Origin: a sulfur-oxidizing endosymbiont of Gigantopelta aegis | GTDB lineage: Bacteria; Pseudomonadota; Gammaproteobacteria; GRL18 | Reading direction: 5' to 3' | Assembly (NCBI RefSeq): GCF_016097415.1 | Contig: NZ_JAEHGE010000001.1 | Span: 2,095,157-2,159,156, forward strand | Length of the DNA: 64,000 nt | Shown here: one piece after another, positions 1-64,000 of the stretch | Layout: each line of letters begins with the position of its first letter | Numbering within the stretch: the first letter of the stretch is position 1 | Program-made: the position numbers and the translations under genes | Notes under the pieces: model-generated | Database searches by the model: none | The model's input: the letters and a program-made list of their open reading frames with translations, nothing else | What the model was told of the DNA's origin: nothing

Positions 1-719
<719 letters not shown>

Positions 720-741
720 TATTTAAAAATATCTTTGATAG

Positions 742-803
742 AAATGGGGTACTCTTTGGGCTTTTCTGTAGAAGAATTTAAGTCAAAATGAGACCCCATT
801 TTT
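742..803 (+). terminator. Possible terminator after eno
   Basis: AAATGGGGT at 742-750 is complementary to ACCCCATTT at 793-801 and runs into a T-rich stretch shortly after the eno stop. The roughly 40-nt loop is long for an intrinsic terminator, so the call is tentative. Confidence 0.35.
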
Positions 804-835
804 CTTTGTGGGCCTTTTTTTAGCTTAAGATGTTT

Positions 836-1015
836 AACCTAGAAACCTCAGTTGAACCTACTGCGAGCGTCCAATGTACTGAATATTCAAGACTTTACAA
901 AACATTTCGACTTCACCCGTAGGGTGACTACGAATAAAGCCAAAATAACTTGTAAAGCCTTGAATCTCCAGCACTTTAATCGCTCTCGCTACGATTCAAC
1001 TGAGGTTTCTAGGTT
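836..1015 (+). repeat. 180-bp hairpin-forming repeat, copy 1
   Basis: The unit is 180 bp long and has a second copy at 12492-12671. Its outer arms are inverted: CCTAGAAACCTCAGTTGAA at the left is the exact reverse complement of the right end. Inside, ATTCAAGaCTTTACAA (left) pairs with TTGTAAAGcCTTGAAT (right), and the apex holds a CACCC-gta-GGGTG mini-hairpin. About 40 bp around the apex are identical in both copies, whereas the stems differ but remain complementary. A 61-codon ORF (852-1037) covers it; because a similar ORF recurs in copy 2 only through the repeat, I treat it as non-coding. It could be a MITE-like element or a structured RNA. Confidence 0.85.
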
Positions 1016-1065
1016 TAAGTTAAGAAGTTCAGTTTAAGTAATTCAGGTCAAATGAATAACAGTTT

Positions 1066-1341
1066 ATGAACTATATCATTAGCATTTTTCTTATTTTAAT
1101 TATTGCCCTGCAATATGACCTTTGGGTGGGTAAGGCAAGCATCATTGAAGTCAATCAACTTGAAGCGGCATTGGTGTTACAAGCAAATGAGAATAAACAG
1201 CTTAAAGAGCGTAATGATGCTTTAAAGGCCGAAGTATTGGATTTAAAGAAAGGGCTTGGGGCGATAGAAGAACGGGCGCGTAGTGAGTTAGGCATGATTA
1301 AACAAGGTGAAACTTTTTTTCATGTGATTGAGAAGAATTAA
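1066..1341 (+). CDS. ftsB: Cell division protein FtsB
   Basis: FtsB is a small bitopic divisome protein that joins FtsL and FtsQ at mid-cell and helps trigger septal peptidoglycan synthesis. The 91-residue product has an N-terminal membrane segment (about residues 3-20), then a coiled coil (about 25-70) rich in E, K and L with ANENKQLKERN, and ends with the family-typical ARSELGMIKQGETFF. Length and position before ispD match the usual order. An ATG at 1052 is out of frame and soon stops, so 1066 is the best start, although its ribosome binding site is weak. The hairpin repeat upstream lies between it and eno. Confidence 0.9.
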   Translation: MNYIISIFLILIIALQYDLWVGKASIIEVNQLEAALVLQANENKQLKERNDALKAEVLDLKKGLGAIEERARSELGMIKQGETFFHVIEKN

Positions 1342-1368
1342 AGCCAATACTCATTTATCTTTATATTA

Positions 1369-1449
1369 GTAGGATGTGGTGAGGCACGAACCGCATCAAA
1401 GGTTTATGTTTAAGGTCAGTGATGCGGTTCGTGCCTCACCACATCCTAC
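1369..1449. repeat. REP-like inverted repeat (81 bp), copy 1
   Basis: GTAGGATGTGGTGAGGCAC begins a perfect 29-bp arm ending in CGCATC; its exact reverse complement closes the element after a loop of about 23 nt. Relatives lie at 4962-5042 (both arms) and 31826-31858 (one arm). Such intergenic palindromes are typically mobilised in trans by RAYT transposases; a RAYT remnant is visible at 47953-48215. The right arm also supplies a spurious N-terminal extension to the ispD frame. Confidence 0.85.
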
Positions 1450-1523
1450 ATCTGAAGTATAAAGCAGGTTTAATTGTCCCCTCATTTATAACGTTTAAGA
1501 ATAGACAAAAAAATCATATAAAA

Positions 1524-2252
1524 ATGCATAAGTCAACAAACTCCACAAAAAAGTGTTGGGCGATATTACCTGCTGCGGGTGTTGGTAAACGCATGGGCGC
1601 TAATATTCCCAAGCAATACTTACTATTGGCAGGTAAAACAATTTTAGAACAAACCTTGTCGGTGTTTTTACAACACCCTAATATTAGTGGTATTGTGCTT
1701 GCCATAACGCCAGACGATCCCTATTGGCAGGATATTTATAATGACCTCTCAGTACACGATATAGAAAAAATAATTGTTGCACCCGGTGGTGAAGAACGCT
1801 GTCATTCAGTGCTCAATGCTTTAACTGAATTGCAGGCGTTTGCAGCAGCAGATGACTGGGTGTTAGTACATGATGCAGCGCGGCCTTGTTTGAAGGCAAG
1901 TGATATTGGTTGTCTGATAGAGCAGTTGAGTCATACGAATGATGGCGGTTTGTTGGGCTTGCCTATGGCAGATACAGTAAAACGCTGTGATGGCAACAAT
2001 CAAGTGTTAGCGACGGTTGATCGGAGTCACTTGTGGCGAGCGCTGACACCGCAGATGTTTCCTCTAAGACGCCTTCATGATGCTTTACAGCAGGCAATTG
2101 ATACGGATGCATTGGTAACAGACGATGCGTCAGCAATGGAACTTCAGGGTTATAAGCCGAAAATGGTCGAGGGGCATCCAGCGAATATAAAAATCACTCA
2201 TCCTGCTGATCTACAATTGGCAGAAATATTCTTTTCACAAAATACTGAATAG
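1524..2252 (+). CDS. ispD: 2-C-methyl-D-erythritol 4-phosphate cytidylyltransferase
   Basis: IspD transfers CMP from CTP onto MEP, the third step of the non-mevalonate isoprenoid pathway. The 242-residue product shows the nucleotide-binding ILPAAGVGKRMG near the N-terminus, HDAARP, the DTVKR segment and TPQMFP, all in family order and at family length. The frame stays open upstream to 1419, but that part is encoded by the right arm of the 81-bp palindrome. I therefore choose the ATG at 1524, just before the conserved core. It is followed by ispF after 43 bp. Confidence 0.95.
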   Translation: MHKSTNSTKKCWAILPAAGVGKRMGANIPKQYLLLAGKTILEQTLSVFLQHPNISGIVLAITPDDPYWQDIYNDLSVHDIEKIIVAPGGEERCHSVLNALTELQAFAAADDWVLVHDAARPCLKASDIGCLIEQLSHTNDGGLLGLPMADTVKRCDGNNQVLATVDRSHLWRALTPQMFPLRRLHDALQQAIDTDALVTDDASAMELQGYKPKMVEGHPANIKITHPADLQLAEIFFSQNTE

Positions 2253-2295
2253 CGAAGTTTGGCTGAGCAGTGACAAACCGATTTAGGAGTATCAG

Positions 2296-2859
2296 ATGCT
2301 AAGGATTGGTCATGGTTATGATGCACATCGCTTTTCTGATGATGCAATGCTTCATGCTGCGGAATCATTTCCAGCAGGCGATGCGTTTCCCGATGATGAA
2401 GTGTATGAAGAGGCTTTAGAGGCTTCTGAGAATATTGTCATAGGAGGTGTAACGATACCTTATATTACAACACTCATTGCTCATTCTGATGGTGATGTGT
2501 TAGTTCATGCCTTGTGTGATGCTTTATTAGGTGCTTTGGCATTGGGCGACATAGGCAAGCATTTTCCTGATACTGAGGATGAATTTGAAAATATAGATAG
2601 CCGGCTTTTATTGCGTAAAGTCATGCAAGAAGTACAACAGGCAGGTTATCATGTTTCAAACGCTGATATGACGATTATTGCTCAAGCACCCAAAATGGCG
2701 GCTCATATTGAAACCATGTGTATGAATCTGGCAGATGATATGAAGGTGAGTCGTTCACAGGTGAATGTGAAAGCAACGACGACTGAAAAAATGGGGTTTA
2801 CCGGGCGCAAAGAAGGTATCGCTGCTCATGCCGTTGTGTTACTAGAAACAGATAAATGA
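2296..2859 (+). CDS. ispF: 2-C-methyl-D-erythritol 2,4-cyclodiphosphate synthase with N-terminal insertion
   Basis: IspF cyclises CDP-ME-2-phosphate to MEcPP, a trimeric metalloenzyme step of the MEP pathway. Metal ligands D9 and H11 (GHGYDAH) and H71 ([10 protein letters not shown]) are present, as are the FPDTE loop and the C-terminal [17 protein letters not shown]. At 187 residues it is about 28 longer than usual. The excess lies between residues 14 and 45, a Glu/Asp/Ala-rich stretch inserted just before IVIGGV. The start has a good AGGAG about 10 bp upstream. Its stop overlaps the truD start (ATGA), indicating translational coupling. Confidence 0.95.
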
Positions 2860-3977
2860 ATGAGAAAAAATTGACTGATACTGAAATTGATTTATCGTCT
2901 GAATATCCATTAATCACCGTTGAAGAACTCTGTTATGCACATAGCGATCAAAATGGGCCTCAGGGTAAAGCTAAATTCAAAACTGAGCCCGCTGATTTTA
3001 TTGTGCGTGAGACCCTGAGTTTTGAACCGGAAGGGGAGGGTACTCATGCTTATTTGTATATTGAAAAAACCAATACTAATACGGAATGGCTGGCACGACA
3101 ATTAGCTCGATTTGTTGGTGTGGAAGCGAAAGAAATAGGCTATGCAGGCTTAAAAGATCGCAATGGGGTCACGTCGCAATGGTTTAGCATTAATCTTGAA
3201 ATTATTGATGTGCCACCGATATGGGATGATTTTCAATTGGACGGGGTAAAGATTTTAATTAATACTTTACATCGAAAAAAATTAAAACGTGGCGCTATTA
3301 AACATAATAGCTTTGAAATCACCCTGAGAGACATCGAAAATACTTCAGCAGAAGCACTGAAAAATAAAATAGCCTTAATTCAATCTACCGGTGTGCCGAA
3401 TTATTTTGCTCAACAACGTTTTGGTCATGGTTATGGTAATTTATTACGCGGTGCTAAATGGTTCAAAGGAATTCATAAAGTAAAAAAACGTGCGGATAAA
3501 AGTATGATTATTTCTGCTGCGCGTTCCATGCTGTTCAATCAAATGTTGTCACAAAGAATGTTAAAGTTTGGCTGGAATACTTTAATAGATGGTGAAATTA
3601 TGATGCTTGCTGGTACGCATTCAATTTTTTCTGCCTCTGTGGTTGATGATGAAATTCGTTCACGCTTCGTGCAAGGAGATATTCACCCTACGATTGCATT
3701 GTGGGGGCGGGGTCGTCTGAACTCTGAAAAAGAAGTCTTATCAATGGAACAAAAGGTCGCTGATAGTTTGTCTAATTGGTGTGATGGCCTAGAACATCAA
3801 GGCTTGAAGCAAGAGCGACGTGCTGCTCGCTTATTTCCTGATAATATTACTATAACATTCAATGATAATAAATCTGATAGTTTAAGCGAAGAGTCTATAG
3901 AGAAGGCTGTACTTTCTTTCTCATTGCCAACAGGCACGTATGCGACTGCCGTACTGCGAGAAATTATTCAGTTTTAA
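2856..3977 (+). CDS. truD: tRNA pseudouridine(13) synthase TruD
   Basis: TruD converts uridine 13 of tRNA-Glu to pseudouridine. The signature [18 protein letters not shown] is at residues 95-112, with D101 as the expected nucleophile. Other family blocks are [11 protein letters not shown] near the N-terminus, [11 protein letters not shown], and the closing [14 protein letters not shown]. The 373-residue length is slightly above the usual 340-350. The start codon overlaps the ispF stop, so the gene belongs to the ftsB-ispD-ispF-truD transcription unit. Confidence 0.95.
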
Positions 3978-4020
3978 TCCTTTTTAGCCACCTTATATCT
4001 AGAAAAAGTCAGTGTATCCA

Positions 4021-4914
4021 ATGAAAAAAATTATTTATGTTTTATGCTTGTTTTTAGTGCTTATCAATTCTGCTTTTGCTGTTCAAAAAAAGACTGATAG
4101 TGTTAACCTGGCATCGGTGAGTGCTATTGCGCTTGATTTAAAAAATAACGCAGTGTTATTTGAAAAACATGCTCATATCATTATGCCTATCGCTTCTATT
4201 ACTAAATTAATGACGGCGATGGTGATTTTGGATGCTAAATTATCACTCAAAGAAAAAATTCGCTTTGCTAAAGCAGATAAAAATAATATTAATAATTATT
4301 TTTCGCGCATTCGTATTGGTTCTGAACTCAGTCGAGGTGATACCTTACGCATTGCCCTGATGTCATCAGAAAATTTAGCGACTGCGGCATTGGCAAGAAC
4401 CTACCCAGGTGGTTCGGTGGCCTTTGTTAAGGCTATGAATAAGAAAGCCAAACAACTGGGTATGAAGAAAACCGTATTCGTTAATTCAACGGGCTTATCA
4501 GAAAAAAACATTTCCACCGCAACGGATCTGGCAAAGATGGTTGCTGCCGCGAGTCACTATCCAGAAATCAAAAAATACTCGACCACCAAAGTGTATACGG
4601 CAAACTTTAAAAAGCCCCGTTATCGTTTGGCTTATACCAATACCAATGTGTTGGTGCGTGCTGGTCATAGAGATGTGAAGCTCAGTAAAACGGGCTATCT
4701 TGATGAGGCGGGGCGTTGTCTAGTGATGCTGAGACGCATTGATAATAAGGATGTGGTCATGGTGTTCTTGGATTCCTTTGGCAAGCGTAGTCCGATTGGC
4801 GATGCCAATCGGGTGAAAAAATGGCTACAAACAGGCAAGCGTGGCAAAGTTGCTAAAGCAGCAGCTAATTATCAACGGGTAAAACTCGCTTTTTATGCCA
4901 AGGATAATAAATAA
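4021..4914 (+). CDS. pbpG: D-alanyl-D-alanine endopeptidase (PBP7/PbpG-like)
   Basis: This is a periplasmic low-molecular-weight penicillin-binding protein that cleaves D-Ala-meso-DAP crosslinks. From the ATG at 4021 it has a signal peptide (residues 1-20, ending NSAFA), the SxxK motif S59-ITK, SxN at S116-EN and KTG at 223-225, the full serine-peptidase S11 triad. A GTG at 4012 would add three residues ahead of the positively charged signal start and is less likely. No C-terminal amphipathic anchor domain like DacA is seen, which favours PbpG over DacA/DacC. Confidence 0.88.
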   Translation: MKKIIYVLCLFLVLINSAFAVQKKTDSVNLASVSAIALDLKNNAVLFEKHAHIIMPIASITKLMTAMVILDAKLSLKEKIRFAKADKNNINNYFSRIRIGSELSRGDTLRIALMSSENLATAALARTYPGGSVAFVKAMNKKAKQLGMKKTVFVNSTGLSEKNISTATDLAKMVAAASHYPEIKKYSTTKVYTANFKKPRYRLAYTNTNVLVRAGHRDVKLSKTGYLDEAGRCLVMLRRIDNKDVVMVFLDSFGKRSPIGDANRVKKWLQTGKRGKVAKAAANYQRVKLAFYAKDNK

Positions 4915-4961
4915 TAATCGATTATGGATAGCTCAAAACTGCTTACACTTTAACTTTAGAT

Positions 4962-5042
4962 GTAGGATGTGGTGAGGTACGAACCGCATCAAAGACGTAC
5001 ATTTCAAGCCATTGATACGGTTCACAGCTCACCACATCCTAC
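4962..5042. repeat. REP-like inverted repeat (81 bp), copy 2
   Basis: Same family and length as 1369-1449, starting GTAGGATGTGGTGAGGTAC and ending with ACCACATCCTAC. The arms now carry several mismatches, so this copy is older. It sits between the convergent pbpG and tlpA-like genes, where a hairpin could also end transcription. Confidence 0.8.
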
Positions 5043-5080
5043 AAATACAAATGCTGTTATTTGAGCTGTCCCGCTGATTA

Positions 5081-5611
5081 TTACTCTGCAATTAACTGTC
5101 GAATAATTTTCAGGACTTCGGGGTGGTCAAATTCACGGCCACCCACTGCTCGATAACGAATGTTGCCTTTTTTATCGACCAAATAAGTCGTTGGCAAGCC
5201 CCGTACGGCATAGGCTTGTGCCACCGTGCTCTCTCTATCAAAGATAATTTCAAAAGTGGGATCAAGTTCTAATTGACCAGTGAAGGCAAATACTTTATCG
5301 GGATCTTCTGTTTGGTTTAAGGCAATGACTTTAAAATTATCCTTGGCAAATTTCTGCTGTAAGCGCTCCATTGAGGGGATTTCTCTCACGCAGGGTGGAC
5401 ACCAGGTCGCCCAGAAATTTAATAATACGACCTTGCCTCGATAATCAGAGAATTTTATATTTTCTTCATCCATATTTTGTAATTCAAAATCACTCGCGGC
5501 GATAACTTTGCTTACTTTCGTTAATTCATGGCTTAATTCAGGCTGTTGTCTTTCTGCATGAGTTGAAATTGTCAGTGTGAGTAATACCAGTAGTAGTAAA
5601 TGTTTTTTCAT
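5081..5611 (-). CDS. TlpA/ResA-like periplasmic thioredoxin-fold protein
   Basis: A secreted thiol-disulfide oxidoreductase of the TlpA/ResA/DsbE class, which reduces apocytochrome or other periplasmic cysteines. Residues 1-19 form a signal peptide; the redox motif W70-CPPC (C71, C74) follows FWAT, and the cis-proline context GLPTTYLVD appears around residue 140. Length (176) is normal. AAGGA precedes the ATG. The start overlaps the stop of an upstream frame (5608-5941) that has been cut by IS-A, so this was the second gene of a pair. The partner in cytochrome or other disulfide chemistry cannot be read from context. Confidence 0.85.
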   Translation of the reverse strand: MKKHLLLLVLLTLTISTHAERQQPELSHELTKVSKVIAASDFELQNMDEENIKFSDYRGKVVLLNFWATWCPPCVREIPSMERLQQKFAKDNFKVIALNQTEDPDKVFAFTGQLELDPTFEIIFDRESTVAQAYAVRGLPTTYLVDKKGNIRYRAVGGREFDHPEVLKIIRQLIAE

Positions 5612-5941
5612 TCCTTCTCTTCCATTAAATTGTTTTCTGCTAAGGAGTCCGCTGTACAGCTGATATTTTTTAATGTGGCTGTGTGAGCGACATCATTAAT
5701 ATGCCATTTATAAATAAAATCAAATTCGCTATTACGTGGGAGCTTGATGGTTGTTAATCCTTGTTGCCAGTCACCCACTGCAAATTCACCTGCGCTGGGT
5801 AATAGTGACCAAGAGAATTTTATCCCGACTTTGCGCCATTCTTTTAGCCATTGGTCTTTGTGTTTAATGGGATGCTTTATGCCATCTTTAGTTTGATAGC
5901 GCCATTCTGAAACTTTATAACTGACTGTTTGATTGGAGGTG
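5608..5941 (-). pseudogene. 3' remnant of an unrecognised gene cut by IS-A
   Basis: Reading leftward, about 110 codons are open up to the tlpA-like start, where TGA overlaps ATG. The product has blocks SEWRYQTKDGIKHP and AVGDWQQGLTTIKLPRNSEF, with no motif I recognise. No initiation codon is left because the IS-A end at about 5942 truncates it. The tight coupling suggests it worked with the thioredoxin-fold protein. The sequence beyond the IS island (10170 onward) is a different gene on the other strand, so the missing 5' half is not in this window. Confidence 0.6.
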
Positions 5942-6007
5942 TAATGTGGCTATACTTAACCGGACACACAACTTAAAATAACTAAAAGATAAAAAGTGTG
6001 ACCTAAA

Positions 6008-6328
6008 ATGAATGATCAAACAAAAAAACCGAATAAAAGCTATACATCAGAATTTAAAGAATCAGCTGTCAAATTAGCTAATGAGACGGATCAATCCGTT
6101 TCTCAGACTGCCAGGGAGCTAGGTGTTAATGTAAATACTCTACATACCTGGATCAGTAAATATTCCAAACCGGTGAAGACGGTAGCCAATAGAAGTGATG
6201 AACACATTTATGATGAAGTAAAACGTCTGAAAAAAGAATTGGCAAAAGTGATTCAGGAGCGTGATTTATTAAAAAGGCCACAGCGTACTTTGCAAGGGAA
6301 ACTTTGTGAAGTACGCATGGATAACTGA
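6008..6328 (+). CDS. IS-A copy 1 OrfA (IS3-family helix-turn-helix protein)
   Basis: A 106-residue OrfA: SEFKESAVKLANETDQSVSQ and ELGVNVNTLHTWI form the DNA-binding HTH that recognises the IS ends, followed by a leucine-zipper-like KRLKKELAKVIQERDLLKR. In IS3 elements this is fused to OrfB by a -1 frameshift. A slippery TTAAAAAGG lies at the end of that zipper, and the -1 frame gives KKATAYFARETL before a TGA that overlaps the OrfB GTG. Intact at this copy. Confidence 0.85.
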   Translation: MNDQTKKPNKSYTSEFKESAVKLANETDQSVSQTARELGVNVNTLHTWISKYSKPVKTVANRSDEHIYDEVKRLKKELAKVIQERDLLKRPQRTLQGKLCEVRMDN

Positions 6329-7163
6329 TCAGGCTAAAGATTACCCGGTAACGATTCTGTGCCGTTTTATGGATGTTTCCCGTAGTTGCTATTATGATTG
6401 GGTTAGCTCTCCTAAAACGGATAGAGAGAAAGAAAGCGCTTACTGAGCAGCTAAAAAACTGTTTGAAGACAGTCGCAAGACTTATGGAACCCGTCGTCTT
6501 AAAAGAAAACTGGCTGAAAAAGGCGTTCATATAAGCCGCCGGAGAATTGGTCGATTAATGAAAAAAGCCGGTTTGTTTTGTAAAACGAAGAGACGCTTTA
6601 AAGCGACGACTAATTCCAAGCATAATAAGCGTATATCTCCAAATTTACTGGAAAGAGAGTTTACTGTCTCTCAACCTGATCGCTACTATGTGGGTGATAT
6701 TACCTATATTGCCACCAAGGAAGGCTGGTTATATTTAGCGGTTGTCATTGACTTATTCTCTAGGCAAATTGTTGGCTGGTCGATGGATGAGCGAATGAAA
6801 GCCAAGCTAGTCAATGATGCTTTACTGATGGCCATATGGAAGCGTAAACCAATGGATGGATTGCTTTGGCATACTGACCGAGGTAGCCAATATGCCTCTG
6901 ATAGTCATAGAAAAATATTGTCGGATCATAACATAATTCAGTCTATGAGCCGCAAAGGAAATTGCTGGGACAATGCTGTATCAGAGAGCTTCTTTCATAG
7001 TTTGAAAACTGAATTGACGCACCATTGTCGATTCAAAACCAGAGTAGAAGCAAAGCAGGCAATATTTGAATATATTGAGGTATTTTATAATCGGGAGCGA
7101 CTTCATTCGGCTAATGATTATTTGTCACCAGTCGATTATGAAATACAGCAGGAAATAGCTTAA
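6306..7163 (+). pseudogene. IS-A copy 1 OrfB transposase, broken
   Basis: The DDE catalytic residues are visible (D in VGDITYI, D in HTDRGSQY, E in NAVSESFF). Translation from the GTG at 6306 is interrupted near 6433. Relative to copy 3, five bases are missing before GCGCTTACTG and one A is missing from the following A-run, which brings in a stop (TAC TGA). The DDE half (6558-7163, 201 residues) is open. As written the transposase cannot be made full length. Confidence 0.85.
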
Positions 7164-7343
7164 ATCGATTGATTGAAGAGGGGTAAAAGGCGACATAAAT
7201 GCCGCCCATTACCGTTGACGGCCATCGGCTCCTCAGCCTGTGCCGTGAAGATATTGTAACAGGATCATTACAGTGGACCCCATTGTCAAGACAGCTTTCT
7301 CAAATATTAAGATATAATTCTGTTGGTTATTTATAGTATTAGT

Positions 7344-7437
7344 CTTATCCACATATCCACAGGTCTGCCAGTAGTCCAGAGACGCTTGCGATATATCTCA
7401 GGGCTACTGGCTTGGCCTGTGGATATGTGTGGACAAG
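7344..7437. repeat. Long palindrome inside IS-B, between transposase stop and terminus
   Basis: Arms of about 40 nt (CTTATCCACATATCCACAGG on the left; CCTGTGGATATGTGTGGACAAG mirrored on the right) surround a loop of about 13 nt. The same palindrome occurs in copy 2 at about 57860-57950. It is non-coding and lies just outside orfB, where it could end transcription or aid transposition. Confidence 0.75.
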
Positions 7438-7468
7438 GCGGTTGCCAGTAAAGTTGATTATCCTCTCA

Positions 7469-8316
7469 TCATGCTGCCCGTTTTAAGTCTGGAACAACTT
7501 CTTTCATCACGCCATAGATCTCTGCAGGCGTTTTTCCACCGTGTGTACTGTGTGGTCGTTCATGGTTGTAAAACTCAAAATATTCCTTTAATGAGCTCTT
7601 TAGCTCATCAATACTTTGGTAATCCTTGAGGTAAATTTCCTCATATTTTACACTTCGCCAGAGTCGTTCAATCATAATGTTATCCATTGCTCTGCCTTTG
7701 CCGTCCATGCTGATTTTTATATCATTGGCCTTTAGAACACCTGTAAATGCTCTGCTAGTATATTGAGCACCTTGATCCGTATTGAAGATTTCTGGCTTTC
7801 CATATCGTCGCAGTGCTGTTTCCAGACTACTGATACAAAAGCTTTCTTCCATGCTGGTTGACACTTCCCAGGACAGCACAAAACGGCTACTCCAGTCCAT
7901 AACAGCACTTAGGTAGACAAATCCATGTGGCATCCGTAAATACGTGATATCTGTGCACCAAACCTGGTTATTCCTATTAATATCAATTCCTTTGAGCAAA
8001 TATGGATAGAGGTTATTTACTTTGCAAGGCTTGCTGGTATTGGGTTTTGGTGCCACTGAAACCAATCCCATGATCCGCATAAGCCGTTGAACTTTTTACG
8101 ATTAATTTTATAACATTTCAATCTTAATGCATTACGAATTTGACGACTGCCATAGAATGGATGTTTTATGTACAACTCATCAATCAAATTCATTAATGTT
8201 AAATCTTTATTTTGCAGAGGCTTTTTAGGTTGATAGTAATAGCTTGAACGGTTCAGGCCGATAAGCTCACATTGTTTTTGATGCTCAACTGAGGGTGCTC
8301 TTTTTCTATGCAACAC
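7469..8316 (-). pseudogene. IS-B copy 1 OrfB transposase, frameshifted
   Basis: The N-terminal part (8316-8017) has QCELIGLNRSSYYYQPKKP and FYGSRQIRNALR. The C-terminal DDE core (8080-7469) has D in WCTDITYLRMP, D in NTDQGAQYTS and E in MIERLWRSVKYEE. The two parts lie in different frames and overlap near CGGCTTATGCGG, where one A appears to be missing from the expected TTA-ATG. Copy 2 has the same lesion. Confidence 0.85.
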
Positions 8317-8332
8317 CGCTTTTCTGCTCTAC

Positions 8333-8622
8333 TCAGTTGAACATCTTCAACTTTTTTGACAGCCAGTCAGCCTCTACTTTTAGTTGACCTATTTGGCTGT
8401 ACAGGTGTTCTTTTTCCTTTTCATGTTCAGCATCTTTATTCTCTAATTTTTTTGAAAAAGTATCGGCTGCACCATCAAGCATCTGCTTTTTCCAGCTATT
8501 GACCTGGGTGGTGTGCACTTCAAATTCTGACGCAATTTCTGCGACTGTTTTTGACCTTTCAAAGCCTCAATGGCTACTTTTGCTTTAAATTTGTTGTTGA
8601 ATGTTTTTCTTTTTGTGCTCAT
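8333..8622 (-). pseudogene. IS-B copy 1 OrfA, frameshifted
   Basis: From the ATG at 8622 the frame reads STKRKTFNNKFKAKVAIEALKGQK, an IS3-type HTH start. It then shifts at CAAAAACAGTCG, where one A appears to be lost. The remainder (VHTTQVNSWKKQMLDGAADTF and a zipper) is open in another frame, 8518-8333. Copy 2 carries the same deletion. Confidence 0.8.
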
Positions 8623-8943
8623 TTTTTGTTCCCCGTTAGGTTAGCTCTTATATCTTAACCTATTGTCCAGTTTTCGGGGTCCACTATACATTACCGTTGC
8701 TGTTTCAAGTGATTTTTGTCATTTTGTATTTCCTATCATTTTAGTTTCTCATGTTAACTTTAAACAGATGAAGAGAAAGGGCTTTGCCCTCTGGAACGAT
8801 AGAGCCGTTCCATTCACCCAAGGTATTTTCACAACGGTAATGATCCTGTTACAATATCTTCACGGCACAGGCTGAGGAGCCGATGGCCGTCAACGGTAAT
8901 GGGCGGCATTTATGTCGCCTTTACCCCTCTTCAATCAATCGAT

Positions 8944-9805
8944 TTAAGCTATTTCCTGCTGTATTTCATAATCGACTGGTGACAAATAATCATTAGCCGA
9001 ATGAAGTCGCTCCCGATTATAAAATACCTCAATATATTCAAATATTGCCTGCTTTGCTTCTACTCTGGTTTTGAATCGACAATGGTGCGTCAATTCAGTT
9101 TTCAAACTATGAAAGAAGCTCTCTGATACAGCATTGTCCCAGCAATTTCCTTTGCGGCTCATAGACTGAATTATGTTATGATCCGACAATATTTTTCTAT
9201 GACTATCAGAGGCATATTGGCTACCTCGGTCAGTATGCCAAAGCAATCCATCCATTGGTTTACGCTTCCATATGGCCATCAGTAAAGCATCATTGACTAG
9301 CTTGGCTTTCATTCGCTCATCCATCGACCAGCCAACAATTTGCCTAGAGAATAAGTCAATGACAACCGCTAAATATAACCAGCCTTCCTTGGTGGCAATA
9401 TAGGTAATATCACCCACATAGTAGCGATCAGGTTGAGAGACAGTAAACTCTCTTTCCAGTAAATTTGGAGATATACGCTTATTATGCTTGGAATTAGTCG
9501 TCGCTTTAAAGCGTCTCTTCGTTTTACAAAACAAACCGGCTTTTTTCATTAATCGACCAATTCTCCGGCGGCTTATATGAACGCCTTTTTCAGCCAGTTT
9601 TCTTTTAAGACGACGGGTTCCATAAGTCTTGCGACTGTCTTCAAACAGTTTTTTAGCTGCTCAGTAAGCGCTTCATTTTCTTTCTCTCTATCCGTTTTAG
9701 GAGAGCTAACCCAATCATAATAGCAACTACGGAAACATCCATAAAACGGCACAGAATCGTTACCGGGTAATCTTTAGCCTGATCAGTTATCCATGCGTAC
9801 TTCAC
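8944..9805 (-). pseudogene. IS-A copy 2 OrfB transposase, frameshifted
   Basis: Starting from the GTG at 9805 the frame is lost at an A-run (CTAAAAAACTG, one A fewer than in copy 3). The DDE half (9549-8944) is identical in protein sequence to copies 1 and 3 and retains all three acidic residues. The lesion differs from copy 1, which additionally lacks five bases upstream. Confidence 0.85.
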
Positions 9806-10103
9806 AAAGTTTCCCTTGCAAAGTACGCTGTGGCCTTTTTAATAAATCACGCTCCTGAATCACTTTTGCCAATTCTTTTTTCAGACGTTTTACTTCATCA
9901 TAAATGTGTTCATCACTTCTATTGGCTACCGTCTTCACCGGTTTGGAATATTTACTGATCCAGGTATGTAGAGTATTTACATTAACACCTAGCTCCCTGG
10001 CAGTCTGAGAAACGGGTTGATCCGTCTCATTAGCTAATTTGACAGCTGATTCTTTAAATTCTGATGTATAGCTTTTTATTCGGTTTTTTGTTTGATCATT
10101 CAT
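9783..10103 (-). CDS. IS-A copy 2 OrfA
   Basis: A 106-residue HTH protein differing from copy 1 by only a few residues (NRIKSY in place of PNKSY near the N-terminus, QPVSQ for QSVSQ). It is an intact reading frame preceded by the same leader. Its partner OrfB is broken, so it could at most act as a regulator or inhibitor of transposition. Confidence 0.83.
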   Translation of the reverse strand: MNDQTKNRIKSYTSEFKESAVKLANETDQPVSQTARELGVNVNTLHTWISKYSKPVKTVANRSDEHIYDEVKRLKKELAKVIQERDLLKRPQRTLQGKLCEVRMDN

Positions 10104-10169
10104 TTTAGGTCACACTTTTTATCTTTTAGTTATTTTAAGTTGTGTGTCCGGTTAAGTATAGCCACATTA

Positions 10170-10544
10170 GTATACCAAGGCGATTAGCCGAGTGAGCAGT
10201 CAATATGATATCCCAAGTGATCTATTAGCGGCATTAATTCGCACAGAGTCAAATTATTATTCTCAGGCTGTGTCACATAAAAATGCGATTGGGCCTACAC
10301 AAATTATTGCCAAATATTGGAAGAAGGATTGTGCCGCTGATCTGTTTAATATTGATAACAACATTCAATGTGCAGCAATTATCCTTACCCGCTATAAAAA
10401 AGTTGCCGAAACGACTGGGATTGTACTTTAGCTATGTATAATGTTGGGCCAAGAAATTATTATAAAAAGAATAAATTCTATCAACGAGCAGGGATGCGTT
10501 ATTTGTTGAAGATAAATAAGAATTTAAAGTTGTTAAATGGTTAA
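10170..10544 (+). pseudogene. Lytic transglycosylase (SLT domain), 5' truncated and frameshifted
   Basis: The frame is open from the IS-A edge: AISRVSSQYDIPSDLLAALIRTESNY contains the catalytic Glu in RTES, followed by AVSHKNAIGPTQI, both hallmarks of Slt70/MltC-like goose-type lysozyme folds. At about 10416 one T seems to be missing (GAAACGACTGGG), shifting the frame. The rest, WDCTLAMYNVGPRNYYKKN, is readable in the next frame to the stop at 10544. The signal peptide and N-terminus are gone. Confidence 0.8.
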
Positions 10545-10704
10545 ACTATTTGTAAGCACTTTTAATAAAACAGCTAATTTTTTCTATAAATGTCTAGTCT
10601 ATTCAATTACTACATCTAATAAACAGCTATATTGGTTTCTCAATCAATAGATGTATTTGTGAAAACTTCCCTTAAATTTCTTAATCAGATTAGGTTATTT
10701 CTAT

Positions 10705-12228
10705 ATGCTTTTTAAACAATTATCTCTGCTATTAGTCATTTTTCTTCTGTCTGCCAATTATGTTTTAGCTGCTAATTACCCACTCGAAATTACCCAACCT
10801 CAGGCTGGTCTGGATATAAAAATCGTTTTTACAAGGCCTATCCTGGACTTGAATATAATGTAAGACTGGCGGTCATTGGTGGTGAATATCCCTATCGATA
10901 TAAGTTGCTAACAGCACCATCAGGCATGAATATTGATAATAAAGGGGTTATTAGTTGGCCTAGACCTGAGGCATCGCTTATTGCTTATCCTGTCAGTGTT
11001 GAAGTGCTTGATGCCGAAGCAAATAAGACCCGTGTTGCCTGGACAATTTTAGTGACGAGTAATGGTTTTCGATTTATTGATGCTGTGAATGGTCAATCGT
11101 CTCTTAATGGTGGAGATGGCAGTATAAATAAGCCATGGAAAAGTATGAAGGATATGTACGGAGGCAATGACTATGACTCTAAATATACGCAAGCATTTGC
11201 GGGTGAATTTATTTATTGGAAAACTGGCAGCTATGCAATGGATGCCTTCACCGAAAATAACGGCATGAGAACACCGTTCAGTAATAGAAAGCCAATGGTT
11301 TGGCTTGCCTACCCCGATGAAAAACCCATTATAGACTTGGGGCTTGCCTATATTTCTATTTATGGGGGAGGAGATAATGCTTATTTTGACGGTTTAGAGT
11401 TCAATCTCAATTCCAATAGCCGGGGAATGGGCGTGCAAATTACATCGTCATCCAATAATGTGACGTTTCGCAGGAATAAATTTTATGGTCTGACGACGGG
11501 CTATATTGGTGGAAATAATTCAATGATTTTTATATCAAAAAATAAAGATGGGAGTAACTGGTTATTTCAGGATAATGAAATGTATGACGTTAATAATGGT
11601 TATGGTATTTTAGGCTATTATGCAAAAAAAAAGTACTGATAGAAAATAACGTATTTCATGAGCTTGGTGGTCATCCCATTGGTCCCAAGATGGGGACTAA
11701 TATGTGGTTTGTTCGTGCTAACTATTTATACAATAATCCAAGTAATAGTATAAACGTGCAATATTATAGTGGCAGTCTCGGTAGTGGCGACATAGAAATA
11801 TCCTATAATTTTGTTGATGTGGGCGGAGGGCGTGTAAGAATTAATAGCAACCAAGCGGCAAGTGGCGGGCCAATGTACATGTTCCGTAATACTTTTCTGG
11901 ATGAAGTTCAGCAAAATAAAGTGACTGTCGATAATGGTCAATTTTACTGGTATAACAATGTGATTATCAATGATTTGCCTTATCCAGATAAAATTCAATT
12001 ACGAAATATTGAAACCCCGGAACGTCTTAATCTTACGGATAACCTGACGGGGAATATGTCAATAATATCGTTGACTCAGAAGGAAACCTGACTCCTGCGT
12101 TCAGTTCGTTTGTCGGGCAGCGTGGTCATCAACTCAGTCCTGTTAATGAGGTAAAAGTCCTCGATATTAATCGTGCAATCGTACCACTTATTATTCTTCG
12201 CAGTGGTCGATATCAAAGTCAGCCTTAA
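10705..12228 (+). pseudogene. Secreted Ig-like plus parallel beta-helix protein, three frameshifts
   Basis: The ATG at 10705 opens a clear signal peptide (MLFKQLSLLLVIFLLSANYVLA). Next comes an Ig/cadherin-like segment (LTAPSGMNIDNKGVISWPRPE), then many beta-helix-type repeats (NNVTFRRNKFYGL, NWLFQDNEMYDV, MYMFRNTFLDEV). Each of three breaks can be repaired by one base: an A in GATATAAAAATCG (about 10822), an A in the 9-A run at about 11623-11632, and a T in GGGAATATGTC (about 12057). Repaired, the product would be about 508 residues. Substrate is unknown; such folds are common in polysaccharide lyases and surface proteins. Confidence 0.75.
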
Positions 12229-12491
12229 TTTGTTATTTGTTTTTCTCAATTCCCATAATTTGTAAATCTATTGAATTTCTGCTTCAAAATCGCTCAAAAG
12301 GCATTTATTAATGTCTTCCATCTTTTTGTCACGAAATTTCTTCATTTTAAAGACATTTATCAATATATTTTAAAATAAATTCTTATATTTTATTAAAATT
12401 TTACCTTTTTATTAATCTTGTCTAAACTTAATAAATTCTATGCCGATAAATTTTATGAGCTGTCAGGTATATTTTGAGGTATTAGAGGTTT

Positions 12492-12671
12492 AATCCTAAA
12501 AAATCAGTTGAACCTACTGCGACCGCCTTATGCACTGAATCTTAAGGATTTTCCAGAACATTTTGACTTCACCCGTAGGGTGACTACGAATAAAGCCAAA
12601 ATAACCTGTAAAACCCTTAATCTTCAGCACCTAAGTCGCTCTCGCTACGATTCAACTGATTATTTTAGGTT
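12492..12671 (+). repeat. 180-bp hairpin-forming repeat, copy 2
   Basis: Same length as copy 1 (836-1015). Outer arms here are CCTAAAAAATCAGTTGAA and TTCAACTGATTATTTTAGG, which differ from copy 1 but again pair with each other. In the inner stem, TTAAGGATTTT faces AAAACCCTTAA, again changed on both sides. The apical block with CACCCGTAGGGTG is unchanged. It lies in an otherwise gene-free, AT-rich interval (12229-12763). Confidence 0.85.
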
Positions 12672-12763
12672 AATAAAGGTAATCATCTTGGCAGATTACC
12701 CTTGTATTTTAATCAGTAAATAAATGAGTGCATAAAGCACTTAATGTTCAAGGAGAGCATTGT

Positions 12764-13253
12764 ATGAAATTAATACGTGACATAAATCTGTTATTCCTAG
12801 TGTTTATTTTTTTCCAGTTCATTGCTTTATGCTGAATCAGATGCTGAATTTCCTAAGGGCTGGGACTCTTGGCCAATACATCATTCGGGTACTATTTTAG
12901 GCAAAGAAACGACAATTCCTACGGACTTACCGCCTATTGTTATTGAAACAATGAAAACTTATAACTGGATTAATGATGGTAAAGGATCGGCTTATAATCT
13001 GCGCATCAATCCGGATCAAACGCTTGGTGATTATAAAGATGGGCCAACAGGTGTATTAGAGTTAGTTGATATCAAAGCTTTGCTAGTGACGGAACATTTA
13101 GTGGGCGAGCCACAATACGGTGTTTTTACTTATGATGGTAAAGATATATCGGATGCTCACCCTTCTTTAAATCCGAGTACTTGTACAACCTGTCATACAG
13201 GTTATGGTGATGCGTGTATTACGGGTGTGTGTACAAAAAATAAGGTCAATTAA
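12764..13253 (+). pseudogene. Secreted mono-haem c-type protein, frameshifted in the signal peptide
   Basis: A strong AAGGAGAG precedes the ATG at 12764. The signal peptide MKLIRDINLLFLVFIFF continues as SSSLLYAES only if one T is added to the T-run at 12807-12813. The mature part (about 140 residues) has a single CTTCH haem-c motif near the C-terminus, flanked by NPST and by further cysteines (DACITGVC). WPIHHSGTILGKE and YGVFTYDGKDIS could suit a small periplasmic cytochrome, perhaps P460-like, but I cannot assign a family. If the missing T is a sequencing error the gene is intact. Confidence 0.65.
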
Positions 13254-13267
13254 GAGTGTAAATTATT

Positions 13268-13761
13268 ATGGCTATAAAACAATCTATCACAATTAATAAG
13301 GCAGTAACTTTATTGCCTATTCTGATCTTGATCGTGGTCAGTTTAGTGCAGGGTTATATTCGTTATTCTCATGATATTGAAACCGCCATAAACCATCGGG
13401 TTGAGTTGGCAAAAGTATCAGCTCAGCCTATTCTTAATTTAATGAATCGTTCTGTAGGTGGGGGCAATTATGCTAACCTTCAGGATGTGGAAGCTCTGAA
13501 TCTGTTTAAAGCTAATAAAGACATTGATTTTTTTTCTGTACAAGGAAAAACAGATGCTCAAGGTAAAGACTTTGCTGCCTTGTATGATGCTAAAAGTCAG
13601 ATTTTATATCGAACCATTTATTCTGACGATTATCTTTCCAGTCGTCAGAAAAAATTAGAAAAAATTGATGCGACCTTAAAGACGTTGCCTCAAGGACATG
13701 TCTCAGATCGAAATAGAATATTTTTGAATATTATCTTAACTGAGAGGGAGTTTGATCAACA
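13268..13761 (+). pseudogene. Methyl-accepting chemotaxis protein, 5' half
   Basis: After MAIKQSITINKAVTL a membrane helix (about residues 14-30) and a periplasmic sensor region (ETAINHRVELAKVSAQPILNL ... FFSVQGKTDAQGKDFAALYD) are present. The frame runs into an IS66-like insertion after LNIILTER. The continuation REVTEIMPMTL is found on the other side at 15465. Ligand unknown; it follows the haem protein by 14 bp. Confidence 0.75.
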
Positions 13762-15450
13762 CAGGGCAAACTAAAGAGCCTTAAAAAGCCATGATACAAT
13801 TGTTTTATTGAAAACAACCTGTATTGATTATAGTGAAAAATTACCTCCAATTCCAGAGATACCTGAAGAAGAAAAGACACCGGTAGTCCGATTACTCCTT
13901 GCTTTCATGGAGCAACAACAGGAAATCATTCAAAACCAACAGGTTGAAATCGATGCCCTTAAAACAGAAGTTGCTAAGCTTAAAAAGCTACCTCCAAAGC
14001 CTAAAATAAGAGCCAGTAAATTGCCAAAGGATGATGACAATGATAATCCGACAGGTCATTCAGGAAGCAAGAAAAACAACTCAGGAAATGGGACTAGTAA
14101 AAGTCGTAAACGAAAGAAGAAATTGGCTATTCATAAAACCACCGTTATCAAACCAGATAACCTGCCAGAACATTCACGTTTTTTAGGGTATCAGGATTAT
14201 TTTGTTCAGGAGCTGCTGATTAAGCCTTTCAATACTCGTTATCGATTGGCTCGCTATAAAACACCCGATGGTGATACCTGTATAGGAAAATTGAGCTTTG
14301 ATACACATATAGGACATTTTGGCCATACATTACAGAGTTATATCGTTTATCAATATTATCACCAGAGAGTGACTCAGCCATTGATAATACAACAATTAAC
14401 AGAATTAGGTTTTGATATTTCAACGGGTCAGATCAATGAGATTTTAATCCATGACAAAGACCATTTTCATACTGAAAAAAATACATTGCTAACTGCCGGT
14501 ATCAACAATAGTACTTATATCCATGTTGATGATACGGGTAGTCGTCATGATGGAAAGAATGGTTATTGTACTCACGTTGGCAATGAAACCTTTGCCTGGT
14601 TTTCAAGTACTCGATATAAGAGCCGGATTAATTTTCTACAATTGTTACGAGGTGCTGCTGTTGATTATACGCTCAACGATGCAGCACTTGATTATATGAG
14701 AGCAGAAAAATTACCTCACAAGCCATTGAGCGTTATTGAACAAAGTCATCAGACTTGCTTTGATAATGAAGAAGCCTGGAAATACTATCTGCAGAACAAT
14801 AGTATCATAACACAACGGCATGTTCGCATTGCCACAGAAGGCGCTTTACTGGGGGCATTAATTAACAGTGGCTTTCCAAGTGATTTGGTGATTGTGAGTG
14901 ATGATGCAGACAATTTGATATTTTGTTGCACGCATTATGTTGGATACATGCAGACAGAGTGAGTGTTTCAGCGGATACTACCACTCAATGAGCGACATGA
15001 TAAAGAACTGAACTGGGTACATACTCAGATTTGGGAACTATTTTATGATCTCAAACAATATAAACTTGAGCCAGATGATCCGTTGAAGTCAGCGATTGCT
15101 GAACATTTTGATGAATTGTGCCGGACTAAAACAAGCTTTGAAACGTTGAATCAGGCACTGAAACGATTGGCAAGAAATAAAACAGAATTACTGCTGGTAT
15201 TGGAACGGCCTGATATTCCTCTTCATAATAATTTGAGTGAAAATGATATTCGAGAATATGTTATTAAGCGTAAAATTAGTGGTAGTACACGCTCAAAGGA
15301 TGGGCAACTTTGCAGAGATACCTTTGTCAGTTTAAAGAAAACTTGTTTGAAACAAGGAATTTCATTCTGGGATTTTATTAATGACCGGATCAGCAAGAGA
15401 AATTTGATCCCATATCTGCCTGAGTTGCTGAAAGGTAAAGTTTGTGCTGT
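13762..15450 (+). mobile_element. IS66-family element (transposase-only type) within the chemoreceptor gene
   Basis: A single long transposase frame, without the small tnpA/tnpB genes of classic IS66, splits the chemoreceptor. CAGGGCAAACT near 13762 and AGTTTGTGCTG ending near 15449 are partly complementary and may be the termini. No clear 8-bp target duplication is seen, so the boundaries are approximate. Confidence 0.75.
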
Positions 15451-15454
15451 TTAA
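13808..15454 (+). pseudogene. IS66-family transposase (TnpC), internal stop
   Basis: The N-terminal part has a coiled coil and a Lys/Ser-rich linker, then the IS66 zinc-ribbon/HTH region and a DDE core with HVDDTGSRHDGKNGYCTH. The C-terminal part has ERPDIPLHNNLSENDIREYV. An in-frame TGA at 14960-14962 separates 384 and 163 residues. Near it, the expected LCWIHADR motif is readable only in a different frame (TTATGTTGGATACATGCAG). This implies two indels that together restore the frame but scramble the motif, leaving the enzyme dead. Confidence 0.8.
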
Positions 15455-16050
15455 ATGCACAGACGAGAAGTTACTGAAATAATGCCTATGACACTGATAT
15501 TATTAGTGATTGCAGTTGTTGCCGTCTTGTTTGTGGCAAGAAGTATTAATGTCCCCCTCAATACAATGATTAAGACCGTTCAGGACGTTGAAAATGAATC
15601 TGATCTGAGCAAGCGTGTAGGACTTTCTCATGTATTAGAGCTAAATCAATTAGCGAATGCTTTTAATAGTATGTTAATAAAATTTCAAAGTATTATTGCG
15701 GATGCCTCTCAGGTATCTGTGACGACAACGAATGCAGCAGAGAAAATGGTGGCCATTTCAGAACAAGGGAGTAGTCATTTACAAGAGCAGCAGGAGCAAG
15801 TTAGTTCGGTGAGTCGTTCAATGGATGAAATGACTGAGGCCGTTGGCCATGTGACAGAAACAATCACAGAGGCTGTAAATATTGCTGAGAGTGCACATCA
15901 GTCAGCAAAACAAGGTCATACAGTGGTGCAACAGTCCATTGAAAAAATTAATCAGGTGTCAGTTATGCTGAACAGGTGGCAGAATTAGGACAGTCTTTAG
16001 AGAGTTCTTCAGAAAGCCTTGAAGATATTGTAGGTCAATTTAAATTGTAA
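15451..16050 (+). pseudogene. Methyl-accepting chemotaxis protein, 3' part with internal deletion
   Basis: From REVTEIMPMTL a second membrane helix (ILLVIAVVAVLFVARSI) leads into a HAMP domain (INVPLNTMIKTVQDVENESDLSKRV) and the start of the signalling coiled coil. At about 15960 the frame breaks. The tail AEQVAELGQSLESSSESLEDIVGQFKL is in another frame and ends at 16050. The conserved hairpin tip (the E-rich CheA/CheW-binding region) is absent, so roughly 100 or more residues were deleted. Confidence 0.75.
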
Positions 16051-16110
16051 CTATCAATGAAAAAGCTACCAGGACTGATGACAATTGTTTTTGAGCTAAA
16101 TTAACAAAAT

Positions 16111-16928
16111 TTAAACTAAAACACCTGCTAAAATTTCTCTTTTTTTCCCTAATCCAGGTGCTTTTTTCATCTTAAAGCCTGCTTCAATAAGTCCACGACG
16201 CACGATGCCTGCTGAAGTGAATGTACTCATCGTTGTACCTGTCCGGCTAAGTTTAGCCAGTGCATCAAATAAGTTGTCTTGCCACATATCCGGATTTTTT
16301 GCCGGAGCAAAGCCATCCAGAAACCAGGCATCTATTCTGTGTTGATAAAGAGTGGAAGGATTATCTGCCAAGTCTTTTAAGGCTTTAGTGGCATCATCAA
16401 TTATGAGGTGTAAATGAATTCGTCCATCGAATAATGTGATTGAATTATTGTATTTAGATGGCACTTGATGGCTGGAATAGTGTAAAGCAAGTTCCTGACA
16501 GAGGTATCCAAGTTGCGGCCATGATTTTTCAAAAACTTGGTATACACGTTCTAGTTGCATTGTGCTGAGGGGGTATTTCTCTATGGCAGTGTAATTTAAA
16601 CTGCAATTTTCATTACAATATTGTAAAAAATGATAGGCTGTAACGAGAAAATTTAAGCCCGTACCAAAGCCTGTTTCTCCAATGTGGATGGTGGGTTGCT
16701 GGGTGACTGATTTGTGGTGAGTTAATAAGTTGAGATCAATAAATCTTTGGGGAAAGCCATTTTGTTTTAAAAATACATACTCAGTTTCTTGTAAACCACC
16801 CTCAGTAGAAAAATAAAAATCCTGAAATTGATCTGAAAAGGGTTCACCACTGTCTAGCCAGGTTATTTGAGCCTTGTTGTTGATGGCTGAGTTGTTGATG
16901 ATTGAGTTTTTAATAAAGTATTTTCCAT
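16111..16928 (-). pseudogene. mnmD: tRNA 5-aminomethyl-2-thiouridine methyltransferase domain (MnmD/MnmC N-terminal), one frameshift
   Basis: This methyltransferase performs the last step of mnm5U34 synthesis in tRNA. From the ATG at 16928 the frame gives MENTLLKTQSSTTQ and stops after AGGCTCAAATAACC; adding one A gives ITWLDSGEPFSDQFQDFYFS and an open frame to 16111. SAM-binding (HIGETGFGTGLNFL) and catalytic segments (WFLDGFAPAKNPDMW, TFTSAGIVRRGL) are intact. The length matches the methyltransferase domain alone, without the MnmC oxidase domain. Either a genuine lesion or a base-call error. Confidence 0.8.
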
Positions 16929-17130
16929 ATAGCTTATATAACTTATTGATAGTGATTATTCTACCTCAAGCCAACAAAGATGTCAGATAATACATTAATG
17001 ATAACTGAGTCACATTACTGCTTATTAATATAAATGGGATGTTATGAAATATATTTTTTTTAACTGGGTTTTGTTTTAAATATTTGATTTAAAAGGAATA
17101 ATATATTTTTTCTTGAGGTTCAATAATTTC

Positions 17131-17161
17131 TTGAGTGGTGAGCAGATACAAACCCTATAAT
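17131..17161 (+). promoter_or_regulatory. Predicted sigma70 promoter of the CsrB-like RNA
   Basis: TTGAGT (17131-17136) and a perfect TATAAT (17156-17161) are 19 bp apart, which is long but tolerated. The predicted start is about 17168. No open reading frame follows; the GGA-rich region and a terminator do. Confidence 0.5.
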
Positions 17162-17167
17162 ATAAAG

Positions 17168-17517
17168 GAGATCCCCGATTGCTGATAAAATTTACTCTGG
17201 TATCATATGCGCATGGATTAGGAAATCCAGCAAGGGAAGATGTAAGAAGGAACGATTAAGGATAGCAGGGTTGATGGATTGACCGCAGGCTGGATCAGCC
17301 TGGTAAGGAAGTAAGCATTGTTCTCGTTCGTGTCATTATGGATGAAGGTAGACATGAAATCGGATGGATTCGGAGTCATGTGACGAACAAACAATGTCTG
17401 ATCTCGTGCTTAGCATCTTTTTTAAAGTAGTCGCTTTTATGGCAATGGCTTTGAAAATGATGGCTAATTATTTGTAGATCGAAAAAGCGATAAGGCTTAG
17501 CCTTATCGCTTTTTTTT
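17168..17517 (+). ncRNA. Candidate CsrB/RsmZ-type small RNA (CsrA/RsmA-sequestering)
   Basis: About 350 nt without an ORF lie between a TATAAT box and a strong intrinsic terminator. From 17205 to 17375 there are 12 GGA trinucleotides, far more than the two or three expected by chance. Several sit in hairpin loops, the CsrA-binding configuration: TGGATT-AGGA-AATCCA at 17214, CAGGCT-GGATC-AGCCTG at 17286, and AATC-GGATG-GATT nested in ACATGA/TCATGT at 17352-17381. A longer stem pairs GCATTGTTCTCGTTCGTGTCA with TGACGAACAAACAATGTC. CsrB-family RNAs titrate CsrA and so control motility, biofilm and carbon storage. Length resembles E. coli CsrB. No sequence-level homology search was possible. Confidence 0.7.
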
Positions 17518-17518
17518 T
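17482..17518 (+). terminator. Strong Rho-independent terminator
   Basis: AAAAAGCGATAAGG pairs perfectly with CCTTATCGCTTTTT around the loop CTTAG, and a run of nine T follows. It ends the CsrB-like RNA. Its A-rich left flank means it may also serve the batD operon arriving from the other strand. Confidence 0.9.
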
Positions 17519-17546
17519 GCCTGCTGCTTTTTTAAATGCTATTTGT

Positions 17547-19403
17547 TCAAGGATTTAAATGAGCAAATGCCTGTGGCTTTTGCTTTTTTTCTTGATGGTT
17601 TCTTTTTTCTTGAGCAAGGTAGGATTCAAGTGCTGTTTTTAAGGCATTGCCATCCCAATTTTGTTTGTTCTTTGAGTATTGCACACTTTCAAGCTGATTG
17701 ATGGCATTGATGAAATGCTCATCATCGATGGTTTGAATGATATCGGATAGGCCAGCTAATGTTGTTTGTTTGAAGTGTAGCCGAGCCCATTGTATGAGAG
17801 CATGACTGGCTTGGCTCGCATTGTTCGCCTGACATGCCTGATAGATCGCTTGCAAATATTTACCCAGTGCTTTGTGAGCGACGTTTTGAGCTTGTGTGCG
17901 CTCTTGAGAATTTAGTTCAGCTTGTTTGTTTTTTGCCCGTGACGAAATGAGTATTATGAAGGTGATAAACCATAAAATAAGCAAGGCAAGACTAATCCAG
18001 AACCAGATGTTTTCCATTAGACTGAGGTCTTTATAGACTAATTTCTCAATGGTCTTAGTGGTTTCAGTTTGCTCAGGATTATGCGCTTCAGAGGTATTAT
18101 TGGCCTGGGTATTGACAGGCTCTTTTACTGGTGCTTTTGCATTAAGCTCTGGCGAGTCAGGATTTGCTTTGGCAATTAAGGTCTGTGGTGCTAAATAAGC
18201 AGTTTCTTGTTGATTGGTTTGTGTGTTCCACCAATCGACTTTAATCTCTGGCAGGGTAAATTCACCGGCTTTTAAAGGAATGATTGCCACGGTATCACGT
18301 CGCACACCCAGCACCTGACCATTGATTAATTGATTACTGAGTTTTTCTTTGTCAGGGTAAGTCTTAATGGTCTTATTTAAAGCCACACTGATAACCGGTA
18401 GTTGTGAGCCTAATAAGCCTTTGGCACGCACAACGATGTGTTGGGTGATGGCTTCACCAGCAGAGATGGTATTAATGGCCTCAACAATCTCAGACTCTAT
18501 TTCAAGGCTTTCTGCCGGTAGCCAGTTTTTGCCCGTGTAGTTGGCTGGAATGGGCAAAATATTTAAAGCAATAGGCTTTGTACGACTGACAATTTGTCGT
18601 CCGGGGCGAGAAAATAAAGAAAAATTCTGACTGATTTCGGCATTGCCGGTAAAGGTCATCGCAGGAATAATTAACTCACCGCTTTGTTGTGGGAATACGG
18701 CATAACGGCGTTCAATAATATTATAGCGATGATTAGCAATCACCTTGCTGTAATTTGCATCATTGCCCAGTTTTTCAACGACGGTATTGCTGAGTTCCAG
18801 ATCACTCAGACTGGCATTAGAAAAACGTATGCGATGAAATAATTTAACAGTGATAATAATTTGTTGTTGCACATAGTAGGATTTTTTTTCTGTGGTTTCA
18901 TCAATTTCATCCTTAGCAATTTGTATTTTAAGAAAGACTTCCTTGCCGTCAATGGCAGGTGTGGTGGATTCTTTTTCAATGACTAACTTAATTGGCTGAG
19001 TGCTTTCACTGCCTATCTTAATGGCAGGAATGGTCAGCTTGCCGGTTTTTTTGGGTAAGAGAGTAATATTCCAGCTATGGGTGCGTGATGCATGGCCGTT
19101 GATAAGGCTATAATTCTGACTTTGGCTCTTGCCCATGATTTGAAAATCATCTTCAAGCTCGGATAGATCAGGCTCACCGGAATTGTTTTCAGAAACAATT
19201 TCTAAGACCATGGTTTCATCAATGCTGAGGCTTGTTCTATTGGTTGTTGCATCAACCGATGCCCATAGGCTGGTGCTCTGAAGTAATGCAAAGAGGCAGA
19301 AAAAACTTATTATCAGTAGTTTGTGGCTGAGTTTAAGTTTAAGCTCAGTTATATTGATTGATTGCTCTGTTACGGGTGTCATTATTTGAATTGCTTTTTG
19401 CAT
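17547..19403 (-). CDS. batD: BatD-family protein
   Basis: BatD proteins are large, membrane-anchored periplasmic proteins of MoxR/Bat operons, linked to envelope stress or oxygen tolerance; the biochemical role is not established. The 618-residue product has an N-terminal hydrophobic export segment (about residues 28-48) and beta-sandwich repeats typical of the family (SLSIDETMVLEIV, LTIPAIKIGS, LIIPAMTFTGNA, FTLPEIKVDWW). A C-terminal membrane helix follows (about 468-490, WFWISLALLILWFITFIIL), with a cytoplasmic tail. It is the last gene of the operon, 45 bp after batB/C. A second ATG at 19382 is an alternative start. Confidence 0.88.
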   Translation of the reverse strand: MQKAIQIMTPVTEQSINITELKLKLSHKLLIISFFCLFALLQSTSLWASVDATTNRTSLSIDETMVLEIVSENNSGEPDLSELEDDFQIMGKSQSQNYSLINGHASRTHSWNITLLPKKTGKLTIPAIKIGSESTQPIKLVIEKESTTPAIDGKEVFLKIQIAKDEIDETTEKKSYYVQQQIIITVKLFHRIRFSNASLSDLELSNTVVEKLGNDANYSKVIANHRYNIIERRYAVFPQQSGELIIPAMTFTGNAEISQNFSLFSRPGRQIVSRTKPIALNILPIPANYTGKNWLPAESLEIESEIVEAINTISAGEAITQHIVVRAKGLLGSQLPVISVALNKTIKTYPDKEKLSNQLINGQVLGVRRDTVAIIPLKAGEFTLPEIKVDWWNTQTNQQETAYLAPQTLIAKANPDSPELNAKAPVKEPVNTQANNTSEAHNPEQTETTKTIEKLVYKDLSLMENIWFWISLALLILWFITFIILISSRAKNKQAELNSQERTQAQNVAHKALGKYLQAIYQACQANNASQASHALIQWARLHFKQTTLAGLSDIIQTIDDEHFINAINQLESVQYSKNKQNWDGNALKTALESYLAQEKRNHQEKKQKPQAFAHLNP

Positions 19404-19448
19404 AGCCTTATACCTTACTTGTGCCTAAACTGATTTCTTAGCGCTTAA

Positions 19449-21506
19449 TTACCAGGGATTACCATTGTATTGGCTATTATTGGTATCAGTTTGTCTTTGT
19501 TTAAGTAGCGTATTATTGCGAAATTTAATACGCAATAATTCACCTGGATTATCTGGGATACGTTGTAACCATTGTTTAAGCGATTGTTGTTCTTCCTGAC
19601 TTAATTGTGACAGTACATCATTGGCTTTGTCCGCTTCACCCTTTTGCGGGTCATTTTTTTCAAGATCGGCACTTTCTTCTGTCTGAGCATCATTTTTATC
19701 AGCCGTGCCAGATTGTGCATTTTCTTGCTCTTGCTCAGATTCTTGCTCGGGAGGAATGGGTGGGTTTTGCGGGGAGCGGGCTTCTTGATTCTCTGCATCA
19801 GCCTCATTTTGCTCTGAATTTTGAGCATTTTCTGTATCGTTTTGCTCCTGCTGTTCTTCACTATTTGAGCCAGCGTTTTGACCTTCAGCATCATCGCCCT
19901 CAGATTCAAACTCGGATGATTGTTGCTTAGATTGCTCGGAATTGGAGTCATTACTATTGGAACCATCTTCAGAACTACTTTGTTGTTTTTGATCCTTGTT
20001 TTCTGAAGACTGCTCAGAATCCTGCTCATTATTTTTACCTCCATTCTGTGAAGACTGTTGTTTTTGTTGCTCCAATATTTTTTCAATATATTCCATATTT
20101 TGTGTGGCTTGCTCAGTGATATTTTGCTCACTTTGAGATGCTTTAGTTTGTTTTAATGCCTTTTTATAAGCCTCAAGCGCTTCGGCTAACTTGTTCATAT
20201 TTGCTAAAGTATTGCCCTTATTATAAAGGCTGATGGCATCGTCGGACTGATTGTATTGTTGCAATGCTTTTTCGTAGTCACCGGCTCGATAATAGGCACT
20301 GGCTTTCCAGTCCTTATTATTAAAGCGTTCTGCCGCAGCTTGATAATGTTGTTCATCAAATTCTTTTTGACCACGTTGATCGTCTGTAGACCAAATTTCT
20401 GACCAGTTCTTCTCGTTAGCTATATCCTTGGCTGGCTCAGGAAGTGCATCAGCATAGCTGGTTTCTGGATTGAAGAAAGAAGCAATGGATAGACAAAAGA
20501 CTAAGCTTAATACGCCTTTTCTAAAACTGAATAAGGCTAAAGGGATTAATAGCAAACTTAAATAGGCACCATTATCTAGCCATTGTTCTACTTGTTTGTC
20601 ATCCTCAGCCAAGTGATTATTCTCATCCATGCTGTGGTTTAAAATAGCCTGAAAATCACTATCATCAAGGGATAATTTACTATAATGGCCACCACCGATT
20701 TTAGTGAGTTTTATTAATGGTTCGGGAATTAATTTGCTTAAAATAACTTGCCCGGAGGAGGATTTAATAAAGCCCCCCTTATCAGATAAGGGGATGGGCG
20801 AACCGGCTTCACTACCCACACCAATAACAGAAAAACGATAACCCTGTTGATGAAGTTTTTTAATGTTTTTTTCCAGAGGGGATTGCTGTAATGGATCAAT
20901 ACCATCTGTAAGCAATAACATATCACCCTGAGCAAAGCCGGCATTTTTAAAAAGTTGTTTGGCAGTTTTTATCGCATCTAAAAGATGTGTACCGGTCAGC
21001 GGCATAATTGATGAATCCAGTGCTGGCAATAAAGAGATAATGGTTTTTGTATCAATGGTCAAAGGACTCACGGTATGTGCATCACCAGCAAAAGCAATGA
21101 GTGCTGTTTGTCCTTCAGTTTTTTGTTTCAGTATATCGATGAGTTTTAGTTTGGCACGCTCAAGTCGTGAGGGTTTTAAATCCTTAGCATTCATGGAAAG
21201 AGATAAATCCAGAATAATGACTAGGGCATTGCCTTGTTGAAAAACAGGCTGCTCTTTTTGCTCCCAGGCTGGGCCTGATAGGGCAATAATGCCGATAAAG
21301 AAAATCAGCGGGATGGTCCAATGTAGTGCGTGAAAAGTGCTTGTGGTTTTTTGCTGTGCTAATTGGTATTGCAATAATTCCGGATCGCAGATGTTTTCCC
21401 AGCCACTGTTTTTTCGAGCACTGCGAATCAATACCATTAAAAGTATGGCAATAAAGGGTAATGCCCACAACCATTCGGGACGAAGAAAGTGAAATGTATC
21501 GGTCAT
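19449..21506 (-). CDS. batB: BatB-BatC fusion: von Willebrand A domain plus TPR protein
   Basis: The N-terminal half is BatB-like: two membrane helices (about 10-28 and 62-78) and a VWA domain with the MIDAS start D100-LSLS and LLTDGID, closed by a further helix near 315-335. The C-terminal half is BatC-like: TPR units (YRAGDYEKALQQYNQ, LYNKGNTLANMNKLAEALEAYKKAL). About 170 residues of extremely Gln/Glu/Asn/Ser-rich low complexity follow, then a conserved tail LQRIPDNPGELLRIKF. Its start overlaps the batA stop by one base. Complexes of VWA proteins with a MoxR ATPase are the established theme of this operon type. Confidence 0.9.
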   Translation of the reverse strand: MTDTFHFLRPEWLWALPFIAILLMVLIRSARKNSGWENICDPELLQYQLAQQKTTSTFHALHWTIPLIFFIGIIALSGPAWEQKEQPVFQQGNALVIILDLSLSMNAKDLKPSRLERAKLKLIDILKQKTEGQTALIAFAGDAHTVSPLTIDTKTIISLLPALDSSIMPLTGTHLLDAIKTAKQLFKNAGFAQGDMLLLTDGIDPLQQSPLEKNIKKLHQQGYRFSVIGVGSEAGSPIPLSDKGGFIKSSSGQVILSKLIPEPLIKLTKIGGGHYSKLSLDDSDFQAILNHSMDENNHLAEDDKQVEQWLDNGAYLSLLLIPLALFSFRKGVLSLVFCLSIASFFNPETSYADALPEPAKDIANEKNWSEIWSTDDQRGQKEFDEQHYQAAAERFNNKDWKASAYYRAGDYEKALQQYNQSDDAISLYNKGNTLANMNKLAEALEAYKKALKQTKASQSEQNITEQATQNMEYIEKILEQQKQQSSQNGGKNNEQDSEQSSENKDQKQQSSSEDGSNSNDSNSEQSKQQSSEFESEGDDAEGQNAGSNSEEQQEQNDTENAQNSEQNEADAENQEARSPQNPPIPPEQESEQEQENAQSGTADKNDAQTEESADLEKNDPQKGEADKANDVLSQLSQEEQQSLKQWLQRIPDNPGELLRIKFRNNTLLKQRQTDTNNSQYNGNPW

Positions 21507-22570
21507 TATGGCTTTCTCCTTTTTTCTTGATTAGATGTTGCTTGCTTAGAGATAGCCTGAATGAACAAGTTCTCTACCCAGGGTAATTTGACTAGGGCAA
21601 TGACGAGACTGAGTAGCAAGGCGATGCCCAAGGGGAAATAAAAGAGTGCCTGAGTTGGGCGAAAGGTCAGGCTATCGGATTCTACCGGTTCTAACTCATC
21701 TAAGGCCTGATAAATTTGTTTTAATTCTTCTGTGTCACGGGCACGAAAATACTGGCCACCCGTACTTTCGGCTATTTGGGTTAAGGTTTTTTCATCTAAG
21801 TCACGAGAGGGGTTGACCCGTTGCCGACCAAAGAAGGAGCGTACGATCATTTCATCGGCACCAAAGCCAATGGTGTAAATTTTTATGCCGATTTGTTTGG
21901 CTAGTTTTGCAGCGGTCACAGGATCGATACCGGCATTATTAGAGCCATCAGTGAGTAAAATTAATACCCGTGAATCGCTTTCATCGGCAGGTAATTCTTT
22001 TAGCCGTTTAACGGCTAAACCAATGGCGTCACCGATGGCGGTAGCCTTTGAGCCAGCCATGCCAATAAAGGATTCATAGAGTATTTTCTCAATGGTTTTT
22101 CTGTCGAAAGTGAGCGGGGTTTGTAAATAGGCATGATCAGCAAATAGAATCAGCCCCATGCGATCGCCTTCACGCTGACGAATAAAAGGCAGTAAGACAG
22201 ACTTTACCGCAGTGAGACGATTGACTGCATCCTGAGCAAAAAACATATCAGCCGTTTCCATGCTGCCGGAAATATCCACTGCCAGCATTAAATCACGCCC
22301 ACTGACGGGTATTTCAATGGCTTCTCCTGACCACTTTGGTTGTGCACTGGCTATGATCAAAAATACCCAGGCCAGAAATGCCACAACAATCATCGGTGAA
22401 TAATCAGGCTTGTGATGCGTTGTTTCCATTTGCGTGAGTTGATTGACTTGTGCATAAAACGGCACTCGTAGCACTTGCTTTTGATGATTGTCAGCAGGTT
22501 TGCTAAAGGCATAGACAATTATGGGCAAGGGTAACAATGCAAACATCCAGGGCCAGTCAAAACTATACAT
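21506..22570 (-). CDS. batA: BatA: von Willebrand A domain membrane protein
   Basis: 354 residues: helices at about 7-23 and 60-76, a VWA domain with a complete MIDAS (D99-ISGS, LLTDGSNNAG), and a C-terminal helix (ALFYFPLGIALLLSLVIAL) followed by a short basic tail. It shows the BatA hallmark RDLDEKTLTQIAESTGGQYFRA. The start overlaps the DUF4381 gene by 8 bp and the stop overlaps batB/C by one base, so translation is coupled. Confidence 0.92.
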   Translation of the reverse strand: MYSFDWPWMFALLPLPIIVYAFSKPADNHQKQVLRVPFYAQVNQLTQMETTHHKPDYSPMIVVAFLAWVFLIIASAQPKWSGEAIEIPVSGRDLMLAVDISGSMETADMFFAQDAVNRLTAVKSVLLPFIRQREGDRMGLILFADHAYLQTPLTFDRKTIEKILYESFIGMAGSKATAIGDAIGLAVKRLKELPADESDSRVLILLTDGSNNAGIDPVTAAKLAKQIGIKIYTIGFGADEMIVRSFFGRQRVNPSRDLDEKTLTQIAESTGGQYFRARDTEELKQIYQALDELEPVESDSLTFRPTQALFYFPLGIALLLSLVIALVKLPWVENLFIQAISKQATSNQEKRRKP

Positions 22571-23186
22571 GTTTTTGCTCCAGACTTTCTTTGTTAGAGA
22601 CTGGAATGCTGGATATGGGCATATTGGCTTTATATAGTTGATAGGTATTTTTTATTAAGCTTTCAGAAACCCGAAATAATTCATCGATGAGTGAGGTATC
22701 AATCTCACTATGTGGTGATTGATAGGGCACTTGAGTCAGTAATACAGCAAATTTCTTGCTAAATAAAGGCTTGGGATTTGAGTTGCTTTGAGCGTCACCA
22801 GAATAAAGTCGATCAAGAAATACCAACCATCGTTCGTCTGTGATTGAGGCAACCTGATCCCGTGGATAGAGAGAGAGGGCATAGCGACGTAAAAACACGG
22901 ATAGTTTTTTTACCGTCTCATGAACAATTTCTTTGCTGCCTTTATCGGCAGCTTGAGACTCATAGGATGCCTTAATTGCCAGTAATTCTTGTAGCGCCTG
23001 AGACTTGAGTTCTTTGCGTGTGGGTGCAGGAATTTTGGGTACTCTTTTTAGCCAGTAGATGATTAATGCTATAAGGACAATAATACCTGCCAGTAAAAAC
23101 CACCAGGCAGGTGCTAGGGGCCAAAGTGAAATGGTTTCTGGTAGGTAAATATCGGCTAGTTTTGTAGGATCAAATTGCTCGGGCAT
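22563..23186 (-). CDS. DUF4381 membrane protein of the Bat operon
   Basis: A 207-residue protein with one strong N-terminal helix (about 26-45, AWWFLLAGIIVLIALIIYWL), then a cytoplasmic helical domain containing the DUF4381-type block LSVFLRRYALSLYPRDQVASITDERWLVFLD. This family occurs almost only between DUF58 and batA genes; its function is unknown. It overlaps both neighbours, by one base with DUF58 and 8 bp with batA. Confidence 0.85.
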   Translation of the reverse strand: MPEQFDPTKLADIYLPETISLWPLAPAWWFLLAGIIVLIALIIYWLKRVPKIPAPTRKELKSQALQELLAIKASYESQAADKGSKEIVHETVKKLSVFLRRYALSLYPRDQVASITDERWLVFLDRLYSGDAQSNSNPKPLFSKKFAVLLTQVPYQSPHSEIDTSLIDELFRVSESLIKNTYQLYKANMPISSIPVSNKESLEQKHV

Positions 23187-24295
23187 TATGAACGACTCCT
23201 GGCAATACGACGCACACTGGAACCCTTGCCTAAAGCGGCAAGAAATTGATCGGGGACTTTATCATGAGTGGCTAGATTAATCAGATGAATACGATTTGAA
23301 ACACAAAATTGCTCAATGGCATCACTCTTATTGTTAGATAATTGCTGAAAAGAAGCTCTTAAGTGCCGATCACGGGTATCAATGATTTGTTCATGTTGAC
23401 CATCACTAATACCATATTGTCCCGGTGGTGGTAATTGTTTTTCTAAGGCATCAAAAATATAAGTGATTAAGAGATCATTATGTCGGGCAATGTATTGGAT
23501 ATGCTTTAATACCGGGTTGTTAGTTGCATGAGTATCTATCTGATTAAAGTCTGAGGCCAGCAATACGATACTGCCGGGATTGATCATTTTTTGTATGCGG
23601 GCAAAGAGCAAGCCTTTATTAAGAGGCTGTTTGTTATCAAAATCTTGTTTACCATCAATAACTTGTTTGTTATCAGGTGTATCTTCGTTGCTTTGTGTGC
23701 TATTGCTAGCACTCGGATCAACATTGTCATGTTTATTATGAAAGTCAGAAAGTAGTTTTAAAAATTGTAAAACGCCACGATGACCACCCTTGGGACGCAT
23801 TTCCATGTGTTCATAGTCATTAAAAATCAGGCCCCCGATGCGATTACTATTATCTGCACCAGCCCAAGCAAATAATGCTGCTGCTTTGGCCGCCGTCACG
23901 GACTTTAAACAATGCCGAGTGCCAAAATACATACTACTGCTGAGGTCAACAATAATAAAGACAGGACGTTCTCGTTCTTCCTGAAAGACTTTGGTGTGTA
24001 CTTTATCGGTACGTGCAGTAACATTCCAATCGATATTGCGGATGTCATCGCCGGGCTGATAAGGACGTACTTCATCAAAGTTCAGTCCACGGCCTTTAAA
24101 GGCGGAACTATAGTTGCCGGAAATTGTAGAAAATGCCTTGCGTTGTGATCCCAAAGACAGATGAGAGGACTGATAGCGCAATTGTATCAGTCCGGTTAAG
24201 TCAACCTGAGTTGCACGGGTATTGCTCGTCCTGTTGTTGCTTTCTTCGGGGGACGCATTTTGTGGCTTTGATTGTAAAAAATTCCATAAACTCAT
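23186..24295 (-). CDS. DUF58 domain protein of the MoxR/Bat operon
   Basis: DUF58 proteins accompany MoxR ATPases and carry a degenerate VWA fold. The core motif is present (FDEVRPYQPGDDIRNIDWNVTART), followed by IIVDLSSSMYFG (MIDAS-like) and RIGGLIFND. A polar insert rich in Asn and Asp lies around residues 185-225. No membrane helix is seen, so it is probably cytoplasmic. Length 369 is typical for the gammaproteobacterial type. Confidence 0.9.
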   Translation of the reverse strand: MSLWNFLQSKPQNASPEESNNRTSNTRATQVDLTGLIQLRYQSSHLSLGSQRKAFSTISGNYSSAFKGRGLNFDEVRPYQPGDDIRNIDWNVTARTDKVHTKVFQEERERPVFIIVDLSSSMYFGTRHCLKSVTAAKAAALFAWAGADNSNRIGGLIFNDYEHMEMRPKGGHRGVLQFLKLLSDFHNKHDNVDPSASNSTQSNEDTPDNKQVIDGKQDFDNKQPLNKGLLFARIQKMINPGSIVLLASDFNQIDTHATNNPVLKHIQYIARHNDLLITYIFDALEKQLPPPGQYGISDGQHEQIIDTRDRHLRASFQQLSNNKSDAIEQFCVSNRIHLINLATHDKVPDQFLAALGKGSSVRRIARSRS

Positions 24296-24348
24296 CGTTA
24301 TACTGTCTATCTTACGCTATCAGTTGTTAATCAATGTCTTCCTTAAGG

Positions 24349-25335
24349 CTAAGGCACTGCAATGTAACTGAGTAATTGAGTAATAAAATAATCGGCATCA
24401 ATCCCATTGGCTTCGGCTTCGAAGGATAACAAGATACGATGACGAAAAATATCTGCGGCTACGGCCTGAACATCAGACGGTGCCACATAGTCCTTACCGG
24501 CTAACCAGGCATGAGCACGGGCACAACGGTCTAAGGCAATTGTTGCACGAGGGCTAACGCCATAATTTACCCACTTGGATAATTGTTCATCATAGGGTGA
24601 CGGATCACGGGTGGCTAAAATGATTTTCAATAAATAGTCTTCAACTTCGCTGCTCATGTGAATGTTGAGGATTTCATGACGGGCAGCGAATAATACCTGT
24701 TGACTAATAAGGGGTTCAGGCTTGTCGTCAGTGTCATTGTCGGACGTTTTCAATAACTCAGCTTGAGCTTCCTGACGATTGAGTTCTAAGATGGATTTTT
24801 CTGCATCTGGATTAGGGTAGTCGATGCTAATGTGCATCAAAAAACGATCCAGTTGTGCTTCTGGCAGAGGATAAGTACCTTCTTGTTCAATGGGGTTTTG
24901 CGTCGCCATCACCATGAACAATTTAGGTAATTGATAGGTTTCTCTGCCAACGGTAATTTGTTTTTCAGCCATAGCTTCTAAAAGCGCTGATTGCACTTTG
25001 GCCGGGGCGCGATTTATTTCATCGGCCAATAGCAAGTTATGAAATAAAGGGCCTTTTTGAAAATGAAAAGTACCATCCTGAGGGCGATATATTTCGGTGC
25101 CAGTTAAGTCAGCGGGTAATAAATCTGGAGTAAACTGAACGCGATGAAAATCCGCTTCAATCAAATCACTCAGTTCCTTAATGGCGCGGGTTTTCGCCAG
25201 GCCGGGAGCGCCTTCAACCAGTAAATGGCCGTCAGCTAATAGGGCAATAAACAACTTATTAACCAGTGCTTCCTGACCGATGATTTTTTTACTTAAGCAA
25301 TCTCTTGCATGTGTTATTTGTTGATATAGACTCAT
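24349..25335 (-). CDS. MoxR-family AAA+ ATPase
   Basis: MoxR AAA+ proteins act as chaperones that mature or remodel partner VWA proteins. Walker A is GAPGLAKT (42-49), Walker B LLLADE (101-106), sensor 1 ATQNP, and an arginine-finger region and MoxR lid (NYGVSPRATIALDRCARAHA) follow. It is the first gene of the six-gene operon moxR-DUF58-DUF4381-batA-batB/C-batD, with 53 bp before DUF58. The 209 bp upstream (25336-25544) are AT-rich and probably hold the promoter. Confidence 0.93.
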   Translation of the reverse strand: MSLYQQITHARDCLSKKIIGQEALVNKLFIALLADGHLLVEGAPGLAKTRAIKELSDLIEADFHRVQFTPDLLPADLTGTEIYRPQDGTFHFQKGPLFHNLLLADEINRAPAKVQSALLEAMAEKQITVGRETYQLPKLFMVMATQNPIEQEGTYPLPEAQLDRFLMHISIDYPNPDAEKSILELNRQEAQAELLKTSDNDTDDKPEPLISQQVLFAARHEILNIHMSSEVEDYLLKIILATRDPSPYDEQLSKWVNYGVSPRATIALDRCARAHAWLAGKDYVAPSDVQAVAADIFRHRILLSFEAEANGIDADYFITQLLSYIAVP

Positions 25336-25544
25336 GGTTTTAAACTATTTTAATATTAATGTTTGTTTGTAACTGTTTAGTGTAATTCCCGTATCCGATT
25401 GAATACTCTATTGGTACGCTAAAATACTCTGAATAGTTACATTTGTTTAAGATGATATTTTAATTTTATCCTTGGATAAAATTAATTTTCTGTTTTTGCC
25501 TAATCACAAGCAAAAGGATAGACAAAAAATTTTTTTAAAAGTTC

Positions 25545-26204
25545 CTAGCGCTGAGCAAGTGTTTTTGCAATATCGACAATTTGTTTGCGTTTAAGCAATA
25601 GTTGCCAACGACTGCCACCTAACTGTTGCCACAGTACGGCAGCTCGAATACTGCCTAATAAAAAGGTACGTACTTTGTTAGCATTGTCAGGATTGTTCAA
25701 ATATTCAGGTTCACCTGCCACCATAATACGTGGATTTAATTGGCTGATGGTGTCTGAGTATAAGCCACCCAGACTGGCATAAATGTTGGAATGATCGATG
25801 CCAAAATGTTCAACCTGTCCCTGTGCCTTGTCAATGCCATCACTTAATTGTTTCAGCATGGCTTGATCTTTGAGCAATTTATTGGCTAAAAATAACACGC
25901 TGATAGAATAACGGGTCAGTTCCGTGTTGCGTTTTGTATCACCATTACCCAATTGCTGTTGTACCAATGTCAGGCCATCACGAATGCCCGCTATGCCTTG
26001 GAAAACTTGCAGGGTGTCATCCGGCGAGGTATTTAGAATCGCCTTAACTGCTACATCCAGATAAAAGCCATCAACCTTGCCACTACTGGCCAGTGTTTGT
26101 ACCTGCTTACAATTTTGGAAGATCCCCGCCAGGGCGATAGTGCGTTCTTCCATCGTTGTTAAGGGCTTGCTTGTTAAAGGCTCTGTTGAGTGTTCTGTTG
26201 ACAA
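25545..26204 (-). CDS. hflD: High-frequency lysogenization protein HflD homolog
   Basis: HflD is a peripheral inner-membrane helical protein first known for modulating lambda CII; its chromosomal role is unclear. LAGIFQNCKQVQTLASSG near the N-terminus, LQVFQGIAGIRDGLTLVQQQL and the closing GSIRAAVLWQQLGGSRWQLLLKRKQI are family hallmarks. It follows mnmA by 15 bp, the conserved gammaproteobacterial arrangement. Confidence 0.92.
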   Translation of the reverse strand: MSTEHSTEPLTSKPLTTMEERTIALAGIFQNCKQVQTLASSGKVDGFYLDVAVKAILNTSPDDTLQVFQGIAGIRDGLTLVQQQLGNGDTKRNTELTRYSISVLFLANKLLKDQAMLKQLSDGIDKAQGQVEHFGIDHSNIYASLGGLYSDTISQLNPRIMVAGEPEYLNNPDNANKVRTFLLGSIRAAVLWQQLGGSRWQLLLKRKQIVDIAKTLAQR

Positions 26205-26219
26205 TTTACTTTCTCTGTA

Positions 26220-27374
26220 TTAATCAATAATTCCACCGCCAAGGCAAATTTCGCCTTGATAAAAGACGATTGATTGTCCCGGTGTGATGGCAAATTGAGG
26301 CGAGTCGAATTCTACCACACAATTTGTTTGGGTTTCTGTGTTCAAGTTTGTGCTTTTGGCTGCCAGCTTGTTTATTTCAGTGATGGTACAAGCTTGGTCG
26401 GCTTGCCGATAGCGAGTTTTTGCCATGCATTGAAAAGGCGCTGCCGGTGCTTTGCCACTCACCCAATGTAATTGGGATGCGCTTAAGTGCTGACTATAAA
26501 GTAAAGGATGATCCTTGCCTTGTACCACAATCAGTTGATTGTTCGATAAGTTTTTTTGTGCCGCAAACCAGGGCATTCCCGCTGTTTTTTCTGCCGCTTT
26601 GCTGGCCTTTCGACCGCCAATGCCTAGGCCTTTTCTTTGTCCTAGAGTGTGGTACATCAGCCCCTGATGTTGCCCCACGACTTCACCCTCAGGCGTTACC
26701 ATGTCACCGGGTTTGGCAGGCAAATACTTGCTCAGGAATTTAGCGAAGTCACGCTCGCCAATAAAGCAGATGCCGGTTGAATCTTTTTTATCCCAGGTGG
26801 CGAGCTGAAACTTTTCTGCCAAGGCTCGTACTTCGGGTTTTTCCAATTCACCGACAGGGAATAATGTTTTTGATAAGGGGTATTGTCCTAGAGTATAAAG
26901 GAAATAACTTTGATCTTTATTATTGTCCTTTCCTTTAAGCAGAAAAAACTCACCGTTTTCTTCTTTAACACGGGCATAATGTCCGGTGGCAATTTTTTCT
27001 GCACCCTGAGAGAGGGCATAATCCAGAAAGACTTTAAATTTGATTTCTTTATTACAAAGAATATCAGGATTTGGAGTTCGCCCAGCTTTATATTCTGCTA
27101 AAAAATAAGAAAATACATTGTCCCAATATTCTGGTGCAAAATTGACCCCATGAAAAGGGATGTCCAGCTCTGCGGCAATACTTTGGGCATCGGCAAAATC
27201 TTCTTCAGCCGGGCAGTAACCGGCATCATCATCTTCGTTCCAGTTTTTCATGAAAATCGCTGAAACATCAAAGCCCTGTTGTTTAAGTAATAGAGCTGTC
27301 ACAGATGAATCCACGCCACCGGATAAGCCGACGACGATTGCAGGTGTTTTTGATGCTGTGCTGTCTTTACTCAT
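26220..27374 (-). CDS. mnmA: tRNA-specific 2-thiouridylase MnmA
   Basis: MnmA thiolates U34 of Lys, Glu and Gln tRNAs using sulfur relayed from IscS/TusE. The PP-loop GLSGGVDSS is at residues 16-24. The catalytic cysteines lie in [12 protein letters not shown] and [11 protein letters not shown], and the DQSYFLYTL segment is present. The frame is open 65 codons further upstream to 27569, but that part overlaps the preceding gene. The ATG at 27374 gives the normal 384 residues and overlaps the upstream stop by 8 bp. Confidence 0.95.
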
Positions 27375-27996
27375 GGGGTGACCAACCGGAACGCCATTGT
27401 GATAATGGTATAATATGGGGACGTTTACCGTTATCTTCAAACCAGGAATCCACAGCAAATTCGGCGGGCTCATCGCTATTACCTGAATGTGCTTTCTCAC
27501 GCATTGCACCCGAACTATGTGGCCAGCCGAAAATAAAAAAGCCTCGATTAACGTGATCCATAGGCTCATGCCATTTTAATAAGCCTTGTTTGTCCATAAT
27601 GAGCAGGTAAGTTGTGGTATTGGTTGATTCATCAATACAATCTAATTGCCCATAAGAACCCATTGCCTGAAATAGACCGGCTTTATCGTGGGTGGTGTCG
27701 GTCATGACACCGACGATTTGTTCAAACTCTGCAATCGCATTGGCAATTTGCCGGCGTTCTTGTTCTGCTGAGGTGGTTGGTGGTTGGAAATGTTGGCTGA
27801 TCTGCGCCCATTGTGTATCACTCAGTGATAATTGTGCCACTGTTTTGCAGCCCTGATTGTGGCACATGGAGAAATGTTTCACATCAGGATCGGTGATAAC
27901 CTCTTCGCTGACAAAAGTATCTGCCATGGCTATAGTTGAAAGCATTAAAAAAAATAATGCACTCAGTCGTGTAAAGTAAGTCAGTATTTTGCTCAT
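27367..27996 (-). CDS. Secreted protein of unknown function, coupled to mnmA
   Basis: A 209-residue protein with a signal peptide (residues 1-25, [12 protein letters not shown]). The mature part includes three cysteines: [13 protein letters not shown] near the N-terminus and [12 protein letters not shown]. The CHNQGCK pair could form a disulfide or bind metal. FNGKR-like repeats or membrane segments are absent, and [25 protein letters not shown] closes it. I do not recognise a family. It starts 6 bp after rluE and overlaps the mnmA start, so it is part of a four-gene operon. Confidence 0.75.
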
Positions 27997-28002
27997 AGGG
28001 TT

Positions 28003-28560
28003 TTATTTAATGTTTAATTTACGGTATTCGCCAGGCTGCATCGTGTCTAATTGCCATTGACCAATTCGATGGCGGATTAGACGCAGAGTAGGAAACCCAA
28101 CTGCAGCAGTCATACGACGTACTTGACGGTTTTTTCCTTCGCTAATGCTGAGCTCAATCCAGGTTGTGGGAATGTCTTTACGAAAACGTACCGGTGGTAT
28201 TCGTGGCCAAATTTCGGGTTCGGATATTATTCTTGCCTTGGCGGGTTTGGTTAAACCGTCTTTTAAGCGCACACCCTGGCAAAGCTGTTTTAGTGCCTGT
28301 TCGTCAATTGCACCATCCACTTGTACCCAATAGGACTTTTCTTTGCTATGCTTGGGATGTGCAATCTGGTGCTGTAAGGCACCTGAATCGGTCAATAATA
28401 ATAAGCCCTCACTGTCTCTATCAAGACGGCCAGCGGGGTAGACCTTTTTTATGTTGATATAGTCAGATAAATTTTCCCGACTGCTGGCATGTTGCTCATC
28501 GGTGTCTGTAAACTGACATAATACATTGTAGGGCTTATTAAAAAGAATCAGTTTAGACAT
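28003..28560 (-). CDS. rluE: 23S rRNA pseudouridine synthase, RluE type
   Basis: RluE modifies U2457 of 23S rRNA. The catalytic motif is AGRLDRDSEGLLLLT, with ILFNKPYNVLCQF at the N-terminus and ISEGKNRQVRRMTAAVGFPTLRLIR at the C-terminus, as in small RsuA/RluE enzymes that lack an S4 domain. An ATG at 28575 would add MCKIF, but MSKLILFNKP at 28560 matches the family start. First gene of the operon leading to mnmA and hflD. Confidence 0.9.
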   Translation of the reverse strand: MSKLILFNKPYNVLCQFTDTDEQHASSRENLSDYINIKKVYPAGRLDRDSEGLLLLTDSGALQHQIAHPKHSKEKSYWVQVDGAIDEQALKQLCQGVRLKDGLTKPAKARIISEPEIWPRIPPVRFRKDIPTTWIELSISEGKNRQVRRMTAAVGFPTLRLIRHRIGQWQLDTMQPGEYRKLNIK

Positions 28561-28734
28561 AAAAATTTTGCACAATTATAGTTGAATCGTTAGTTGAATC
28601 GTTAACAATAAAAACAAGCATGGCAGTATAGCATTGTTTTAACTTATTTTTTAAGGATATTTTTAGGATGTTTTTAGGATAGTTGTAACGATTTATGCTA
28701 AGAGTTGCTTGAAACAAAGAATACTAAAATACTC

Positions 28735-30516
28735 ATGGATATTAATAAACTTACCCGGCCAGATGGTCAATTGGATCTCTATAAAATATTGGAATTGCTG
28801 GTCGCTGACGGGCTGGTTTCAAAGGAGAATACTCAGGTTCTCAGAGCCTTGGACCAACATAATCAATATTCCAAACAACATCCGTTTTTAGTGATTACTG
28901 ATCGCGGTTGGATGAGTTGTTCTCATCCTGAGCGACAAATATCAATGGATGAGTTGATGCAATGGTTAGCTGATAAAGTAGATATTGAAACTCGGCGAAT
29001 CGATCCCTTGGTGATTGATGTCCATAGCGTGACTTCCTTAATGTCTTTTTCCTATGCCAAAAACTTCAATATCCTACCCTTAGAAGTGACTCATGATACT
29101 GTTTATGTTGCTACAGCACAGCCTTTTCAACTAGACTGGCAGGCAGAAATAGAGCGGATTTCTGGAAAAAACATCAAACTATTATTATCTAATCCGGATG
29201 ATTTGACCCATTTTCTGGTAGAGTTTTATAGTGTTTCAAAATCGGTTACCAAGGCTAAATACCAGTCAGAAGATGAGATTCTGGGCATTCAGAATCTGGA
29301 ACAATTAATTGAAATGGGGCGTGCTGGTAACCTAGATGCTGATAACAATCATATTGTGCGTATTGTTGATTGGCTATTACAATATGCCTTTGAACAACGT
29401 GCCAGTGATATCCATTTAGAGCCTCGTCGTGAACAGGCCAATGTGCGTTTTCGTATTGATGGTGTCATGCAGCAGGTGTATGAAATTCCTGCCGCAGTAA
29501 TGAATGCGGTTTCTAGTCGTATCAAAATTCTTGGTCGTATGGATGTCTCTGAAAAACGTCGCCCACAAGATGGCCGAATCAAAACTAAAACCCCCGATGG
29601 TTTAGAAATCGAATTACGCTTATCGACCATGCCGACGGCCTTTGGTGAAAAACTGGTGATGCGGATTTTTGATCCTGAAGTGCTACAACGGGGCTTTGAA
29701 TCATTAGGTTTTGGTAAGTCGGAAAATAAAGCCTGGCAGGAAATGATCAAAAAGCCCAATGGCATTATCTTAGTGACGGGGCCTACGGGTTCGGGTAAAA
29801 CCAGTACGCTTTATACCACTTTACGGCAATTAGCCAAGCCGGAAGTCAATGTTTGCACGGTAGAAGATCCCATCGAAATGGTTGAACCCATGTTCAATCA
29901 AATGCAGGTTCACCAGAAAATTGAACTCGATTTTGCCCAGGGCGTTCGAACATTGATGCGTCAAGATCCAGATATTATCATGATTGGTGAGATCAGGGAT
30001 AAAGAAACTGCAGAAATGGCAATTCAGGCCTCTTTAACTGGGCATCTAGTGCTATCCACTTTACACACAAATGATACCTTATCTGCTCTTATTCGCTTAC
30101 AGGATATTGGTGTGCCACCTTATTTGATCCATTCCAGCATTATCGGTATTATGGCGCAACGTCTGGTACGTACCCTTTGCCCGCATTGTAAAGAGGAAAC
30201 CACAATTGCTGAAGATGTTTGGGCTGATATGGTCAAACCCTGGAAAAGTGAGTTGCCGAAAAAAGTTTATAAGCCGGTTGGTTGTTTAGAATGTCGAAAT
30301 ACGGGGTTTTTAGGTCGTATTGGTTTGTTTGAAATGTTGCCTTTAACGACCGAGTTTAAAAACTTATTGGGGCGGGATGCCGATATGGAACAATTACGCC
30401 GTCAGGCAGTCAAAGACGGTTATAAACCATTACGCCTCAATGGCGCACAAAAAATTGCTAAGGGTGTCACTACCGTAGAAGAGGTTTTGCGGGTTTCTCC
30501 TGAGCCAATGATGTGA
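28735..30516 (+). CDS. GspE/PilB-type secretion or pilus assembly ATPase
   Basis: A hexameric ATPase of the type II secretion/type IV pilus superfamily. It has an N-terminal MshEN/GspE-N-like region, then Walker A GPTGSGKT, an Asp box (CTVEDPIEMV), Walker B region IIMIGEIRDKETA, a His box (LSTLHTND), and a zinc-binding tetracysteine split as CPHC and CLEC. A TTG at 28705 is possible, but the ATG at 28735 (MDINKLTRPDGQLDL) seems better. No other secretion or pilus genes adjoin it, so the system it powers cannot be named from context; MshE-like or GspE-like are both possible. Confidence 0.88.
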   Translation: MDINKLTRPDGQLDLYKILELLVADGLVSKENTQVLRALDQHNQYSKQHPFLVITDRGWMSCSHPERQISMDELMQWLADKVDIETRRIDPLVIDVHSVTSLMSFSYAKNFNILPLEVTHDTVYVATAQPFQLDWQAEIERISGKNIKLLLSNPDDLTHFLVEFYSVSKSVTKAKYQSEDEILGIQNLEQLIEMGRAGNLDADNNHIVRIVDWLLQYAFEQRASDIHLEPRREQANVRFRIDGVMQQVYEIPAAVMNAVSSRIKILGRMDVSEKRRPQDGRIKTKTPDGLEIELRLSTMPTAFGEKLVMRIFDPEVLQRGFESLGFGKSENKAWQEMIKKPNGIILVTGPTGSGKTSTLYTTLRQLAKPEVNVCTVEDPIEMVEPMFNQMQVHQKIELDFAQGVRTLMRQDPDIIMIGEIRDKETAEMAIQASLTGHLVLSTLHTNDTLSALIRLQDIGVPPYLIHSSIIGIMAQRLVRTLCPHCKEETTIAEDVWADMVKPWKSELPKKVYKPVGCLECRNTGFLGRIGLFEMLPLTTEFKNLLGRDADMEQLRRQAVKDGYKPLRLNGAQKIAKGVTTVEEVLRVSPEPMM

Positions 30517-30556
30517 TTAATTTTTTAAAATTTGTATCAATAGAATAGGATTTTTT

Positions 30557-31210
30557 ATGTATAACAAGCATGGTATTTTTATTTTTTCTTGCCTGATGTT
30601 TTTTTCACAGCAAAGTTCAGCTTTAGGTGAACGATTGGGTGAAATGGCCAGTGATGTTGGCGATGCGGCGACTGAACTGGGCAAGTCGGCTGGCAAAGTA
30701 GCAACTGATGTTGGAAAATCGGCTGGCATTGGTGTCGATGCTACTGCGCTTGAGCGTGATGCCGATGCCGCACTGAATAAATTGTTAAAGTCTACTCCTG
30801 CTGCCGCTCAGTTAGCCAAAAAGGCCAAGGGTATTCTTATTTTTCCTAAAATCCTTAAAGCCGGTTTAATGGTTGGTGGCCAGCATGGTGAAGGTGTGTT
30901 GAAGAAAAATGGTAAGACCGTGGCTTATTACAATACTGTCGCGGGTTCTTATGGGTTTCAGGCTGGCGCACAAAGCTTTAGTTATGCGATGTTTTTTATG
31001 AATAGCAAGGCAATGGATTATTTGAATAGTAGCGATGGCTGGGAAGTCGGTGTCGGTCCAAGCATTGTCGTGGTTGACGATGGCATGGCACGTTCTATGA
31101 CTTCAATGACAACCACCGAATCGGTTTATGTCTTTACCTTCGGTCAAGGTGGCTTGATGGCAGGTGCAGGTCTTCAAGGGTCTAAAATTAGTCAAATTCA
31201 CCCCCAATAG
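30557..31210 (+). CDS. SYLF/Ysc84-domain lipid-binding protein
   Basis: The C-terminal two thirds (about residues 85-215) are a SYLF/Ysc84 domain: AKKAKGILIFPKILKAGLMVGGQHGEGVL, SYGFQAGAQSFSYAMFFMN, and YVFTFGQGGLMAGAGLQGSKI. A signal peptide (1-22) and an Ala/Gly/Asp helix-breaking repeat (MASDVGDAATELGKSAGKVATDVGKSAG, residues about 30-60) precede it. Bacterial members are periplasmic or outer-membrane associated and of unknown role; lipid binding is known for eukaryotic SYLF proteins. Confidence 0.85.
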   Translation: MYNKHGIFIFSCLMFFSQQSSALGERLGEMASDVGDAATELGKSAGKVATDVGKSAGIGVDATALERDADAALNKLLKSTPAAAQLAKKAKGILIFPKILKAGLMVGGQHGEGVLKKNGKTVAYYNTVAGSYGFQAGAQSFSYAMFFMNSKAMDYLNSSDGWEVGVGPSIVVVDDGMARSMTSMTTTESVYVFTFGQGGLMAGAGLQGSKISQIHPQ

Positions 31211-31331
31211 TTTTTATTCAGCATTAGTTCATGTACTGGATAATAAGATATAATGACAGCATAAGACTCAGTGAGTAAATCATCGACCCAATGATGGTTT
31301 GCTCTTGATAATAAAAAATTAAGGTGTAAAT

Positions 31332-31808
31332 ATGAAAAACTCAATAATATTAAGTGGTCTGACCATCGTGACCATGTTAACCATCAATACAGCAATGGCT
31401 GAGTTGATGGTGTTTCCTTCTAAGGGACAGAGCAATCAACAAGTAGAACAAGATAAATTTTCCTGCTATGGCTGGGCGAAAGGACAGACCGGCTTTGATC
31501 CCATGAAAGCACCAACAACAACGACTGCTCCACCATCACAGGCTAAGAGAACAGGCGGTGTTGTTCGTGGTGGTCTTGGCGGTGCAGCCTTGGGTGCCAT
31601 CATTGGTGATAGCTCAAAATCAGCTAAGCGCGGTTTGGCGGCAGGTGCTTTGATTGGTGGCGTGAGACAAGGTTCTGCGAATAATAGAACCGAACAGACA
31701 ACCAAAGAATGGGAACAGCGTGAAGCGAATAATTACGCCAATAACCGTAATCAGTATAATCGTGCCTATTCTGCTTGTTTAGAAGGTAAAGGCTATTCAG
31801 TTAAATAG
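31332..31808 (+). CDS. Secreted glycine-zipper protein (YMGG-like)
   Basis: 158 residues: signal peptide (1-23), a YGWAKGQTGFDP segment, and a glycine-zipper hairpin (GGVVRGGLGGAALGAIIGDSSKSAKRGLAAGALIGGV, about 75-110). A polar C-terminus follows with YNRAYSACLEGKGYSVK. Two cysteines (in FSCYGW and YSACLEG) may form a disulfide. Related proteins associate with the outer membrane; function unknown. Preceded by AAGGTG about 8 bp before the ATG. Confidence 0.8.
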   Translation: MKNSIILSGLTIVTMLTINTAMAELMVFPSKGQSNQQVEQDKFSCYGWAKGQTGFDPMKAPTTTTAPPSQAKRTGGVVRGGLGGAALGAIIGDSSKSAKRGLAAGALIGGVRQGSANNRTEQTTKEWEQREANNYANNRNQYNRAYSACLEGKGYSVK

Positions 31809-31825
31809 CGTGGTAATGTAGAACC

Positions 31826-31858
31826 GTAGGATGCTGCTGAGGTACGAAGCGCATCACA
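31826..31858 (+). repeat. Single arm of the 81-bp REP-like family
   Basis: GTAGGATGCTGCTGAGGTACGAAGCGCATC matches the left arm of the palindromes at 1369 and 4962 with a few substitutions. No matching right arm follows, so it is a half-element. Confidence 0.6.
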
Positions 31859-31946
31859 AATGCTACAAACTGAACGATACCGTTAATTATTAACCAGAAC
31901 TTAGCTTGACGGGTGTCTATCCTAAATAGGCTTATTTATATAAAGA

Positions 31947-32043
31947 ACCGTAGGGTGGGCATGGCTTTATCTGCCCACGCTGACTCAAGCGCTTATTATG
32001 TACACTTTCAGCGTGGGCACAAAAAGCGTGCCCACCCTACGGT
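31947..32043. repeat. Inverted repeat built on ACCGTAGGGTGGGCA
   Basis: ACCGTAGGGTGGGCA at the left is mirrored by TGCCCACCCTACGGT at the right, with an inner pair CTGCCCACGCTGA / TCAGCGTGGGCA forming nested stems across about 97 bp. It differs in sequence from the GTAGGATGTGG family but has the same GTAGG start and architecture. It lies just upstream of the FadL-type porin gene. Confidence 0.8.
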
Positions 32044-32111
32044 CACAATTTTAAAAATATTCTTATTTACGGATGGACATTAATTAAGTCTTAATTAATT
32101 AAAGAGATCTT

Positions 32112-33386
32112 ATGCACTTTAGAAAGTCACTTGTTACTACCTCCATATTATTAGCATCCATTTCTTTTTCGGGGCTTATTTCAGCCGCTGGGCTTTGGCT
32201 TTATGAAGGCGCTTCTCCCGAAGTGGGTACTGCTTCGGCAGGGCGTAATGCCATTGCAGATAATGCAGCAACGGCAGCATTTAACCCGGCAGGAATGACG
32301 CGTTTAGATAGAGATGAATTATTGGCTGGATTTCAGCCTATGTATGTTGATGCAAGATTTGATATTGATAATGGCTCGGGTTCAGGTGGTGGGAATGGTG
32401 GTAATGCCGGTGGTTGGGTGCCAGCACTGGCAGTTTACTATGTGCATGAATTAGCGCCAGACTTAAAATTTGGCCTATCCAGTGGCTCATATTTGGGGCT
32501 GGGTGTTGATTTTGGTACAGACTGGGGAGGGCGATATTTTGTGACCGATGGTGAGCTCCTGACCTTGCTGACAAAGGCTTCATTGGGTTATAAGGTCAAT
32601 GATAAACTATCCATTGGTGGTTCTATTAATATGGTTTATAGCAAATTGACACAAAAAATTGCTTGGAATAACAATCCATTAAATATTGGTAACACAGCGG
32701 ATGGCCAGATAAAAATTGAAGAATCCGAACTGAGCTTTGGTTTTGGTGTATCGATGCTCTATGAATTTACAACCATGACGCGAGTAGGTTTTATTTATAA
32801 CTCCGAGGTTGACCTAGAGTTTGATGATGCTATCAGTACTAAGGGTATTTCAGGAATTACGGGCATTCCTGACTATTTTTTAGGTGATCCCAATGTTGAT
32901 CTGGAAATGACTTTACCACAGGCTGTTTCGTTTAGTGTTTTTCACCAGCTGAATGATGACTGGGCTGTAGTAGGAAGCCTCGGTTGGCAGGACTGGTCAG
33001 CATTTGGCAAAACTGATTTAATTTTTTCTGGTGGTGCTCGAACGACTTATGATCGTAATTATGATGATACCTGGAATGCTGCAGTGGGCTTTCATTATCA
33101 ATGGTCAGACAAGTGGAAATTAATGTCAGGTATTGCTTATGATAGTTCACCGGTGAGTGATAAAGATCGCACTATCGATTTACCTTTGGATAGACAGATC
33201 CGTTATGCACTCGGAGCTCAGTATGAATTGAGCAAAGACATTACCGTTAGTGGTGCTTATGAATTAATGGATGCGGGTAAAGCAAGTGTTAACCAGGCAG
33301 GGCTTGCTCGTCAGGGGGGTTTGGATGGTGAGTTTAAAACCAACTTTATTCATATATTTACCATTAATGCCAGTTGGAAATATTAA
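32112..33386 (+). CDS. FadL/TodX-family outer membrane hydrophobic-compound transporter
   Basis: A 424-residue outer membrane beta-barrel. Signal peptide 1-25, then the N-terminal plug/hatch signature of the family (GLWLYEGASPEVGTASAGRNAIADNAATAAFNPAGMTRLD). Amphipathic strands continue to the end and the last residue is aromatic after ASWKY. FadL-family porins pass long-chain fatty acids or hydrocarbons by lateral diffusion. A Gly/Ser-rich loop (SGSGGGNGGNAGG, about 88-101) is the one unusual feature. A GAGAT lies 6 bp before the ATG. Confidence 0.9.
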   Translation: MHFRKSLVTTSILLASISFSGLISAAGLWLYEGASPEVGTASAGRNAIADNAATAAFNPAGMTRLDRDELLAGFQPMYVDARFDIDNGSGSGGGNGGNAGGWVPALAVYYVHELAPDLKFGLSSGSYLGLGVDFGTDWGGRYFVTDGELLTLLTKASLGYKVNDKLSIGGSINMVYSKLTQKIAWNNNPLNIGNTADGQIKIEESELSFGFGVSMLYEFTTMTRVGFIYNSEVDLEFDDAISTKGISGITGIPDYFLGDPNVDLEMTLPQAVSFSVFHQLNDDWAVVGSLGWQDWSAFGKTDLIFSGGARTTYDRNYDDTWNAAVGFHYQWSDKWKLMSGIAYDSSPVSDKDRTIDLPLDRQIRYALGAQYELSKDITVSGAYELMDAGKASVNQAGLARQGGLDGEFKTNFIHIFTINASWKY

Positions 33387-33389
33387 TGT

Positions 33390-36200
33390 TTAAGGCAGTT
33401 TCTTTATCCAAGGCTGATTATTACTGAGGTAATCAGGCAGCGTTTCTAGGCTGGCTTTTGCTTTTGAGAAACTAGAAAAATGTCCCTGAACCAAAATATA
33501 CCAAGGTTTATTGTGCCATTCAACCTGATAAATTTGACTGGATTTTGACAAATCATAGTGTTGAATAAAATCTTTAATGGATTCTTTTTTAGTGGCTCCC
33601 AGTAATTGCACGGTATAAAAAGACGTTGCATTGACATCTAATTTGATAATATCAATTTTGGTATTTTTAATGTGCCCTAAAGTCATATTATCGGTACTAG
33701 TGCCGGTATCAGTAAGAGCTACTTTACTTTTCTGCGCTTCGCTCGCAATATTTGCCAGCGAAGCAGTCACTTGAGAAGAGAATGTCTGTTGTTGCTTAAT
33801 GGAATCTTGTAACTGTACTTTGACCTGTCTAATGTCACTGCTCAGAGCGCTAACATTATCGTTCAGGCTATCGACGTTTTTACTTAAGTCCAGTTGTTGA
33901 TTCTGTGTTTTGTTTAATTCACTCTGAAGCTTGGTCATTTCTTCAGACACTTGTTGCTCATTGACGGGCTTAATATTTGAACTTGCTGTGGAAGTTTGTT
34001 TATTTAATCGCTCGCTTTTGAGCTGTTCTGTTTGCAGGCTAACCTGCTCTATAGAATCCCGGACTTGATTCAGTTGCTCATTGATAATGGCGCTATTTTG
34101 TTTTGTCAGGGCATTTATCTTGGTGTACGTTTCATTGGTAATCGCGGTTTTTATTTCACTGATAAGTGCTTCTTTGTTGCTAGCGCTTATTTCATCGCTC
34201 TCAAGCTCAAATGTCTGGGTGATGAATTCTTGATTTAATATAAGTAGGGTGGAGAGGGTGAAAGTAGAAACCAGCGCGATAGCAAACCATTTGCTACGCG
34301 TTTTAATTGTCTCACTGAGTTGGTTGATCTCGACACCCTGATCCTGTTGATAGCTGACCATTTTTTGTTGATGATTTTCAACGTGTAACTGATGGTTTTT
34401 TATGTCTTCTTGCCGGTTTTCAAGGTTCAGTTGTTGCTGTGCTAATTTATCTTGTTCTTGTCCCAAGTCATGATGATGGCTTTCAACACTCTGTTGACGT
34501 GTATCTAATTCTTGTTGATAACGTTCAAGGCCTTGTTGCTGTTGGGCAAGTTGTTGAATGTCAGTTTGCTCTTGTGCTTGAGCGGCCTCAATTTTTTGAT
34601 CCAGGCTTAAAAATCCAGATTGTAGTTCATTTTCTAATGCAGTGAGATTGTTTTGAGTGTCAGAAAATTGTTCTAATGCCGCAGAAATCTGCTCTAATTG
34701 CTGCTCAGTGATCTCATTTTGAGCAATGAGTGGATCTAATTGGCTGAGTTGGACATCATGTTTATCTAATTGTTGCTGTTGTAGCAAGTATTGTTTAGAT
34801 AATTCGTCATGATGTGCCTGATCAGTGTTTTGTTGTACCTGCATTTCACTGACCAGATTTTCCAGGTTAATGGACTTATTACTGGTTTCTTCAAGTTGTT
34901 GCTTGAGTGACTCCTGCGGTTTAAGCAATTTCTCATTGAGCTGTTTATCTAATTGCTCATCAAGTTGCTTGCTGATAGTTTTTTGAAACTGTGTTTTGAA
35001 TGATGCTTGAGATTCAAGGATCTCAGTGCTAATTTGCAGTGCTAATTCAGCTGATTTCTGCTCATTTTGCTGTACTGATTCTTTCAGTGACGTTTGTTGT
35101 TCATGCTGTTGTTTTTGCTGCTGCTCTTGTTGAACTATCTCAAGTTGATTTTCGATGGCCTGAATTTGAGATTCTAAAGGGGCGAATTTATCATCTGTTG
35201 ATTCAAGGTTTTTATTGAACAATGCTTGTTCAGCAACTTTGTCCTCAATTTCACTCATGGTGTGTTTAATCACATCAATGTTTTCTTGATGATGCACACT
35301 CTGTTGCTGGAAATTCTGGGTTTCCTGCTGCAGTGATTTTCTGATATTACTGGTATCAGTTTGTAATAATTTTATTTGTGTATCGTGGTTCTGTTGATTT
35401 TCATTAAGTGCCGTAATGGTAATATTAAGCTGTTTTAATTGCTCATTAAATTCATCGTTATTTTGCTCGGAATTATTAAAAGTATCCGAATATTCTTTGA
35501 GCTCTTCTTCAAAATCAGCAATTTTTTTGTATAAAACGTCATTATTTTCATTCAGTGTTTGCACCGATTCAGGCGGGGGAGTGGACTTGTTCTCAAGGGA
35601 AAGAATCTTTTGCTCTACCCGTTGGTTGAGTGCCTTAAAATGGGCAATTTCACTGGCCAGTTTCTCAGTATCCTGAACTAATAGGTCGTTTTTCTTTTCC
35701 AGAGAATATTTAATACGCAATAAATCGCTATTGAGAGCGGAGAGGGAAAGTGATTTTTCTATGCCTTCAGTACTTTTTTTGAGTCGAGACCGATTCTTTT
35801 TTATCTGAAAATGGTTTTTTTCTAGCTGGGTTTCATGTTGTTTTTGTTGTGACTCTACAGTCTCAACGCGATGCTCAAACTGATGATTTTGTTGCTTGAG
35901 AGTGGTGGTCTTGTGGCTTAAACGCGTAGTTTCTCGTTGGAGTGCTTCAAGTTGTTGTTTTTCAGCTTCTCGTTGGCTGACGAGTTTATCGAGTCGTTGT
36001 TGTATGTTTTTTAAAGCATTAAGTGATTTTTTTGCAGGCTTTTTTACAGGCGTATTTACAGACGCAGTTGTTCGTTGCTGATCAGCTTTAAGGCTTTTCA
36101 ACTTTTTTTGAGCATTAATATTTTCTTTTTCAGACTTATTTTTTAATGCTTTTTTGTTCTTTTTATCATCCTTATTTTGGGATGATTTTGCCTTGCCCAT
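33390..36200 (-). CDS. Very long coiled-coil membrane protein with C-terminal SPOR-like domain
   Basis: 936 residues. A highly charged Lys-rich N-terminus (1-60) is followed by about 570 residues of Gln/Glu/Leu heptad-type coiled coil. A single membrane helix follows (about 637-657, WFAIALVSTFTLSTLLIL), then a second coiled region. The last 75 residues (FYTVQLLGATKKESIKDFI ... WYILVQGHFSSFSKAKASLETLP) have the SPOR pattern, a fold that binds denuded septal glycan. Topology would place the long coil in the cytoplasm and SPOR in the periplasm, as in DamX but much larger. It converges on the porin gene with a 3-bp gap. Function is inferred as division- or pole-related. Confidence 0.8.
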   Translation of the reverse strand: MGKAKSSQNKDDKKNKKALKNKSEKENINAQKKLKSLKADQQRTTASVNTPVKKPAKKSLNALKNIQQRLDKLVSQREAEKQQLEALQRETTRLSHKTTTLKQQNHQFEHRVETVESQQKQHETQLEKNHFQIKKNRSRLKKSTEGIEKSLSLSALNSDLLRIKYSLEKKNDLLVQDTEKLASEIAHFKALNQRVEQKILSLENKSTPPPESVQTLNENNDVLYKKIADFEEELKEYSDTFNNSEQNNDEFNEQLKQLNITITALNENQQNHDTQIKLLQTDTSNIRKSLQQETQNFQQQSVHHQENIDVIKHTMSEIEDKVAEQALFNKNLESTDDKFAPLESQIQAIENQLEIVQQEQQQKQQHEQQTSLKESVQQNEQKSAELALQISTEILESQASFKTQFQKTISKQLDEQLDKQLNEKLLKPQESLKQQLEETSNKSINLENLVSEMQVQQNTDQAHHDELSKQYLLQQQQLDKHDVQLSQLDPLIAQNEITEQQLEQISAALEQFSDTQNNLTALENELQSGFLSLDQKIEAAQAQEQTDIQQLAQQQQGLERYQQELDTRQQSVESHHHDLGQEQDKLAQQQLNLENRQEDIKNHQLHVENHQQKMVSYQQDQGVEINQLSETIKTRSKWFAIALVSTFTLSTLLILNQEFITQTFELESDEISASNKEALISEIKTAITNETYTKINALTKQNSAIINEQLNQVRDSIEQVSLQTEQLKSERLNKQTSTASSNIKPVNEQQVSEEMTKLQSELNKTQNQQLDLSKNVDSLNDNVSALSSDIRQVKVQLQDSIKQQQTFSSQVTASLANIASEAQKSKVALTDTGTSTDNMTLGHIKNTKIDIIKLDVNATSFYTVQLLGATKKESIKDFIQHYDLSKSSQIYQVEWHNKPWYILVQGHFSSFSKAKASLETLPDYLSNNQPWIKKLP

Positions 36201-36516
36201 TGCACATTCCTAGCAATTACTTTAATAAGGTATATTAAGTTTATAATAAATATAGATAATATTCCACAAAAGTGAAGCATTTAGATACATCATAAAGGAT
36301 AAATAGTTAAGTTTTCCTATCATGATAGGGGAAAATAGATTGAAATCTGGCAATTTGAGTCACTTGTAAATAGGAGTAAAAAGCCCCATTAATGAGTGGT
36401 AGACAACATTTTATTTTATTATTTCCCTATAAAATTAATGGGTAATAGAAAGTTTTAAAAAACTTTTTTCAATAAAATAGAGAATTTTTTTTAGATTTAG
36501 CTAGACTTAAATAAAT
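36201..36516. promoter_or_regulatory. Divergent intergenic region with a 14-bp perfect palindrome
   Basis: This 316-bp AT-rich gap separates the SPOR gene (leftward) from clpS (rightward), so it must hold both promoters. CCTATCATGATAGG (36316-36329) is a perfect palindrome flanked by TTTT on the left and GGAAAA on the right, a plausible operator. A looser inverted pair, CCCATTAATG (about 36383) and CATTAATGGG-like (about 36432), follows. I see no ORF or RNA gene in it. Confidence 0.4.
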
Positions 36517-36873
36517 ATGATTAACGTGACAAATTCAGATGAATGGTCTGATGACGAAATAAATGACGATGATGACGGCGCTGGCAGCACGGCGGTTGAA
36601 ACCGCCAAGCCCAAGCTAAAAAAACCACGTATGTATCGTGTTATTATCAATAACGATGATTACACGCCAATGGAATTTGTGGTGCATGTGTTAGAGAATT
36701 TTTTCTCTATGGACAGAGCTAAAGCCACGCGAGTGATGATGGATGTCCATAATAGCGGCAAAGGGGTCTGTGGCCTGTTTACCCGTGATATGGCAGAAAC
36801 GAAAACACTAGAAGTGAATAACTACTCAAAAAAACATAATCATCCTTTGATGTGTTCTATGGAAGTTGAATAA
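36517..36873 (+). CDS. clpS: ClpS adaptor protein
   Basis: ClpS delivers N-degron substrates to ClpAP. The binding-pocket segment YRVIINNDDYTPMEFVVHVLENFF (about residues 40-63), the ATRVMMDVHNSGKGVCG helix region, and the ClpA-contacting C-terminus are standard. The N-terminus is longer and unusually acidic (DEWSDDEINDDDDG). It precedes clpA by 70 bp, the normal pair. Confidence 0.95.
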   Translation: MINVTNSDEWSDDEINDDDDGAGSTAVETAKPKLKKPRMYRVIINNDDYTPMEFVVHVLENFFSMDRAKATRVMMDVHNSGKGVCGLFTRDMAETKTLEVNNYSKKHNHPLMCSMEVE

Positions 36874-36943
36874 TAGAATACACAATAAAAGGTTTTCGAT
36901 AAGAGTAGTGTAAGCAGTAAATTTTGATAGAGGATAAACCATA

Positions 36944-39229
36944 GTGCTGAGTAAAGAACTCGAATTTACACTCAACCTTGCGTTCAAAGAAGCAAGGGAA
37001 AAACGTCATGAATTTATGACGGTTGAACATCTGTTGCTTGCTTTGCTGGATAATCCAGCGGCAGAAGAAGTGCTCAAAGCCTGTACGGTAGACCTCTCTC
37101 AATTGCGCACTGAATTGGTGATTTTTTTAGATGAAACCACACCCGTATTGTCTGAAATTGATGAGCGTGATACTCAGCCGACGTTGGGTTTTCAGCGGGT
37201 GTTACAACGGGCTATTTTTCAGGCGCAATCTTCCGGGAAAAAAGAAGTGAACGGGGCTAATGTGCTGGTTGCTATTTTTAATGAACAGGAATCTCAGGCT
37301 GTTTACTTGTTAGGTAAACAAGATGTTTCTCGGCTGGATATTGTGAGTTTTATTTCGCATGGTATTAGCAAGGTTGATGATAGCAATGCCGGTATGGACG
37401 AAGAAGAACGTGGTGCTGAAGGCGAATCTGCCGAAGGCGCTGCTGCTAAAGCCTCTCAAAGTCCTCTGGATCTCTATGCGGTTAATCTCAATGAACGTGC
37501 TCTGGCTGGCAAAATCGATCCGTTGATTGGGCGTAAAGAAGAAGTCAATCGTACCATTCAAATCCTTTGTCGCCGTAGAAAAAACAACCCTTTGTTTGTC
37601 GGTGAAGCGGGGGTGGGTAAAACAGCCTTGGCAGAAGGGCTGGCAAAGAAAATCATTGATAATGAAGTGCCGGAAGTACTGGAAGGCAATGTCATTTTTT
37701 CTTTAGATCTCGGTGCATTATTGGCCGGTACTAAATACCGTGGTGATTTTGAAAAACGCCTAAAGGCAGTTTTGAACCAACTGAAAAAAGAACCTAAATC
37801 GATTTTGTTTATCGATGAAATCCATACCATTATTGGTGCCGGTGCGGCATCAGGTGGTGCAATGGATGCGTCAAACCTAATTAAGCCGGCCTTGTCAACC
37901 AGTGATTTACGTTGTATTGGCTCGACGACCTATCAGGAGTATCGCGGTATCTTTGAAAAAGACCATGCCTTAGCGCGACGCTTTCAGAAAATTGATGTAC
38001 CTGAGCCCACTGCAGAAGAGACCTATCAAATTCTTGAAGGTCTACGTTCACGCTATGAAGAATACCATCATATTAAATATACCAAACAGGCATTACGCAC
38101 TGCGGCAGAATTGTCAGAACGCTACATTAATGAGCGTCACTTACCTGATAAGGCTATTGATGTCATTGATGAGGCAGGTGCTAATCAACAGCTCAAAGCA
38201 CCGTCTAAGCGTAAGAAAACCATTGGCGTGAAAGAAATTGAAGCCATTATCGCGACGATTGCCCGCATTCCACCGAAAAATATCAGTACCAGTGATAAGA
38301 GTGCACTGAAGAAATTAGCGCGTAACCTGAAACTGGTTATACATGGTCAAGATAAAGCCATTGAGACGCTTGATGATGCCATTAAGATGACTCGGGCTGG
38401 CATAGGGCGGGATAATAAGCCAATTGGCTCATTCCTCTTCTCAGGACCTACTGGCGTGGGTAAAACCGAGGTTTCTACCCAACTTGCCAAATTAATGGGG
38501 ATTGAGTTAGTCCGCTTTGATATGTCTGAATACATGGAGCGTCATACGGTATCAAGACTGATTGGCGCACCACCGGGTTATGTGGGCTATGATCAGGGGG
38601 GCTTGTTGACCGAAGCGGTGAACAAGCATCCTCATTGCGTGTTGTTATTGGATGAAATTGAAAAAGCCCATCCGGATGTCTTTAACCTGTTATTGCAGGT
38701 AATGGATCATGGCACGCTGACGGATAATAATGGTCGTAAGGCAGATTTCAGAAATGTGATTTTAATTATGACGACCAATATGGGTGCAGAAGCAATGTCG
38801 CGCTCATCCATTGGCTTTACCAAGCAAAATCATGCCTCTGATGGCATGGAAGCGATTAAACGTGGCTTCACGCCTGAATTTCGTAATCGTTTGGATGCTG
38901 TGGTGCAATTTTCTTCACTCTCGCCTGAGGTGATGATTCAAGTGGTTGATAAGTTTATCTTTGAACTTGAAACGCAATTGGCAGAGAAAAAAGTTGAGTT
39001 ATACGTTGAAACCGATGCCCGTGAATGGTTGGCAAAAAATGGCTATGATGAGAAAATGGGTGCCAGACCAATGGCCAGACTGATTCAAGAAAGCATTAAG
39101 AAGCCACTCGCAGAAGCTTTGCTATTCGGGGAGTTAGAGCATGGGGGTAAGGTGACTGTTTCTGTTGCCGATGACGAACTTAAATTCGACTTGCAAAGTG
39201 AAGTGGGTAAAATCGACAAGGTACATTAA
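36944..39229 (+). CDS. clpA: ClpA ATPase subunit of the ClpAP protease
   Basis: 761 residues with an N-terminal Clp-N domain (two repeats, residues 1-145) and two AAA+ modules: Walker A GEAGVGKT and GPTGVGKT, Walker B LFIDEIHT and LLLDEIEK, and arginine fingers. The C-terminal D2 small domain has the ClpP-binding type loop region. The start is a GTG at 36944, chosen because [24 protein letters not shown] is the exact family beginning; AGAGGA lies upstream. It unfolds proteins handed over by ClpS. Confidence 0.96.
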
Positions 39230-39248
39230 GTTTAGATAGTCTTAAACC

Positions 39249-39312
39249 TTTACCTTAAACAAAGGGTCTTAAACCATTACCTTAAACAAAGGGTCTTAAA
39301 CAAACGGCCTTA
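39249..39312 (+). repeat. Short tandem repeat after clpA
   Basis: TTACCTTAAACAAAGGGTC followed by TTAAAC occurs twice (39250-39274 and 39278-39302), and a third degenerate unit (CAAACGGCCTTAAA) follows. The unit is about 28 bp. It is non-coding and lies between the clpA stop and the terminator. Confidence 0.7.
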
Positions 39313-39327
39313 AAAATACCTAGCAAT

Positions 39328-39371
39328 AAAAAAAGCCCACACCATTAAATAAATGGTGCGGGCTTTTTTGT
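39328..39371. terminator. Bidirectional terminator between clpA and infA
   Basis: AAAAAAGCCCACACCATT pairs with AATGGTGCGGGCTTTTTT (one mismatch) around a short AT loop. It has a T-run on each strand, so it can end both the clpA and the leftward infA transcripts. Confidence 0.85.
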
Positions 39372-39381
39372 TGACTAGTAT

Positions 39382-39600
39382 TTATTTAGCACGATAGGTA
39401 ATACGACCCTTGCTTAAATCATAAGGTGTCAGTTGCACTGTTACCTTATCACCCGTCAGAATACGAATATAGTTTTTTCTCATTTTACCTGAAATGTGTG
39501 CAGTCACTACGTGACCGTTTTCAAGCTCTACGCGGAACATGGTGTTTGGCAATGTGTCAATCACAGTGCCTTCCATTTCAATACCTTCTTCTTTTGCCAT
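39382..39600 (-). CDS. infA: Translation initiation factor IF-1
   Basis: A 72-residue OB-fold protein of exact family length that binds the 30S A site during initiation. [30 protein letters not shown] and [33 protein letters not shown] match the family throughout. It is encoded between clpA and the bpt/aat pair on the opposite strand to clpA, as in many gammaproteobacteria. Confidence 0.97.
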
Positions 39601-39738
39601 AAATCTCTATATCTAATGTTAATAATTCGTTTAAACTGGAATTTCAAGGCGTGAATAGTGCCCCAATTAGAAAAAATTAGCAATACTTTATTACTATTTA
39701 ATTGATAATTAGTGGGGAAAAAGGTTTTTTCTTTGAAC

Positions 39739-39972
39739 TTAAGCGGTTTTAGAATGTCTCCAGGGGATTTGTGCCCAAGAAACATAAGGTTTTTCAGTGG
39801 CTTCGACAATGACAATGCCCATGCCGATCAGTTGAGCGAGAATTTCAATATCCGGCTCAGATAATTGTTCTTGTAGTAGTGCGAGTTGTGCGCTATTAAC
39901 AAATAATAGATTAGGCCTGAAACCATGTTGCTGTTCATACCTCACTGTTAAGTGATTTATTTTACTAAGCAT
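39739..39972 (-). CDS. Small conserved-looking protein of unknown function
   Basis: 77 residues, no signal peptide or membrane segment. INHLTVRYEQQHGFRPNLLFVNSAQLALLQEQL and LAQLIGMGIVIVEATEKPYVSWAQIPWR look like a compact alpha/beta fold; the ending resembles small proteins that match a receptor surface, but I cannot name it. It lies alone between infA and bpt. An overlapping frame at 39561-39815 is judged a shadow. Confidence 0.6.
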   Translation of the reverse strand: MLSKINHLTVRYEQQHGFRPNLLFVNSAQLALLQEQLSEPDIEILAQLIGMGIVIVEATEKPYVSWAQIPWRHSKTA

Positions 39973-40170
39973 TCACATACCTGAATTGACTGACTGAAGA
40001 AGTGCTGCGATTAACTTTATTATCGTCCTCAGTAGAATAAGCTTTAGCGGTTTTGTTAAATGCTGTGAGATATTTTGAATAAAATTTGATGTTAAATCAG
40101 ATCCTTATCTTGCTTGCTTGTTAAGGATGTTAGCTAAAGTGTCAGTATAACAATGACTTGTTAATACATG

Positions 40171-40914
40171 TTAAAGCAAACTAAGAGGAGCATCGTGCCA
40201 GCTATGATTATAGTAATATTCCAGTGGTTGATAGTTTTCTTTATAACTCATTTTCTGGCAGTCTTTAATCCAATAGCCAAGATAGAGCCATTGTAGTCCG
40301 CGACGCTGGGCTTCTTCTACTTGCCATAATACCGAAAAAACACCCAGACTGCGGCTTTTATATTCATCAGCGGGATTAAAAAAAGTATAAACAGCAGACA
40401 GACCATCATCGACAATGTCGGTGACCGCGACGCCTAATAATTGTCCTTCTTCACGCATTTCAAAGAATGCGGTCTCACTCCATTTTGAAGTTAGAAACTC
40501 CAGATATTTATCATCATCCGGCTCATCCATACCACCGCCTGCATGTCTGGAACGCACATAATCGGCATACATTTGATAGTGTTCAGCATCATAAAGAGGG
40601 GATTTTTCTTCAATCGTGATGAGCTTGTTTTTATTTTTACAGCGTTTTTGAGAACGGCTGAGAAGAAAATTTTGTACGTTTAAACGTACCGGCGTGCATT
40701 CCTGACATTTCTTACAATACGGCGTATAGATATAGCTACCGCTACGACGAAAACCTTGCTGGATCAGTTCGGAATATATTTCAGCCGTTAATTCGCGTTC
40801 AGGATCGACAAATAGGCTATTGGCCTGACGATCAGGTAAATAACTACAATCGTGATCGGCTGACAAGTATAAATTAATCGGTTTTTTTAAAAAATTGCGA
40901 TCCATATCAGACAT
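40171..40914 (-). CDS. bpt: Aspartate/glutamate leucyltransferase (Bpt)
   Basis: Bpt (bacterial ATE-like) transfers Leu from Leu-tRNA to N-terminal Asp or Glu, making a ClpS-readable N-degron. The signature CSYLPDRQANSLFVDP and YTPYCKKCQECTPVRLNV (cysteine cluster) are at the N-terminus. The GNAT-like core has YADYVRSRHAGGGMDEPDD and AVYTFFNP. 247 residues is the family length. It follows aat by 5 bp. Confidence 0.93.
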   Translation of the reverse strand: MSDMDRNFLKKPINLYLSADHDCSYLPDRQANSLFVDPERELTAEIYSELIQQGFRRSGSYIYTPYCKKCQECTPVRLNVQNFLLSRSQKRCKNKNKLITIEEKSPLYDAEHYQMYADYVRSRHAGGGMDEPDDDKYLEFLTSKWSETAFFEMREEGQLLGVAVTDIVDDGLSAVYTFFNPADEYKSRSLGVFSVLWQVEEAQRRGLQWLYLGYWIKDCQKMSYKENYQPLEYYYNHSWHDAPLSLL

Positions 40915-40919
40915 TCATA

Positions 40920-41627
40920 TTATCCATGCACTAATTCCTCTACATCTTTTATATATGCTTGGGCATGCTGTTTAATGAGTTCAAGAAACTGCGCTCTGGA
41001 AATTTCTTCAGCGCCTAAACTTAATAAGTGGTCAGTGGTTACCTGACAGTCTATTAAAGCATAGCCGGATTTTGTCAGTTCGTCCAGCAGATGCACAAAG
41101 GCAAGCTTGGAAGCATTGCTTTGATGGGAAAACATCGATTCACCAAAAAAAACCTTGCCCAGAGACAAACCATAGAGTCCACCGACTAATTGCCCCTTAT
41201 GCCAATATTCAGCACTATGAGCAATACCTAAGTGATGTAAGTGTAAATAGGCTTGCCGCATTTCATCGGTGATCCAGGTACCATCCTGATCTTTTCGTGC
41301 GGTTTGCGCACAGGCGCTGATCACCTGTTCAAATGCCTGATCCATTGTGGTGCTAAAAACTTGTTGACGGATCAGCTTTTTGAGGCTTTTTGAAATATGC
41401 AGCTTTTCTGGAAATAATACTGCTCTGGGATTAGGACTCCACCATAAAATGGGCTGGCCATGACTATACCAGGGGAAAATACCTTGTAGATAGGCACTGA
41501 TGATGCGCTGAGGTGATAAATCACCGCCGACCGCCAATAAGCCGTCTGGATCAGTCAGGGCATTATCAGGGTGTGGAAATTCTAAGTTGCTGTCATCAGG
41601 GTTTAACCAGACTGGGTATTGGTTCAT
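40920..41627 (-). CDS. aat: Leucyl/phenylalanyl-tRNA-protein transferase
   Basis: Aat adds Leu or Phe to N-terminal Arg or Lys, creating primary N-degrons. FPHPDNALTDPDGLLAVGGDLSPQRIISAYLQGIFPWYSHGQPILWWSPNPRAVLFP is diagnostic, as is GLYGLSLGKVFFGESMFS. With bpt, clpS and clpA it makes most of the N-degron branch visible in this window. Confidence 0.95.
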   Translation of the reverse strand: MNQYPVWLNPDDSNLEFPHPDNALTDPDGLLAVGGDLSPQRIISAYLQGIFPWYSHGQPILWWSPNPRAVLFPEKLHISKSLKKLIRQQVFSTTMDQAFEQVISACAQTARKDQDGTWITDEMRQAYLHLHHLGIAHSAEYWHKGQLVGGLYGLSLGKVFFGESMFSHQSNASKLAFVHLLDELTKSGYALIDCQVTTDHLLSLGAEEISRAQFLELIKQHAQAYIKDVEELVHG

Positions 41628-41747
41628 GGTTGAATTTTTTTAGGTTTAATCTTCATTGTGTAAAGAGGGTTGTCTAATATAGCATAGTGGCAGGGGATGC
41701 ATTACAATCAATCGCTTATTTTTTTAATTTATGTTAATAGAGTCTAT

Positions 41748-42395
41748 ATGCCCGATCTGACGGTAAAAAAACTGAATTTATCTGCAATTTCGCCTAATTT
41801 TAGTCAATCCTTTGATTTTTCTGTGCCTGCGGGTACTTGCCTAGGTTTAACCGGGCCATCAGGCATAGGCAAGTCGGTATTGCTTAAAGCATTGGCAGAT
41901 ATGTTGGCCCATGAGGGTGAAATCTTTTTAGATAATATTGAATCACAAACTATTTCAGCTCAACAATGGCGGCGTAAAGTGGCCTTGTTGCCCGCAGAAA
42001 GTCAGTGGTGGTGTGAAACCGTGGGAGAACATTTTACCCACTATGATGAGGCCTTATTTGCTCATTTGGGTTTTAAAGAAGCAGTAATGGACTGGCAGAT
42101 CAGTCATTTATCCAGTGGTGAAAAACAACGACTGGCCTGTATCCGGCTCTTAATGAATCAGCCTGAGGCATTATTACTGGATGAACCCAGTGCCAATTTA
42201 GACTCTGAAAATCGTGCGCAATTGGAATGGCTAATCAATGACTATCAGCAGAAACACCAAATACCGATTGTTTGGATCAGCCATGATAAAGTGCAATTAC
42301 AGCGAGTTTGCCAGCAGTTATTAGTGCTTGAAAAAGACCGTTATGAGCTAATAGCATTGCTGCCAGATGCCATTCAACAGGACTCAATATTATGA
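41748..42395 (+). CDS. fetA: ABC transporter ATP-binding protein, FetA-like
   Basis: Walker A GPSGIGKS, signature LSSGEKQRLA, Walker B ALLLDEPSANLD and switch His (ISHDK) define an ABC ATPase. The short length (about 215 residues from the ATG at 41748) and the following YbbM/FetB permease identify the FetAB type, linked in E. coli to iron homeostasis and peroxide resistance. The frame extends upstream to 41697, but MPDLTVKKLNL is the natural start. The stop overlaps fetB by 4 bp. Confidence 0.85.
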   Translation: MPDLTVKKLNLSAISPNFSQSFDFSVPAGTCLGLTGPSGIGKSVLLKALADMLAHEGEIFLDNIESQTISAQQWRRKVALLPAESQWWCETVGEHFTHYDEALFAHLGFKEAVMDWQISHLSSGEKQRLACIRLLMNQPEALLLDEPSANLDSENRAQLEWLINDYQQKHQIPIVWISHDKVQLQRVCQQLLVLEKDRYELIALLPDAIQQDSIL

Positions 42396-43186
42396 TACAT
42401 TTAACGGCCTGGGATCTGGCCATTGCCTCGGTGATGATTATATTATTAGCCATCACCAGCTTTTTGTTAAAACTTAATATCAGCAAGCAATTGCTTATCG
42501 CCGCCACGCGTAATGTGATTCAGCTCTTACTGATTGGCTATGTATTAAAAATTATTTTCAATAGTGACAACTTATTCCTCTTAGCCAGTATTGCCACAAT
42601 AATGTTATTAGTGGCAGGCTTTGAAATTAACTCTCGGCAAAAATATCCTTTAAGACGTTGGATTGGTTTTAAAATTGGCACCAGTGCCTTGTTTATTTCA
42701 TCTTTTACCATGGCATTGCTAACGCTCATGGTGATTGTTGCTCCCACACCCTGGTATTCACCACAATATGCCATTCCTCTATTAGGGATGTTATTGGGCA
42801 ATACCATGAATGGAATTTCTTTGGGAATGGACAAATTAAATCAGAGTGTATACCAGCAACGACTGGTGATTGAACAGCGGCTGATGTTAGGGCAAAGTTA
42901 TCAAGAAGCCATTCAGGAAATACGCGCAGAAAGTATTCGCACTGGCATGATCCCCATTATAAATTCCATGGCAATTGCGGGACTGGTAAGTTTGCCGGGG
43001 ATGATGACCGGACAAATTTTATCAGGCACACCGCCAGTGGAAGCGGTTAAATATCAGATCTTGATATTTTTTCTAATAGCTGCCGGAACGGGCTTTGGTA
43101 TCATGTTAGCGGTATGGATGATATCCAAGCGCTTATTTGATGATCGACAGCGCTTGAATCTGAATATTTTACAAACGAAACGCTGA
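42392..43186 (+). CDS. fetB: ABC transporter permease, FetB/YbbM-like (UPF0014)
   Basis: 264 residues with about seven membrane helices. Family blocks are AATRNVIQLLLIGYVLKIIF, PLLGMLLGNTMNGISLGMDKL and IPIINSMAIAGLVSLPGMMTGQILSGTPPVEAVKYQI. It partners with the FetA-like ATPase. Substrate is inferred (iron export in E. coli) and not shown here. Confidence 0.9.
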   Translation: MIHLTAWDLAIASVMIILLAITSFLLKLNISKQLLIAATRNVIQLLLIGYVLKIIFNSDNLFLLASIATIMLLVAGFEINSRQKYPLRRWIGFKIGTSALFISSFTMALLTLMVIVAPTPWYSPQYAIPLLGMLLGNTMNGISLGMDKLNQSVYQQRLVIEQRLMLGQSYQEAIQEIRAESIRTGMIPIINSMAIAGLVSLPGMMTGQILSGTPPVEAVKYQILIFFLIAAGTGFGIMLAVWMISKRLFDDRQRLNLNILQTKR

Positions 43187-43221
43187 GTCTATCAGCTAGT
43201 CAATAATGGGGATTTAAATTA

Positions 43222-43722
43222 ATGATAAAAAAAATAGCACAAAGATTATTGTTATTATTGGTTTGTTATTTTTGTAGTGGGACGATGGTCTATGCCAGTA
43301 ATGTACTGACCGAAACTGCCCCCTGGGGTTCAGCAGATGTTTTGGATATCCAATATAAACCGGAAAAAGTGCTCTATGATATGATTTCGGGAGACAAGGA
43401 ATATCTTATTCGTGTGTTGGACAGGCTTGCCTATCTTAATAAGCTGTACGGTTCAGATACCTTTGATGCGTCGATTGTGGTGGTGATCCACGGCGAGGCG
43501 ATTCCATTTTTTGCTATTGATAAAACCCAGCAGCATCAAGATATGATGGCACGGGCACAAAGTTTGACTGTCGGCACAGCAATCGAATTTAGAATGTGTC
43601 GTGCCTCGGCTAAATTATTACACTATGAACCGGAAAATATTCATGGCTTCGTGCAAATGGTGCCTATGGCTGATGCTGAAATTATCCGCTTACAAGCGGA
43701 TGGATATAGCTATATGCACTAA
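43222..43722 (+). CDS. Secreted DsrE-like protein
   Basis: A signal peptide (residues 1-25) precedes a DsrE/DsrF-type fold: VLYDMISGDKEYLIRVLDRLAYLNKLYG, IVVVIHGEAIPFF and GTAIEFRMCRASAKLL, with a single cysteine in FRMCRAS at the position of the conserved sulfur-carrying Cys of the family. It closes with GFVQMVPMADAEIIRLQADGYSYMH. Family members relay or bind sulfur; export to the periplasm and sulfur handling are inference. 166 residues; converges on mogA with one base between stops. Confidence 0.75.
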   Translation: MIKKIAQRLLLLLVCYFCSGTMVYASNVLTETAPWGSADVLDIQYKPEKVLYDMISGDKEYLIRVLDRLAYLNKLYGSDTFDASIVVVIHGEAIPFFAIDKTQQHQDMMARAQSLTVGTAIEFRMCRASAKLLHYEPENIHGFVQMVPMADAEIIRLQADGYSYMH

Positions 43723-43723
43723 T

Positions 43724-44251
43724 TTATTTTTTCGGACGAAAGGCTTTAATCACGCTTTCATCGCATTCAAGAAATGGCCCGTCAATCAGATCAATGCAAT
43801 AAGGAATAGCAGGAAAAACTGCATCCAGACATTCTCTAATGGACTTAGGCTTGCCCGGCAAATTGACGATCAATGACTGCCCACGAATCCCTGCTGTTTG
43901 ACGAGAAAGAATAGCAGTCGCTACATATTGTAAGCTCACCTGACGCATGAGCTCACCAAAGCCGGGCATCATTTTTTCACAAATATTTTCAGTTGCTTCG
44001 GGTGTGACATCACGTTTAGCAGGGCCTGTGCCACCAGTGGTAACAATTAAACAGCACTGTTCCTGATCGGCTAGCTCGATCATGGTTTGTTCTAAATCTG
44101 CTTGAACATCGGGAATCACACGATAAACAGGCTCCCATTCAGAGGTCAAATAATCTGTCATGGTGTCAATAATAGCCTGTCCGGATAGATCTTCATAAAT
44201 ACCGGCGCTGGCGCGATCAGATGCAGTGATAATACCAATTTTAGCTTTCAT
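43724..44251 (-). CDS. mogA: Molybdopterin adenylyltransferase MogA
   Basis: MogA adenylates molybdopterin before molybdenum insertion. The sequence has GIITASDRASAGIYEDLSG at the start, the MPT-binding TTGGTGPAKRDVTPEAT, and SRQTAGIRGQSLIVNLPGKPKSI. Length 175 is right for stand-alone MogA rather than a MoaB or MoeA fusion. No other molybdenum cofactor genes are nearby. Confidence 0.92.
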   Translation of the reverse strand: MKAKIGIITASDRASAGIYEDLSGQAIIDTMTDYLTSEWEPVYRVIPDVQADLEQTMIELADQEQCCLIVTTGGTGPAKRDVTPEATENICEKMMPGFGELMRQVSLQYVATAILSRQTAGIRGQSLIVNLPGKPKSIRECLDAVFPAIPYCIDLIDGPFLECDESVIKAFRPKK

Positions 44252-44285
44252 ACATTATACTCGTGATATCGATTTAGGGCTGTTG

Positions 44286-44418
44286 TATACCCATGACACT
44301 TGGAAATGCAGGCTTCGTTATTTTAGGTTTAACTAAAAGCCTCAATCATGTAGTACTTATACAATCAATCGGCTTTTAGTCAAAATGCCTCGCTACATTT
44401 CCAAGTGTCATGGGTATA
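44286..44418. repeat. 133-bp hairpin repeat with perfect 23-bp arms
   Basis: TATACCCATGACACTTGGAAATG (44286-44308) is exactly mirrored at 44396-44418. Inside, TAAAAGCC / GGCTTTTA adds a second stem. A decayed relative follows the next gene at 45513-45640. It lies between mogA and the L,D-transpeptidase gene, outside any reading frame. Confidence 0.85.
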
Positions 44419-44524
44419 TTGCAATTTTTGTTGCAAAACAGTGTATTCTTTTGTAGAAATTAAGTAAATATTTATCTTGGCCAATCAATAGATGATTTTC
44501 GGCTAAATGAGAGTTGGATTTATA

Positions 44525-45496
44525 ATGAAATTGTTTTTGTGTTTAATGCTGGCCTTACTCGCTAGTCTGGGCAATGGGGCACTTTGGGCCAGTGTGTTTA
44601 ATTTGCCGGACAATCCGAATGAAAGTGTCGTGGGGCTGGTGCCTGAAACGCCTTTTTATACGACCGCTAATGAGGAAGACACCTTATTAGATGTGGCACG
44701 ACGCTATAACATTGGTCAAAATGAAATTTTGCTGGTTAATCCTGATGTTGATCGTTGGCTCCCCGGTACAAAAAAACAAATTTTAATCCCCAGTAGTCGA
44801 GTATTACCTGACACGCCAAGAAAAGGTTTGACGCTTAATTTACCTGAATATCGGCTGTATTATTTTCCCGCTGATGGCAAAACAGTGAGTACCCATCCCG
44901 TGAGCATTGGTCGCCAGGATTGGAATACACCGCTGGGGCAAACCAAAATTGTCACTAAACGCGCCAATCCCACTTGGACGCCACCTGCTTCAATCAAAAA
45001 AGAACATGCAGAAAAGGGTGAAATCCTACCCGATGTTGTACCTGCCGGCCCGGATAACCCCTTAGGTTTATTTGCCTTGCGCCTGGGCATCCCCGGCTAT
45101 TTAATTCATGGCACAAACAAGCCCTATGGTGTCGGTATGCGGGTCAGCCATGGCTGTGTCAGAATGTATCCCGAAGATATTGAAAAATTATTTCCAGAGG
45201 TCAAAGTAGGCATGCCAGTCAATATTGTGAACCAGCCGGTAAAAGTAGGCTGGCTGAATAATAAAATTTATATTGAAGTCCATCCCCAATTAGAAGGCGA
45301 AGAGCTGCCTTATGAACAACTTTATGAAAAAACCATGGCATTAATTCGGCAAGCCTTTTTTAAGCATAATCCACAACAAGCATTAGTCGTTGAAGCACAA
45401 GCTCTAAGAGATGCTTTAGAGAAAAAAAATGGTTTACCTGTTGCAATCACACAGGCTATTGAAGTAAAGAGTGATCCGGTAGAGGCTTTATTTTAA
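44525..45496 (+). CDS. L,D-transpeptidase (YkuD/ErfK family) with LysM-like domain
   Basis: Periplasmic enzyme forming 3-3 peptidoglycan crosslinks or attaching lipoprotein. It has a signal peptide (about 1-23), a LysM-like segment (TLLDVARRYNIGQNEILLVNP), then the YkuD catalytic domain with HGTNKPYGVGMRVSHGCVRMYP containing the active His and Cys. A long C-terminal helical tail follows. The frame opens at an ATG at 44507; the ATG at 44525 gives a standard signal peptide and I prefer it. Confidence 0.9.
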   Translation: MKLFLCLMLALLASLGNGALWASVFNLPDNPNESVVGLVPETPFYTTANEEDTLLDVARRYNIGQNEILLVNPDVDRWLPGTKKQILIPSSRVLPDTPRKGLTLNLPEYRLYYFPADGKTVSTHPVSIGRQDWNTPLGQTKIVTKRANPTWTPPASIKKEHAEKGEILPDVVPAGPDNPLGLFALRLGIPGYLIHGTNKPYGVGMRVSHGCVRMYPEDIEKLFPEVKVGMPVNIVNQPVKVGWLNNKIYIEVHPQLEGEELPYEQLYEKTMALIRQAFFKHNPQQALVVEAQALRDALEKKNGLPVAITQAIEVKSDPVEALF

Positions 45497-45512
45497 AGGA
45501 GAGGCTAATATG

Positions 45513-45640
45513 CTCATGATACTTGGCAATGCAGGCTTCATTCTCTTTGTTCAGAGATGTAACTAAAATCCTCAATCATGTAGTAATTATACGCCCAGAG
45601 TAAGTGCCCTTGGGATGCATTTCCATGTCTCATGGGGATA
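45513..45640 (+). repeat. Degenerate copy of the 133-bp hairpin repeat
   Basis: CTCATGATACTTGG, GCAATGCAGGCTTC and CCTCAATCATGTAGTA match the copy at 44286-44418 in order, but the right arm is eroded (TTTCCATGTCTCATGGGG). With the first copy it brackets the L,D-transpeptidase gene. The rest of the 45497-45871 gap shows no gene. Confidence 0.7.
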
Positions 45641-45871
45641 ATCCGTATTCTTGGTGCTTGTAAACTCCATGTCGAAGAGTGATCTCGCCATAAAAATTAG
45701 GTGTATTTAGGCTAAAAATTATTTATTGCTTTTATTGAGATAAGCAACTAATGAAACTAAAGTGCTTAAACTTATCCTGCATGGCAGCTTACTAGGATAT
45801 TGTGTGGGCTTTCAAAATAGTCGTAATGTATTGAGCTTTGCTGATGAACTGTAAAGTTTGTTTGCTATTAC

Positions 45872-46387
45872 TCAGAGTAAAGTGCTACTAATCTCAATAC
45901 AGGTTTTAATTGGTAGCCACATTTCATGGCGAGAATCATCATCAGGATCCGCTGATAAAAAACCATATTGCTGATAAAAGGGAGTAACTTGCGGGGGCAT
46001 TGGGTCAACAAACAAGCCTATGGCTGAGATTTGTTGTGCGACTAACACTGTTCTATAAATGGCATCAATTAATAATCGTTCACCTAGACCTTGCCCTTGT
46101 TGTGATCGATCCACAGCGAGACGGGCCAATTTTACTGCATTGAGTGGCTGAGGATATTTTTTATAATGCTTGTGGGCTGGTGGTGTGATAACTGAGTATC
46201 CAGTCAGTGTTTGATAACCGATGATTGTATGGGGTGAGGCGTTTCGACAGGCTACATAGGTTTTTGAAATGTGCTTTATAGCCTTCTGTCGTGCTTGTTG
46301 TTGTAAGAACTGATTTAATTTTTCAATACCACAATCAAATGCTTTGCGATCATGCTGTTGGTTTATGGCTTCAATTATTATGGACAT
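45872..46387 (-). CDS. GNAT-type toxin (TacT/AtaT-like acetyltransferase)
   Basis: 171 residues with the GNAT fold: FDCGIEKLNQFLQQQARQKAIKHISKTYVAC at the start (a toxin hallmark), acetyl-CoA binding RSQQGQGLGERLLIDAI, and FYQQYGFLSADPDD. Toxins of this group acetylate charged aminoacyl-tRNAs and block translation. The start overlaps the DUF1778 antitoxin gene by 17 bp. Confidence 0.88.
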   Translation of the reverse strand: MSIIIEAINQQHDRKAFDCGIEKLNQFLQQQARQKAIKHISKTYVACRNASPHTIIGYQTLTGYSVITPPAHKHYKKYPQPLNAVKLARLAVDRSQQGQGLGERLLIDAIYRTVLVAQQISAIGLFVDPMPPQVTPFYQQYGFLSADPDDDSRHEMWLPIKTCIEISSTLL

Positions 46388-46664
46388 TCACAGTATCACT
46401 GTAGTGCTGGGCGGCCTTGAGCAGTTTCTTATTTGCTTTGGGGGGATTATCCAAGGCTGTAAATAGAGTATCTGTACCCATCATGGATAGGTGTAATGTT
46501 TCGCTTTGCTCTATTACATTACGCGCTTTTTCCATTGCAGACTCTATAAGGAATTGTGAGAGGCTTGTGCCGGAGTAATTAGCTGCTCGTTGTATGATTT
46601 GTTGTATCTCTGTGGAGGTTCGTGCAATCAAACGGGTTTCTTTACGTTGTGTTTTGCTAGTCAT
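46371..46664 (-). CDS. DUF1778 antitoxin (TacA/AtaR-like)
   Basis: 97 residues with an N-terminal ribbon-helix-helix part (KETRLIARTSTEIQQIIQRAANYSGTSLSQFLIESAMEKARNVI) and a C-terminal toxin-wrapping tail (DTLFTALDNPPKANKKLLKAA). It binds the GNAT toxin and usually represses the operon. It comes first, ahead of the toxin. Confidence 0.88.
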   Translation of the reverse strand: MTSKTQRKETRLIARTSTEIQQIIQRAANYSGTSLSQFLIESAMEKARNVIEQSETLHLSMMGTDTLFTALDNPPKANKKLLKAAQHYSDTVNVHNN

Positions 46665-46748
46665 AATTTCACTTTTATATTTGATTTCAGAGTGTAGGTG
46701 CCACTATGGCATACAAGTCAAACTATTGTCAATATGTGTTCTATTTTA

Positions 46749-46823
46749 GTGCTCATTTTTTTGTTCCCCGTTAGGTTAGCTCTTATATCTTAACCTATTG
46801 TTAAGTTTTTGGGGTCCACTATA
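46749..46823 (-). mobile_element. Solo end of IS-B
   Basis: About 75 bp identical in large part to the orfA-proximal end of IS-B copy 1 (8611-8688): GTGCTCATTTTTT, CCCCGTTAGGTTAGCTC and GGGGTCCACTATA. The rest of the element is absent. Confidence 0.8.
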
Positions 46824-46970
46824 GTCTGCAACTTTGTCATTTGAATGAACCCTAAAAAATGAATATTCTCTGGTTTTGAATGGCCGCTTTCTCACTTTTA
46901 ACGTAAGTTCTTAAAAAGGTGACTATAGCTCCCTTGGGACGTTAGCTGCAGGTCAAAAAATATATTTTAC

Positions 46971-47000
46971 TTGAACTATATCAAATACCGATATATAGTA
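46971..47000 (+). promoter_or_regulatory. higBA promoter with overlapping inverted repeat
   Basis: TTGAAC (46971-46976), 17 bp, TATAGT (46994-46999). ACTATAT (46975-46981) and ATATAGT (46993-46999) form an inverted repeat across it, a likely HigA operator. The predicted start falls on or next to the ATG at 47006, so the transcript would be leaderless; no Shine-Dalgarno is present. Confidence 0.6.
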
Positions 47001-47005
47001 TTCTT

Positions 47006-47308
47006 ATGATTACTAGTATTGCCAATCAAACAACACAAGACATTTATGATGGTATAAGCTTAAAGAAAGCTAGGAAAATTCCTGAGTTTCTCCATAGCAA
47101 AGCTTGCAGGTTGATGGATCAGCTTGATGCTGCCGAGACTCTTGAAGATATGAAAATACCACCTGGAAATCGCTTTGAACCATTATCAGGTGACTTGAGT
47201 GAGTATTTTAGTGTCCGCATCAATAAACAATGGCGAGTGATATTCAAATGGGATGAAGCTCAAAAAAATGCCTATGATGTTTATGTTGACGATTACCATA
47301 AAGGATAA
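47006..47308 (+). CDS. higB: HigB-type toxin
   Basis: 100-residue RelE-superfamily toxin that cuts mRNA on the ribosome. KKARKIPEFLHSKACRLMDQLDAAETLEDMKIPPGNRFEPLSGDLSEYFSVRINKQWRVIFKW is typical HigB, and the toxin precedes the antitoxin as usual for this family. Six bp separate it from higA. Confidence 0.92.
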   Translation: MITSIANQTTQDIYDGISLKKARKIPEFLHSKACRLMDQLDAAETLEDMKIPPGNRFEPLSGDLSEYFSVRINKQWRVIFKWDEAQKNAYDVYVDDYHKG

Positions 47309-47314
47309 TGAACC

Positions 47315-47608
47315 ATGCTACCTAAAAAAAGACCACCAACCCATCCAGGGGAAATGTTGTTAAAAGAATTCCTTGAACCGGCTGGTATGACACAAACACA
47401 ATTTTCTCAGCATATTGGCTGGACTTACGCACGCTTGAATGAAATTATTAACGGCAAACGGGGTGTCAGTGCCGATTCAGCTTTGACCTTGAGTGAAGCA
47501 TTGGGTAATACGCCTCAATTCTGGCTTAACCTGCAGCGTAACTGGGAGTTATGGCATGCCCTGCAAACCCATAAAGAAGTGAAGCCATTATTACTTAAAG
47601 CATCATAG
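47315..47608 (+). CDS. higA: HigA-type antitoxin
   Basis: 97 residues with the HigA start RPPTHPGEMLLKEFLEPAGMTQTQFSQHIGWTYARLNEIINGKRGVSADSALTLSEALG, an XRE helix-turn-helix. FWLNLQRNWELWHAL follows. It neutralises HigB and represses the promoter. Confidence 0.93.
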   Translation: MLPKKRPPTHPGEMLLKEFLEPAGMTQTQFSQHIGWTYARLNEIINGKRGVSADSALTLSEALGNTPQFWLNLQRNWELWHALQTHKEVKPLLLKAS

Positions 47609-47618
47609 AAAGAAGAAA

Positions 47619-47717
47619 ATGGCTGATATTGACTACTATCTACAAGCTGTAAGCAAAAATAATACCCGACGTAGCTATCAGTTTAAGTACAAAGAGCCAT
47701 ATATGGACGCTCCATGA
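47619..47717 (+). pseudogene. Stub of a tyrosine-type integrase
   Basis: The short frame ADIDYYLQAVSKNNTRRSYQ matches the N-terminal SAM-like start of phage-type integrases and then ends after 32 codons. No catalytic domain follows, so only the first exon-like piece remains, a few bases downstream of higA. Confidence 0.5.
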
Positions 47718-47952
47718 AAGTTTAAAATCAATAAAAAATATAAATTCCCCTAATAAGAGCAGAAACAGTAAAATTCAGGCAAAACTCTCCCTGCAAGGCT
47801 TTGCATGATAGCCTAAAAAAACAAATCGATTAGTTTTAAGAGCTGAATTCAGGAGATGTGATAAACGTGGAATGATTGCTTTTAAACAATTTCCGGCAAT
47901 AATTAATCCCTCGCACCCAATGTTTATTCTGTTTTTTGCAGAGTGATTTTAA

Positions 47953-48215
47953 TTATTCTTCAGGCCAGACAAAGGAATGAAAGCCTTTAGAATAGCCCTG
48001 AACGGTTCCCATCTAAGTGTCCTCATTAAGTTGCAGTTTTTGCAAAATGCTGGGCGTATTGGCATCAATCGAACCCTGCTTGTCCGCCCTGACAATACGA
48101 CCTGTCCAGTCTGCCAGTTCGAGATAATTTTGCAAAGCAAATGCAATGCCATTCTCTTTGAGTGAGTTGCCAATAAATGATAATAGCTTAACGGCAGGGG
48201 TGGGCTTGAGTGACT
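47953..48215 (-). pseudogene. RAYT (REP-associated tyrosine transposase) C-terminal remnant
   Basis: Reading leftward: LLSFIGNSLKENGIAFALQNYLELADWTGRIVRADKQGSI, then TPSILQKLQLNED, a TAG stop, and GTVQGYSKAFHSFVWPEE. The ELADWTGR...RADK...GSI block and the W-TV...K-FH ending are characteristic of the C-terminal region of long RAYT proteins. The Y1 HUH catalytic domain upstream is missing. It is the only visible candidate source for the palindromic repeats in the window. Confidence 0.65.
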
Positions 48216-48267
48216 AGCATTGCTTGTTTCAGTGACTTGCTCAATCCGTTGCTTAATCGACGTATAC

Positions 48268-49287
48268 TCAGTACAGACTGTCCAATTTTTCTAGAAACTG
48301 CGTACCATCGCCATAATCGATGATCCAATCACTGATGATTTCCAGTGTGTCAGCAGAGCTGGCCTTAGAAATACTGACCTGTGCCTGAAATGCTGTTTGT
48401 TCATCAAAGCGGCGTCGGATCAGGCGTAATAAGAGTATCTTTTCTCTTTCAAGCCCTTGTTCAAGCCCTTGTTCAAGCCCTTGTTCAAGCCCTTGTTCAA
48501 GCCCTTGTTCAATACCCTGTTCAAGCCCTTTTCGCTCAAAAGAAGTGACATAGTTCATTTGGTTTTCCTCTTCCAGTTTCTCTAATTCAAGGGTTAATGC
48601 ATTTTCTAGCGCTTTGGGTAATACCATTAACCAGTCAATAAAGCAAAACAGCTCAAGAATTTGCTCACGTGCGAGTCCTCGCTGATATAAACCTTTCATC
48701 AAACCCAGCTTGGACTCTTTGAGTTGTTGTGGCTTGTGCTTGTTCGCCAACGCTTGCAAGTGGGCCATGACAACTATGGCGAATAAGTTGTCGCTTTGTT
48801 CCAGTTCGGCCCAGCGTTGCTTATAATCCCAGAGCTTTATTACTGGGAACGTAAAGCGGGTTTCACAGCCCCAGAGTTTGCGCTGATATTCCCCCTGTTT
48901 ATGGTGACTGCGCTGTGGTCTGGGCTCATGGGTCAAAATAGCCAGGCTGACCACCTCTTTGTTATAACGCTCAAGAATGCGAAAATTATAGACATACATG
49001 CGTTTTTCAAAATCAGGGTCATATTGGCTTTGTACTTCAATATGAATCAATACCCAAGTACAGTGTCCGTTTTTTAGCCAGACCTTGACCAGTTTATCAG
49101 CATAGCGTCGTCCAATTTGGGCATCACGGTTAATTTTTTCCAGTTCTTTGTCTAAAAACTCATAAGGTCTGTTCCAGTCAATCTCCTGACTGATATTGAC
49201 AAAGAAAAAGCCCATAAAATCCACAAATAAATGCTCAATGGCTTCTTTCCATGGGCTGTCATAATCGGCGCGAGGTTTTTCTTCCAT
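48268..49287 (-). CDS. Rpn-family PD-(D/E)XK nuclease
   Basis: 339 residues. The nuclease core is IGRRYADKLVKVWLKNG (D64) and VLIHIEVQSQ (E84, Q86), the PD-(D/E)XK arrangement of the Rpn/YhgA-like recombination-promoting nucleases. The region around residues 254-282 is a run of GLEQ tetrapeptides. The N-terminus RADYDSPWKEAIEHLFVDFM is typical of the environmental subgroup. It is intact, unlike most genes near it. Confidence 0.88.
   Translation of the reverse strand: MEEKPRADYDSPWKEAIEHLFVDFMGFFFVNISQEIDWNRPYEFLDKELEKINRDAQIGRRYADKLVKVWLKNGHCTWVLIHIEVQSQYDPDFEKRMYVYNFRILERYNKEVVSLAILTHEPRPQRSHHKQGEYQRKLWGCETRFTFPVIKLWDYKQRWAELEQSDNLFAIVVMAHLQALANKHKPQQLKESKLGLMKGLYQRGLAREQILELFCFIDWLMVLPKALENALTLELEKLEEENQMNYVTSFERKGLEQGIEQGLEQGLEQGLEQGLEQGLEREKILLLRLIRRRFDEQTAFQAQVSISKASSADTLEIISDWIIDYGDGTQFLEKLDSLY
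48450..48533 (-). repeat. In-frame 12-bp tandem repeat (GLEQ) inside the Rpn gene
   Basis: CAAGCCCTTGTT occurs five times in a row, followed by two variant units (CAATACCCTGTT, CAAGCCCTTTTC). Each unit encodes a GLEQ-type tetrapeptide, so unit gain or loss keeps the frame and changes a helical linker length. Confidence 0.9.
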
Positions 49288-49453
49288 AAAAATCCCTATA
49301 AATCATTTTAGCGTGTTTTCTGCCCGTTTGTCTGTAGCTTGGGTGAATAAAATATTATATCACACTGACTTTGACCGGTGGGGGATTCAATACTAGGATG
49401 AGAATTTTTTGATTGCATTGCATGAGGTTCACTTATTTGTTAACCTTAACAAA

Positions 49454-49777
49454 TGAGAGAAATTCATTTTTATCGAACAGAATCTGATTTTTGTCCAGTT
49501 GAAGAGTTCTTAGATTCATTAACAGCTAAGCAAGCACAAAAAGCTACTTGGGTTATGCAACTTATTGAAGAAATTGATGTTGTTCCAGTTCAATACTTCA
49601 AGAAGTTGGTAAATTAGAATTCAAGTAGGTAACAATATCTTTAGAGTTTTAGGATTTCTTGATGATCAACGTTTAGTTGTTTTGAATCATGCCTTTCAAA
49701 AAAAGACACAAAAAACACCAAAGAAAGAAATCAAAATAGCAGAAAAACGTAAGAAAGACTATTTGAGGAGAAGGTGA
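49454..49777 (+). pseudogene. RelE/Gp49-like toxin, internally deleted
   Basis: From MREIHFYRTESDFCPVEEFLDSL the frame stops at TAA after FKKLVN (about 49617). RIQVGNNIFRVLGFLDDQRLVVLNHAFQKKTQKTP continues in another frame to 49777. The expected segment between them (an IWEVR-like strand) is missing. It directly precedes an XRE antitoxin, so this was a toxin-antitoxin pair. Confidence 0.75.
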
Positions 49778-49781
49778 TTTT

Positions 49782-50084
49782 ATGAGTGACTTAAAAAAAT
49801 ACATTGTCAAAAGAAAAGAAAGAGATAGTGAGTTTGCTGAAAATTTTAATGATGGTTACCAAGCTTTTAAAATTGGTGCTGTTTTACGGCAAGCAAGGGA
49901 ATCTTCTGGTTTGACCCAAGAACAATTAGCTGAAAAATTGAATACAAAGAAATCAGCAATTTCCAGAATTGAAAATCATGCAGAAGATATCCGTTTGTCT
50001 ACCTTAGAAAAATTTGCACACGTACTTGGCAGAGAGCTTGAAGTCTCAATTAAAGAAATAAAGTGCCAACCAGAAAGGTTTTAA
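49782..50084 (+). CDS. XRE-family antitoxin, partner toxin lost
   Basis: 100 residues with an XRE helix-turn-helix (IGAVLRQARESSGLTQEQLAEKLNTKKSAISRIENHAEDIRLSTLEKFAHVLG) and an N-terminal arm. AGGAGAAGG precedes the ATG, 4 bp after the broken toxin. It may now act only as an orphan repressor. Confidence 0.85.
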   Translation: MSDLKKYIVKRKERDSEFAENFNDGYQAFKIGAVLRQARESSGLTQEQLAEKLNTKKSAISRIENHAEDIRLSTLEKFAHVLGRELEVSIKEIKCQPERF

Positions 50085-50156
50085 AGCTACCCACTTAACG
50101 AAAGTTAATATCAAAGGGTCAACCAGCTGATTCTTGAAGAGCAAGTTCAAGTGATT

Positions 50157-50945
50157 TTGGCTGTTTCAAGTGATTTTTGTCATTTTGTATTTCCTATCAT
50201 TTTAGTTTCTCATGTTAACTTTAAACAGATGAAGAGAAAGGGCTTTGCCCTCTGGAACGATAGAGCCGTTCCATTCACCCAAGGTATTTTCACAACGGTA
50301 ATGATCCTGTTACAATATCTTCACGGCACAGGCTGAGGAGCCGATGGCCGTCAACGGTAATGGGCGGCATTTATGTCGCCTTTTACCCCTCTTCAATCAA
50401 TCGATTTAAGCTATTTCCTGCTGTATTTCATAATCGACTGGTGACAAATAATCATTAGCCGAATGAAGTCGCTCCCGATTATAAAATACCTCAATATATT
50501 CAAATATTGCCTGCTTTGCTTTCTACTCTGGTTTTGAATCGACAATGGTGCGTCAATTCAGTTTTCAAACTATGAAAGAAGCTCTCTGAAACAGCATTGT
50601 CCCAGAATTTCCTTTAAGCTTTAGACTGAATTATTCCATGCGTACTTCACAAACTGTTTCCCTTGATCCGACAATATTTTTCTATGACTATCAGAGGCAT
50701 ATTGGCTACCTCGGTCAGTATGCCAAAGCAATCCATCCATTGGTTTACGCTTCCATATGGCCATCAGTAAAGCATCATTGACTAGCTTGGCTTTCATTCG
50801 CTCATCCATCGACCAGCCAACAATTTGCCTAGAGAATAAGTCAATGACTAATTTGACAATATAACCATGTATTCCTTGGTGGCAATATAGGTAATATCAC
50901 CACACATAGTAGCGATCAGGTTGAGAGACAGTAAACTCTCTTTCA
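50157..50945 (-). mobile_element. IS-A copy 4, truncated and rearranged
   Basis: Begins with the IS-A right end (GGCTGTTTCAAGTGATTTTT) and continues through the orfB 3' half in minus orientation. At 50633-50662 a 30-bp piece from the orfA/orfB junction (CCATGCGTACTTCACAAAC) interrupts the DDE region. Further small insertions appear around 50848-50900, and homology ends near 50945. No functional frame remains. Confidence 0.85.
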
Positions 50946-50952
50946 CATTAGT

Positions 50953-51257
50953 ATTACCGATATACAATGGTATTAGTTTGCTTATCATGAGCAGGTAAGC
51001 AAAGCTCTTGATACAGCATTTTATTTTGCCCACCCTTATTCTTCATGGGAGCGAGGGTTAAATGAAAATACTAATGGACTGATTAGACAATATTTTCCTA
51101 AAGATACAGACTTTAAAGAAGTGACTTCATTTTCTTTTACAACATGATGGAAAAACTTAATAATAGACCTAGAAAGGCACTCGGCTTTCAAACACCATTC
51201 CAGGCAATGAAAAAATCATTTGCAAGAACTGGAATTTCCTGCCTGATTCAGAGTTGA
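50953..51257 (+). pseudogene. IS30-family transposase, C-terminal fragment
   Basis: EHEQVSKALDTAFYFAHPYSSWERGLNENTNGLIRQYFPKDTDF is the IS30 core, including the catalytic Glu in NENTNGL. A frameshift near 51140 leads to MMEKLNNRPRKALGFQTPFQAM and a stop at 51257. The N-terminal two thirds are missing, cut by the IS-A copy 4 debris. Confidence 0.8.
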
Positions 51258-51265
51258 ATCCGCGT

Positions 51266-51619
51266 AACATTTTATGGGTTTTTTGCAAATAACGCTGTGG
51301 CTGAGCTATATTCTAAGATGAATATAGCAATCGGTACACTGTCATTGCATAAAAAAAATATGAAAGAAGCTTCTGCTTTGAAAGTAAGAGAATATGTTGC
51401 TTATGGTTTGCCTGTTATCCTTGGTTATATTGACTCTGATTTAGATGGCTGTGATTTTATTTTGAATGTTGGAAATTATGAACGTAATATTCATGATAAT
51501 TTAAAGAAAATAAAAGAATTTATAAGGTTTTGGAAAGATAAAGAAATTAAATATGATATGAAACATATGACATGTATAATAAAGAGAGTCAACGTATTGA
51601 TTTTTTAAAGAAATTATAG
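51266..51619 (+). pseudogene. GT-B glycosyltransferase, C-terminal fragment
   Basis: NAVAELYSKMNIAIGTLSLHKKNMKEASALKVREYVAYGLPVILGY has the GT4 donor-binding pattern (EASALKVREY-AYGLPV). The frame shifts near 51575; SQRIDFLKKL closes it in another frame. The N-terminal domain is missing, replaced by IS debris. Confidence 0.7.
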
Positions 51620-51660
51620 AATCAAGAAGCTTGCATACATAGCAAAAAAAAGTACCAAAG

Positions 51661-52931
51661 ATGATAGCTAATAAAAAAATGTTGATGTCTTTATCTTTAC
51701 AAATAATTTCCCTTTTAAACCCGGTGAAAATTTTTGGATTTAGAAATAACGCATCTTTCTAAATGTTTTAATACAATCACACTATTCCCATTTAAAAAAT
51801 CAGAGCGTTTGTATAAAATTCCTGAAAATGCATCTTATACTGATGACTTAATTAATGCGAATCCTTTTCTTTTGCTATTAGCTTTTATAAAAATGTTTTT
51901 TCGAGGCTATTTTATAAAGAATTACTCTTGTTAAGAAGAAAATATTTCTTAACAAATTTATATAAATCAATTGTGTTTTTTACTAAAGCAATCTTTATAA
52001 AAGAACGATTAAAAAAAATCATTGTTTCTAGGAGTGTTTCCTTAGATTCGACTCTCTTTTATACTTATTGGTGTACTTCCGCCTCTTTAGGTTTATGTCT
52101 TCTAAAAAATGAATTTCCAAATATCAAAGTGGTTTCTAGAATTCATGGCTATGATTTATATGATTATCAACATAAAACAAATTATATTCCTTTTCAAAAG
52201 CTACGCTGGAAATGATAGATCGATTATACTGTGTTTCATATGATGGATATGAGCATTTAACTGATAAGTTTTACATGGATATTCCTGGCCTCCGCAAGAA
52301 ATTATTTGTTATTAAACTGGGTACTATAACAAATAATTCTAAAAAAATTAATTGTCTTACTGAAGATGTGTTTAAGATTGTATCATGTTCAAGCATTATT
52401 CCTTTAAAGAGGCTTGACTTGATAGTTGATGCATTATCTGAGTTAAATGATATAAAAGAAGAAATCGAATGGCATCATTTTGGAAGCGGTTCAGAAATGC
52501 GTGTTATTGAAGATGGCTTATGTAAAATAAATAATGTTAATATTAATGTCTTTTTTAATGGGCATTTGGAGAATGAAAAAATTCTAGAACGATATCAATT
52601 GGATAAGTTTAATCTCTTTGTTAACGTAAGCGATAGCGAAGGAATCCCTGTCTCCATAATGGAAGCTATGAGTTTTGGCATTCCTTGTCTTGCTAGAAAC
52701 GTCGGGGGTATTTCAGAAATCATAAATTCTGAAAATGGATATTTATTGGAAAATGAAATTGATGCCAAATATCTTTCGAACGTATTGAAAGAAATAATTT
52801 TTTCAAGAGAAAAATTAAATATTAAAAGTTTTAATGCATTTAAAACTTGGGAAAAACATTTTAATGCAGACATTAATTTCCCACTTTTTTCCAAGTCATT
52901 ATTAGATTTTATTTTATCTTTTAAGGCTTAA
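51661..52931 (+). pseudogene. GT4-family glycosyltransferase, about four frameshifts
   Basis: Read across frames: MIANKKNVDVFIFTNNFPFKPGENFLDLEITHLSKCF, then TLFYTYWCTSASLGLCLL and VVSRIHGYDLYDYQ. The C-terminal domain (52212-52931) is open with KIVSCSSIIPLKRLDLIVDAL, HHFGSGSEM and SDSEGIPVSIMEAMSFGIPCLARNVGGISEII, the GT4 nucleotide-sugar site. Each break (near 51679, 51738, 51930 and 52210) is repaired by adding one base to a homopolymer. Part of the polysaccharide cluster. Confidence 0.8.
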
Positions 52932-52961
52932 TTAAAAAAATAGGAGTTAAACTTTTAACTT

Positions 52962-54906
52962 ATGTGCGGCTTGACAGCAATTATTGCTACAAACTCAGTA
53001 AATATAAATGAATTAATTTCTATGAATGATACTATTATTCATAGAGGTCCTGATGATGAAGGCTTTTTTAAAATCTTTTTCTTCTGATTTATCAATGACT
53101 TTTTCGAGAGATAAACATGATTTTAAGCATTATGATGAAGAATCTTACAAACAGTTTAATGTTGGTTTAGGGCATAGACGCTTATCTATTCTTGATTTGA
53201 CATCTGCCGGGCATCAACCGATGACTTCGCATGATAACAATTTGACAATAATTTTTAATGGTGAAATATATAACTACAAGGCATTACGTGTCTTATTAAA
53301 TAAAGAAGGATTTATTTTCAAGACTCAAACTGATACGGAGGTTATTTTAAATGCATGGTCTTTTTGGGGGAATCTTGCATCTCCAAGCTTGAAGGAATGT
53401 TTAGTATTATCATTTTTAATAATAAAACTAATACTCTTTATGCTATTCGTGATCGCTTTGGAATAAAACCTCTTTATTACTTTCAAAATGATAGAGGCAT
53501 ATATTTTGCTTCAGAAATAAAACAATTTATGGCTATAAATACATGGAAAGCAACGCAAAATTATCAAATTGTTTATGATTTTTTAAACTGGTCACTAATT
53601 GATCACACGAATGAAACTTTTTTAAAGGTGTATACCAGGTTCTTCCCGGAGAAATACTTAAACTTACTATATCAAATAAAAAAATTAATACTTTGAGAAA
53701 AATGTGGTACAGCTTATCATTTAGTTTACCTTTTTAGAATATAATGATGAAAAAAATAGCTATAAGGATTTATTTGTCAATTCTGTTAGTATGCATTTAC
53801 AAGCTGATGTTTCAGTAGGTTCTTGCCTCTCTGGAGGAATTGATTCATCCTCAATTGTGGGTGTTATTAATAGTTTGAAAAAAAACAATCAAACTCAAAA
53901 AACTTTTTCTGCATTATCCCATGATCCACGGATTGACGAGTCAAAATGGATTGATTGCGTTGTAAAGGCTCAGAGTTTAGATGCATATTTCATTACACCA
54001 ACTGCTAGTTTATTGGAAAACTCTTTAAATGAGCTCACCTATTCACAAGATGAACCCTTTCGTTCAACAAGTACATTTGCACAGTGGTGTGTTTTCAAGT
54101 TAGCTCATGAACAAGGAGTTAAAGTGATGATTGATGGTCAAGGGGCTGATGAACAATTAGGAGGCTATGCCTCCTTTTGGGGCGTTTTACTTGCAGAAAA
54201 GATTTGTAAGGGGCATTGGAGTGATTTTTCAGAGGAATATAAAGCTATTCTAAAAAATTCGGGCTTATCATATTTTTCTTTGTTTCAACGGGTTGTTAAT
54301 CCATTTGTAAAAGGTCGTTTTAGTGGTATCATTCGAAACATTATTACGGATAATAAAATAACACCCCCATGGTTTGATTTTAAAGAATCACTGGTTGATA
54401 AACGAGATCCTTTTTTGTTGCTAAATTCTCGTACGTCTTCTTTTCAACAATTTAGTATAGCTCAAACTAAATCTATTAATTTACAATCATTATTACACTT
54501 AGAAGACCGAAACTCTATGGCTCATTCTGTTGAGGCAAGAGTCCCTTTTTTGGATCATAATTTAGTGGAAAAAAGTCTTTCTCTACCAACAGAGTATAAA
54601 TTCAAACAAGGGGTGTCTAAACGTATTTTGAGAGATGCAATGAAAAACTATATTCCTGAAAAAATTTACAATCGTCATGATAAGATAGGTTTTTCCACCG
54701 CCGAAGAGATTTGGATGAAGTCAGAAGCTAAAGATTTTTTTTTACAAATGATAACGCAGGCAATAGAGCATCCATCATCTGTAGTAAATAGTAATATTCG
54801 TTCTAATATGAATGATATTTTTTCTGGAAAAAAGAGTTTTTCTCAATTGCCCTGGAAAATTATTAGTTATGGAAATTGGTTGAAATGTTTTAATGTTAGC
54901 TCATAA
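52962..54906 (+). pseudogene. Asparagine synthase-like amidotransferase (AsnB family), four indels
   Basis: Glutamine-hydrolysing domain starts MCGLTAIIA with the catalytic Cys2, then HRGPDDEGFF, LGHRRLSILDLTSAGHQPM and FNGEIYNY. The synthetase domain (53791-54906) has the PP-loop SCLSGGIDSSS, DGQGADEQLGGY and HSVEARVPFLDHNLVE. Breaks lie near 53083 (one T too many), 53367, 53627 and 53735 (one base too few each). In polysaccharide clusters such proteins amidate sugar carboxyls or act in surface assembly. The last domain is intact. Confidence 0.85.
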
Positions 54907-55882
54907 ACCTGTAAAAGTTTGCTTAATTGGTGGGTCTGGTAGGTCAGGGACAACGATAGTATCAAAGATGTTTGCTAAGCATCCAGATTTAACGGACGTT
55001 CCCGAATGGCGTTTTTTAATCGATCCTGATGGCATAATTGATTTTCTCAACAATTCTGATTTTTGGTCGCCTTATCATTATGATGTTTATATTAAACGCT
55101 TAAATGCTTTATTGCTTAAAACTGCTAAATCTTCCTGGTATGATAAATTATTACGTTATATAGACGAACAGATATTTATAAAAACTCACTTTAAATTTAA
55201 AGTTACAGCAGCATATTCGGGGGTTTCTGTTTCTAAGATATCACCACAATTTTTGTTTCATGTTGAAAATTTAATTACACAACTTAATCAATTTCAATAT
55301 AAAGCACGTTGGATTGGATTGGAACGTGGGGGAACACAAGGAATGTATTATCACTCTCATTTTAATAGGGATAAATTAATTAAAATTTTGAGAGTGTTTT
55401 TATTACAAGTTATGCAAGATGTTAACGCTAGGCAAAATAAATTATATTATCTTGAAAAAAATACATGGAATATCCTTTGGTTTGATAAAATTCTTGAAAT
55501 ATTACCTGAAGCAAGAATGTTGTATATTTATCGAGATCCAAGAGATGTTGTAGCATCTTTTATTAATCAGACTTGGATGCCATCCACTGCAGAGAAATGT
55601 GCTTTAATATACAGAGATTTATTTCTTAAATGGAAACAAATAAAGTTGAATATACCATCGAACTCTTTTTTTGAATGTTCTTTGGAAAATTTAGTGGAAA
55701 ACACTGAATTAACCACTCGAGAAATATGCAATTTTTGGGGAATCAAATACCATTCACAACTCATTAACATTGACCTTTCGCATTCTCACTCTGGACGTTG
55801 GAGAAATGACTTTTCTCAAGAGGACCTTGTAAAAGTTGAAGCAATACTGGAAGAACCCTTAATTGAATTAAATTATAAATGA
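54893..55882 (+). CDS. Sulfotransferase-family protein of the polysaccharide cluster
   Basis: PAPS-dependent sulfotransferase fold: the 5' phosphosulfate loop GGSGRSGTTIVSKMF (residues about 13-27), the 3' phosphate motif LYIYRDPRDVVASF (about 213-226), and a conserved GRW...DFSQEDL C-terminus. 329 residues, no membrane segment. It overlaps asnB by 14 bp and is the only long gene in 51-63 kb without a frameshift. It probably sulfates the exported polysaccharide or a lipid-linked sugar; substrate unknown. Confidence 0.82.
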   Translation: MLAHKPVKVCLIGGSGRSGTTIVSKMFAKHPDLTDVPEWRFLIDPDGIIDFLNNSDFWSPYHYDVYIKRLNALLLKTAKSSWYDKLLRYIDEQIFIKTHFKFKVTAAYSGVSVSKISPQFLFHVENLITQLNQFQYKARWIGLERGGTQGMYYHSHFNRDKLIKILRVFLLQVMQDVNARQNKLYYLEKNTWNILWFDKILEILPEARMLYIYRDPRDVVASFINQTWMPSTAEKCALIYRDLFLKWKQIKLNIPSNSFFECSLENLVENTELTTREICNFWGIKYHSQLINIDLSHSHSGRWRNDFSQEDLVKVEAILEEPLIELNYK

Positions 55883-56036
55883 TGAAAAATGGCTCTGTAT
55901 GTTGTGCTCAGTTAGCACTACCGTTATGCAATGTTTTATTTGAAGTGTTAAATAATTCAATTGTTACAAAAAAAAAATTATAGTGATAAAAACGGTCAGT
56001 GGAGCTTTTCTGAATTAAACTCCAACGATATTATTT

Positions 56037-56655
56037 ATGTTTCATTACCAGGATTTATATCTAAAAATATTCTTATCATTCATTGCCAAAAAAAATACGG
56101 CTTTTGGAAAAAAACTAGTGGCTTATCAAAATAAGCTTTGGTTTACACCAAGAGAAAAAATATCTGTATTTGTTAATGCTCCAGAATTATATGGTGTCAA
56201 TGTTTTTCGCCATGGTTTGGAAAAAGAAATCATTCTTGAACTGGGAAAACATGAAATACAAAAACAGTCAACACCAGATGATCATTTCGTTGAGAGTGGT
56301 TTAAGCTGGGAAGAAAGTTTTTCATATACTCTTCCTGAAGACTGTCTCTCAGGCCTCTATAGTGTATTATTAACTTCAAAAAATGAAACTTTTGCTATTC
56401 CTTTTATTGTTTCTTCGATAAATCATCAACAATCTAAATTATTGGTTTTGGCTAGCACAAATACTTGGCAATCGTATAATATTTGGGGTGGGCGTAGCCG
56501 TTACCGAAATAATGAAGATCGTAAGGCAGAAGACTTTATTTCTCAAAAACGATTAGTTTATATTCGTTTGGTTGAATGGGTTGTGAAATTCATACCCAAT
56601 TTCATAATTGAATGGATCAAGAAAGTTTTTTCTTATCAGCCTGCAAATCAATTAA
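56037..56655 (+). pseudogene. DMFase-like polysaccharide-cluster protein, first segment
   Basis: NKLWFTPREKISVFVNAPELYGVNVFRHGLEKEI begins a beta-sandwich domain. LLVLASTNTWQSYNIWGGRSRYRNN is the signature of the N,N-dimethylformamidase large-subunit-like C-terminal domain found in many exopolysaccharide operons. The frame runs into IS-B at about 56656. The 155 bp before it (55883-56036) contain open pieces but no clear start. Segments 2 and 3 are at 58021 and 59866. Confidence 0.72.
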
Positions 56656-56673
56656 ACGACCCTGGACAAAAAA

Positions 56674-56962
56674 ATGAGCACAAAAAGAAAAACATTCAAC
56701 AACAAATTTAAAGCAAAAGTAGCCATTGAGGCTTTGAAAGGTCAAAAACAGTCGCAGAAATTGCGTCAGAATTTGAAGTGCACACCACCCAGGTCAATAG
56801 CTGGAAAAAAGCAGATGCTTGATGGTGCAGCCGATACTTTTTCAAAAAATTAGAGAATAAAGATGCTGAACATGAAAAGGAAAAAGAACACCTGTACAGC
56901 CAAATAGGTCAACTAAAAGTAGAGGCTGACTGGCTGTCAAAAAGTTGAAGATGTTCAACTGA
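56674..56962 (+). pseudogene. IS-B copy 2 OrfA, frameshifted
   Basis: Carries the same lost A at CAAAAACAGTCG as copy 1. Two further single-A deletions follow, at TTTTTCAAAAAATTAG and CTGTCAAAAAGTTG, relative to copy 1. It still encodes the recognisable HTH start and ends in KLKMFN. Confidence 0.8.
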
Positions 56963-57006
56963 GTAGAGCAGAAAAGCGGTGTTGCATAGAAAAAGAGCAC
57001 CCTCAG

Positions 57007-57824
57007 TTGAGCATCAAAAAACAATGTGAGCTTATCGGCCTGAACCGTTCAAGCTATTACTATCAACCTAAAAAGCCTCTGCAAAATAAAGATTTAACAT
57101 TAATGAATTTGATTGATGAGTTGTACATAAATCCATTCTATGGCAGTCGTCAAATTCGTAATGCATTAAGATTGAAATGTTATAAAATTAATCGTAAAAA
57201 GTTCAACGGCTTATGCGGATCATGGGATTGGTTTCAGTGGCACCAAAACCCAATACCAGCAAGCCTTGCAAAGTAAATAACCTCTATCCATATTTGCTCA
57301 AAGGAATTGATATTAATAGGAATAACCAGGTTTGGTGCACAGATATCACGTATTTACGGATGCCACATGGATTTGTCTACCTAAGTGCTGTTATGGACTG
57401 GAGTAGCCGTTTTGTGCTGTCCTGGGAAGTGTCAACCAGCATGGAAGAAAGCTTTTGTATCAGTAGTCTGGAAACAGCACTGCGACGATATGGAAAGCCA
57501 GAAATCTTCAATACGGATCAAGGTGCTCAATATACTAGCAGAGCATTTACAGGTGTTCTAAAGGCCAATGATATAAAAATCAGCATGGACGGCAAAGGCA
57601 GAGCAATGGATAACATTATGATTGAACGACTCTGGCGAAGTGTAAAATATGAGGAAATTTACCTCAAGGATTACCAAAGTATTGATGAGCTAAAGAGCTC
57701 ATTAAAGGAATATTTTGAGTTTTACAACCATGAACGACCACACAGTACACACGGTGGAAAAACGCCTGCAGAGATCTATGGCGTGATGAAAGAAGTTGTT
57801 CCAGACTTAAAACGGGCAGCATGA
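57007..57824 (+). pseudogene. IS-B copy 2 OrfB transposase, frameshifted
   Basis: Shares the break at CGGCTTATGCGG with copy 1 and has an in-frame three-base deletion (YINPFYGS versus YIKHPFYGS). The DDE half (57213-57824) is identical in protein sequence to copy 1. The start region reads SIKKQCELIGLNRSSYYY, the canonical form, so copy 1 has an extra deletion there. Confidence 0.85.
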
Positions 57825-58020
57825 TGAGAGGATAATCAACTTTATTGGCAATCGTTTTATTCACATATCCACAGGCCAAGCCAGTAGCCCTGAGATATAT
57901 CGCAAGCGTCTCTGGACTACTGGCAGACCTGTGGATATGTGGATAAGACTAATACTATAAATAACCAACAGAATTATATCTTAATATTTGAGAAAGCTGT
58001 CTTGACAATGGGGTCCACTG

Positions 58021-58388
58021 TATATCAGCCATTTACTAATCACTTAGCAAGTTCAGAATGGCGGTTGTTAGCCTGGCTAGAGAGAGAAAATATCGCATAT
58101 GATATGATAAGTGGTTATGATTTACAATCCAAGAATATTGAATAACTATCAATGTATTGTCTTGTCGTCTCATTGTGAATATTGGTCTTCAGATATGTTT
58201 GAAACTTTAAAAAAGTTCACAATGAACAAAATCTTTGGATTTTGAATTTATCAGGTAATACTAAACTTACCGACAAATTGAGTTTTTGATGATGGTTCAA
58301 GCCGTTGTATCAGCCTTTCTTTTCAGAAAAATTATGCCGATGAAACTCAACTTATAGGTGTTCGCTTTACTATGAGAGATTATGGAAC
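58021..58388 (+). pseudogene. DMFase-like protein, middle segment
   Basis: PFTNHLASSEWRLLAWLERENIAYDMISGYDLQ continues the gene from 56655. It is followed, across frameshifts near 58130 and 58215, by NNYQCIVLSSHCEYWSSDMFETLKKFHNEQNLWILNLSGNT and FQKNYADETQLIGVRFTMRDYG. It ends at the IS-A insertion at 58389. The order of motifs matches a Rossmann-like amidohydrolase-type fold in this family. Confidence 0.72.
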
Positions 58389-58457
58389 TAATGTGGCTAT
58401 ACTTAACCGGACACACAACTTAAAACTAAAAAAGATAAAAAGTGTGACCTAAAATGA

Positions 58458-58775
58458 ATGATCAAACAAAAAAAAACGAATAAAAGCTATACATCAGAAT
58501 TTAAAGAATCAGCTGTCAAATTAGCTAATGAGACGGATCAACCTGTTTCTCAGACTGCCAGGGAGCTAGGTGTTAATGTAAATACTCTACATACCTGGAT
58601 CAGTAAATATTCCAAACCGGTGAAGACGGTAGCCAATAGAAGTGATGAACACATTTATGATGAAGTAAAACGTCTGAAAAAAGAATTGGCAAAAGTGATT
58701 CAGGAGCGTGATTTATTAAAAAGGCCACAGCGTACTTTGCAAGGGAAACTTTGTGAAGTACGCATGGATAACTGA
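58458..58775 (+). CDS. IS-A copy 3 OrfA
   Basis: 105 residues, the same HTH and zipper as the other copies. An extra A in the early A-run breaks the frame of the usual ATG (58454), but a second ATG four bases later restores it (MIKQKKTNKSYTSEF). Slippery TTAAAAAGG is retained near the 3' end. Confidence 0.83.
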   Translation: MIKQKKTNKSYTSEFKESAVKLANETDQPVSQTARELGVNVNTLHTWISKYSKPVKTVANRSDEHIYDEVKRLKKELAKVIQERDLLKRPQRTLQGKLCEVRMDN

Positions 58776-59617
58776 TCAGGCTAAAGATTACCCGGTAACG
58801 ATTCTGTGCCGTTTTATGGATGTTTCCCGTAGTTGCTATTATGATTGGGTTAGCTCTCCTAAAACGGATAGAGAGAAAGAAAATGAAGCGCTTACTGAGC
58901 AGCTAAAAAAACTGTTTGAAGACAGTCGCAAGACTTATGGAACCCGTCGTCTTAAAAAGAAAACTGGCTGAAAAAGGCGTTCATATAAGCCGCCGGAGAA
59001 TTGGTCGATTAATGAAAAAAGCCGGTTTGTTTTGTAAAACGAAGAGACGCTTTAAAGCGACGACTAATTCCAAGCATAATAAGCGTATATCTCCAAATTT
59101 ACTGGAAAGAGAGTTTACTGTCTCTCAACCTGATCGCTACTATGTGGGTGATATTACCTATATTGCCACCAAGGAAGGCTGGTTATATTTAGCGGTTGTC
59201 ATTGACTTATTCTCTAGGCAAATTGTTGGCTGGTCGATGGATGAGCGAATGAAAGCCAAGCTAGTCAATGATGCTTTACTGATGGCCATATGGAAGCGTA
59301 AACCAATGGATGGATTGCTTTGGCATACTGACCGAGGTAGCCAATATGCCTCTGATAGTCATAGAAAAATATTGTCGGATCATAACATAATTCAGTCTAT
59401 GAGCCGCAAAGGAAATTGCTGGGACAATGCTGTATCAGAGAGCTTCTTTCATAGTTTGAAAACTGAATTGACGCACCATTGTCGATTCAAAACCAGAGTA
59501 GAAGCAAAGCAGGCAATATTTGAATATATTGAGGTATTTTATAATCGGGAGCGACTTCATTCGGCTAATGATTATTTGTCACCAGTCGATTATGAAATAC
59601 AGCAGGAAATAGCTTAA
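58753..59617 (+). pseudogene. IS-A copy 3 OrfB transposase, frameshifted
   Basis: The GTG at 58753 starts KYAWITDQAKDYPVTILCRFMDVSRSCYYDW and the frame stays open through the A-run that breaks copies 1 and 2. It then fails at 58953 (TTAAAAAGAAAACTGG, one A more than in copies 1 and 2). The DDE half is open from 58916 to 59617. So this copy too is inactive as written, by a different indel. Confidence 0.85.
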
Positions 59618-59865
59618 ATCGATTGATTGAAGAGGGGTAAAGGCGACATAAATGCCGCCCATTACCGTTGACGGCCATCGGCTCCTCAGCCTGTGCCGTG
59701 AAGATATTGTAACAGGATCATTACCGTTGTGAAAATACCTTTGGGTGAATGGAACGGCTCTATCGTTCCAGAGGGCAAAGCCCTTTCTCTTCATCTGTTT
59801 AAAGTTAACATGAGAAACTAAAATGATAGGAAATACAAAATGACAAAAATCACTTGAAACAGCCA

Positions 59866-60319
59866 AAAAAAATATTTAGAAAACTGTCCGGAAAAGTGTT
59901 GACACATCAGAACATGTGCAGCATACAAGGTAAAAAACCTGAGCATTGGGCTTTTAATAATATTCATTTTCATCCAGATTATCCATATTTTGGAGAACAG
60001 TCATTGTTACAAAATACTCCGAAGAAGGGCTGGAGTTATGATCCAGGAAGACTTGGCTTGGCGAATGGATTGTATGGTGCAGGCGCTTCTGGGTGGGAAA
60101 CAGATAAATTATCGCGTTCGGCTCCAAAAAGACTGTTATATTATTGCGAGTGGTATGAATAAAGGTGGTGGTGCAGATATGGTTGTTCGTGAGCCAAGTG
60201 GCTCACGGGGTGGAATGTTTTCTGCTTCTTCAATTAGTTTTCCTGCTGCATTATTAATTGACTATAGAGCGTCTCAATTGGTGAAAAACATACTGACAAG
60301 AGCATTAGATGACAAATAA
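59866..60319 (+). pseudogene. DMFase-like protein, last segment
   Basis: GKVLTHQNMCSIQGKKPEHWAFNNIHFHPDYPYFGEQSLL and GWSYDPGRLGLANGLYGAGASGWETDKLS, then after a frameshift near 60135 CYIIASGMNKGGGADMVVREPSGSRGGMFSASSISFPAALLID. This ending is typical of the family. Its stop overlaps the next gene start. Repaired and without IS elements the gene would encode about 480 residues. Confidence 0.75.
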
Positions 60320-61409
60320 AAAGGATAAAATTATTTTTGTTTATCCCTATGAACAGCAAGAAGGAGCAATTAATAACGCGAGCAAAATACGTCCTTATAT
60401 GATGGAATTGGCTTTTAAAGAAGCGTTTGGTAAAAATTTATTGATCAGAAATGGGAAACAGAGATTTAAAAATATCCCTCAAAATGGGGTTAAAGGATTG
60501 TATCTTGAATCTATTAATAGACCTTTTTTATTCAGCGGATTATAGAAAAAGATTGGCGAATTTTTTCAGACTATTGAATCTGTGGCGATTAAAAAAAAGA
60601 GGCATTAAACTATCTGTTTTTTATCGTGATGCTTTTTGGGCAGGAGATTTTTATTTGAAAACTACTTCTTTCTGGTTGCACTACTCTTAAAGGGCTGTTT
60701 CAAATTAGAATGGATTTTGTTTAATAAGATATTTGATATAATTTATCTTCCATCACTTGAATTAGCTGATTTTATGGGGGAAAAAGAGCGGAGCAAGTAT
60801 GAAGTCCTTTTACCCGGTTGTGATACGCCTAAAATAAATGAAATAAGCCCTTTGGCTCCTAAAAAAAATATACAATCAAAAATAACATTGTTATATTCTG
60901 GCGGCATATCGCCACCACTAAATGATATTAGCTTAATGCTCGACTTAATCGGTGGCCGAGACAATATTCATTTGATTATAATTATTCGCAAGAATGAGTG
61001 GGATAAATATGGTAGCTATTACCAATGGAACTTTCTGAATGTAGATGTTATCGTGGGTAAAGATAAAAATCAATTACATGAATATTATGCTATTTCTGAT
61101 GCTTGTTTAATGCTTTATCCTTCTCATTCGTATCGTTATTTGGCTATGCCTTATAAAGCTTTTGAGGCAGTGGGATTTGGAGTGCCACTGCTTAGCTTTT
61201 CGGATTGTGTGATGGGTGATTTTATAAAAAAAAACAAACTTGGTTTGTCAATGAATTATGAAGAATTTTTACAAAGCTTTTCCCATACATCAGAATTATT
61301 AAATAAGTTACAGAAATGTAGTAATAATGTACTGTGTTATGCAAATGATAATACCTGGGAACATCGAGTGAGGCAGATTGTTAAAGATTTTGACAAAAAA
61401 CTCAAGTAA
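60309..61409 (+). pseudogene. GT-B glycosyltransferase, two frameshifts
   Basis: KDKIIFVYPYEQQEGAINNASKIRPYMMELAFKEAFG begins in one frame; LKKRGIKLSVFYRDAFWAGDFYLK and LYLPSLELADFMG lie in others. The C-terminal domain (60636-61409) is open with LLYSGGISPPLND, LHEYYAISDACLMLYPSHSYRYLAMPYKAFEAVGFGVPLLSF, the usual donor site. It starts 10 bp inside the DMFase-like gene. Confidence 0.75.
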
Positions 61410-61453
61410 AATAAGTTATTTCAAAAATATTATTTATAAAAAGAGAAACTAGT

Positions 61454-62400
61454 TTGTATAAGCATAATAAAATATCTATTGTCATTCCATGTTATAAAGA
61501 AGAAAAGCTTTTGGGGCAAGTGATAGAGGGCTTGCCTGACTTTGTGGATACTATTATCGTTGTTGATGATAATAGTCCTGACAATACTTATGAAGTTGCA
61601 CAAAATTATGCTTTAAAAGACAGTCGTATATTGGTTATTCAACATAAAAAAAATGAAGGCGTAGGTGGTGCTATCAGCACGGGTTATAAAAAATCTTTAC
61701 AACTTGATGCTCATATTGCTGTCGTGATGGCCGGTGATGCTCAAATGGATCCAGAAGAATTACCATTGTTACTCGATCCTATAATAGAGGAAAGTTATGA
61801 TTATGCTAAAGGTGATAGATTAAGTAGTGGGCAAGCATGGGAAATGATTCCTAAGATTCGTTATTTGGGCAACTCAGCTTTGAGTTTGCTGACCAAAATT
61901 GCATCAGGTTATTGGCATGTAAAAGATTCACAATCAGGCTACACAGCTATTTCAAAAAATGCTTTACAAGCAATTGATTGGGATAAAACTTATAAGCGTT
62001 ATGGTCAACCTAATGATTTATTAGTGAGATTAAATATTCATAACTTCAGAGTTAAAGATGTTCCCATTCGACCTATATATAATATTGAGAGCATTCTGGT
62101 ATTAAGCCGATGAGAATGATTCCAAAACTTTCCTGGTTGTTGTTCCGCTTGTTTTGGTATCGAATGCTGCATAAATATATTATCCGAGATTTTCACCCCT
62201 TAGTCTTTTTTTTTTTATGGCTTCTTTATTGATTCCTTGTGGAGGGGGCTTAGGTTTATATCTCGTAATATTTAGAATATTTACAGATAATATCGCAGGT
62301 ACAAGTGCTCTTTTTTTCTGCTTTTTTACTTATTATGGGGTTTCAATTTCTATTCTTTGCTATGTGGTTTGATATGGAAGCCAATAAGGAATTAAAATGA
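61454..62400 (+). pseudogene. GT2 glycosyltransferase (polyprenyl-phosphate sugar transferase-like) with C-terminal membrane helices, frameshifted
   Basis: A TTG start gives MYKHNKISIVIPCYKEEKLLGQVI, then IIVVDDNSPDNTYEVA, VVMAGDAQMDPEEL (DXD-type) and LGNSALSLLTKIASGYWHVKDSQSGYTAI: a dolichol-phosphate-mannose-synthase-like GT2. The frame is lost near 62082. The remainder (PKLSWLLFRLFWYRMLHKYIIRDFHPLVFF, GLGLYLVIFRIF, MGFQFLFFAMWFDMEANKELK) is spread over other frames to 62400. The GT2 domain itself is intact. Confidence 0.78.
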
Positions 62401-62403
62401 TGC

Positions 62404-63615
62404 TCATAATAAATTCTTAATTATGTCAGCATATTTATTGCTGATTCTATCCCAGTCATATTTCTCTACAACGTTTTTATATGCATTTAATGATAATTCT
62501 TTTGAAGTTTTTTATCTTTGAGTAAATGATAGATTTTATCTGCTAATGCTTGTGTGTTTTTTCGGTTCGACAAGCAAACCTGTTTGCTTGTCGATAACTG
62601 AGTCGTGTACTGCAGGAACATTGCCTGCAATGACGGGACAAGCACATCCCATTGCTTCAATAACTACAAGTCCAAAACCTTCCTGGTCACCATTTTCGGC
62701 AACTTTAAAAGGAAAAACAGCTATGGATGCTTTTTGATAATAATCAACAATTTTATCGGGGGGAAGGTGACCCACAAAAGAGATATGAGAACTAATATTT
62801 AGTTGGTTTACTTGCTTTATTAGGTGTTTTTTTTTCTGGACCTGAACCTATGATTATGAGTTTGATTTTTGATGATTTTTCAATCAAAAGTTTCATTGTA
62901 TTTAATAATTCTGTGAGACCTTTTTTTCTACTAATCTTCCAACAAAAACAATTTGGTCTTCATTTCGTTGTATTTTTTTATTCGGTATAAATGTTTTTTT
63001 CAAATCCGTACCCATTGGAATGACTGAAGTATGGCTATGGATATTGGTGTAATTTAAGATAATATGTCGTTTCATTGCATTGCTAACAACAGTGATATAA
63101 TCGGCTTGCTGAAAAATTTTTGTTTAAGAAAATGAAATACTTTATAATTAAGTGAAAATAGATCGCCACCATGAGTGGTTATTAATAGACGATATTTTTT
63201 GTGAAAAGTATGAAGCAATCATTGCAGTCATACCTTGTGGAATGACCCAGTGAGCATGAATAAGATCAATATTATATTCTTTTAATATTTTTTTTAATTG
63301 AAATGTACTGTGCAACAAAAAAAATGGAATAAGCAAGTAAGCTAAACGATTGTGTTTTAAATTGGATAATATTCCAGCATTATAAGCCAAAACTTCAAAT
63401 TTTTCAGGTGCATATTTAAAACGGTATATTTTACAACCACCGAAAGTTTCATTAGTCTTGCAATTTTTATCATGTGGAGCAAGAATAATAACGTTGAATT
63501 CTTTTGATAATCTTTTGCTAAGTTCATAGACAAAACAAGATTTAGTATCACCTTCCCATCTTGGAAAACTTGAAGTTAATACTAGGATAGTTTTTTTTTC
63601 ATTATTATTTAACAC
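62404..63615 (-). pseudogene. GT4-family glycosyltransferase, multiple frameshifts
   Basis: The N-terminal domain (63615-63148) reads ILVLTSSFPRWEGDTKSCFVYELSKRLSKEF ... IDLIHAHWVIPQGMTAMIASYFSQK. The C-terminal domain (62775-62536) has GHLPPDKIVDYYQKASIAVFPFKVAENGDQEGFGLVVIEAMGCACPVIAGNVPAVHDSVI. Between them VPMGTDL- and VGRLVEKKG-type motifs are readable in shifting frames, and YDWDRISNKYADIIKNLL closes at 62404. It converges on the GT2 gene, 3 bp apart. Confidence 0.78.
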
Positions 63616-63740
63616 AATTTGAAAAGTAATTATTTGTAAAAGAGAATTTATTCAGTTTTTTGTTCAAATAATTACATATATTAGATGTAATTATTTTCTC
63701 TGATGTTGTTGAATAGGTGTTCTTGCTTTATTGTGAAGGA

Positions 63741-64000
63741 TCATTTTTTCCAATAAATTAATATTCTTTTTGAATAAGCACATTTAATCGGATTTTCTGA
63801 GCAAAAAGATTTTAATACTATTATCATCTTCTGGGCATCATCTATCTGATTTAACAAAATGTATTTTTCAGTTAGGGCTGATAATATATCGGCTCTCTTT
63901 TTTGTCAAAAGTACTTTTTCTAGTGCCTTGGATGCTTGTCTATAGTTAGATAATAGTTGGTAGGCTCTGTATTCAATAATAAGTAGATTAATTGATTCAG
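63741..64000 (-). CDS. C-terminal end of a helical-repeat (TPR-like) protein, start outside the window
   Basis: About 86 open codons reading leftward to TGA at 63741: ESINLLIIEYRAYQLLSNYRQASKALEKVLLTKKRADILSALTEKYILLNQIDDAQKMIIVLKSF. The A/L spacing resembles TPR or related helical hairpins. Such proteins are common in exopolysaccharide loci, but the fragment is too short for a firm family call. Confidence 0.5.
   Translation of the reverse strand, partial: ESINLLIIEYRAYQLLSNYRQASKALEKVLLTKKRADILSALTEKYILLNQIDDAQKMIIVLKSFCSENPIKCAYSKRILIYWKK

Follow-up and report, generated by a model that had tools for sequence, protein, structure and literature searches.

We sought to determine what occupies the gene-free stretch at 17131-17518 of the window (the whole 64,000-nt stretch of endosymbiont DNA that was analysed), which an earlier note, made from the letters alone, had taken for a Csr-type RNA, the main one or one of several in this organism. 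It lies between an MnmC2-like frame on the minus strand upstream and the convergent batD gene (17547-19403, minus strand; Pfam PF13584). The best reading, to which we assign a probability of roughly 0.86, is that 17213-17518 is an sRNA gene titrating CsrA, one of four siblings in the genome and an extended member of a lineage-specific, order-level family absent from Rfam; the idea of one among several Csr-type RNAs is supported by the four copies, by conserved GGA motifs, and by the presence of csrA and a GacA-type regulator. The MnmC2-like frame itself (P0001; 16111-16962, minus strand) has an NCBIfam NF033855 score of 216.4 bits (cut-off 136) and stops short of the MnmC FAD part. It is open to about 16962, yet contains no ATG, GTG or TTG before 16560, which points to a rare start codon or to decay.

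With a cut-off of 40 codons, the strand of the predicted RNA carries no ORF between 17131 and 17518, as had been claimed, but the opposite strand does have one, a 58-codon frame with a TTG start at 17218-17394. The count of 12 GGA triplets in about 170 nt proved exact (n = 12 within 17213-17380), compared to a mean of 6.7 in dinucleotide shuffles of that segment, 12 being reached in a fraction of 0.003 (2000 shuffles); for the predicted RNA as a whole, the same 12 stand against a shuffle mean of 7.6, with a fraction of 0.0285 as high. When 168-nt stretches were sampled on both strands of the window in steps of 24 nt, 17213-17380 was the GGA-richest of 5,320, the next non-overlapping one containing 9 and the median being 1.

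Folding of 17168-17517, as the earlier note had proposed, gave z = -3.35, with none of 100 shuffles equally stable. Both in the window copy and in its three siblings, several GGA motifs, many of them in hairpin loops, exceed chance expectation: in sampled folds of the window RNA 4.4 of the 12 lie in hairpin loops versus 0.88 +/- 0.74 in 40 shuffles, none of which is as high, while for the three siblings 1, 1 and 3 of 40 shuffles are as high. E. coli csrB, used as a positive control in the same test, yielded 10.3 GGAs in loops versus 2.35, again with 0 of 40 shuffles as high. The three perfect stems with GGA loops reported before are all exact in the sequence, namely hairpins 1 and 3 (Table 1) and AATC-GGATG-GATT at 17358-17370, enclosed by ACATGA (17352-17357) and TCATGT (17376-17381); hairpin 2 had been overlooked, and its loop reads ATGGAT if the G-U closing pair is counted. 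At two other loci (L089 and L090) the same hairpin 1 GGA is enclosed by a different stem, ATCG/CGAT. The extension specific to the window copy forms a long arm closed by GCATTGT (17315-17321) and ACAATGT (17391-17397), with GGAs at 17340, 17362, 17366 and 17372, and an arm like it was recognized by eye only in one copy (L004) of a relative, G004. In the sampled folds, the GGA at 17366 occupies a loop 97% of the time, and pairing predominates for those at 17215, 17340, 17362 and 17372. The 3′ region of the copy (17398-17481), in which a first T-run ends near 17423, is devoid of GGA and lacks a clear counterpart in most copies; a second weak model match at 17333-17517 (16.5 bits) possibly represents an internal duplication.

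Table 1. Predicted features of the RNA locus and its upstream region (window coordinates)
Feature	Position	Strand	Description
Putative upstream activating site GATAACTGAGTCACAT	17000-17015	+	dyad-like, consensus about GTTAAC-N4-TCACA
Conserved element GGAGATCCCCGATTG	17167-17181	+	overlaps the -35; family form about GGNNANCCCTAATTG
Conserved promoter	17179-17206	+	-35 TTGCTG (17179-17184), 16-nt spacer, -10 TATCAT (17201-17206)
Predicted CsrA-titrating sRNA	17213-17518	+	about 306 nt, 12 GGA motifs
Hairpin 1	17214-17229	+	TGGATT-AGGA-AATCCA, GGA in loop; common to other copies
Conserved core linker	17234-17271	+	three GGA motifs (17235, 17249, 17260)
Hairpin 2	17269-17284	+	GGTT-GATGGATT-GACC, GGA in loop
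Hairpin 3	17286-17302	+	CAGGCT-GGATC-AGCCTG, GGA in loop
Extension specific to window copy	17303-17397	+	GGA at 17307 and long arm
Rho-independent terminator	17482-17518	+	A-run before the stem, T-run after it

A TATAAT box does exist where the earlier note had seen one (17156-17161), but it is not the promoter that the copies have in common. Since the conserved promoter sits further downstream (Table 1), the RNA probably extends from 17213 to 17518, with transcription expected to start near 17213. The same promoter layout was found by eye in other copies, including two of the three siblings in the genome; a generic promoter scan left it below threshold, and a generic scan did not detect the terminator either. 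A CCC-T-AT-type element ahead of a -10-like hexamer was counted by eye in 23 of the 32 copies, with a 16-nt spacer where this was read, while the other nine have no CCC element before a -10, two of them with less than 240 nt of upstream sequence; the copy at 88 kb in the window genome is without the CCC-T-AT element. The upstream dyad GTTAAC-N4-TCACA occurs at varying distance, about 27, 127 or 150-170 nt ahead of the CCCTAATTG element. It scores at least 14 of 15 in 12/32 copies, versus 0.78 in mononucleotide shuffles, and at least 13 of 15 in 22/32 copies, versus 6.8/32, its consensus having been drawn from the same sequences on which it was scored; the dyad of the window copy scores only 13, the level that shuffles reach in 6.8/32. 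It may be a CRP-like site (CRP consensus TGTGA-N6-TCACA). The Rho-independent terminator claimed earlier is indeed present. Because its stem is flanked by an A-run and a T-run and may serve batD too, ending that convergent gene as well, the terminator alone is no evidence for an sRNA; judged from its sequence, the locus as a whole is laid out like an independent intergenic gene that has a promoter and a terminator.

The Rfam 15 library, in which E. coli CsrB was detected at 380.4 bits as a positive control, yielded nothing at cut-off in the window. None of the models for CsrB, RsmY and PrrB/RsmZ, which the earlier note had suggested, or for CsrC reaches its gathering score, and the RNA is therefore not a strict member of any of these families. 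Catalogue models of Csr/Rsm RNAs come from enterics, vibrios and pseudomonads. The best score for CsrB (RF00018) in the whole window genome, 19.5 bits with a cut-off of 71, lies elsewhere (L044); CsrC (RF00084, cut-off 61) gave 12.0 bits in the window and 20.8 bits in L068 (E 0.034); RsmY (RF00195) and PrrB/RsmZ (RF00166) each reached cut-off in 0 of 6 genomes (the window genome and five others), in searches for which 14 control genomes yielded no positive control either. With relaxed settings, 14 weak matches appeared in the window, almost all of them in the 3′ region and terminator, and two, both below cut-off, in 20 member loci. The best sub-threshold match, to the ribosomal protein leader RF00558 (29.0 bits versus a cut-off of 58.7; E 0.0012 in the window search, 0.12 in the member-loci search), would, together with the same-strand gene behind the terminator of the 735-kb copy, be in line with a role in cis, as the leader or riboswitch of a gene nearby. 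We rejected this match, which is confined to the A+T-rich 3′ region of the window copy and its terminator (17419-17523); the genes that follow the RNA converge on it in the window as well as at the 88-kb and 4.12-Mb copies of the same genome, making a cis-acting role most improbable. Convergence is nevertheless not general, since the 735-kb copy precedes a same-strand gene.

In a BLASTN comparison of the stretch with 57 genomes, several members of the same genus and family proved to share a conserved core (window about 17235-17295), frequently in multiple copies, most of the weak rows being chance matches. A MAFFT alignment of 20 core copies (A1), from which the window copy and L004 were omitted because of their long inserts, provided covariance model R1, built without the window copy. 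R1 located 31 copies, each scoring 44 bits or more, in 16 of the order's 24 genomes, the next match being at 25.5 bits; 11 of these copies lie outside the 20 training sequences. Model R2, comprising 32 rows (30 of the 31 places, without G008:C168, plus HyVt-500 and G363), recovered the same 31 places from the same 24 genomes, the scores overall spanning 43-150 bits. Five of the model matches below 30 bits (L080, L081, L095, L096 and L097) were dismissed by eye as resembling terminators or stretches in or behind coding sequence. In addition to the window copy, the window genome contains three others, at G000:C1:87934-88111, 735150-735318 and 4121947-4122088. They score 121 to 145 bits with R1, compared to 73.1 bits for the window copy, which is the most diverged of the four and reaches 78 bits (17228-17323) with R2, the model that includes it.

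When 369 genomes of the class were searched, with stricter filters than those of the order, three order members and G363 (40.9 bits) alone stood out, all further matches scoring 28.0 bits or less. G363 belongs to another order than the window genome, and its single copy adjoins a thioredoxin-like gene, divergent, as in the window genome; the remaining four genomes of that order gave no copy with R2. Eight of the 24 order genomes have no copy above 25.5 bits with R1, four of them being 64-79% complete and the remaining ones (G002, G007, G016 and G018) 93-100% complete. A pattern scan of 84,980 species genomes returned 19 stretches, all from metagenome-assembled Gammaproteobacteria, of which one is labelled Aeromonadales and one comes from a symbiont of Bathyaustriella thionipta, whose symbionts were probed as Thiohalomonadales according to passages of PMC9938160; this places the order indirectly as Thiohalomonadales. 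Similarity searches matched 17% of the stretch to a single plasmid, from Borrelia (E 1e-3), and nothing in phage DNA. In Gammaproteobacteria, Csr/Rsm RNAs act as switches of global carbon and lifestyle control, and the family would be the RNA so far missing from a marine lineage that includes a gill symbiont of this vent clam; the covariance model can be used to annotate it there.

The earlier note had made its case depend on conservation of the GGA loops in relatives, and GGA positions are indeed kept, in relatives as well as in the three paralogues of the same genome, within a covarying structure. In A2, an alignment of 32 rows (31 distinct) fitted to the model, GGAs start at columns 8, 23, 36, 52, 70 and 201 in 32, 32, 31, 31, 23 and 32 of 32 copies, respectively, the first three columns being those of the core-linker GGAs. 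Out of 141 columns, 23 are fully invariant, and 13 of these belong to the 18 GGA columns (hypergeometric p about 8e-9, with the GGA columns chosen after seeing the data). Pairing is maintained in 97.3% of cells versus 89.6% in shuffles, and two-sided changes occur in 11 of 17 pairs, both measures being strongly lowered by sliding the partners; in four of five structure measures 0/500 shuffles reach the observed value, and in the fifth (further pair types) 31/500 do, although related sequences can beat such shuffles even without structure. RNAalifold, applied to the plain, unfitted MAFFT alignment A1, gave two hairpins and the terminator, the same helices as in A2. Hairpin 2 (helix 1) has two-sided changes in four of five pairs, with 92.9% of cells paired, and hairpin 3 (helix 2) in three of five, with 98.1% paired.

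Conservation is not confined to GGA triplets. The linker GTAAGANGGAACGA (A2 columns 15-30, window about 17241-17256) is conserved about as strongly as the GGA motifs, which is not required by CsrA titration alone. This linker and the GGAG near the terminator, both conserved beyond GGA triplets, would be accommodated by a structured sRNA family acting otherwise, through base-pairing with mRNAs or by offering GGAG/GGAGG Shine-Dalgarno-like motifs to ribosomes, as would GGA counts that in single cores exceed those of dinucleotide shuffles only mildly (3 of the 32 cores have p < 0.05). However, hairpins 1 and 2 retain GGA in the loop even where the stem has changed, and fixed loop GGAs, multiple copies and the company of csrA and gacA are features of CsrA sponges, as described in passages of PMC7652899, so that we regard another mode of action as quite unlikely. 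It is doubtful, though less so, that the RNA has a double function, acting as a CsrA sponge while GTAAGANGGAACGA does more: the linker would, for example, pair with a fixed RNA partner or form a tertiary structure by which CsrA loading is ordered, and an activator would read the dyad together with GGNNANCCCTAATTG, a site distinct from that of GacA/VarA, in which case the sponge could run without GacA.

The genomic surroundings of the copies bear on whether they are genes at all. An aspartate-aminotransferase-like or thioredoxin-TPR gene lies beside 14 of the 32 loci and a purH or phosphohexomutase-like gene beside another 10, while the remaining 8, the window copy included, are located elsewhere; two of the paralogues have neighbours that are unchanged across genera. 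Several copies per genome, in a genome that also carries IS66-family elements, might be expected of a dispersed repeat, a mobile element or its relics, but with 24/32 loci in two neighbourhoods kept across genera, and with compensatory changes in the helices, this explanation is hardly credible. Because siblings sit in two such neighbourhoods, the family provides a test case for the divergence of sponge copies.

The position of the window copy itself is not shared. The mnmC-batD interval of relatives, whose alignment had been suggested, offered no counterpart: 0 of 21 other batD-like loci have a copy beside batD, with the full 1,500 nt covered at 19 of them, 381 nt on that side at L138 and 215 nt at L139; L152 and L153 share no more than 35% identity with batD, and L154 and L155 were left out of the search. 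A window copy that is degenerate or silent, with the other three copies in the genome functional, would explain this private location as well as the low score with R1 and the 3′ part that lacks a counterpart in most copies. It is nonetheless unlikely, given that the copy has kept GGA at the core positions together with its promoter spacing and has gained extra GGAs, and that a relative possesses a long-armed copy (L004).

CsrA is encoded in the same genome as the RNA, where the search for a csrA gene, also proposed beforehand, gave three matches in frames of 69, 115 and 87 codons. Besides the main csrA there are two CsrA-like frames distinct from it, separated by about 4.4 kb (L034 and L035; G000:C1:1335436-1340089), whose C-terminal tails are nearly identical. 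Across the order, csrA was found in 22 of 24 genomes, among them the copy-less G007, G002 and G016, while G015 (81% complete) has a family copy and no csrA was found in it. G007, which is 100% complete and has csrA and no detectable family copy, may hold a diverged or different sponge. The GacA/UvrY response regulator of the window genome is 54% identical to E. coli UvrY and matches NCBIfam NF007018 at 303.1 bits (cut-off 280), and its gene is followed by uvrC and then by a CDP-alcohol phosphatidyltransferase gene (pgsA-like), which is the E. coli gene order. Directly adjoining the gacA frame at its 5′ end, before uvrC (L130:1675-4052, L129:802-1431, G000:C1), is an IS66-family element (PF03050) bordered by an exact 8-bp target duplication, GATAAAAG, and because of this element GacA may be lowered, abolished or poorly made in this assembly. 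Regarding control by GacA/UvrY, the genome encodes the homologue with IS66 at its 5′ end, and the upstream element resembles only half of a VarA site: TGTG opens both the VarA site (passages of PMC6262261) and the reverse complement of the dyad, but the right half and spacing differ.

Under the preferred reading, that of a CsrA-titrating sRNA, we infer that the RNA is transcribed, binds and titrates CsrA, and depends on an activating protein. Activation of its promoter would yield an RNA with exposed GGA motifs, some of them in linkers and several in the loops of hairpins 1 to 3 and of one hairpin in the 3′ arm. By binding these motifs, CsrA dimers would be drawn off mRNA leaders, and CsrA-repressed genes would be released. 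The four copies, having different upstream regions, could feed several signals into one CsrA pool.

This kind of RNA is well known; the family is new. RsmY and PrrB/RsmZ of Pseudomonas are short, multi-copy sRNAs with GGA hairpin loops, and their Rfam models span 121 and 133 positions, compared to about 183-187 nt for the siblings in the window genome, in which neither family reaches cut-off. CsrC has a terminator end resembling that of family member L068, but that match is confined to the 3′ end (model 202-244). E. coli CsrB is likewise intergenic, with many GGAs in hairpin loops and linkers and a terminator, coexists with CsrA and the UvrY homologue, and shows the same loop-exposure behaviour, but it has 22 GGAs (passages of PMC7652899) as opposed to 12 in the window RNA; with R2, E. 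coli csrB scores only 14 bits, yet is the sole match in the 11.5 kb searched. The same source gives an ANGGAN loop for high-affinity RsmE targets. According to passages of PMC6262261, csrB genes in Vibrio have separate upstream regions and occur in two to four copies per genome, usually two to three, with four in V. tasmaniensis, which is similar to the situation here. Overall, the features match the CsrA sponges described in passages of these two papers, and the sequence is that of a separate, unlisted family; no described Csr RNA of this lineage was found in open-licence PMC papers.

Within 13268-15988 the window also contains a second IS66-like transposase, lying in two frames, 13808-14962, which has no Pfam match, and 14963-15454, which matches PF03050. 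It is located between two pieces resembling one sensor or chemotaxis protein, the second of which has a HAMP domain.
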